From Puniceicoccaceae bacterium (lineage in GTDB: Bacteria > Verrucomicrobiota > Verrucomicrobiia > Opitutales > Coraliomargaritaceae), in contig REBV01000129.1 in NCBI GenBank assembly GCA_007692545.1, positions 1 through 39,906 of the forward strand: a stretch of 39,906 nucleotides of DNA, written 5' to 3'. The translations under genes were made by a program, and so were the position numbers. Under the pieces are notes generated by a model. It was not told the DNA's origin, made no database searches, and worked only from the letters and a program-made list of their open reading frames with translations. Shown in pieces: positions 1 to 39,906 of the stretch. How positions within the stretch are numbered: the stretch's first letter is position 1; the number at the start of each line of letters is the position of its first letter.

Positions 1-31
1 GATACGAGATACGGGATACGGGATACGAGAT
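1..31. repeat. Heptamer tandem repeat GATACGA/GATACGG, 4 full units, possibly continuing left of the window
   Basis: Direct reading: GATACGA GATACGG GATACGG GATACGA GAT at positions 1-31. Confidence 0.85.
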
Positions 32-66
32 GCTGAGCGAAGCGAGTCGGGGCGGGTGTCGGGCGG

Positions 67-1068
67 TTAGCTTGCTGCTGGTGTTTCTGTTGGTTGAGGG
101 GGTGGGGTGTGGACCGGCTCTGCTGGTTTTTGTCTGGTTTCCTCTGGGTCGGATTGATCGAAGAGTTTGTCGATGAGTTGTTCGCGGCAGAAGGTTTGGA
201 GGCGCAGGATAAGGCCCTCTTGCCCGCTTTGCAGGAGGTGAATCAGGAGCATGAGAACAATGCTGATAAAGAGGGCGACGAAGGTGGAGTTGAAGGCTAC
301 GCCGAGTGCGCTGGTGACGCCGGCGATGTCGCCCTGGATGGCCTCGTCGGCGCGCTGGAGGGCGACACCGATACCGCGTACGGTCCCGATGAATCCGATC
401 GACGGAATAGCCCAGACGAGATAGCGGAGCATGGAAAGTTCGCTTTCCTGCTGTTCCGAGGCGACTTCGAGTCGGCCCATAATGGTTTCAGTGGCTTCGG
501 GCACGCTCCCGGTGATATGGTAGCGCTCGAGCCCGCGGGCCATGACATAGGGAAGGATTTTATCGCGGAGCTCAGGGCTTTGGCTTTTGAGCTCAACTTC
601 TTTGGAGAGTGCTCGGGCTCTTTCGCGGGAGATACTGCGGGCACCCTGGAGGAGGTCGACTTCGGGGGCATTTTGAAGTCCTTCACTTTCGGGTGCGAAA
701 CGTCCGAGTGTACTCACCTCCTGCTTGAGCAAGATAAATTTGTAGACAAGGATCATGGTGCCCCAGAGGAAGAGGGAAAAGCAGATCTGTTGCTCATAGT
801 CTTTCAGGACTATGTAGAAATTGGACCATGCAGTGCCAGCATCGACTCCGTAGCTGCTGGCGAGTGCGGCCTGATTGGCACCTGGGCGGATCAAGATAGC
901 GTAGATTGCAGCGACGAAAATGAAGGAAGCAAGGAGACCGAGGGTGAAAATAAGGCCTTTGACCGAAAAAAGACCGCGTTCTGGATTTCTTAAACTCATG
1001 ATTTGCTCTGGACTGAAAGAGGGTTCGGTGTGATAGTATCCTGTGTATTGCAATTTCTGCAAGGGCAC
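67..1068 (-). CDS. MotA/TolQ/ExbB proton channel family protein
   Basis: Hydrophobic segments; the C-terminal core SIGFIGTVRGIGVAL...DIAGVTSALGVAFNSTFVALFISIVLMLL is typical of the MotA/TolQ/ExbB family. Confidence 0.88.
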   Translation of the reverse strand: MPLQKLQYTGYYHTEPSFSPEQIMSLRNPERGLFSVKGLIFTLGLLASFIFVAAIYAILIRPGANQAALASSYGVDAGTAWSNFYIVLKDYEQQICFSLFLWGTMILVYKFILLKQEVSTLGRFAPESEGLQNAPEVDLLQGARSISRERARALSKEVELKSQSPELRDKILPYVMARGLERYHITGSVPEATETIMGRLEVASEQQESELSMLRYLVWAIPSIGFIGTVRGIGVALQRADEAIQGDIAGVTSALGVAFNSTFVALFISIVLMLLIHLLQSGQEGLILRLQTFCREQLIDKLFDQSDPEETRQKPAEPVHTPPPQPTETPAAS

Positions 1069-1082
1069 TTATTCATCAGTAT

Positions 1083-1625
1083 ATGCTAAAAATTCTAACT
1101 ACGTCTCTACTGCTTTTCGCTCTCCTGCTATCGACGGGCTGTGAAAACAACCCGAATCGGGGCCGTGATATTGGCATGATAACAGGCGCCATTCTGGGCG
1201 GGGTTGCCGGCTCTCAAATGGGTGACGGTGCTGATATTAACATTTTGGCCGGGGCTGCAATCGGCGGTGCCTTGGGTGGTCTGGCGGGCAATGAGATCGA
1301 CAAGCGCCAAGAGGCCCTGGCGGCGGCGGAGGCACAGCGTCAATATGAATATGAGCAGGAAGTCCGGCAGCAGGAAAAGCTGGAGCAGGAAATCAAATCT
1401 TTGGAGGAGCAGCGGGTGCGTGACGAGATTGCCCGGCGGGCAACGGCGGACGACGTGCGGGCGGCCGAACGCGAGGCGGCACGGGTCGAGACCGCTTTAG
1501 CCGAAAAGAAGAAGGCTTACGAAGAGTCGCAGGAGCGGGCACGGCGTATTCAGGAAGCGCAGGAACGGATCGCCAAGGCGCAGCAAGAGCTTGCAGAACT
1601 TGAGCGGCGGGAAAACGGGCAATAG
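1083..1625 (+). CDS. Glycine-zipper outer-membrane lipoprotein with C-terminal coiled coil
   Basis: Lipobox LLSTGC; glycine-zipper GAILGGVAGSQMGDGADINILAGAAIGGALGGLAGNEID; Glu/Arg/Ala-rich coiled-coil tail. Confidence 0.8.
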   Translation: MLKILTTSLLLFALLLSTGCENNPNRGRDIGMITGAILGGVAGSQMGDGADINILAGAAIGGALGGLAGNEIDKRQEALAAAEAQRQYEYEQEVRQQEKLEQEIKSLEEQRVRDEIARRATADDVRAAEREAARVETALAEKKKAYEESQERARRIQEAQERIAKAQQELAELERRENGQ

Positions 1626-1665
1626 CTATCTTGGAGCTATCTTGTCGGCTCTGCTGTTCGAACAC

Positions 1666-1713
1666 TTTGGTGAGCTAGTTAAACCGTTCACCAAATCCGG
1701 GCGCTCGCGAGCG
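1666..1713. terminator. Palindromes between convergent genes, possible bidirectional terminator
   Basis: TTTGGTGA (1666-1673) pairs with TCACCAAA (1688-1695); perfect 12-bp palindrome CGCTCGCGAGCG at 1702-1713; lies between convergent CDSs. Confidence 0.4.
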
Positions 1714-1726
1714 AGCACGCCACATT

Positions 1727-3607
1727 TTACCAGCGGTAGGTGAACCCTGCTGAGTATTGATCGCCGCGGCCGGGGGTGCCGGGGACGTTTTGGAAGTCGT
1801 CCTTCCAGGCATTATCAATGGCGAAGAATATTTCGAGCCCGGCTGCCTGTTTGGGATAAACACTCAGGCCAAGATTAGTGAAGAAAGCCGAGTTACTACC
1901 TTCGCGGAGTTCGTTGTCTTCGTTGTTACGCCATTCATTGTCGATCCGGAGCTCGATGATTTCATTGGGCCGCCAGATGGCCCCCAGCGTGATTCGGTGC
2001 TTGGCGTAGTTGAGGGCGTAGAAGCTGGCATCGATGGCAGCATCGCCGTAGTCCTCGTCTTTTTTCAGGTAAGTGTAGCTGGCGATGGCTTCAATCTGGT
2101 GCCAGCGGCGGGTGCCGATGATTTCGAAGCCGAGTGTTTCGATGTCTACATTGCTAGCACTGCGGGCGTTGGTGTTTGCCGAACTGAAAGTCCAATCAGC
2201 CAGATCGTCATCCCAGCGGTAGAATAATGCAGCCTCCAGGCTCCAATCCGGGCGGGTTAGTTTAGCCCCCAGTTCGAGGTTTTGGCTGATTTCGCGGCCA
2301 AGATCCGGATTGCTGGCAAATAAACCGACTTCGGGTCCGCCGATAGCCGTGTAGCCGACGACTTGGCTGGTTTGGGTGTAGGCCAGGTAGATTTTTTCGC
2401 TTTTACTTGCTGCGCTCTGGCGGAACCAGACCAAATCAAAGAGCGGGGAGATTTTGGAGTGGTCGCGGTTGGTATCGTCGAAAGTGGCACCCGCTTGAAA
2501 AATAATCTGTTCTGTCTCGTTCAGCAGAAAGGTGTATTCTGGCAACAGGGTCAGTTTGTAGTAAGTCCGGGAGGTGAAGGAATTTTCCAGTGTGGTGGAT
2601 TCGATCTCGTCGGCGGTCAGTTGCGAAGCGTAGTTTAGGGCGAATGCCTGGTCGAAGCGGTGCCGTCCGGAGAGGGAAATGGCGTGAGCATTGGTCTCGT
2701 GGACAAAGGCCTTGTTGGGCGCAAATCGGTTAAAAACGTAATGGTCGGAATGACGGCGGGTATAGGCGGTGGCTTCCCAGTGACTGTCGTCTGCATAGCT
2801 CTGTTGGTGATTTAACATAAACAGGCGGGTTTTCAGATTTTCCGTCTCGTTGGAACCAAAGGGAGCGGCATAGAGTTCGGGCCAGCCAAAGAATTTCGAT
2901 TGGTAGCCGGCAAAGATGTCTGTTTGTGAATTGGGGCCGACGAATTGGAGGCGTCCGTTACTCCGGGCAAAGTCATGGTCGCCGTAGCGAATGGTGCCGT
3001 CGCTTTCCGAGCGGGAGAACTCAGCCTCGGCACCCCAGCTCCAGTCGCCGGATGGGCCGATTGGCCCAACCATACCTTGGTGAACGCGCTGGAAGTTGAG
3101 ATTATGGTCGCCAATGCCGGCGGTGAGGCTGCCGCCTTGGGTAATCTGGCTCCAGCCATAGCTGATGGTGCCGACTGTGCTGTTGAAGCCGTAGAGTGCA
3201 TTTTCTGTGGCAGTGAGCACTTGGGGGCGGGTCAACATTTCCGGGGCGATCGGGAGTTCGGCGAAATAGTGGCCTGTTTGTGGGTCAATTAAAGTGGCGC
3301 TGCCGACACGAAAGCCTGTGCTCTCAAAAATGCCTCCGCGAATCGTGACATCGCCTTGGGCTTCAGCCATGTTTCGTGACTGTAAGTCGATACGAGGTTC
3401 GAACTCCAGGTTGGAAACAGGCGACTCGTAGGTGGCCACCGGCCGGATGTTGGCGGTTTGTTGGCCGTCGATGTAAAGTGTTGGCAGGCTCTGCGCACTC
3501 TCGGACATGGCCAGAAGAGGCAGCACGAAAAGGCTGGAAAATAGGAGAGGGTGGGTGTTACGTTGGATCATCCAACAGGGAGGTAAAGCCTGCTCAGAAA
3601 AATTCAA
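1727..3607 (-). CDS. TonB-dependent receptor-like outer-membrane beta-barrel; start may be 3571 (MIQRNTHPLL...)
   Basis: Signal-peptide-like N-terminus, short plug-like region (GDVTIRGGIFESTGFRVGSATLIDPQTGHYFAELP), many amphipathic beta strands, terminal aromatic residue (FTYRW). Confidence 0.72.
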   Translation of the reverse strand: MNFSEQALPPCWMIQRNTHPLLFSSLFVLPLLAMSESAQSLPTLYIDGQQTANIRPVATYESPVSNLEFEPRIDLQSRNMAEAQGDVTIRGGIFESTGFRVGSATLIDPQTGHYFAELPIAPEMLTRPQVLTATENALYGFNSTVGTISYGWSQITQGGSLTAGIGDHNLNFQRVHQGMVGPIGPSGDWSWGAEAEFSRSESDGTIRYGDHDFARSNGRLQFVGPNSQTDIFAGYQSKFFGWPELYAAPFGSNETENLKTRLFMLNHQQSYADDSHWEATAYTRRHSDHYVFNRFAPNKAFVHETNAHAISLSGRHRFDQAFALNYASQLTADEIESTTLENSFTSRTYYKLTLLPEYTFLLNETEQIIFQAGATFDDTNRDHSKISPLFDLVWFRQSAASKSEKIYLAYTQTSQVVGYTAIGGPEVGLFASNPDLGREISQNLELGAKLTRPDWSLEAALFYRWDDDLADWTFSSANTNARSASNVDIETLGFEIIGTRRWHQIEAIASYTYLKKDEDYGDAAIDASFYALNYAKHRITLGAIWRPNEIIELRIDNEWRNNEDNELREGSNSAFFTNLGLSVYPKQAAGLEIFFAIDNAWKDDFQNVPGTPGRGDQYSAGFTYRW

Positions 3608-3707
3608 GTGTTAATTAAAATAAAAACATACTTAACATTTAAAATTTCCTTTTTTAGTTGGCAGACCTGTTTAAGCCCTTCATTGCACTAGCTCATTTTA
3701 TTATTTC

Positions 3708-3971
3708 ATGGAATTACTAAACCTAGGCTTCGCTATTCTCCTGATCAAAATTGCCATCTGCATTTTGCCGGGTGTCGCTGGCATATTTCTGCTGGCAAGC
3801 TCGGAGGATAAAAAACGCGAGATGCGCAATTTTGCTTGTAACAAATTATTCGGGGTGTCCAACGCGATACCTTATCCGAAATTTGCTCTCTTTACCACAG
3901 TGTTTGGCTCGTGCTTGCTTTTGCTATCTTTGACGGGCACCTGGTTCCTTTTATTAAGAGGGTTGATTTAG
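3708..3971 (+). CDS. Small two-TM membrane protein
   Basis: 87-aa ORF with two hydrophobic segments flanking a charged loop; not shadowed by a longer ORF except for an 18-nt 3' overlap with ppk. Confidence 0.5.
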
Positions 3972-6122
3972 CAGTTTGGCATCGATTGTAGCCTTTGGGA
4001 TAGGCTCTCGCTTGCCATCTTCTTCCAACTCTTTCATCTGAGCATCGCGCTTGGCCTCGGCTTGTTTCACAAAAAAGCTTTGGGCACTGACCGAATAAGT
4101 TCCTTTTTTTGGTGTTACACTATTGTAAGCACCATTGGCCCGTAGCAGTCTGGCATGCTGGGTATCTTTGAGGTAGGTTTCCAGTATGGCCATGACACGT
4201 TCGCGGTGCTCCGGTTCTTCGATCGGAAAGACGGCTTCGATTCTGCGGTAAAAATTGCGCGGCATCCAGTCTGCGCTGCCCGCGAAGATGTGTGGCTGGT
4301 TGCTGCTACTGTTTTCGAAGTAAAAGATACGGCTGTGCTCGAGGTAGCGACCCAGGATGCTGCGGACGCGGATATTTTCACTCACTCCTTTTACGTTTGG
4401 GACGAGGTTGCAAATGCCCCGGATAATGAGATCGATTTTGACCCCAGCCTGTGATGCCCGGTAGAGATTATCAATCGTTTCCTGGTCGACCAGGCTATTG
4501 GTTTGGACGATGATCCGGGCTTGTTTGCCTGCTCGTGCGTTGCGTGTTTCTGCCCGGATATATTTTTGAATATTACTGTGAAGGGTGAAGGGAGCGACGA
4601 GTAGTTTTTTGAAGCTCGGAGTCAGGGCAAATCCGGTCAAGGTGTTAAAAAGACCAGCGACCTCCTGGGTGATAGCTTCCCGCGTAGTGAAGAAGCTTAG
4701 GTCGGTGTAGAGGCGGGCGGTTTTTGGGTTGTAGTTGCCGGTGCCCAAGTGGACATAGCGTCGAAGCGTGGATCCTTCGCGGCGTACGACCATGCATGAT
4801 TTGCAATGAGTCTTGAGTCCGACGAGGCCGTAGACTACGTGGACGCCGACATCTTCAAGCTGGCGCGCCCACTGGATGTTGTTGGCTTCATCAAAGCGTG
4901 CCTTGATCTCAACCAGCACGGTGACCTGCTTCCCCCGGCGGGAGGCCTCCATCAGGGCTTTTATGATCGGCGAGTCTCCGGAGGTGCGGTAGAGCGTTTG
5001 TTTGATAGCAAAAACATTTGGATCCGTCGCGGCTTGATTGAGGAAATCGACAAAAGGCTGAAAACTATCAAAGGGGTGGTGGAGCAGGATATCTTTTGCG
5101 GCAATCACATCGAAGATTCGCTCGGTATTCTCCAATTCTTTGGGGTGAAAGGGGGTATGATGGGGGAATTTGAGGTCGGGCCGCTCGATGAGATCGTAGG
5201 CGCTCATCAGGCGGAAGAGGTTGAGTGGGCCGTCGATCGTATAGACATTATCCGGCGTGAGGTGAATGGCATCAAGTAACTCCTGCAGCAGTGCGGGGTC
5301 AGCCCCTTTAGCGATTTCCAGGCGCACAGCGGCACCTTTCTGCATGTTCATGAGTTCCTCTTCGATTTTGCGCAGAAGATTTTCAACTTCTTCCTCATCG
5401 ATGTAGAGATCGCTATTACGCGTGATACGGAAGGGCACGGCGGAACTCACCCGGTAGCCCGGGAAGAGTCGGGCGATAAAGCGCTGCACAATATCACTCA
5501 AAAAGATATAAACATCCGGCTTACCCCGGCGTGCTACGCCGACTTTTATGATTCGTGGCAGTACGCGTGGAATGGGGATAATCGCCATCAGACTTTCGAT
5601 AATCCGCGTCTCCGGATCATCGATCGAGGCTAGAATGTAGAGTGCCTTATTTGCCAGCTGAGGAAAGGGATGTGCCGGATCGATTGCCAGAGGCGTTAAG
5701 ACCGGAAAAATTTGTTCCTCAAAATAGGTCTCGACCCATTTTTTCTCATTTCGGGTGAGTGCATCATAGCCGCAGAAGTGAACATTGGATTCTTTTAGCC
5801 CGGGGACGATTTTTTGGTCCCAACAATCGTAGGTGTCGGCGACCAGTCGTTTACAGACACTTTGAATGCGCCGCAGCAGTTCTTTTGGCCCGAGACCATC
5901 CGGGCCGCGTTCGATTCGGCCTGATTTTACTTGTTGCAGTACACCGGCGACACGAATCTCAAAAAACTCATCCAGGTTCGAGCTGACGAAGGCGAGGAAC
6001 TTCATGCGCTCGAGTACAGGGTATTCCTCCGACTCGGCTTGCTCCAGAACCCGTCGATTAAAGGCCAGCCAGCTGAGTTCACGGTTAAAGTAAGGGAATC
6101 GCGGCGTATTAATTTTGGTCAT
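3954..6122 (-). CDS. ppk1: Polyphosphate kinase 1 (likely start at MTKINTPRF)
   Basis: [63 protein letters not shown] and LVGLKTHCK are PPK1 signatures. Confidence 0.95.
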
Positions 6123-6323
6123 GTGGCAGGAATCTATGGCAAATGGGAAAATTAATCTTGTGATGCTCGGGCGGTTTAGGCAAGAGGTTGCCTTAGGAAT
6201 AGGCATTATTTAACATTTCTGCTGCTTTTATTAGCGATTTGATGGATTCAAAGAATATAGTGCTAGAGTGTTGCATTCACCGAAAAAGTCGCTGAGAATT
6301 ACATCATAACCAAACAAAATACT

Positions 6324-6545
6324 ATGAAATCATTCAACTCCACCGTAATTCTAATCGCAGCGTTATTTATCATGGGCTGCGCCACAAATAAAACGGCATC
6401 CACTTCGGAGGAGGCAGCTCCTACTGCTGGAGATTCTAGTAGTGAGCGCCCCACAGGTACAAGAACTGCCTATGACGGAGCTACCGGCCCAAGTTTGCTG
6501 ATGGAGCGTTATCGCTCGGGCGAGATTCCAGGTCTGCACGACTAG
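6324..6545 (+). CDS. Small lipoprotein
   Basis: Signal peptide with lipobox FIMGCATNK; immediately upstream of the phosphatase gene. Confidence 0.6.
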   Translation: MKSFNSTVILIAALFIMGCATNKTASTSEEAAPTAGDSSSERPTGTRTAYDGATGPSLLMERYRSGEIPGLHD

Positions 6546-6554
6546 GTTCTTCGC

Positions 6555-7976
6555 GTGCAAAGTAAAACGAAGTCAAAGCGTCGCGAATTTCTCAAACTCA
6601 CTGGTCTAGCAGGCGCTGCCTCGCTTTTACCCGCGGGTTACGTGCAGGCTTCAGCGGGGCGTAGTGCACTTGCCTCGAAGGGGCAAGCGAAGAATATTAT
6701 TTTTCTGGTGGTCGATGGGCTGAGCCACGGGACACTCGGCTTGGCCAACCAGTGGAAACTGCGCCAACACCAGACCTCGCTGCATTGGTTGCAATTACTG
6801 GAGCGCCCAGACTTAAACCGCAGTCTACAGGATACGGCTTCGGCTGATTCGCCGGTTACAGATTCTGCGGCGGCGGCGACTGCCTGGGCTGCCGGGCAGC
6901 GAGTGTTGAACGGCGCGCTTAATTACGATGTGCAGGGTCAAGCCCTCAAGCCAATCCTGAGTTATGCCAAAGAGGCGGGGAAGCGAACAGGGCTGGTCTC
7001 GACCTGCCGAATTACGCATGCGACGCCGGCTGGCTTTGCTACCAACGCTAAAAATCGCTGGATGGAGGATTTGATTGCCCGCCAGTATCTTGAGCGCGGG
7101 GTCGACGTTCTACTCGGGGGCGGGACGCGTCATTTTACTCAGGAGCAAGAAGATGGCTCGGTGGTGGATTATTTGGCGCGGTTTCAGGAGCAGGGTTATG
7201 CGCTGGCCACAGATCGGGAGTCGCTCAAAGCAGCCGCTCATAACGAGCGTTTGCTCGGTTTGTTCTCACAGAGCCACGTACCCTTTGCATTGGATCGGAA
7301 AAATGACCAATCCTACGCGAAGACTCCTGGATTGGCCGAGATGTTTGAAGCTTCGCTGACATCGTTGAGCGGAGCTGAAAACGGCTTTTTCCTGCAGGTC
7401 GAAGCTGGGCGCGTAGATCATGCAGGACATGCCAACGATGCAGGTGCGATCTTGCATGAGTATCTGGAGTTTGATGACTGTATTCCCATCGCGCTCGATT
7501 ATATAGAAAAGCATCCGGATACATTGCTTATCGTGACGACGGATCACGGGACTGGTGGTTGTCAGTTGGATGGGCAGGGTGAGAGCTACCTCGGGAGCGG
7601 GCCTGCTCTCGACCGGATCAATAGGCTCAAATACAGCTTCGAATGGCTGGAAACCCGTTTCCGTGCGACTGGCCAGTTCAATGCTTCGGATGTGACGCTG
7701 GCGACGGGGATTCAGCCGACTGCGGAGCAAGCAGCCATTGTGCAAAAAGGGCTCGACGATGGGATGATGTATTTGAGCATTGCTTTAATTGAAGCCTTCG
7801 GTCGACAGCTGAATGAATTGACCGCAGTTGGTTGGAGCTCTTCCGAGCACACGGCGGAGTGCGCCGACTTGTTTGCTTTTGGCCCGGGTGCTCATAGAGT
7901 GCCTGGCTATATGAAAAACAGTGAGCTGTTTGGGATTATGATGCAGGCCATGGGTATTTTGCCGGTTGGGAAATAG
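6555..7976 (+). CDS. Alkaline phosphatase family protein with Tat signal (GTG start)
   Basis: [20 protein letters not shown] twin-arginine signal; [45 protein letters not shown] and SSEHTAEC motifs of alkaline phosphatases. Confidence 0.9.
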
Positions 7977-8025
7977 GGACTTGCCACGCGGGCACTGTAG
8001 TCTCACTACTGTCTCAATAAGACCT

Positions 8026-8517
8026 ATGGATGCCACCGATACCAAAAACAGCAAAAATATGCAGGAAACCTTTAAGGATTTTTTATCCAGTAAGGGTTTA
8101 CGCGTGACGAATCAACGCCTGGCAATTTTCGATGCTGCTTTTGATCATCCGGATCATTTTACGGCAGAGGATCTTTTGGAGCGTGCCCGTGAAATTGATG
8201 ATTCTGTATCCCGGGCCACGGTCTATCGCGCACTGCCGATTTTGACTGAGAGCGGCTTAATTCGTGAGGTGGATGTGGGGCGTGATTACAAGTTTTACAT
8301 GGCGAATCGCAATGTGACGACTTTTCAGGCGCAGGTTATTTGCTTGGACTGCGATAAAATTTTCGAAATCGATGCACCCTTTATGGAGTGGTATGGTAAA
8401 ACGGTGGCGGACAAGCTCTCGCTCAAGGTCGAGAGCCAGCGCCTGCAGGTGACGGCGCACTGCAGCGAGCTGCAATCAAGCGGGCTTTGCAAGCGTGGCG
8501 GTAAGCGAAATTCGTAG
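8026..8517 (+). CDS. Fur/Zur/PerR-family transcriptional regulator
   Basis: [64 protein letters not shown] winged helix; [14 protein letters not shown]. Confidence 0.9.
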
Positions 8518-8533
8518 CCGGGCGCAGTAAAAT

Positions 8534-8986
8534 CTACTGAATCGGCTCGAAACGCACTCCGATTAGGTTGAAGTCCGCCAGTGTGCCTGTTTCCAGCGTA
8601 GCGTCCCGGGGCGGATTGATCATCCGGCCTTCTACGATAATCGGCAGCTCGCGTGGGTGGTAGCCAGGCGCTGAAAGTCGGGCCGTGTAGGGGCCGTCCG
8701 GGATGTCTTGCAGCGGCATCAGATTACGGCCGATTTGCAGATTCTCAAAAGTGTAAACGACTCCACCCTCCGGCGCGACCAGTTCGATCATGGCCCCTGG
8801 TCCGCTTCTTCCATGCTGATTGAACTCAATGCTCATTTCATTGGCATAGCGCACCCCCACGTGGACCACTCCAGGCGACCGTTCTGTGGCCTGAGGGCCG
8901 AGTGCCATAAACAGGCTGCCGACGATGCCCGTCAGCACCAGCAGTAGCACGACGACCCAGCGGCCTCTTATTTCGAGTGTTTCCAT
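8534..8986 (-). CDS. Membrane-anchored hypothetical protein with predicted beta-sandwich (carboxypeptidase-regulatory-like) region
   Basis: Single N-terminal TM helix then DIPDGPYTARLSAPGYHPRELPIIV-like segment; fills the gap between fur and aspS. Confidence 0.6.
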   Translation of the reverse strand: METLEIRGRWVVVLLLVLTGIVGSLFMALGPQATERSPGVVHVGVRYANEMSIEFNQHGRSGPGAMIELVAPEGGVVYTFENLQIGRNLMPLQDIPDGPYTARLSAPGYHPRELPIIVEGRMINPPRDATLETGTLADFNLIGVRFEPIQ

Positions 8987-9096
8987 AATAGCAAAGGTTT
9001 GCGTGCATCATCGCCAATAGATTGGGCCTTGGCAAACTTGTATCTCACAATTTCGTGCTTGTTTCGAGGGGGCAAGGTGTTTTCATCCCGCACCTT

Positions 9097-10884
<1,788 letters not shown>

Positions 10885-10984
10885 CCCCCCCTAAAAACGG
10901 TTTGGCGGTGCTCGACGCTTCCGTCTCAAAGCCGAGCTTTTGATTTGCATGAAGCGGGATTCTCGTTTGGCTCGCACACTTAAT

Positions 10985-12157
10985 ATGGCAAACACGACAC
11001 GCACAGGACTCATCGCATTTGAAGATGGCACGGTTTTTCGGGGCCGCGCCTTTGGCGCCGAAGCCACCAGCGTGGGGGAGGCCTGCTTCAACACCAGCAT
11101 GACGGGTTATCAGGAGATTTTGACGGACCCTTCGTATTATTCGCAAATCGTCACGATGACGGCCGTGCAGATCGGGAATTATGGGATCAGCCCGGACGAT
11201 ATGGAGTCAAACGGACCCAAGGTAAAGGGTTTTGTTGTGCGAGAAATCAGCCCCGTGGCCAGTAACTGGCGCAGTCACCAATCGGTGCAGGACTATCTGG
11301 CTGCCGCTGGCATTCCGGGGCTCGAAGGGGTCGATACCCGTGCCATCACGAAAAAGCTTCGCGTCTCGGGCGCACTCAATGCCTGTATCAGCACGGAGGC
11401 GATTTCTGAGGAAGCGGCCATCGAAAAAGCGCGTGCTTTCGGCGGTTTGATCGGTGTCGATTTTGTAAAAGAAGTGACGGCTAAAGCAGCCTACCCATGG
11501 GATCCGGAAATGAAGCAGTCGACCCCGTTCACGGTCGAAGGCACGCACCTGCTGCGTGAAGATACCTCGAAGCACAAACGCTATAAGGTAGCGGCCATCG
11601 ATTTCGGAGCGAAGTTTTCGATCTACCGGAAGCTGCAACACCATGGATTTGATGTTCATGTTTTCCCTGCCAATGTCAGCGCCGACGAGATCAAAGCATT
11701 CAATCCCCACGGAGTCTTTCTCTCGAATGGGCCCGGTGACCCTGGAGCAGTCGGGTATGCCCACGCCACGGTCAAAGAATTAATCGAACAGTATCCGACT
11801 TTTGGAATCTGCCTGGGGCATCAGATTATTACTCACGCTATCGGCGCGCAAACCTTTAAGCTCAGGTTTGGGCATCGGGGCGGCAACCAACCGGTGAAAA
11901 ACCTGGAGACCGGCAAAGTCTCCATCACCTCGCAGAATCACGGCTTCGCCTCGACCCGCGAGGAACTCGAAAAGGCCGGAGCCATCGTCACCGAAATCAA
12001 CTTAAACGACCAAACGGTGGAAGGCCTGCGGCTGAAGGATAAGCCAGTATTTTCGGTGCAGTATCATCCCGAGGCCGCCCCCGGCCCGAATGATGCGGAT
12101 CCACTCTTTGTTGATTTTTATAACATGGTGGCCAAGCACCATGATGGTGCCGGATAA
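10985..12157 (+). CDS. carA: Carbamoyl-phosphate synthase small subunit
   Basis: [69 protein letters not shown]. Confidence 0.97.
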
Positions 12158-12165
12158 TTTTTTTT
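12136..12165 (+). terminator. Possible intrinsic terminator overlapping the carA 3' end
   Basis: GCACCA-TGA-TGGTGC stem at 12136-12150 and a T-run ending around 12165; the T-run is offset from the stem. Confidence 0.4.
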
Positions 12166-12219
12166 ATCCTTTACGGCCTGAGGCTTGCGCTCACTTTGTT
12201 TGTAGCACCCTCCATTTCT

Positions 12220-13401
12220 ATGAGCGTAATCGACACCATCCGCACAAACACCGAATCAGTCATCGGTGAGACCGAACTAGAAGACCGTCTGCACGGCAGC
12301 AAGCCCCTGCGTGTCAAGCTCGGGGTCGACCCGACGCGGCCGGACCTCACCTTTGGCCATCTGGTCGTCTTCAACAAGCTTCGTCAGTTTCAGGACCTGG
12401 GTCATGAGGCGCTCCTGATCATTGGTGATTTCACCACACTGATTGGAGATCCCTCGGGCCGCTCCAGCACCCGCCCGGTGTTGACCAAAGAAGAGATTGT
12501 GGAGAACGCGCAGACCTACCTCGATCAAGCTTTCAAAATTCTTGATCGGGAAAAGACGACGGTCTACTACAACAGCGAGTGGTTCGACAGGATGAGCTTT
12601 GAGGATTGCCTCAAGCTCTCGCGCAAGATGACGGTGGCCCGCATGTTGGAGCGTGATGACTTTGCCAAGCGCTATGCCTCCCAGGCTCCCATTTCGATCA
12701 TCGAGTTTCTCTATCCGCTGATTCAGGGCTATGACTCGCTGGTGCTGAATGCCGATGTTGAAATCGGTGGCACCGACCAGCTGTTTAATATGCTGGTCGG
12801 TCGTGCCCTGCAAAAGGATGCCGGGAAGTTGGAGCAGGCCGTGATCACCATGCCCCTACTGGTCGGTTTGGATGGCACAAAAAAGATGTCGAAAAGCGCG
12901 GATAATTTCATCGCGTTTACGGACAGCGCCAAGGAGATGTTTGGCAAGGTCATGTCGATCAGTGACACAACCATGTGGGATTATTATCGCCTGCTGCTGG
13001 AGCTACCGCAGGACCGGATTGAAAAACTCAAAACCGGCCACCCGATGGAGGCTAAAAAGCACCTTGCATCGTCCCTGGTCGGTCAGTTTCACTCGATGAA
13101 AGCCGCCAAGCACGAGCTGGAGCAGTTCGAGCAGGTCTTTTCCCGCAATAAATTGCCCGATGATATGCCCACGTTTACCTGGAGTGATTTGGTCGGCTCG
13201 GCAACCCGCGCACCGCTCTGCGAGCTCATGGCGCAGTCGGAGTTATTTGAGAGCAAGGGAGCCGTCCGCCGTCTGGTGCAGCAGGGTGGGGTCAAGATCG
13301 ACGGTGAAAAACAGACCGATCCCAACCGCGAACTGAGCCCGCCGGAGGGCGAACAAATCTTTCAAGCGGGCAAGCGGATCTTCTTTAAAGTGGTCGGCTA
13401 G
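12220..13401 (+). CDS. tyrS: Tyrosyl-tRNA synthetase
   Basis: VKLGVDPTRPDLTFGHLVV (HIGH-like), IGDFTTLIGDPSGRS, LVGLDGTKKMSKSADN (KMSKS), C-terminal S4-like region. Confidence 0.95.
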   Translation: MSVIDTIRTNTESVIGETELEDRLHGSKPLRVKLGVDPTRPDLTFGHLVVFNKLRQFQDLGHEALLIIGDFTTLIGDPSGRSSTRPVLTKEEIVENAQTYLDQAFKILDREKTTVYYNSEWFDRMSFEDCLKLSRKMTVARMLERDDFAKRYASQAPISIIEFLYPLIQGYDSLVLNADVEIGGTDQLFNMLVGRALQKDAGKLEQAVITMPLLVGLDGTKKMSKSADNFIAFTDSAKEMFGKVMSISDTTMWDYYRLLLELPQDRIEKLKTGHPMEAKKHLASSLVGQFHSMKAAKHELEQFEQVFSRNKLPDDMPTFTWSDLVGSATRAPLCELMAQSELFESKGAVRRLVQQGGVKIDGEKQTDPNRELSPPEGEQIFQAGKRIFFKVVG

Positions 13402-13502
13402 ACGCATCGCTTGCGGTAATCGTTTGACATTCAAAAGCTTTCATAGAAAAACTCCTTGTATCTTCAGTTCAGCTATAAAAGCGCTTTAACCATCATCACA
13501 TT

Positions 13503-14525
13503 GTGTTTGGATTCCTCTCTAACGACATCGGCATCGACCTTGGCACTGCCAACACCCTAGTTTTCGCCAAAGAAAAGGGCATCGTTCTGCGAGAGCCCAG
13601 CGTGGTGGCGATCTATTCGTCGACCAAGAAAGTTTGCGCCGTCGGGTCCGAGGCCAAGAAGATGCTGGGCCGCACGCCCGGTAACATCACCGCGATCCGT
13701 CCGATGAAGGATGGGGTCATTGCCGATTTTGAGATTACCGAGGCGATGCTCCGCTACTTCATCAATAAGGTGAACCGAAAGAAAACCTTTGTGGCCCCCC
13801 GGATTGTGGTAGCCGTGCCCTCGGGGATTACGGAAGTGGAGCGCCGCGCCGTTAAAGATTCGGCTATTCGTGCCGGTGCGCGGGATGTCGTCTTGCTCGA
13901 AGAGCCCATGGCGGCTGCTATCGGAGTCGGCCTGCCGATCGACGAACCGGCGGCTAATATGATCGTGGATATCGGTGGGGGCACGACGGAGGTCGCCATT
14001 ATCTCGCTGGCCGGTGTCGTCTATACGAAGAGCATTCGCGTCGGTGGCGACGAGATCGACAGTGCCATCGTCAACTACATGAAGCGCGCTTATAATTTGA
14101 TGATTGGTGAGCGCACGGCTGAGGAGATTAAAATAACGGTGGGCTCCGCCTTTCCTTTGGAAGAAGAAATCTCCATGGAGGTGCGCGGGCGTGACTCCGT
14201 GGCCGGCCTGCCCAAGACGATCACGATCACTTCCCAGGAGATCCGCGATGCCCTCTCAGACACGATCGCTTCGATCGTTGATCTGGTGCGCAATGCCCTG
14301 GAGCGTTGCCCCCCCGAGCTTTCGGCAGACCTGGTCGATCGCGGATTTTTTCTTGCTGGTGGTGGTGCCCTGATCAAGGGACTGGATCAGCAACTCAGCG
14401 ATGCCACGGGGCTCCCCGTCGTCATTGCTGACGATCCTCTCAGTGCGGTTGCCAATGGCACCGGTATGGTCTTGCATGAGTTGGCCTTCCTGCTCAAGGA
14501 CCTCACGGGTAACCCCAAAAGCTAG
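13503..14525 (+). CDS. mreB: Rod shape-determining protein MreB (GTG start)
   Basis: [63 protein letters not shown]. Confidence 0.97.
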
Positions 14526-14534
14526 CGTAGGACC

Positions 14535-15386
14535 GTGGCGAATCACCGCCTCGATAAGATCAAACCGCTAGTCGCCCTCGGCGTCTTTCTGGTTGCGTGG
14601 TGGGTCATTCCAGCCACGGTCAAATCATTCATGCGGGTGAGCTTTACCGAGTTTCAGGCACCTGCCTGGGTGGCTACATCCTACCTGGATGATCTGGAGA
14701 GTTTTTGGGCGCGTCGCAGTCACTCCAAAGTCGAGTTGATCGAAGCCGGGCGCGATGTGGCGCGACTCAAGTCACTCTATCAGTTTAACGCGCAGCGCAG
14801 TCAGGCCCTTGAGTCTGAGGTTGAGCGTCTGGAAGCCATCCTCAAGCTGCCCAGTCGACGTGAGTTTCGCTACGAGGTGGCTCGCGTTATTCGGCGCGAT
14901 CTCAACGCCTGGTGGCAGCATATTATTATCCGTAAGGGCAAGGACTTTGATATCCCGCTGGGAGCAGCGGTCGTCTTCTCCGGTGGGGTAGTCGGCCGTG
15001 TGGTTGAGGTCAACGCTTTCACCAGTCGGGTCGAGCTGATCACCAGCCCAAATTTCCGCATGGCGGCCTACTTCGAAGGGGATGAGCGTCCGGTGGTTTA
15101 TCAGGGCGTGCCGCAGAGTGGCTTCGGATCCCCGGTCGGTTCGGTGCGCGATGCACCTCAGGATATGATCGCCAGCAGTCAAAACCCGCTTAAGCTCGTC
15201 TCGACGCGCCTCGGTGGTACTTTCCCGCCGGGTCTCTTTATCGGGGAAGTCAGGTGGCTGGAGCCCGGCAGCACGGGCATTTTTCAAGCGGGGGAGGTGG
15301 AACTCGATGCCCGCTTACTCAGTCTACACGAAGTCGCCGTGCTCATTCCCCTTCTTCCGATCGACCTCGATAACAATGCTCCTTGA
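14535..15386 (+). CDS. mreC: Rod shape-determining protein MreC (GTG start)
   Basis: Position after mreB; N-terminal TM, coiled coil, and VSGGVVGRVVEVNAFTSRVELITSPNF-like MreC core. Confidence 0.9.
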   Translation: MANHRLDKIKPLVALGVFLVAWWVIPATVKSFMRVSFTEFQAPAWVATSYLDDLESFWARRSHSKVELIEAGRDVARLKSLYQFNAQRSQALESEVERLEAILKLPSRREFRYEVARVIRRDLNAWWQHIIIRKGKDFDIPLGAAVVFSGGVVGRVVEVNAFTSRVELITSPNFRMAAYFEGDERPVVYQGVPQSGFGSPVGSVRDAPQDMIASSQNPLKLVSTRLGGTFPPGLFIGEVRWLEPGSTGIFQAGEVELDARLLSLHEVAVLIPLLPIDLDNNAP

Positions 15387-15906
15387 TCCCAGAGCCCTAT
15401 TGCTTTTTGCCGCCAACGCGCTGCTGCTCTATCTGATGTTGCTGGTCAACTCCGCCTTGGCCGGCTGGTCCATCTATCTCTTCTTACTGGGGCCGATGGT
15501 CGTTTTGCCAGCACTTTACCTCCGACATCAGTCCTATTTTATTTGCACCTTTGTCTCCGGGCTTTGGGTCGATGCGGCCCTGCCAGGTCCCTTTGGTCTC
15601 TTTACCACGGGCTTTCTCCTGGCCGGCGCTTTTATTTTCATGCTGCGCATCCGCTTCCGGGCCGAGCACAACTACCACCCCATCCTGATCACCCATATTC
15701 TGAATCTTTTTTACCTTGGACTACTCACCCTGTTCGTGGGCCTCTCACAGTGGTCCAGCCCCGTATTTTGGATGCAGGTCCTCACAACCAGCCTGGTCTC
15801 CCACCTGGCACTTCTGATTGTGGCCCCCTGGTTTTTTCAACTCGAACGTGCGCTCTTCGTTCTGTTTCATTTGGACTCTGAGCCGGAGGACTATCCCATC
15901 TTATGA
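15376..15906 (+). CDS. mreD: Rod shape-determining protein MreD
   Basis: Polytopic small membrane protein in the canonical mreBCD-mrdA order; start [11 protein letters not shown] overlaps the mreC end. Confidence 0.75.
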
Positions 15907-17852
15907 GTCAGTTCGACGTGCATCGGCGGGAGAATCCGCGTCTGCTCTTTTTCTTTTGGATCGTCTTGATCTCCAGTCTCACGCTTGTCCTGGGCCTGGG
16001 TTGGAGGCAGCTCGTGGCCAACCAAAAGTATGAAGTCATTGAGAAGCGGCAGACCGAGCGCCGCGTGCTTAAGCCCGGCCCGCGCGGGGATATTTACGAC
16101 CGCAAGGGTAACCTGCTGGTCGGGAACCGCCCCCATTATTCGGCGGTGGTTTATCTGGACGATTTGCGCGCCGAATTCCGCGCCGAGTATTCCAGCATCA
16201 TTCGCGCGGAACGTGAACGGCTCCGCCAGGCCTATCTCCAGGCTCCGGAGAGCGAACGCTCCGAGCAAAGTCTGATCCCAAACTACAACGAATTGCAGTG
16301 GGTGGCCCGGCAAAACGTCATCCAACGCTACGTCGACGAAATTAACCGCATCACGGGGCGCGAAGATACCTTGTCCGCGCGAACTGTCATCCGTCATTTT
16401 AACGAGCAATTGCTCCTGCCCCTGGCACTGGTTGAAGACTTGAAACCGGAGGAATACGCCCGCCTGATCGAACAAGTGCCCGTGCAGTCGCCCATCGAGA
16501 TTCATACCGACACGGCGCGCTATTACCCTTACGGAGAGGCCGCAGCCCACACGCTGGGCTATGTGCAGAATGTAAACCCCGACCCGGATGAGATCCCTGC
16601 TGACGGGATCAAGACCTTTACCTTTAAAACCAAGCTGGGGAAGACCGGGCTCGAGTATGCCTTCGATGAGCAGCTTTCCGGGCGGACTGGCACCGAAATG
16701 TGGCGGGTCGATCCGCTCGGGTTTCAAGATACCTTGCTGGAGCAAGTGACGCCCAAACAGGGGCAAAATCTGATTACCAGTATCGATATCGACTTACAAT
16801 TGGCGGCAGAGAGGGCTCTGGGCGACCGCACAGGCGCCGCCGTAGCCCTCGATGTGCACACCGGCGAGGTGCTCGCTATCGTCAGCAAGCCGAGTTACGA
16901 CCTGAACGACCTCAGCCCCTTCATTCCGCGCACCACTTTCGACGCCATCAACGAGCGGGGCGCTTGGCTCAACCGCTCCCTGCAACTCTCTTACCCGCCA
17001 GGTTCCACCTTCAAACTAATCACTGGCATTGCCGGCGTGCGTGCCGGGACAATCGAGGCCGGTGTTGAGCACAACTGTCAGGGTGTCTACCGCTTGGGCG
17101 ACCGTATCTTCCGCTGCCACGCTCGTAATGGACATGGCTGGGTCGATGAGGCGAGTTCGATAGCAGCCAGTTGCAACATCTTCTATTATGCCGAGGGCCT
17201 GCGTATGGGGATCGATGTCCTTAGCGCCGAGGCCAAGCGCTTTGGGCTCGACCAGAGGACCGGCATTGAAGTCCCCTTTGAAACGGGCCGACTTGTCGTG
17301 CCGACCAGAGAATGGAAGCGTGAGCGCATTGGCTCTGGCTGGGTCCCGGGCGATACTGCCAACACTGCCATTGGTCAGGGCTTCCTCCTCGTTACCCCGC
17401 TGCAAATGGCCACGGTGATGGCCTCGATCGCACGTGGGGAGACACGAACCCAGCCCACGTTGCAGGCGCTTACTGCGGAAGCGGCCGCCCAGGTCCAGCA
17501 TGGTGGCGAACCGATTGGGCTGACTGCCGCGCAAAGGGCCGAGCTATGGGAGGGCATGGAGCGGGTCGTGGGCCCCGGGGGAACCGGGCGTCTGATTCAG
17601 ATTGATGGCCTGCGCATCGGCGGGAAGACCGGCACGGCTGATTTCCGGGCTCACGGGCAGAACGTAAATCTGGCCTGGTTTATTGGCTTTGCGCCAGTCG
17701 AGAATCCGCAGATTGCGGTGGCCGTGATGGTCGAAGGCACGAGTGCCAGCGATCGTTTCCACGGTGGTTCGACGGCCGGTCCTGTGGCCAAAGATATTTT
17801 TCTCGAATTTATCGAGCAGTACCCCGAGCGGGCCGGCTTTCCGACTTTGTGA
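15903..17852 (+). CDS. mrdA: Penicillin-binding protein 2 (transpeptidase)
   Basis: N-terminal [34 protein letters not shown] (SxxK), [18 protein letters not shown] (KTG). Confidence 0.95.
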
Positions 17853-17860
17853 GAGCAGCT

Positions 17861-18715
17861 CTACGCGCTTACATAGGCCAATTGCAGCAGTGCTTTAAGA
17901 CGCTCAACTTCATCACTGGAGGTTTTGGCAATGAAGCCCCGCGCGTGCGTAAAGTGCACATCAGTCTCTTCATCCAAGCGGGTGAATTCCATAGCCGGAT
18001 CGTCTTGAAAACGGCGCAGGCCATAGCCCTCGCCGCGGCTGTCCGGATAGACCAGCGCCCGTATTTCGCCCTCCATGCCGAGCTTCGCTACATGGTAGCC
18101 CATCCCCGCAGAAGCGTCTTCCGGTAGTGACTCCGTGCGTGGTAAGTAGAGTGCCTTAAAGCCGTCAAAGGCCCAGACTTCGGCGTGCTCGGCGACGAAA
18201 GCAAGGCGTTCTTTCAGGTTCGTCACGTAGTCCACCAGATCCTGACCAATCATTCGCATGACCTCCCAGACGGGCTCTCCCGGCTTGTGCTCCGTTCCGT
18301 TGGCGAAACGTCGTATTAGAGTGATATCGAGTGGCGAGTTAAGTCGGCCCACCAGCTCACGGTCGATGCCCAGCCATTCTGCCGTATCTGCTGGGCCCCT
18401 GCAATCAAACCACTCAGCCACTTCCAGCCAGCTGCAAAATTCGCGTGCCGATTCATAGATACCGAGGTGTTGCAGGACGAGTGAGAGTGCGCAAGTAGGG
18501 ACATGATCCCGGGGCAGTTGATGGTGGTCGAAGTTGTGTTGGTCCGGTGCGTGCTGATGGCCGACATCGACGACAGCCACACTTGGGTCGTCGAGGTCCT
18601 GTTCGGTCGGGTCACGGCGCAGGATGGGGACCGGAGCTAGGGTGAGGAGCACCGCGCAGGCTAAAAAGTCGTCTTTGTGGGCACCGCCCGGGTGAGTGAT
18701 TATGGTTTCGATCAT
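17861..18715 (-). CDS. MYG1 (UPF0160) family protein
   Basis: THPGGAHKDDFLACAVL, VAVVDVGHQHAPDQHNFDHHQ and DASAGMGYHVAKLGMEGEIRALVYPDSRGEGYGLR-like segments of the MYG1/DHH-related family. Confidence 0.82.
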   Translation of the reverse strand: MIETIITHPGGAHKDDFLACAVLLTLAPVPILRRDPTEQDLDDPSVAVVDVGHQHAPDQHNFDHHQLPRDHVPTCALSLVLQHLGIYESAREFCSWLEVAEWFDCRGPADTAEWLGIDRELVGRLNSPLDITLIRRFANGTEHKPGEPVWEVMRMIGQDLVDYVTNLKERLAFVAEHAEVWAFDGFKALYLPRTESLPEDASAGMGYHVAKLGMEGEIRALVYPDSRGEGYGLRRFQDDPAMEFTRLDEETDVHFTHARGFIAKTSSDEVERLKALLQLAYVSA

Positions 18716-18843
18716 AGCTGCCTAGTGCGCGGTCAGGAGGCGTCGCTGGCAAGTTTTCATTTTTACCGGTTGCGGAGCTACAAGGTTGCTAATTGTTTGC
18801 TCCTGACGCTCACTAGACAAGTCGATAGATTCGCTTCACACAA

Positions 18844-19734
18844 ATGAAACCAACCCTGCACATCATCACCGGCCCGACCGCCGTGGGCAAGACCGAGTAT
18901 GCCTTGAGCTACGCCGAGTCGCATGGCGCAGAAATTGTGTCCTGCGATGCCTCGCTCATCTATCGTGGGATGGATATCGGCACGGCCAAACCCAGTGCCG
19001 AAGAGCGAGCCCGCGTGCCACACCATTTGATCGATCTCAGTCCAGTTGACCAGCCCTACGATATCGTCGCCTATGTGCGCGATGCTGAGGCCGCGGTCAG
19101 GGATATTTTTGCGCGGGGCCGATCGGTCGTCGTCACCGGGGGCAGTGGCTTCTATCTGAAGAGTTTTTTCGCTCCGGTCATCGACGAAGTGGCAGTCAGC
19201 GAAGAACTGCGTGCGCAGGTGGCGACACTCTTTGCCGAAAAAGGCCTGGCCGGACTCCTCGCCAAGTTACGGGAGCAGAGTCCGGCTGGCTTGGGCAATC
19301 TGGACCTGCAAAACCCCCGGCGGGTCCTCCGTGCTCTGGAGCGCTGCCTCGCTGCCGGTAAGGACTTGCCCACGCTCCAGGCCGAGTTCGCAGCCCGCCC
19401 GCAGCCCTACGCAGATTGCAGCAAACAGTTTATTTTGCTGGAGCGCGACCGTGAGAGCCTGCGGCAACGCGTCGCTCAGCGGGCTGAGCAAATGCTGGCT
19501 AGCGGGCTGATTGAAGAAGTGGAAGGGCTACTCAGCCAGGGCATTCGCCAAAATCCCAGCGCCGCCTCAGCCATCGGTTATCGGGAGACCATCGCCTACC
19601 TGGAGGGGAGCTTATCCCGGGAAGACTTGCTGCCCGCCATCGTGCAGAACACGCTGCACCTAGTAAAAAAGCAACGCACCTGGTTTCGAACCCAGATCCC
19701 CGAACCGGATCAGCACCTCGTTCTCACTGCCTGA
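18844..19734 (+). CDS. miaA: tRNA dimethylallyltransferase
   Basis: IITGPTAVGKTEYALSYAESHGAEIVSCDASLIYRGMDIGTAKPSAEERARVPHHLIDL; VVTGGSGFYLKSFF; SAASAIGYRETIAYLEG. Confidence 0.96.
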   Translation: MKPTLHIITGPTAVGKTEYALSYAESHGAEIVSCDASLIYRGMDIGTAKPSAEERARVPHHLIDLSPVDQPYDIVAYVRDAEAAVRDIFARGRSVVVTGGSGFYLKSFFAPVIDEVAVSEELRAQVATLFAEKGLAGLLAKLREQSPAGLGNLDLQNPRRVLRALERCLAAGKDLPTLQAEFAARPQPYADCSKQFILLERDRESLRQRVAQRAEQMLASGLIEEVEGLLSQGIRQNPSAASAIGYRETIAYLEGSLSREDLLPAIVQNTLHLVKKQRTWFRTQIPEPDQHLVLTA

Positions 19735-19839
19735 TGCGCTTGGCTTAAAATGGCACACCGCTTCAAGGGGCAGTTTATTGGTCTACATTTGTAGGCCTTC
19801 TAGAGTCATATAAAGCGAAAACTCATCTGTAAAAATGTA

Positions 19840-19860
19840 AAAAAGGGACTGTCCCTTTTT
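19840..19860. repeat. Perfect palindrome AAAAAGGGAC-T-GTCCCTTTTT; terminator-like or REP-like
   Basis: 10-bp perfect arms with a 1-nt centre; intergenic between convergent miaA and the AraC-type regulator. Confidence 0.6.
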
Positions 19861-19932
19861 GAGGTGTTTTAGAGAGATTAGTCTATGGGATTGGAACATG
19901 TTGTTGATGATAATCTTAGAGAGAACAACAGG

Positions 19933-19949
19933 GGCGGCAGAGCCAACCC
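19933..19949. repeat. 17-bp dispersed repeat copy A (GGCGGCAGAGCCAACCC)
   Basis: Exact reverse complement present at 31816-31832. Confidence 0.8.
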
Positions 19950-19971
19950 TGCTACACTGGGGCGTAGCAGG
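19948..19971. repeat. Hairpin CCTGCTAC-N8-GTAGCAGG adjoining dispersed repeat copy A
   Basis: Perfect 8-bp arms at 19948-19955 and 19964-19971. Confidence 0.6.
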
Positions 19972-19983
19972 ATGTCCTCTGAC

Positions 19984-21105
19984 CTAGGAGGGGTGTGTGC
20001 GGAAGGCCTTCGGTGAGTGACCGCTTTGCTTTTTGAACCAGGCGGAAAAGTGGTGGGGTTCGGGATAGCCGCAGCGGTGCCCGACTTCCATCACAGGGAG
20101 GGTGCTTTGGTTCAATAGTTCCCGGGCCAGTTTTAGCCGGTGTTCGCTCAATTTACGGTAGGGGCTGGTCTTGAACTGAGCACGAAAGGCTTGTTCGAGC
20201 GAGCGGCGGGAGACGCCGAGTGTCTCCGCCAAGCTTCCGACATCGAGCGTGGCCTCACCCAGATGCTCCTGGATGTAGTTGGCCGCCCGTTGGGCCAGGC
20301 GCGCCGGCCCGGGAGCCAGGCTGGACTCGCGGGAAATCAGTTGGGCCGGACTGGCGAAGCTCAACCATTCACCATCGCCTTTTCCAGCCTTCAATTGATC
20401 CAGCCGCCGAGCCGCCCGATAGCCGATTTCCTGGGTCGGCAATTGAAAACTACTGATCCCGATCTCGGCGAAGATGGATTCGGGTGGCTCGTTGCCGACA
20501 CCCAGCACCAGTAAGTCCTGCCCAATCTGCCAGCCCAGGTTTCGGGCCGCGATGATTAAGTCTCTGGCCAGGCGATCGCTGGCACAAAAAACACCGACGG
20601 GTCGGGGTAACTCAGCCAAGGCCGCTAGGACGGCCTTCACCGGTGGCCCCGCCCGTAGATCCTGAATACGTTCCCCGGGGAGGACGCTCATGAAGCCAGC
20701 CCGACGCAGTTGATTATAGTGAACTCGATCCGCGCTGTAAATGGCATAGCTTCGAGCCGCCTGTGCCTGCAAGTGCCGCCCCGCCTCGACCCCGAGGGCA
20801 AAGTCATCCACACTGACACTGGGAATACAGCGAATCTCAGAAAACTGAAATAGATTGACCGCCTCCACATGATAGTCCCGCAAAGCCGCAACCCAGCGGT
20901 CGCTGACGAAGCTCCCAATGACGCCACTAAGCTTTCCAGAGGCCGCCAATTGCATGAGTCGCTCCTCGAAGCCGAAGTTGAGCGGTAGTAGCTGCCAGTC
21001 CAGTTTGGCCTGTGCAAGGTAATCGGTCACGCCAGCAAAGATCTCCGCCGCATGACGGAAATTCAAATCAAAGGCGACGGCCACCATGGATTCGGGCGTT
21101 TTCAA
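19984..21105 (-). CDS. XylR-type transcriptional regulator (LacI-like sensor domain + AraC HTH); TTG start at 21105 or ATG at 21087
   Basis: N-terminal periplasmic-binding-like domain (VAVAFDLNFRHAAEIFAGVTDYL..., PVGVFCASDRLARDLIIAARNLG) and C-terminal AraC HTH (VGSLAETLGVSRRSLEQAFRAQFKTSPYRKLSEHRLKLARELL...GYPEPHHFSAWFKKQSGHSPKAFR). Confidence 0.9.
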   Translation of the reverse strand: MKTPESMVAVAFDLNFRHAAEIFAGVTDYLAQAKLDWQLLPLNFGFEERLMQLAASGKLSGVIGSFVSDRWVAALRDYHVEAVNLFQFSEIRCIPSVSVDDFALGVEAGRHLQAQAARSYAIYSADRVHYNQLRRAGFMSVLPGERIQDLRAGPPVKAVLAALAELPRPVGVFCASDRLARDLIIAARNLGWQIGQDLLVLGVGNEPPESIFAEIGISSFQLPTQEIGYRAARRLDQLKAGKGDGEWLSFASPAQLISRESSLAPGPARLAQRAANYIQEHLGEATLDVGSLAETLGVSRRSLEQAFRAQFKTSPYRKLSEHRLKLARELLNQSTLPVMEVGHRCGYPEPHHFSAWFKKQSGHSPKAFRTHPS

Positions 21106-21186
21106 TGAATTTTACGCATATATATAAAAATAAATACGTAAATACGAAAAGACAAATTTTTAAAATAGTCTACACTGTTGTTGATT

Positions 21187-22203
21187 ATGAAAAAAGCATT
21201 GATTACCGGTATCACGGGGCAGGACGGATCGTATTTGGCCGAGCTCCTTTTGGAAAAGGGTTATGAGGTACACGGCATCATTCGCCGCTGCTCGACCTTC
21301 AATACGCAGCGCATCGAGCACCTGTATTCGGACCCGCACATCAATGGCACGCGGATGTTTTTGCACTACGGGGATCTGGCGGACGGTGTCATGCTGATGA
21401 AACTGCTCTATCAACTGCGCCCGGATGAGATTTATCACCTCGGGGCTCAGAGTCACGTGCGGGTCTCTTTCGACGTGCCGGAGTATACCGGAGATGTCAC
21501 CGGTTTGGGCACGCTGCGTTTGCTCGAGGCCATTCGTGAAGTTGGCTTGGAGAAGAAGTGTCGCTTTTATCAGGCTTCCTCGTCGGAGATGTTTGGCTTG
21601 GTGCAGGAGGTGCCGCAGACGGAGAAGACGCCGTTTTACCCCCGTTCACCCTATGGCTGCGCCAAGGTGTATGCTTATTGGCTGACGGTTAATTATCGGG
21701 AGTCTTATAATATGCATGCGACCAACGGCATATTGTTTAACCACGAATCGCCCCGGCGTGGGGAGACTTTTGTGACGCGCAAGATCACGCGTGCGGCCAC
21801 CCGCATCAAGCTGGGCCTGCAGGACAAGCTCTACCTCGGCAACCTCGACGCGCAGCGCGACTGGGGCTACGCCAAGGAATATGTCGAAGCGATGTGGCTG
21901 ATGCTGCAACAGGACGCGGGCGACGACTATGTGATGGCGACTAATGAGACGCACTCGGTCAAAGACTTCGTGAAAGAGACCTTTGCTTTGCTCGATCTGG
22001 ATTGGGAGGAGTATGTGGATTACGACAAGCGCTACGAGCGCCCGACTGAGGTGGACCTCTTGATCGGTGATCCGGCCAAGGCGAAGCGTCAGCTCGACTG
22101 GGAGCCCAAAGTGCGCTTTAAGGAGCTGGTCAAAATCATGGTCGATTCGGATCTGGTTCTGGCCAAGAATGAACTCGCCTATAAACAAGCCACGCATGGA
22201 TAA
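21187..22203 (+). CDS. gmd: GDP-mannose 4,6-dehydratase
   Basis: [89 protein letters not shown]. Confidence 0.96.
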
Positions 22204-23143
22204 GCAGGCGAAAATTTATATTGCCGGGCATGGCGGCATGGTGGGCGGGGCCGTGGTTCGCGCCCTGCGTGACCAGGGATATGCTTCGTTGCTGACGCGG
22301 AGTCGCCGCGAGCTGGATCTGCTCAATCAGGCGGCGGTCGAGGCCTTTTTTGTGGCCGAGCGTCCGGATGTGGCGGTGATCGCAGCGGCCCGGGTGGGCG
22401 GTATTCACGCCAACAACACCTATCCTGCTGATTTCATATACGAAAATCTGGCTATCGCGCAAAATACTATACACGCGGCCTACCGTGCGGGGGTGAAGCG
22501 GCTGCTTTTCCTCGGCAGCACTTGTATCTACCCCAAGCTGGCCGAGCAACCGATTCGCGAAGATTCACTGCTCACCTCTGCGCTGGAGCCGACGAATGAG
22601 GCCTACGCCATTGCGAAAATCGCGGGACTGAAGCTGTGCGAGTTTTATCGGCGCCAGTATGGGGTGTGCTACCACTCCGCGATGCCGACCAATCTCTACG
22701 GTCCGGGCGATAACTACCATCCGCAGAACTCGCATGTGCTGCCGGCTTTGATCCGTCGTTTCCATGAGGCCAAGTTGAGTGGAGCCCCCGAGGTCATGAT
22801 CTGGGGCACGGGCACGCCACTGCGTGAGTTTCTCCATGCCGATGATGCGGCGGCCGGGATTATTCACCTGCTTCAGCTGGAGAGCCCGCCCGATTGGGTC
22901 AATCTCGGCTGCGGCGAAGATATTTCAATCGGCGATTTGGCCCGGCTGGTCATGAAAACGGTCGGCTACGAAGGTGCGCTCGTTTTCGACACCTCGAAGC
23001 CCGACGGCACACCGCGCAAGTTGACCGATATTTCCCGAATCAAGGCGACTGGCTGGACGCCGCAGATTGGTATCGAAGACGGCGTGGCGATGGCCTATCA
23101 GTCGTTTTTGGAAGAGCAGGCGAGCGGGCAGCTGCGGGAGTAA
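22196..23143 (+). CDS. fcl: GDP-L-fucose synthase
   Basis: [88 protein letters not shown]; start overlaps the gmd stop. Confidence 0.95.
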
Positions 23144-23304
23144 CTCAATGTCTGGCCAACAACACGGCTGTGGGCGGCAACATTTCCGCTCAACTCTTCG
23201 ATGACGCACAGGCCAAGCAGCAGCGTGCTGAGAAAAGCGGAAATCTGTGACATAGAGGTATTTTTTGGGTATTTGCCGGGGTCGGGTCGAGTCTCCTTTT
23301 TAAA

Positions 23305-23364
23305 AGTAGTGCACGCTTCCAGCGTGTCGCCGTGTTGTTAGACACGCTGGAAGCGTGCGCTACT
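23305..23364. repeat. Long hairpin / REP-like palindrome (24-bp arms, 12-nt loop)
   Basis: AGTAGTGCACGCTTCCAGCGTGTC (23305-23328) pairs with GACACGCTGGAAGCGTGCGCTACT (23341-23364), 23 of 24 positions. Confidence 0.9.
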
Positions 23365-23508
23365 TAGTCGCCCGGGATCGCAGGTCTTCCTTATCCGCTT
23401 GCCAACGTTAGTCAAAGGCCGTGTTGTTGGAAGACTGGTCTGCCAAGTATTTCAATTGGGCTTAATTGTCCCTTTGCGCTATTAGGTTAGAGCGGTTATT
23501 TAAGCGTT

Positions 23509-24126
23509 TTACGACGGCAGCACCAGATCGGTATGGTGGCGCATCCAGTCGTGGAGGTTTTGCAGAATCTTTTGGCAGTTTTCTTTTTCCGCTTGGGTCA
23601 GTTGCTCAGGGGCGGGTGCCATCAGGAGTGCTTTAGTCGGCTGGCGCAGGCTTTGGGGTAGCTTCGGCCACCAGGATTCGCGTACCGGGTAGCCTTCGTC
23701 CTTGAGTAGCAGGTAGATGCTTTTGAGTAGGACGACTTCGGGGGCCTTGCCACTGGCGAAGGCTGCCAGTGCGCGATTCATCAGCTCAAAGAGGGCCTCG
23801 GACTCGGGCATATGCGCGGCGTTGTGCACGAGGAGCTGACTCAGGCTGGCCGCCGCGCGCAGGCTGTGGTAGCTCTGGCCGATGGCCTCACGGCGCTGGA
23901 TCAGCTGGTAGTCTGTGACAAATTGCAGATCGCCGCCCTGCTTGGAGCGCTCCAGTTCGACGATGGCCTGGTCGAAAAGATCGGGGTTGGTTGAACGGTT
24001 GGATTTTTTCGAGATCCGCTTCAGGCAGAGGAAGACGCCTTGCTCCACCGTCAGTAAGTGCAGCTTGAGAAAGGATTCGCCGGAGGGCTCGGTTTTGAGC
24101 ACCAGGGCTTCGAAGCCCTCAGCCAT
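23509..24126 (-). CDS. recO: DNA repair protein RecO-like
   Basis: MAEGFEALVLKTEPSGESFLKLHLLTVEQGVFLCLKRISKK (OB-fold start) followed by a helical RecO-like C-terminus; short, no CxxC cluster. Confidence 0.65.
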   Translation of the reverse strand: MAEGFEALVLKTEPSGESFLKLHLLTVEQGVFLCLKRISKKSNRSTNPDLFDQAIVELERSKQGGDLQFVTDYQLIQRREAIGQSYHSLRAAASLSQLLVHNAAHMPESEALFELMNRALAAFASGKAPEVVLLKSIYLLLKDEGYPVRESWWPKLPQSLRQPTKALLMAPAPEQLTQAEKENCQKILQNLHDWMRHHTDLVLPS

Positions 24127-24832
24127 GGTCCGTCTTTTCCGCAGGGGTGGTCTCGGCCGCTTCGGCGGTCCCGGTGGCCTCGCGCGGGTTTTCGATGGGC
24201 AGGGGCTGGCCGGTCTTGGGGTCGGGCACGACGGCACCGCCGGAGATCACCAGCTTCATGCCTTCGGCGATGGTCATTTGTAGTCGGGTGACGTCTTCCT
24301 CCGGCAGCATCAGGAGAAATCCACTGGTTGGATTGGGGGTAGTGGGCACAAAGATATTCACGATGTGCTGCCCGGTGACTTGCTGGGGTTCACCTTTGGC
24401 GGTGCTGGTCAGAAAACCGATGACGTAGCAGCGTGTGCGCGGGTATTCGATCAGGACGACTTCCTGGAAGACGGCCTTCTTTTGCTGGCTGAAGGTATCG
24501 ACGATCTGTTTGACCGTGCGATAAACGGCGTTGATAAAGGGCACCCGGTCGAGCAGTTTCTCCAGGCCGCTGAGCATCAGCCGGCCCAAAACGAAGCGTG
24601 AGCCAAAGCCGAGTAGTGTGATCAGCAGAAAGACGACCAGCACGGAGATGATCTCCAGCAGGAATTTGATGGCGGGTGAGCTGCGCCAATCGGGATCGAG
24701 GTACCAGAAGAAGAACTGGCTGGCGGGGGTGCCCAGTCGCACTAGCAGGAAATTAATCACAATGATCGTGACCCCAAGCGGAAGCACGACGACGATGCCG
24801 GTGATGAATGCGTTGCGAATGGAGCGGAACAT
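24119..24832 (-). CDS. DUF502 family membrane protein
   Basis: FRSIRNAFITGIVVVLPLGVTIIVINFLL...LLDRVPFINAVYRTVKQIVDTFSQQKKAVFQEVVLIEYPR...VNIFVPTTPNPTSGFLLMLPEEDV is typical DUF502. Confidence 0.92.
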   Translation of the reverse strand: MFRSIRNAFITGIVVVLPLGVTIIVINFLLVRLGTPASQFFFWYLDPDWRSSPAIKFLLEIISVLVVFLLITLLGFGSRFVLGRLMLSGLEKLLDRVPFINAVYRTVKQIVDTFSQQKKAVFQEVVLIEYPRTRCYVIGFLTSTAKGEPQQVTGQHIVNIFVPTTPNPTSGFLLMLPEEDVTRLQMTIAEGMKLVISGGAVVPDPKTGQPLPIENPREATGTAEAAETTPAEKTDHG

Positions 24833-24921
24833 AATGAAAGCGGGACGACCTTATGTCAGAATCTGCATACGGAAGGTTCCCGCAATGTTAAAGGGGCGCT
24901 GCGGAAAAATTATGAAGCTTG

Positions 24922-24957
24922 CGCCCGGCTGGGCGGAGGGTGCGTGTCCCCACGCAC
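24922..24957. repeat. Pair of adjacent hairpins in a divergent intergenic region
   Basis: CGCCC-GGCT-GGGCG (24922-24935) and GTGCGTG-TCCC-CACGCAC (24940-24957), both perfect. Confidence 0.5.
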
Positions 24958-25002
24958 TACACGGTTGACCCTTCCAGGTGGGCGCGATTAATAAGCGGCG
25001 TC

Positions 25003-25590
25003 ATGATAAACCTACATCACCACTACGACGGTCTTATCTTCGATATGGATGGCACCTTGGCCGATACCATGCCGACGCACTTCATCGCCTGGACACGCGC
25101 GATGGCGGAGCAGGGTATTGTCTTCCCCGAGGAGCGCTTCTATGCGCTAGGTGGGGTGCCGGCGACGGTCATCATCGAGATGCTGGCACAGGAGCAGGGG
25201 AAGACCATCGATGCCGAGCAGGTAGCGGAAGCGAAGGAGGTGCTTTTCATGGAGCTGCTGCAGGAGGTTCAGCCCATCATTCCGGTCAAGGCGATCGCCG
25301 AGTTTCATCGGGAGCACATTCCCATGGCGGTGGCGACGGGCAGTCTCAAGTGGGTGGCCGAGAAGATTCTCCGCTCGCTGGGGATACGCGAGTGGTTTGC
25401 GGCGGTGGTGGGCGCGGATGATGTGGCCCGCCCCAAGCCGGCGCCCGACACCTACCTGCGTGCCGCTGAGCTAATCGGAGTCGATCCGAAGCGCTGTCAT
25501 GCCTTCGAAGATACAGAGCTGGGCATGCAGGCGGCGCGCAACGCGGGGATGCAGGTCGTCAATATACACAGCCTGCTAAAGTCAGACTAA
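25003..25590 (+). CDS. HAD-superfamily hydrolase, beta-phosphoglucomutase / sugar-phosphatase-like
   Basis: YDGLIFDMDGTLADTMPTHFIAW; PMAVATGSLKW; ARPKPAPDTYLRAAELIGVDPKRCHAFEDTELGMQAARNAGM. Confidence 0.9.
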   Translation: MINLHHHYDGLIFDMDGTLADTMPTHFIAWTRAMAEQGIVFPEERFYALGGVPATVIIEMLAQEQGKTIDAEQVAEAKEVLFMELLQEVQPIIPVKAIAEFHREHIPMAVATGSLKWVAEKILRSLGIREWFAAVVGADDVARPKPAPDTYLRAAELIGVDPKRCHAFEDTELGMQAARNAGMQVVNIHSLLKSD

Positions 25591-25687
25591 AACCCAAGCT
25601 TTACATAACTGTGACCAGGCTTAGGCTCCGCCGTTTCTAATTATCTTAGCGGGGAATGCCCGTTGATAAAGCATCCGACCAATTTTC

Positions 25688-27028
25688 ATGAAACAACGAA
25701 CTATTCTGAGGGAAGTCTCGATCAAGGGGAAATCCCTGCACACGGGCGAAGAAGTCCACCTCACGCTGAAGCCGGCGCCGGAAAACACCGGCGTCGTCTT
25801 CCGGCGGATCGACCTCTTTGGCAAGCCCGAGCTGAAGCCGCTGATTGAACTGGTGGATGATCTCGTGCGCAGCACCACCATCGCCGATGGCCACGCTAAG
25901 GTGCACACGATTGAGCATGTGCTGAGTGCCCTCAGCGGGTGTGGAGTCGATAACGTTGTGATCGAGATGGATGCCAGTGAGCCGCCCATCCTCGATGGCT
26001 CGGCCAAGCACTTCGTCAACCTGATTCAGGAGGCGGAGCCGGTGGAGCAAGATGCCGAGCGCGAGTATTTTGTGCTGGAGGAGCCGATTTCGGTGACGCG
26101 GGGCAGTAGCTCGATCATCGCCCTGCCGCACGATGGCTTTCGCATCACCTGCACTTCCGCCGACGACCGGGGCATTCATACCCAGCACCTGAGTCTCGAT
26201 ATCGACCCGGAGACCTATATCGCGCAAGTCGCCCCCGCCCGCACCTTTACCATTTACGAAGACATCGAGGAGTTGCTCAAGCTGGGCAAGATCAAGGGCG
26301 GCAGTCTGGATAGCGCGATCGTTATTAAGGGCGATAAAATCGTCTCGAAAGAGCCGCTGCGCTTCAAGGACGAGTTTGTCCGGCATAAGATACTCGATAT
26401 CATCGGCGACATCACTCTGATTGGTCGGCCGATCAAGGCACACATCGTCGGGGTGCGCCCTGGCCATGCCCTGAATGCCGAGCTTTCCAAGGTGCTGCGT
26501 AAGAAGATCCTGGCAAAGATCCAGGGGGCAAAAAAGAAAAAGGCGGATGCCAAAAAGCCCCTGACTCTGCTGGACTCGACCGAGAGCACGATGGATATCC
26601 GCCGGGTGCTCGACATCCTGCCGCACCGTTATCCCTTCGTGATGATCGACCGGGTGGTGGAGATTGTCAGTGAAGATGAGTTGGTCGCATTGAAAAATGT
26701 CACCATCAATGAGCCCTATTTCCAGGGGCACTACCCCGGCCGCCCCGTCATGCCGGGGGTCCTTCAGGTAGAGGCCATGGCCCAGGCGGCGGGCGTGCTT
26801 CTCTTGCGCAAGCTGCCGGTCGAAGAGAACAAAATCGCCTTTTTTATGAGCGTCGACAAGGTGAAATTCCGCCAGGCGGTCGAGCCGGGCGATTCCATTG
26901 AGATCCGGGTCAAGTTGATCAAGATCCGGGGGAATAAGATCGCCACCGCCACCGGCGAGTGTAAGGTAGGCGGTAAAGTTGTCTCCAGTGCCGAGCTGAT
27001 GTTTATGCTGGCTGACGCTACCGAATAA
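25688..27028 (+). CDS. lpxC/fabZ: Bifunctional UDP-3-O-acyl-N-acetylglucosamine deacetylase / 3-hydroxyacyl-ACP dehydratase (LpxC-FabZ fusion)
   Basis: Lpx[60 protein letters not shown]. Fab[54 protein letters not shown]. Confidence 0.96.
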
Positions 27029-27043
27029 CCGCCCCTGCTTGCT

Positions 27044-27820
27044 ATGCCTACGGACATACATCCGACTGCGATCATAGAGCCCGGCGCCGAATTGGAAACG
27101 GGTGTCGTGGTTGGCCCTTACGCCTATATCGGCCCCATGGTTAAAATCGCTCAGGGTACCGAAGTCATGCACCACGCCACTGTCGATGGGGCCACCACGA
27201 TGGGCCCGGATAACGAAGTGCATCCCTACGCTTATATCGGCGGGAAGACCCACGACCTGAAGTACACCGGTGGCTGCCCGGGTTTGAAGATCGGGTCGAA
27301 TAATGTCTTTCGCGAGTTCACCACGGTACACTGTGCCACGGCTGAAGGCACCGACACCATCGTGGGTGACCATAACCTGCTCCTTGCCTACAGTCATATC
27401 GCGCACGAGTGTATCGTGGGCAATCACCTCGTCATGAGCAGTCACGCGGCCCTGGGTGGGCATGTGCAGATCGGCGACCGCGTCAATATCGGCTGGGGGG
27501 TCGGGCTGCACCAGTTTTGCCGGGTGGGGGATTATGCGATGGTCGGTGCCGCTTCGAAGGTGGTGCAGGATGTGCCGCCTTATATGATCGCAGACGGTAG
27601 CCCGGCTATGGTCCGCACGACGAACAAGGTCGGCCTGGAGCGCGCCGGATTTTCGGCGGACGACCTCAACTTAATTCGGCGCGTCTTTAAAATGTTTTAC
27701 AAGGAAGGCCTCAACCGTCGTCAGGCGGCGGAGAAACTTCGCGCCGAAACGTCGGGCGATCATATTGTGGTGCAGACTTTTCTTGCCTTTGTTGAAGGCA
27801 GTGAGCGGGGCTTGTCCTGA
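27044..27820 (+). CDS. lpxA: UDP-N-acetylglucosamine acyltransferase
   Basis: Hexapeptide repeats; [80 protein letters not shown]. Confidence 0.96.
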
Positions 27821-27845
27821 ATTTGTCGCGTCCGCTGGTGCGTGC

Positions 27846-28898
27846 TTAAACCAAGCGCTCGACGGTGGGGATGATTTCGTCGAGTTCATTGACCACGACG
27901 AATAGATCCTCATCACACCACGGCTCCAGCAGTGCCAGGAGTTTGTCCCAGAAGCGGACGCCGGTGCGTTCGTCTTTCCGGTTAAAGACAATGACGGGCT
28001 TGCCCTGCATGAGTGCGTTGCCTGTTTGCTTGAAGATGAGCAGGGCGAGCATTTCCTGCACGGTGCCGGAACCTCCGGGGAAGATGACGAAGGCTTCGGA
28101 GCGCTCGATCATCACCTCCATCCGGGTATAAATGTCCGGGCGCAACCAGAAGCTGGAAAGTCCGTCCGGTAGGCCTTCGATTTCGATGATGTGGGGCACA
28201 TTGGAGCCCCCGGTCCAGCCACCCGCATCGACGGAGCCGCGCACGACCGAGCCCATCACGCCGGTCGTGCCCGCGCCGGATACGCAACCGTACTTGTTTT
28301 CAGCCAGTAATTGGCCCAGACGATAGCCGTCTTCAATATAGTTTTCATCGCGAATACTGGCGGAGCAAAATACGCAGACACTGCCGCGATTGTCTGCCGG
28401 CAGGGGGGTCTCGAAGGAGTCGGTTGGCTGAACATGGATTCTCTTGCGCCCGGCATCGGGGATGCCCTCCTGCATGACTTTTTCGAGGTGTGCCAGGACG
28501 GACTTCGGCTCGTCCGCCATCAGCAGGAATTCGCGGTAGTTTTGATGGATGGTTCCGAGTCGCTGCAGCTCGCCGAGCAGATCAAAGAGTGGCGTCCACG
28601 AATGATCCGAATTCAAAATAACGGCCGCCTTGCCCTTGAGGTTGGGGTCGAGCGTCTGGTAGCCGACAAAAATGGAGACTGCCTTGAAGAGGTCTTCCAG
28701 CGAGGCGCCGGGCATGAAGACAAAGGCGTCCGAGGCGAGTATTTTGGCCTCGATGTTGGAGAGGGTGATTCGCTGGTCTCCATTTGAGTTATCGATGTCC
28801 CAGCCACTGGCAAAGAGCTGATAAAGCATGCGGGCACGCATCTCACGATTGGGGTCGTGTGAGCCTGTAACGGTTCCGGAAAGTCTGACGATGGGCAT
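27846..28898 (-). CDS. Two-domain LOG-like protein (nucleotide 5'-monophosphate phosphoribohydrolase / 'lysine decarboxylase' family)
   Basis: C-terminal domain has CVFCSAS, GCVSGAGTTGVMGSVVRGS and FPGGSGTVQEMLALL (PGGxGTxxE). N-terminal half resembles a degenerate second copy (FMPGASLEDLFKAVSIFVGYQ). Confidence 0.82.
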   Translation of the reverse strand: MPIVRLSGTVTGSHDPNREMRARMLYQLFASGWDIDNSNGDQRITLSNIEAKILASDAFVFMPGASLEDLFKAVSIFVGYQTLDPNLKGKAAVILNSDHSWTPLFDLLGELQRLGTIHQNYREFLLMADEPKSVLAHLEKVMQEGIPDAGRKRIHVQPTDSFETPLPADNRGSVCVFCSASIRDENYIEDGYRLGQLLAENKYGCVSGAGTTGVMGSVVRGSVDAGGWTGGSNVPHIIEIEGLPDGLSSFWLRPDIYTRMEVMIERSEAFVIFPGGSGTVQEMLALLIFKQTGNALMQGKPVIVFNRKDERTGVRFWDKLLALLEPWCDEDLFVVVNELDEIIPTVERLV

Positions 28899-28918
28899 AG
28901 TAAATTTTTTCGAATGAT

Positions 28919-30727
28919 TTAAATCGAGAGCGTCTCGACCAGTGGCAGAATTTCCATACCGGGCACAGTAATCAAGCCCTTATCGGTCAGGCGGATATCC
29001 GGGATGACCGAGAGCGGCAGCAAGTTGAAGCCCATGTAGGGGAGTATACAGCCGAGCTCAGTCCATGCCTTTTTCAAGGCGGTGGATTCTCTGGCCACGA
29101 TGGTCGCCCGTTTGTCGGAAAGCAGGCCCGCTATCGGCAAGTCCACTTTGGCGATGACCCGGCCTGCCGACACCACGACGACGGCGCCCTGGGTCTTTTC
29201 GATTTCGGCCAGTGCCAGCCGCATATCGGCCTCGTTGGTGCCGGCCATGACGATATTATGGGCATCGTGCCCGACACTACTGGCCACCGCGCCGTTTTTC
29301 AGCCCGAAGTTTTGCAGCAGCCCATAGCCGACGCCACCATTCTGGCCATAGCGCTCAATCACCGTCAGGTAGCAGAGGTCGTTGGCTTCGAGCACGGGGG
29401 CCCAGGCCTCGGGTGCGGCATCCAGTTCGACCGTGCGGTGGAGTGTGACAATGCCGGGCAACTCGGCGCGCAACAAATTCAAGCGGCAGGGCCCGGTGGG
29501 TAGATCGGGCAGGAGCTTCGGTGCTTCCGGCAGCTTGACGGTTTGGTAGGCCGCCGGAGGATAGGTGTAGGCGTCTTCGCTCAGAGTCTTTTCCAACAGA
29601 GGCGTCACCCGCTTGTCTTCGACTACCAGTTCGCCGCCAAACCAGGTATTCTGCACCTCGAATTGATCGTTGAGGAGGACCAGGTCGGCCCGGCGACCGC
29701 CGCCGAGTCCGCCGAACTCGCCGTCCATGGCGTAGCGGGTGGCTCCGTGTAAAGAGCCGGCACTCCAGGCCAGCTCCGGAGTCATACCGGCTTTGATCGC
29801 CTGGCGTGCCACCCAATCCATGCCAAAGAGAAAGAGGTCGTCCGCGTCGCGGTCGTCTGTGCAGAGGCAGACGCGCTTGGCGGATGCCCTGTTTTCGGTG
29901 ACTGGCTTGATGGCTTCGGGCAGGCTGTTCCAGGGCGTGGTGGGCGGGCCTCCGCGCAGGAAGATCCAGACGCCGGCTTCGAGTAGATCGTCGGCGATGT
30001 CCTGGCTGATCGCTTCGTGCGTATCCGTCACACCGGCAGCGGCGTAGGCACTGACAAACTCGCGCCCGTAAATGTGCCCGCAGACTGGCTTGCCCCGCTT
30101 CAGCGCTTCGGCGATGATGGCGTGCGAGCGTTCGTCGGACTGGCAGACCTGCACAAAGTCCATCTTCTCACCCAGTGCCACGGCTTCCGGCCACCGATCA
30201 AAGATGCCCGCAATGCGCTCCGGTGTCAGGTCGCCACCCGCAGTCTCGTACTTGGGCGAGGTGGCCGGCACGGTGCTGGGCACGGTGAGAAAAATGTTTA
30301 AAGCGGCCTTGCGGGCATCTTCCAGCATCCACTCGATGCCATCGACACCGGCCACGTTACCGATCTCGTGGCTATCACAGAAAATCGTGGTGGTGCCGTT
30401 GAGCAGGGCCGCCTCAGCGTAGGCGCAGGCGGTCATCATACTGCTTTCAATATGAATATGCGGGTCGACCAGGCCGGGCGCCAGGATGCCTCCCCGGCCG
30501 TCGTAGTAGCGCGTATCCAGATTTAAATGACGGGCCGTCCCGCTTGGCTGACGGCAGGCGATGCGCCCGTGTTTCAACCAGAGCTCGCACTCCGGTAGGA
30601 TACGTTCCGAGTAAGTGGACAGGAGACGTACGCCGGTGATGACGAGATCCGGTGATCGTTTTTGCAGGGCCACCTGTGCTAGCTCGCGGGTGACTTGATG
30701 GAGGGGAGCGATGGTGTTGAGTGGCAT
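28919..30727 (-). CDS. ade: Adenine deaminase
   Basis: [102 protein letters not shown]. Confidence 0.95.
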
Positions 30728-30733
30728 TGTGGA

Positions 30734-30789
30734 GTGGAGTGGTGGAGTTGTGGAGTTGTGGAGTGTTGGAGTCGTGGAGTTGTGGAGTG
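30734..30789. repeat. Octamer tandem repeat (consensus GTGGAGTT), 7 units, immediately upstream of ade
   Basis: Units at 30734, 30742, 30750, 30758, 30766, 30774, 30782: GTGGAGTG GTGGAGTT GTGGAGTT GTGGAGTG TTGGAGTC GTGGAGTT GTGGAGTG. Confidence 0.9.
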
Positions 30790-30834
30790 TTGCCTTCGCT
30801 TAAAGTTGGGGGATTTCTCCCGCATGGGCTGTTG

Positions 30835-31791
30835 CTAATCGATAAAAATGGCTTCCGGTAGGTAGCTGGTAACGGTGTAGTGGGGCAGGTTGACGACTTG
30901 ACTGAGCTTCAGGTCGAGTGCGGCCGAGCAGACCAGAAAGGCCTGTTCGGGGCTGAGGCCTATCCGCGTTTGGATATAATCGATGGCCCGGCGAACGGCG
31001 TTCTGTGCATTGACCTTGATGTCCGGCCCGCTGGAGACAAAGGCATGAAAGGGCTTGCCCGCGTAGGCGGGGGGCGTCAGATCGGGCGTGGTGAGGATGT
31101 AGGGCTCAGTCACGGAGACCGTATCAGAAATACTGATGCGCAATTTCACATCCATTGGAGCTTCCAGGCCGTTGATCGATACTTCGCCATCGCCCTGGGC
31201 GGCGTGTGCGTCGCCGGCGCAGAGCCGGCCACCCGCGACTTGCACCGGCAGGTAGAGGGTACTGCCGGCCACGAGGTGTTTGACATCCATATTGCCCCCG
31301 AAAGCGCCCGGAGGACGGGTGCGGAACTTGCCTGCTTCTTTGCGTTGCAGTCCGATAATGCCACAAAACGGGTGGAGGGCGAGTTTGATGCCCGGCATAC
31401 TTTCGCTGAAATCGCCGTCGAGTGTCCAGTGGTGCAAATAGAAGTCTGAAAAGTCTTCGGGTAAAAAGCACCGCTCTGGATTGACGCTTTGCCAGGCCCA
31501 GCCTTTGTGCGCATATTCAAGAATCTCGATCTTGAGTGTGTCGCCGGGCTTTGCGCCCCGCACGGCCACCGGGCCGGTCAATGAGTGAATGAGTTCAAAA
31601 TCGATGTTCTTAAAGGCTTCGGTCGTCATGCCCGGGGTGACTTGGCTATCGCTGGAGTCAGCCATCTCGATCAGGATGCTATCGCCGGATTCGATCTCAA
31701 TTCGAGGTTTTAGCGCATTGTCCCAGCGGTTGTGGGTAATGGATTTGTCGAGGTGATGGTGCATGATCGGGTTGTTGGCTGGGGATTTCAT
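30835..31791 (-). CDS. Acetamidase/formamidase family protein
   Basis: HNRWDNALKPRIEIESGDSILIEM, GPVAVRGAKPGDTLKIEIL, PPGAFGGNMDVKHLVAGSTLYLPVQVAGGRLCAGDAHAAQGDGEV are FmdA/AmdA-family hallmarks. Confidence 0.92.
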   Translation of the reverse strand: MKSPANNPIMHHHLDKSITHNRWDNALKPRIEIESGDSILIEMADSSDSQVTPGMTTEAFKNIDFELIHSLTGPVAVRGAKPGDTLKIEILEYAHKGWAWQSVNPERCFLPEDFSDFYLHHWTLDGDFSESMPGIKLALHPFCGIIGLQRKEAGKFRTRPPGAFGGNMDVKHLVAGSTLYLPVQVAGGRLCAGDAHAAQGDGEVSINGLEAPMDVKLRISISDTVSVTEPYILTTPDLTPPAYAGKPFHAFVSSGPDIKVNAQNAVRRAIDYIQTRIGLSPEQAFLVCSAALDLKLSQVVNLPHYTVTSYLPEAIFID

Positions 31792-31815
31792 CGCTATTCA
31801 AGTTTTATCCTAGTC

Positions 31816-31832
31816 GGGTTGGCTCTGCCGCC
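31816..31832. repeat. 17-bp dispersed repeat copy B (GGGTTGGCTCTGCCGCC)
   Basis: Exact reverse complement of 19933-19949. Confidence 0.8.
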
Positions 31833-31876
31833 AGAACCTAAGGAGTGGTTGGTCTGTATTGAGGTATGCTTTTCTC

Positions 31877-31960
31877 TCGTAGCGAGCGGGTTTATCCCGC
31901 GATTTATCAGTCTGAAAAGTCGATCTGTCTCGACTCCTGGCGTAAAGCCAGTCGCTACGA
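31877..31960. repeat. Cloverleaf-like palindromic element: 9-bp closing stem enclosing three hairpins
   Basis: Closing arms TCGTAGCGA (31877-31885) / TCGCTACGA (31952-31960). Hairpins GCGGG-TTTAT-CCCGC (31886-31900), AGTCGA-N6-TCGACT (31918-31935), CTGGC-GTAAA-GCCAG (31937-31951). Confidence 0.8.
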
Positions 31961-32072
31961 TAAAAAAATCATTTTGAGGCTCCACTAATTATACGAAATG
32001 ATGATTAAAGTTTGCGGGGATGGGGAAGTTATATTTACACTTAAGTTAATTATTCAACAGTTCAATGCTAAG

Positions 32073-32102
32073 ATGGCATGGGTTTAGCTTTTTCCATGCC
32101 AT
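32073..32102. promoter_or_regulatory. Inverted repeat ATGGCATGG-N12-CCATGCCAT upstream of guaD; candidate operator or attenuator hairpin
   Basis: Perfect 9-bp arms at 32073-32081 and 32094-32102, centre-to-centre distance 21 bp, 38 nt before the guaD start. Confidence 0.55.
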
Positions 32103-32140
32103 TCATTATGAAATCCATTTTTTAGTAGCCCCGCTTTCGA

Positions 32141-33490
32141 ATGCTTGAGACAGACCCCAGGTTTAAAGTCTTCCGCGGTGCGTTTATTCAATCGATCAGC
32201 GATCAGCGCGCTGAGTTCATTCCCGATGGGTTGGTGCTGGTTGCGTCAGCGGGCGAAGACTGCGGGCGCATTGTAGCCATGGGTGAGACCGCTCGGGTGG
32301 CCGCGGCCTACGGCCTGGAACTCAAAGACGAGTCGCCGGGGCAGGGCACGCATGTAGCGGGCGATCTGTGGCTACCGGCTTTTTTCGACACGCATTTTCA
32401 TTGGGTGCAGGATGCGGTGCGCGAGATGGCGAAGTATTCGCTGATTGAGTGGCTCAATAACATTACCTTTCCCGAGGAGGCGAAGTTTGCCGATGCGGCA
32501 TTTGCTGATAGGCAGGCGAAACAGTTTTGGGAAAGTATCCTGAGCCTGGGTACGGTCGGTGGGCTCTGCTACAGCTCGATTCATGAAGTGGCATTGGATG
32601 CAGCGATGCAGTGGGCACCGGCAGACTTTTATATTGGCAACGTGCTGATGACGATGGAGTGTCCGGACTATCTGCAACAAAGCGAGGCGGATGCCATCGC
32701 GATTGTGCAAAGCTGTGCCCGCCGCTATGGCCGGCGTTATATCGCCAGCCCCCGTTTTGCGCCGACGACGGCTCCGGCTGTCATGCGGGCAGCGGCAGAG
32801 GCCGCTCAAGCGAATGCCGCTTTTCAGCAAACCCATCTGGGTGAGACCTTGGCTGAAATTGACTGGGTACTGGATATTTACCGAAAGCTGCCCGGGTTTG
32901 AAGACGTGGGCTCTTATACTGAGATTTATCAACGGGTCGGTATGTTGGGTGAGCAGTCTGTATTCGGACACTGTATACATCTGACAGCTGATGAATGGCG
33001 TCTCTTGGCGGAATCGGGCAGTCGTATCGCCAGTTGCCCCACCTCAAATGCACCGGTCGAGAACATGGGCTTGGGCTCGGGTTTGTTCGACTACCCGACG
33101 GCCGAAGCCTACGGGGTGCCCTGGTCGCTGGCTTCGGATATCGGCGGTGGGCCTTACCTCTCGATGTTTGATGTGATGCATTCCTTCGTTTGGCAGAATC
33201 GTGCCATCGGCCGGGCCGATGCGACCTACACGAAAGCGCTCCACCGTGCGACGAGTCAGGGTGCCAAACTGATGGACCTGCCGGATCGTGGGGTGCTGCG
33301 TGAAGGCGCTTTTTTCGATGCGATCCGCCTCCGGATGCCGCAGGGGCAGTTTACTGCGGGGGATGCAGAGCCCATCCTGGCAGCTTTTTTTGAGCAGATC
33401 CCGGATCGGAAATCGACCGAAACACTGGTGCAAGAGACCTTTGTTAAGGGGGAATCACGTTTTAAGCGGGGGGCATCCACGTGCGATTGA
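32141..33490 (+). CDS. guaD: Guanine deaminase-like amidohydrolase
   Basis: GDLWLPAFFDTHFHWVQD metal motif, HLGETLAEIDWV, FGHCIHLTADEWRLLAESGSRIASCPTSNAPVENMGLGSGLFD, SLASDIGGGPYLSMFDVM typical of GuaD; first gene before xdhC/xdhAB. Confidence 0.9.
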   Translation: MLETDPRFKVFRGAFIQSISDQRAEFIPDGLVLVASAGEDCGRIVAMGETARVAAAYGLELKDESPGQGTHVAGDLWLPAFFDTHFHWVQDAVREMAKYSLIEWLNNITFPEEAKFADAAFADRQAKQFWESILSLGTVGGLCYSSIHEVALDAAMQWAPADFYIGNVLMTMECPDYLQQSEADAIAIVQSCARRYGRRYIASPRFAPTTAPAVMRAAAEAAQANAAFQQTHLGETLAEIDWVLDIYRKLPGFEDVGSYTEIYQRVGMLGEQSVFGHCIHLTADEWRLLAESGSRIASCPTSNAPVENMGLGSGLFDYPTAEAYGVPWSLASDIGGGPYLSMFDVMHSFVWQNRAIGRADATYTKALHRATSQGAKLMDLPDRGVLREGAFFDAIRLRMPQGQFTAGDAEPILAAFFEQIPDRKSTETLVQETFVKGESRFKRGASTCD

Positions 33491-34464
33491 GCGAATTCTG
33501 GCACCAGGCCTTGGCGGAGCTGCGCTCCGGGAAGCCTGTCTATGCCTGTTGGGTCGTCGATCACCGCAAGGGCTCGCCGGGCACGAAGTCGGCGCGTATG
33601 CTGCTGACTCTGGCCGGGCGGCAATATGGCACGATCGGCGGGGGGATCATGGAGCAGAACGAGCTGGAGATGGCGGCGGCATGCCTCGCGGCTGATAGCC
33701 TGCCCAGCCCTGAGCTGCAGACGATCGAACATCGGGAGGCTGCGGGGGAATCGGCCTCGGGCTTGATTTGCGGTGGAGCGCAAACCAACCTGCGTTTTAT
33801 ACTCAGCCCGCAGCGGCATCTTGAGGCGGTCGAAGCCATTGCGAAGGCGGCGAAAGAAGAAGCGCACTGTGTGGTTTGTATTGATAGTCGTGGCATCCAT
33901 CTGTGTGGGGTCGCCGGGCCCTGGGTGGGCGATGCGGTGAGCTTGCTAGGCGGTGATACGGAGCAGTGGGAGGCGCAGGCATATCTTAGAAACCTGCGGC
34001 GCATCGCTATCTTTGGCGGTGGTCACTGTGGGGCGGCTTTGGCCCGCTTGATGCTGGGTCTGGGCTACGCGGTTTCCGTAATCGAGCCCCGCCGCGAGGT
34101 CCTAAAGGCGGCGGGTCTGCCCAGGTGCGTAACCCGCATTATTCAACCATTTGAGACGGGGGCGTCGTCGGTTGCTTATCCCGAGGATACGCTGGCCGTG
34201 GTCATGACCTATTCGATGCTGTCCGATGTGGAGGCGCTGGCCGCAGCCATACCGTGCGGGTTTCAATCGATCGGTGTCATGGGGAGTCGTCCGAAAATCG
34301 CTCAAATCCGCTCCAGAATGCTGAAAAAAGGTATCGCACGCTTGCAAGTCGATGCGATCCGTGCACCAATCGGCTTGGCGTTTAACAGCGACACACCGGA
34401 GGAAATCGCGCTTAGCGTGGCGGCTCAGGTTCTTTTAGACAGGGAGGGAAAAAACTATGGTTAA
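33481..34464 (+). CDS. xdhC: XdhC-family molybdenum cofactor insertion/accessory protein (GTG start)
   Basis: VVDHRKGSPGTKSARMLLTLAGRQYGTIGGGIMEQ; IAIFGGGHCGAALARLMLGLGYAVSVIEPR; VMGSRPKIAQIRSRM...IRAPIGLAFNSDTPEEIALSVAAQVL. Confidence 0.93.
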   Translation: MRLSEFWHQALAELRSGKPVYACWVVDHRKGSPGTKSARMLLTLAGRQYGTIGGGIMEQNELEMAAACLAADSLPSPELQTIEHREAAGESASGLICGGAQTNLRFILSPQRHLEAVEAIAKAAKEEAHCVVCIDSRGIHLCGVAGPWVGDAVSLLGGDTEQWEAQAYLRNLRRIAIFGGGHCGAALARLMLGLGYAVSVIEPRREVLKAAGLPRCVTRIIQPFETGASSVAYPEDTLAVVMTYSMLSDVEALAAAIPCGFQSIGVMGSRPKIAQIRSRMLKKGIARLQVDAIRAPIGLAFNSDTPEEIALSVAAQVLLDREGKNYG

Positions 34465-35926
34465 TTTTCATCACTCGATCCAATTCATTCTCAACAACGA
34501 GGCTGTGTCGACAGATGTGCCACCGGGAACGCTCGCCCTCGATTATGTCCGGCAACAGCTCCAACTGAACGGAACCAAGTCTGGTTGTAAAGAAGGGGAT
34601 TGCGGGGCCTGCACCGTGATCGTTGGGCAACTGGATGCCGCGGGCAAGCTGCGCTATCTACCCATGACCTCCTGCCTGCTCCCGGTCGGGGAGTTGCAGG
34701 GTAAGCATCTCGTCACGATTGAAGGACTCAATATGCCGGCGCTCTCTCCGGTGCAGCAAGCGATGGTCGATACCGGTGGCAGTCAATGCGGCTACTGTAC
34801 GCCCGGTTTTGTGGTGGCGATGACAGCCGGGCTGATGGAGCCGAAACTGCCGCTCAATGCAAAAGGGGCGCTTCACGCCATCTCAGGGAATCTGTGCCGT
34901 TGCACGGGTTATCGATCGATCAAGGCAGCCGGGCTCCAGGTCATCGAAGAGCTGGCGCATAAATTGCAAGCGGGCGACCGGGTCGGCTCACTGGTTGAGG
35001 CCGGTGCCCTGCCGGACTATTTTAAGGGCATCGAGACGCGGCTTCAAGCGATGCAACCCGATCCGGGTAGTCCCGCGGTCGATACACCGAAAGGGGAGAA
35101 GCAGGGGCCGCGTGTCATCATCTCCGGAGGGACCGATCTGTACGTGCAGCGGGGCGATGAGTTGCCCCATGCCGACGTCGTCCTGTTGAACAATCGGCCG
35201 CCGATTGAAGCACCCGAGTTGCGCCAGGGGCGTGTTTGCTTCGATGCCCGGATGACCTTCGAGGCCTTTGCCGAAGATCCGCTGATACTGCGTCACCTGC
35301 CGGACATGCCGGCCTATAATGATCTCATTGCCAGTTGGCCCATGCGGACACGCTCGTCCATCGGTGGTAATATTTGCAATGGTTCCCCCATTGCCGATAT
35401 GACCTGCCTGCTGCTGGCGTTGGAGGCCGAACTGACGCTCAGCGGTAGCGATGGGAGGCAGCGCACAGTTCCGCTGCGGGAGTTTTACCTGGGCTATAAA
35501 CAGCTGAATAAAAAGCCGGATGAGATCGTTGAGGAAATTTCCTTCCCTGCCTTTGATGCGAGCAGCCGGGTCAATTGGGAGAAGGTCTCCAAGCGTGCCT
35601 GGCTGGACATCGCGACGGTCAATTCGGCTTGTAAAGTTCGGGTGGAGGCTGGCCTGGTGACAGCAGCTCATCTGGCTCTGGGCGGTGTGGCGGCGACTCC
35701 CCTCTATCTATCCCAAGCCAGTCGCTATCTGGAGGGCAAGCCGCTCGACGCAGCCAGCATTCATGGATGCATCGAAGTCGCCATGGGTGAGTTCACCCCC
35801 ATGAGCGATGTGCGGGGCAGTGCTGATTATAAACGCCTGCTGGCCCGGCAGCTCTTGCTCGTCCACTTCGAGAAACTTTTTCCGGAAACCATCGAACAGG
35901 AGGATCTCTATGCGCCACTTCGATAG
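34457..35926 (+). CDS. xdhA: Xanthine dehydrogenase small subunit, fused 2Fe-2S and FAD domains
   Basis: GCKEGDCGACTV, SQCGYCTPGFVVAM, ISGNLCRCTGYRSI (two 2Fe-2S motifs); VIISGGTDLYVQRG and RTRSSIGGNICNGSPIADM (FAD domain). Confidence 0.95.
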   Translation: MVNFHHSIQFILNNEAVSTDVPPGTLALDYVRQQLQLNGTKSGCKEGDCGACTVIVGQLDAAGKLRYLPMTSCLLPVGELQGKHLVTIEGLNMPALSPVQQAMVDTGGSQCGYCTPGFVVAMTAGLMEPKLPLNAKGALHAISGNLCRCTGYRSIKAAGLQVIEELAHKLQAGDRVGSLVEAGALPDYFKGIETRLQAMQPDPGSPAVDTPKGEKQGPRVIISGGTDLYVQRGDELPHADVVLLNNRPPIEAPELRQGRVCFDARMTFEAFAEDPLILRHLPDMPAYNDLIASWPMRTRSSIGGNICNGSPIADMTCLLLALEAELTLSGSDGRQRTVPLREFYLGYKQLNKKPDEIVEEISFPAFDASSRVNWEKVSKRAWLDIATVNSACKVRVEAGLVTAAHLALGGVAATPLYLSQASRYLEGKPLDAASIHGCIEVAMGEFTPMSDVRGSADYKRLLARQLLLVHFEKLFPETIEQEDLYAPLR

Positions 35927-38219
35927 TTCACTTCACGTCAGCGGGCGTTCTCAATATATTGACGATGTGCCCGCACCGCAGGGCATGTTGCACGCCGCCG
36001 TCTTTGGCTCACCGATTGCGCATGGCAAGATCGGCTCGCTCGATCTCGAGGCGGCCCGCGCCTATCCCGGCGTGCATGCCGTCTTTACCCACGGAGACAT
36101 CCCCGGTCACCCCTTCATCGGGGCGCTGGTCCAGGACGAGGCGCTCCTGGCCAAAGACGAGCTGCGCTTCCAGGGGCAACCAATCGCACTCATCGTGGCG
36201 GAGACCCATGAGGCCGCGCGCGAAGCAGTCAAACTATGCTCGGGCACTTTTGAGGAGCGCCCCGTCATCACCTGCCCGCGCGAGGCCTACGCGCGGGGCG
36301 AACTCTTGCAGGAAACACGTATTTTTGAAAAAGGCTCGGTCGATGCTGTTTGGGATCAATGCGATCATGTGATCGAAGGTGCGATCGATTTGGGCGGTCA
36401 GGAACACCTCTACCTCGAAACCAACCGCGCCCGGGCCATCCCGCGCGAGGATGAGCAGATGCAGATCTTCTCCTCCACCCAGAGTCCGAGCGCGGTGCAA
36501 AAATGCGTCGCCCAGGTCATCGGCCTGCCCATGCATAAGGTGGAGGTGGATGTGAAGCGTCTCGGTGGCGGCTTCGGCGGCAAGGAGGATCAGGCCACGC
36601 AGTGGGCCTGCATGGTCGCGGTGGCGGCCAAGCTGCTCGAACGGCCGGTCCAGATTGTGCTCAGCCGGCCCGACGACATGCGGATGACGGGCAAGCGCCA
36701 CCCCTACAAGCAGGACTTCAAGATCGGCCTCAACGCGGCGGGTAAGATCCTCGCCTACGAGGTCTCCCACTTTCAAAACGGGGGTGCCTACATGGACCTG
36801 TCGGCTCCCGTGCTGGAGCGCACCGTCCTGCACTCGACCAATGCCTATGCCTTGCCCAACGTGCGCATCCGGGCTGCTTGTTGCCGCACCAATCTCCCGC
36901 CAAATACGGCCTTCCGCGGCTTCGGCGGGCCACAGGGGATGTTTCCGCTGGAGGTGGCGATTGAAAAGGCTGCGGTGGCCATGGGCGTCACACCCGAGTG
37001 GATACAGTCGCGTAATTTAATGCAAGATGGCTACGTCTTTCACTATGGCCAGGAGGTCGAAGCTTGCAATATGCAGCGGACCTGGGACGAAGCGATGGAA
37101 CTCTACCAGGTCGAGGCCACCCGCGAGCGTATCCAAAAATTCAATGCGGAGAACGCCTATAAGAAAAAGGGCTATGCGCTGATGCCGGTTTGCTTCGGTA
37201 TCAGTTTTACCAAGACCTTTCTGAATCAGGGCAGCAGCCTGGTGCATGTGTATACGGATGGTTCTGTCAGTGTGACGACCGGTGGTATCGAGATGGGGCA
37301 GGGGGTTTCCTCCAATATGGTTGCCATCTGCGCCAGAGTCTTCGGCATTTCACCCGAGCGCGTGCGCTGGACCAGCACCAATACCAGCCGCATCGCCAAT
37401 ATCTCGCCGAGTGCCGCCAGTGCCACTTCCGATCTGAATGGCAATGCCACCATCATAGCCTGTCGTGAAATATTTGCCGGTATGCAGGGCGTCGCCGCCT
37501 TGGAGCTGGGCTGTGCCCCGGAGGCGGTCTCGCTGCGCGATGGGGTGGTCTATCAAAATGATGCAGCGACCGGGCTGACCTGGGAGGCCCTCGTTTTGAA
37601 GAGTTACTTCGCGCGCGTCCAACTGATGGCGCACGGCTTCTACGCGCCACCCAACATTCACTACGATGGGGTCAAGGGCTATGGGCGACCCTTTCACTAC
37701 TACACTTACGGCACCTGTCTGGTCGAGGCCACGGTCGACTGCGTGCGCGGCACCTACAAGCTCGACGCATCGCGTATCGTGCACGACCTGGGTCGCAGCA
37801 TCATCCCGGTCGTCGATCAGGGGCAAATCGAGGGCGGACTGGCTCAGGGTATCGGCTGGGTCACGCTGGAAGAACTGGCCTACAACGAGGACGGGCGACT
37901 CACCTCGCAGGCACTTTCGACCTATAAAGCGCCCGATGCCGAATTTATGCCCGATGTGATGGAGCTGAAGTTGCTCGAAAACGTGGAAAATCCCGGTGGT
38001 CCCTTGGGTAGTAAAGCGGTCGGCGAACCGCCGTTTATGTATGGGATGGCTGCCTTTTTCGCTATTAGAAGAGCGATTGACTCGTTTAGCTCGCTGCATA
38101 AATTCGAGCAAGAAGTGAGTTGCCCTGTCACTCCGGAACGGGTCTTGCTATCACTTTACCCGAACTTCGCCAGTAAGCCGGTAGCTTCGGATGCTCCCAA
38201 GACCGGTCAAGCTGTCTAA
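35910..38219 (+). CDS. xdhB: Xanthine dehydrogenase large (molybdopterin-binding) subunit
   Basis: SGRSQYIDDVPAPQGMLHAA; KRLGGGFGGKEDQATQWA; PPNTAFRGFGGPQGMFPLE; GGIEMGQGV; GGPLGSKAVGEPPFMYGMAAFFAI. AGGAGG SD-like sequence before ATG 35910. Confidence 0.96.
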   Translation: MRHFDSSLHVSGRSQYIDDVPAPQGMLHAAVFGSPIAHGKIGSLDLEAARAYPGVHAVFTHGDIPGHPFIGALVQDEALLAKDELRFQGQPIALIVAETHEAAREAVKLCSGTFEERPVITCPREAYARGELLQETRIFEKGSVDAVWDQCDHVIEGAIDLGGQEHLYLETNRARAIPREDEQMQIFSSTQSPSAVQKCVAQVIGLPMHKVEVDVKRLGGGFGGKEDQATQWACMVAVAAKLLERPVQIVLSRPDDMRMTGKRHPYKQDFKIGLNAAGKILAYEVSHFQNGGAYMDLSAPVLERTVLHSTNAYALPNVRIRAACCRTNLPPNTAFRGFGGPQGMFPLEVAIEKAAVAMGVTPEWIQSRNLMQDGYVFHYGQEVEACNMQRTWDEAMELYQVEATRERIQKFNAENAYKKKGYALMPVCFGISFTKTFLNQGSSLVHVYTDGSVSVTTGGIEMGQGVSSNMVAICARVFGISPERVRWTSTNTSRIANISPSAASATSDLNGNATIIACREIFAGMQGVAALELGCAPEAVSLRDGVVYQNDAATGLTWEALVLKSYFARVQLMAHGFYAPPNIHYDGVKGYGRPFHYYTYGTCLVEATVDCVRGTYKLDASRIVHDLGRSIIPVVDQGQIEGGLAQGIGWVTLEELAYNEDGRLTSQALSTYKAPDAEFMPDVMELKLLENVENPGGPLGSKAVGEPPFMYGMAAFFAIRRAIDSFSSLHKFEQEVSCPVTPERVLLSLYPNFASKPVASDAPKTGQAV

Positions 38220-38237
38220 TCGCAGTTCGATAAGCCC

Positions 38238-39464
38238 ATGAGTTCAGAGCTAATCGAATTTCTCAATGTAATCTTCCGTTACATCCACGTCGTCGCCGCC
38301 ATTATGTGGATCGGCAACTCACTCTTGTTCACCTGGATGGAGGTCAACTTCGTGAAAGACCCGAAGAAGGGCCCGAACTCCATCGGCGAGATGAATATGC
38401 TGCACGCGGGCGGCGTCTATTTCCTCGAAAAGCGCGTCATTGATCCGAACAATATTCCGCCCAAGCTGCACGTCTTCAAGTGGCAGTCTTACACCACCTG
38501 GCTGAGTGGCTTTGTGCTGCTGGTCGCGGTCTTCTACTCACGGCCGGGCACGCTTTTGCTCGACCCCTCCAAGACCGACATGGCGGGCTGGATGGCCACG
38601 GTCATTAGCCTGTCTTCGCTGGTGATGGCCTGGGTGGTTTACGACCTTTTGCTCAAGACGCCGCTCAGGAAAAACACGGTCGCGGTGATGGCCACGCTCG
38701 CCTTGCTCCTGCTCGGCTATATGATCTGGATCGACGGGTTTTTCAGTAGCCGCTTCGTTTATCTGCAAGTCGGTGCCATGCTGGGCACGATCATGAGCGC
38801 CAATGTCCGCTTCGTGATCATTCCCAATCAGAAAAAAATCATGGAGAACCTCAAGGCCGGGCGCCCCCATGATTTGGAGATCGGGCGTCAGGCCAAGCTG
38901 CGCTCACTGACCAATCACTATGTGACTTTTCCGGTCATTTTTCTGATGCTCAGCGCGCACTTCCCGTCGCTCTACGGCGACCCTTATTACATAGCCATCG
39001 CTGCCGTCATTATCGTCTGTCTGATCATTATCAAATGGATGATGAATATCTACAATGAGTTCAGCGAGTGGCTCTACGTGGCCCTCGCCTGTTTCATTCT
39101 GGGTTCCTGCGCGGTTATCGGGCTGAAGTATGTGTCCAGCCATACCAGTGGGGGCGGGGGGCCGGCCCTCGCTATTGATGATCCGATCCGCCTGGGCCAG
39201 CAGCTGTATCAAAGAAACGGCTGCATGGTCTGCCACCAACTGGTCGATACCACGGTCGCGCCGACTCTCCACGGCATCTACGGCACCGAGCGGCGGCTCA
39301 CCAGCGGCGAAACCGTCCTGGCCGACGAGGCCTACCTGATCGAGTCGATCATGGATCCCCGGGCTAAAATCACCCAGGGCTACGCCGCCTCCATGCCCGG
39401 TTACGAGACTGTCTTTAACGAAGAAGAGCTTGCCCACTTGATTGCTTACATCCGTTCGCTTTAA
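38238..39464 (+). CDS. puuD: PuuD-type membrane urate hydroxylase with C-terminal cytochrome c domain
   Basis: FRYIHVVAAIMWIGNSLLFTWME, HAGGVYFLEKR, polytopic Urate_ox_N-like core (RSLTNHYVTFPVIFLMLSAHFPSLYG), then GCMVCHQL (CxxCH) and SMPGYETVFNEEELAHLIAYIRSL cytochrome c tail. Confidence 0.88.
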   Translation: MSSELIEFLNVIFRYIHVVAAIMWIGNSLLFTWMEVNFVKDPKKGPNSIGEMNMLHAGGVYFLEKRVIDPNNIPPKLHVFKWQSYTTWLSGFVLLVAVFYSRPGTLLLDPSKTDMAGWMATVISLSSLVMAWVVYDLLLKTPLRKNTVAVMATLALLLLGYMIWIDGFFSSRFVYLQVGAMLGTIMSANVRFVIIPNQKKIMENLKAGRPHDLEIGRQAKLRSLTNHYVTFPVIFLMLSAHFPSLYGDPYYIAIAAVIIVCLIIIKWMMNIYNEFSEWLYVALACFILGSCAVIGLKYVSSHTSGGGGPALAIDDPIRLGQQLYQRNGCMVCHQLVDTTVAPTLHGIYGTERRLTSGETVLADEAYLIESIMDPRAKITQGYAASMPGYETVFNEEELAHLIAYIRSL

Positions 39465-39480
39465 CTCTACCCAAAATATC

Positions 39481-39906
39481 ATGGAAATCCCCAAACTACT
39501 CAAACAGATCAACCCGCCGTCGCGCCTGATGATGGGCCCTGGCCCCGTCAATGCCGATCCGCGCGTGCAGCGTGCTATGAGTGCCGACCTGCTCGGCCAA
39601 TACGATCCCGCAATGACGGACTACATGAACGAAGTCATGGCGCTCTATCGCCAGATTTTCGTGACCGAGAACCAATGGACCTTCCTGATCGACGGCACCA
39701 GCCGCTCGGCCATCGAAGCGGCCCTGCTCTCTATGATCGAACCGGGCGATAAAGTGCTGGTGCTCGTTTACGGCCGCTTTGGGCACCTGCTGACAGAAAT
39801 CGCCGGTCGCGCCGGGGCCGAGGTGATACCCCTGCACAAAGAATGGGGGCAGGTCTTTACCGCCGAGGAGGTGGCCGATGCCCTGGACCAGCATCAGCCG
39901 AAGATC
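39481..39906 (+). CDS. pucG: Class V aminotransferase, PucG-like (ureidoglycine/alanine-glyoxylate aminotransferase), truncated at window end
   Basis: Open frame to window end: MEIPKLLKQINPPSRLMMGPGPVNADPRVQRAMSADLLGQYDPAMTDYMNEVMALYRQIFVTENQWTFLIDGTSRSAIEAAL...; MGPGPVNADPRV and LLGQYDP typical of AGT/PucG. Confidence 0.85.
   Translation, partial: MEIPKLLKQINPPSRLMMGPGPVNADPRVQRAMSADLLGQYDPAMTDYMNEVMALYRQIFVTENQWTFLIDGTSRSAIEAALLSMIEPGDKVLVLVYGRFGHLLTEIAGRAGAEVIPLHKEWGQVFTAEEVADALDQHQPKI

Follow-up and report, generated by a model that had tools for sequence, protein, structure and literature searches.

An 84-base cloverleaf-like element of a Puniceicoccaceae bacterium is very probably a REPIN built from two unlike GTAG-tagged units

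What is the compact, cloverleaf-like element that lies between two divergent genes of a Puniceicoccaceae bacterium? The element sits in the 349 bp that separate an acetamidase/formamidase-family gene, read leftward, from an amidohydrolase-family gene, read rightward, in the window (the whole 39,906-nt stretch of DNA analyzed here). The amidohydrolase gene appears guanine-deaminase-like by context, and the neighbors include adenine-deaminase-like, XdhC-family and molybdenum-hydroxylase-type proteins, a neighborhood consistent with purine catabolism. A preliminary description had proposed a structured RNA, a protein-binding cruciform or a mobile REP/MITE-like element. We assign a probability of about 94% to the reading that the 84-base element is one copy of a heterodimer of GTAG REP units (a REPIN, broadly defined) mobilized in trans by a RAYT. 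Its placement between divergent purine-catabolism genes is then probably incidental.

All of the arms, the three hairpins and the T(A)7 run of the preliminary description are where it had put them (Table 1), with the TA7 run directly past the closing arm. Moreover, the minimum-energy structure is the four-way junction that it had drawn (-39.5 kcal/mol, z -5.17; 0 of 200 shuffles as low), and the opposite strand folds into this junction as well (-43.2 kcal/mol, z -6.64; 0 of 200 shuffles as low). An Rfam scan of the whole window returned no match. Taken alone, the 9-mer TCGTAGCGA occurs in the window no more often than chance would predict, and the argument therefore depends on the doublet with its copies.

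Table 1. Features of the element, its flanking genes and the RAYT genes of the same genome.
Feature	Position	Strand	Sequence or evidence
Whole element (probable REPIN, GTAG REP heterodimer)	31877..31960	.	covariance-model match 87.9 bits (G000:C273:31877-31960, a copy among those used in building the model)
Family core	31879-31958		
Closing arms	31877-31885/31952-31960		TCGTAGCGA/TCGCTACGA
First hairpin	31886-31890/31896-31900		GCGGG/CCCGC
Middle hairpin	31918-31923/31930-31935		AGTCGA/TCGACT
Last hairpin	31937-31941/31947-31951		CTGGC/GCCAG
L-type REP unit, GTAG tag outward	31879..31902	+	GTAGCGA-GCGGG-TTTAT-CCCGC-GA; 0 mismatches to family unit
Spacer, 32 nt	31903..31934	.	length kept, sequence free; no consensus pairs over 27 copies
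R-type REP unit, inverted	31935..31958	-	GTAGCGA-CTGGC-TTTAC-GCCAG-GA on minus strand; 1 mismatch to family unit
Pyrimidine dinucleotide TC immediately before GTAG tag	31877..31878	+	counterpart 31959-31960 on minus strand
Flanking gene, acetamidase/formamidase family (PF03069), outside element	30835..31791	-	183.7 bits; ~87 bp from element core
Flanking gene, amidohydrolase family (PF01979), outside element	32141..33490	+	78.8 bits; starts ~180 bp past element
RAYT of the same genome	C139:18181-18705	-	NCBIfam NF047646 REP_Tyr_transpos, 82.3 bits, cut-off 80
Second RAYT-like gene of the same genome (L216)	G000:C218:13640-14532		78.6 bits, just below NF047646 cut-off

Copies of the element, extracted with their flanks, share the plan GTAGCGA-GCGGG-TTTAT-CCCGC-GA, a spacer, and TC-CTGGC-rTAAA-GCCAG-TCGCTAC. 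The family core thus comprises two REP units in inverted orientation, designated L (GTAGCGA-GCGGG-TTTAT-CCCGC-GA) and R (GTAGCGA-CTGGC-TTTAT-GCCAG-GA), with an identical tag, a similar loop and different stems (GCGGG versus CTGGC). We identified 32 distinct doublets in this and related genomes with the units inverted and the tags outside, mostly separated by 29-35 nt; in an alignment of 27 copies, the spacer is ~32 nt long and near-constant in length, and its sequence is unconserved. In two doublets, L005 (C104) 1506-1622 and L008 (C112) 1418-1526, the spacer is longer and contains TGAGCTTGTCGAAGGGCGAT, apparently a further short repeat nested within it. At L254, L255 and L256 in the related genome G026, the usual doublet gives way to tandem L units that face the same way, with R units scarce or missing.

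Over the 27 aligned copies, only the two outer hairpins and, within the closing stem, the seven inner pairs (GTAGCGA/TCGCTAC) are family-wide. The proposed 9-bp closing stem has all nine pairs in our element, but only 19 of the 27 copies form one of its two outermost pairs and only 16 the other, and the family does not keep them. Similarly, the four-way junction does form here, but its middle hairpin, which lies mostly inside the spacer, is specific to this copy; it is missing from the consensus fold, which has no pair within the spacer. Because the family keeps only the inner closing pairs and the outer hairpins, the junction is a three-helix clover plus a spacer hairpin peculiar to one copy.

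Taking the nine closing pairs and the two hairpins together (19 pairs), 93% of cells are paired over the 27 copies, versus at most 45% with the partners slid. Two-sided changes occur at 7 pairs against a shuffled mean of 2.6 (0 of 500 as high), counts that are not probabilities since the copies are related. Compensatory substitutions between copies, which the preliminary description had suggested looking for, are present in both unit hairpins: the L stem changes from C-G to A-U in three copies and from G-C to C-G in one, and a two-sided change occurs somewhere in the family at three of the five R-stem pairs. The seven inner closing-arm pairs show almost no covariation and are conserved in sequence on both sides, as would be expected of a recognition tag borne by each unit. 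Of 124 unit copies, 115 have C or T just ahead of GTAG, a preference whose binomial figure overstates its significance because the copies are related. The TC pair at either end of our element may accordingly be a candidate cleavage boundary. A broader T-rich target preference before the L unit was considered and rejected (41% T in this genome's copies, 28% T in relatives); since the T-richness is not seen in relatives, we claim only the pyrimidine adjacent to GTAG.

When the 32 doublets are folded as DNA, the closing arm GTAGCGA/TCGCTAC forms in 23, and the stems of L and R do not pair with each other; all three helices appear together in 16 of the 32 copies, folded as DNA alone. With both local hairpins forbidden, the mean folding energy rises to -5.6 kcal/mol, compared with -17.4 kcal/mol otherwise. 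The long hairpin as drawn for other REPINs is unfavorable here because the two units differ, and these models suggest that the clover form is favored over it, as a tendency and not a rule.

The element is not single-copy. After merging of both-strand duplicates (20 rows), the covariance model matches 15 distinct places in its own genome, and it detects the family in 11 of 57 genomes, this one included; a DNA search likewise gave 11 of 57. Within the genome, the DNA search recovered many half-length matches and a single further one of nearly full length, at 80% identity. These copies are intergenic, lying between long ORFs, when judged by a simple ORF rule in six frames, and several are truncated or half units. 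Copy number is patchy, being high in this genome (G000) and in G005, G026, G030 and G043 and nil or low in most others; this genome and most relatives are draft assemblies. No exact empty site was found among the relatives, because the closest genomes are too diverged. Near a related amidohydrolase gene in G005 the element is absent, and only the coding sequence and a short stretch round its start could be aligned, with no junction. Some of the copies could have been inherited vertically.

A RAYT gene, the partner to be looked for if the element were REP-like, is present on contig C139 of the same genome with units of the family on both sides: an R unit at 18782 and, across the gene from it, L units at 17942 and 18093. 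Its product is the sole protein of the genome above the NF047646 cut-off, also matches PF01797, and is similar to the solved TnpA-REP 4er8. It reads intact, with a conserved HUH motif (H65-F-H67) and a conserved Y121 that aligns opposite Y115 of 4er8, the residue mutated as catalytic (PMC8266576). The gene is not itself multiplied (one match above 40% identity in G000). Homologs 59% identical to it, in G030 (C45) and G026 (C138), are embedded in arrays that contain R and L units of this family. The negative control comprised 18 distinct loci at which the Y1/RAYT-like transposase is more distant (L146 and L216 being one locus): none had a family unit within ~1.5 kb, and other repeated GTAG-tagged stems occur at 13 of these 18. 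Run as a positive control on a Pseudomonas RAYT locus, the unit finder recovered GTAGGAGCGAGCTTGCTCGCGAAC on either side of the gene.

Other RAYTs have units of their own. The second RAYT-like gene of the genome, on C218, encodes a protein 35% identical to the C139 RAYT and has a GTAG-tagged repeat, GTAGCGTCTGCGCTTGCGCAGGC, on both sides, the exact pattern occurring nowhere else. The nearest RAYT in a named genome, from an Opitutales MAG (43%), is accompanied by units that share the TTTAT loop and are tagged GTGGCGA; the nearest named relatives of the C139 RAYT thus point to an Opitutales-like member of Verrucomicrobiota. Several other verrucomicrobial RAYTs have GTAG-GTCGGGC-TTTAC-GCCCGAC units. 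In G005, ~37 places match the covariance model; a close RAYT was not found in its assembly (92% complete), and it may be lost or merely unassembled, alternatives that are indistinguishable in a draft. G043 and G036 contain related units and distant transposases only. Also spread over many contigs of the element's own genome are ~34 matches to Y1_Tnp (PF01797). Many of them fall in open frames ~340-360 aa long, an abundant separate group of Y1-transposase-like proteins.

Similar arrangements have been described. The literature already contains RAYT-associated REP doublets that the RAYTs have probably spread, and the REPINs of Pseudomonas fluorescens SBW25 resemble our family in their two inverted REPs, short spacer, intergenic location, and single-copy RAYT with the same units beside its gene (PMC3116915). 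A supplementary legend of that study gives a "clover" fold as the form likely recognized by the transposase (PMC3116915). Unlike in SBW25 REPINs, the stems of the present units differ, so that pairing along the whole length is poor. Head-head heterodimers with different, separately folding stems are known among GTAG repeat families, and Opitutus terrae is a GTAG-rich verrucomicrobial genome (PMC3733652). Like our units, those of GTAG-1/2 carry the tag outside and have a short tail and unpaired bases separating the tag from the stem, but ours have three such bases (CGA), not two (PMC3733652). REPtrons of E. coli, Stenotrophomonas and Marinomonas likewise combine a TnpA-REP with GTAG-tagged hairpins, and the Marinomonas REP has a 5-bp stem and a TTTA loop, with a gap of two bases after GTAG (PMC8266576). 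TnpA-REP cleaves single-stranded REPs in vitro in a GTAG-dependent manner at CT (CA in Marinomonas) (PMC8266576), whereas the present family is known from sequence, with its pyrimidine preference before GTAG. Overall, the family looks new and its kind ordinary, the GTAG families of PMC3733652 having been compared by description only.

The mobile REP/MITE-like option was thus well chosen: the family is multi-copy and intergenic, its stems carry compensatory changes, and in three genomes a RAYT is flanked by the same units. We propose a non-autonomous element of two inverted GTAG-tagged REP hairpins that has very probably been spread by the RAYT encoded elsewhere in the same genome. In single-stranded DNA, for instance during replication, the two unit hairpins would fold to give the clover form; the RAYT (TnpA-REP) would recognize the GTAG-tagged hairpins, cut beside them, and move or copy the doublet to a new intergenic site. 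For single-strand recognition, cleavage and strand transfer we extrapolate from published TnpA-REP biochemistry.

The position of the element invites a different explanation, in which folding within the 5' leaders of the divergent purine genes would make it a regulatory RNA or an attenuator acting in cis. It folds strongly on both strands, lies close upstream of both genes, and shows compensatory changes across the family. However, copies adjoin unrelated ORFs genome-wide, which makes the purine promoter one insertion site and not the function of the element; the spacer is unconserved; a scan of the interval found no promoter-like or terminator-like patterns; and in G005 the element is missing upstream of both relatives of the amidohydrolase gene, though the upstream neighbor differs there. 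With no Rfam match either, the structured-RNA option is unnecessary, and we regard it as scarcely credible. A side effect of the element on the 5' regions of both flanking genes is possible, if hypothetical.

Host roles in protein binding, DNA topology or transcript-end protection have been reported for enterobacterial REPs. Our family could by analogy be a REP/BIME-like one that has lost mobility and is kept for such a role, in keeping with the several truncated or half units in this genome and with the G005 copies that lack a close RAYT. Against this, the family has a cognate RAYT that reads intact and a copy number that varies patchily from one relative to another, and an element between divergent genes is unlikely to protect transcript ends, so that we consider loss of mobility very improbable. 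Mobilization by the RAYT remains the preferred reading, and the element may have an additional host role beside it.

The unlike units also prompt a speculative extension of the REPIN reading, in which L and R are distinct left and right ends that lock the clover form and give the RAYT a directional substrate. On C139 and in G030 an L unit and an inverted R unit bracket the RAYT itself, much as the ends of an IS200-type element bracket its gene, and the doublet could therefore be an internal-deletion form of an ancestral autonomous element. We rate this idea as unlikely, although less so than either alternative above. The analysis removes a false lead, in that the element is not a purine-responsive RNA; and a clear REPIN-RAYT pair with two dissimilar units offers a natural case for asking whether the halves of a REP doublet are distinct transposon ends.
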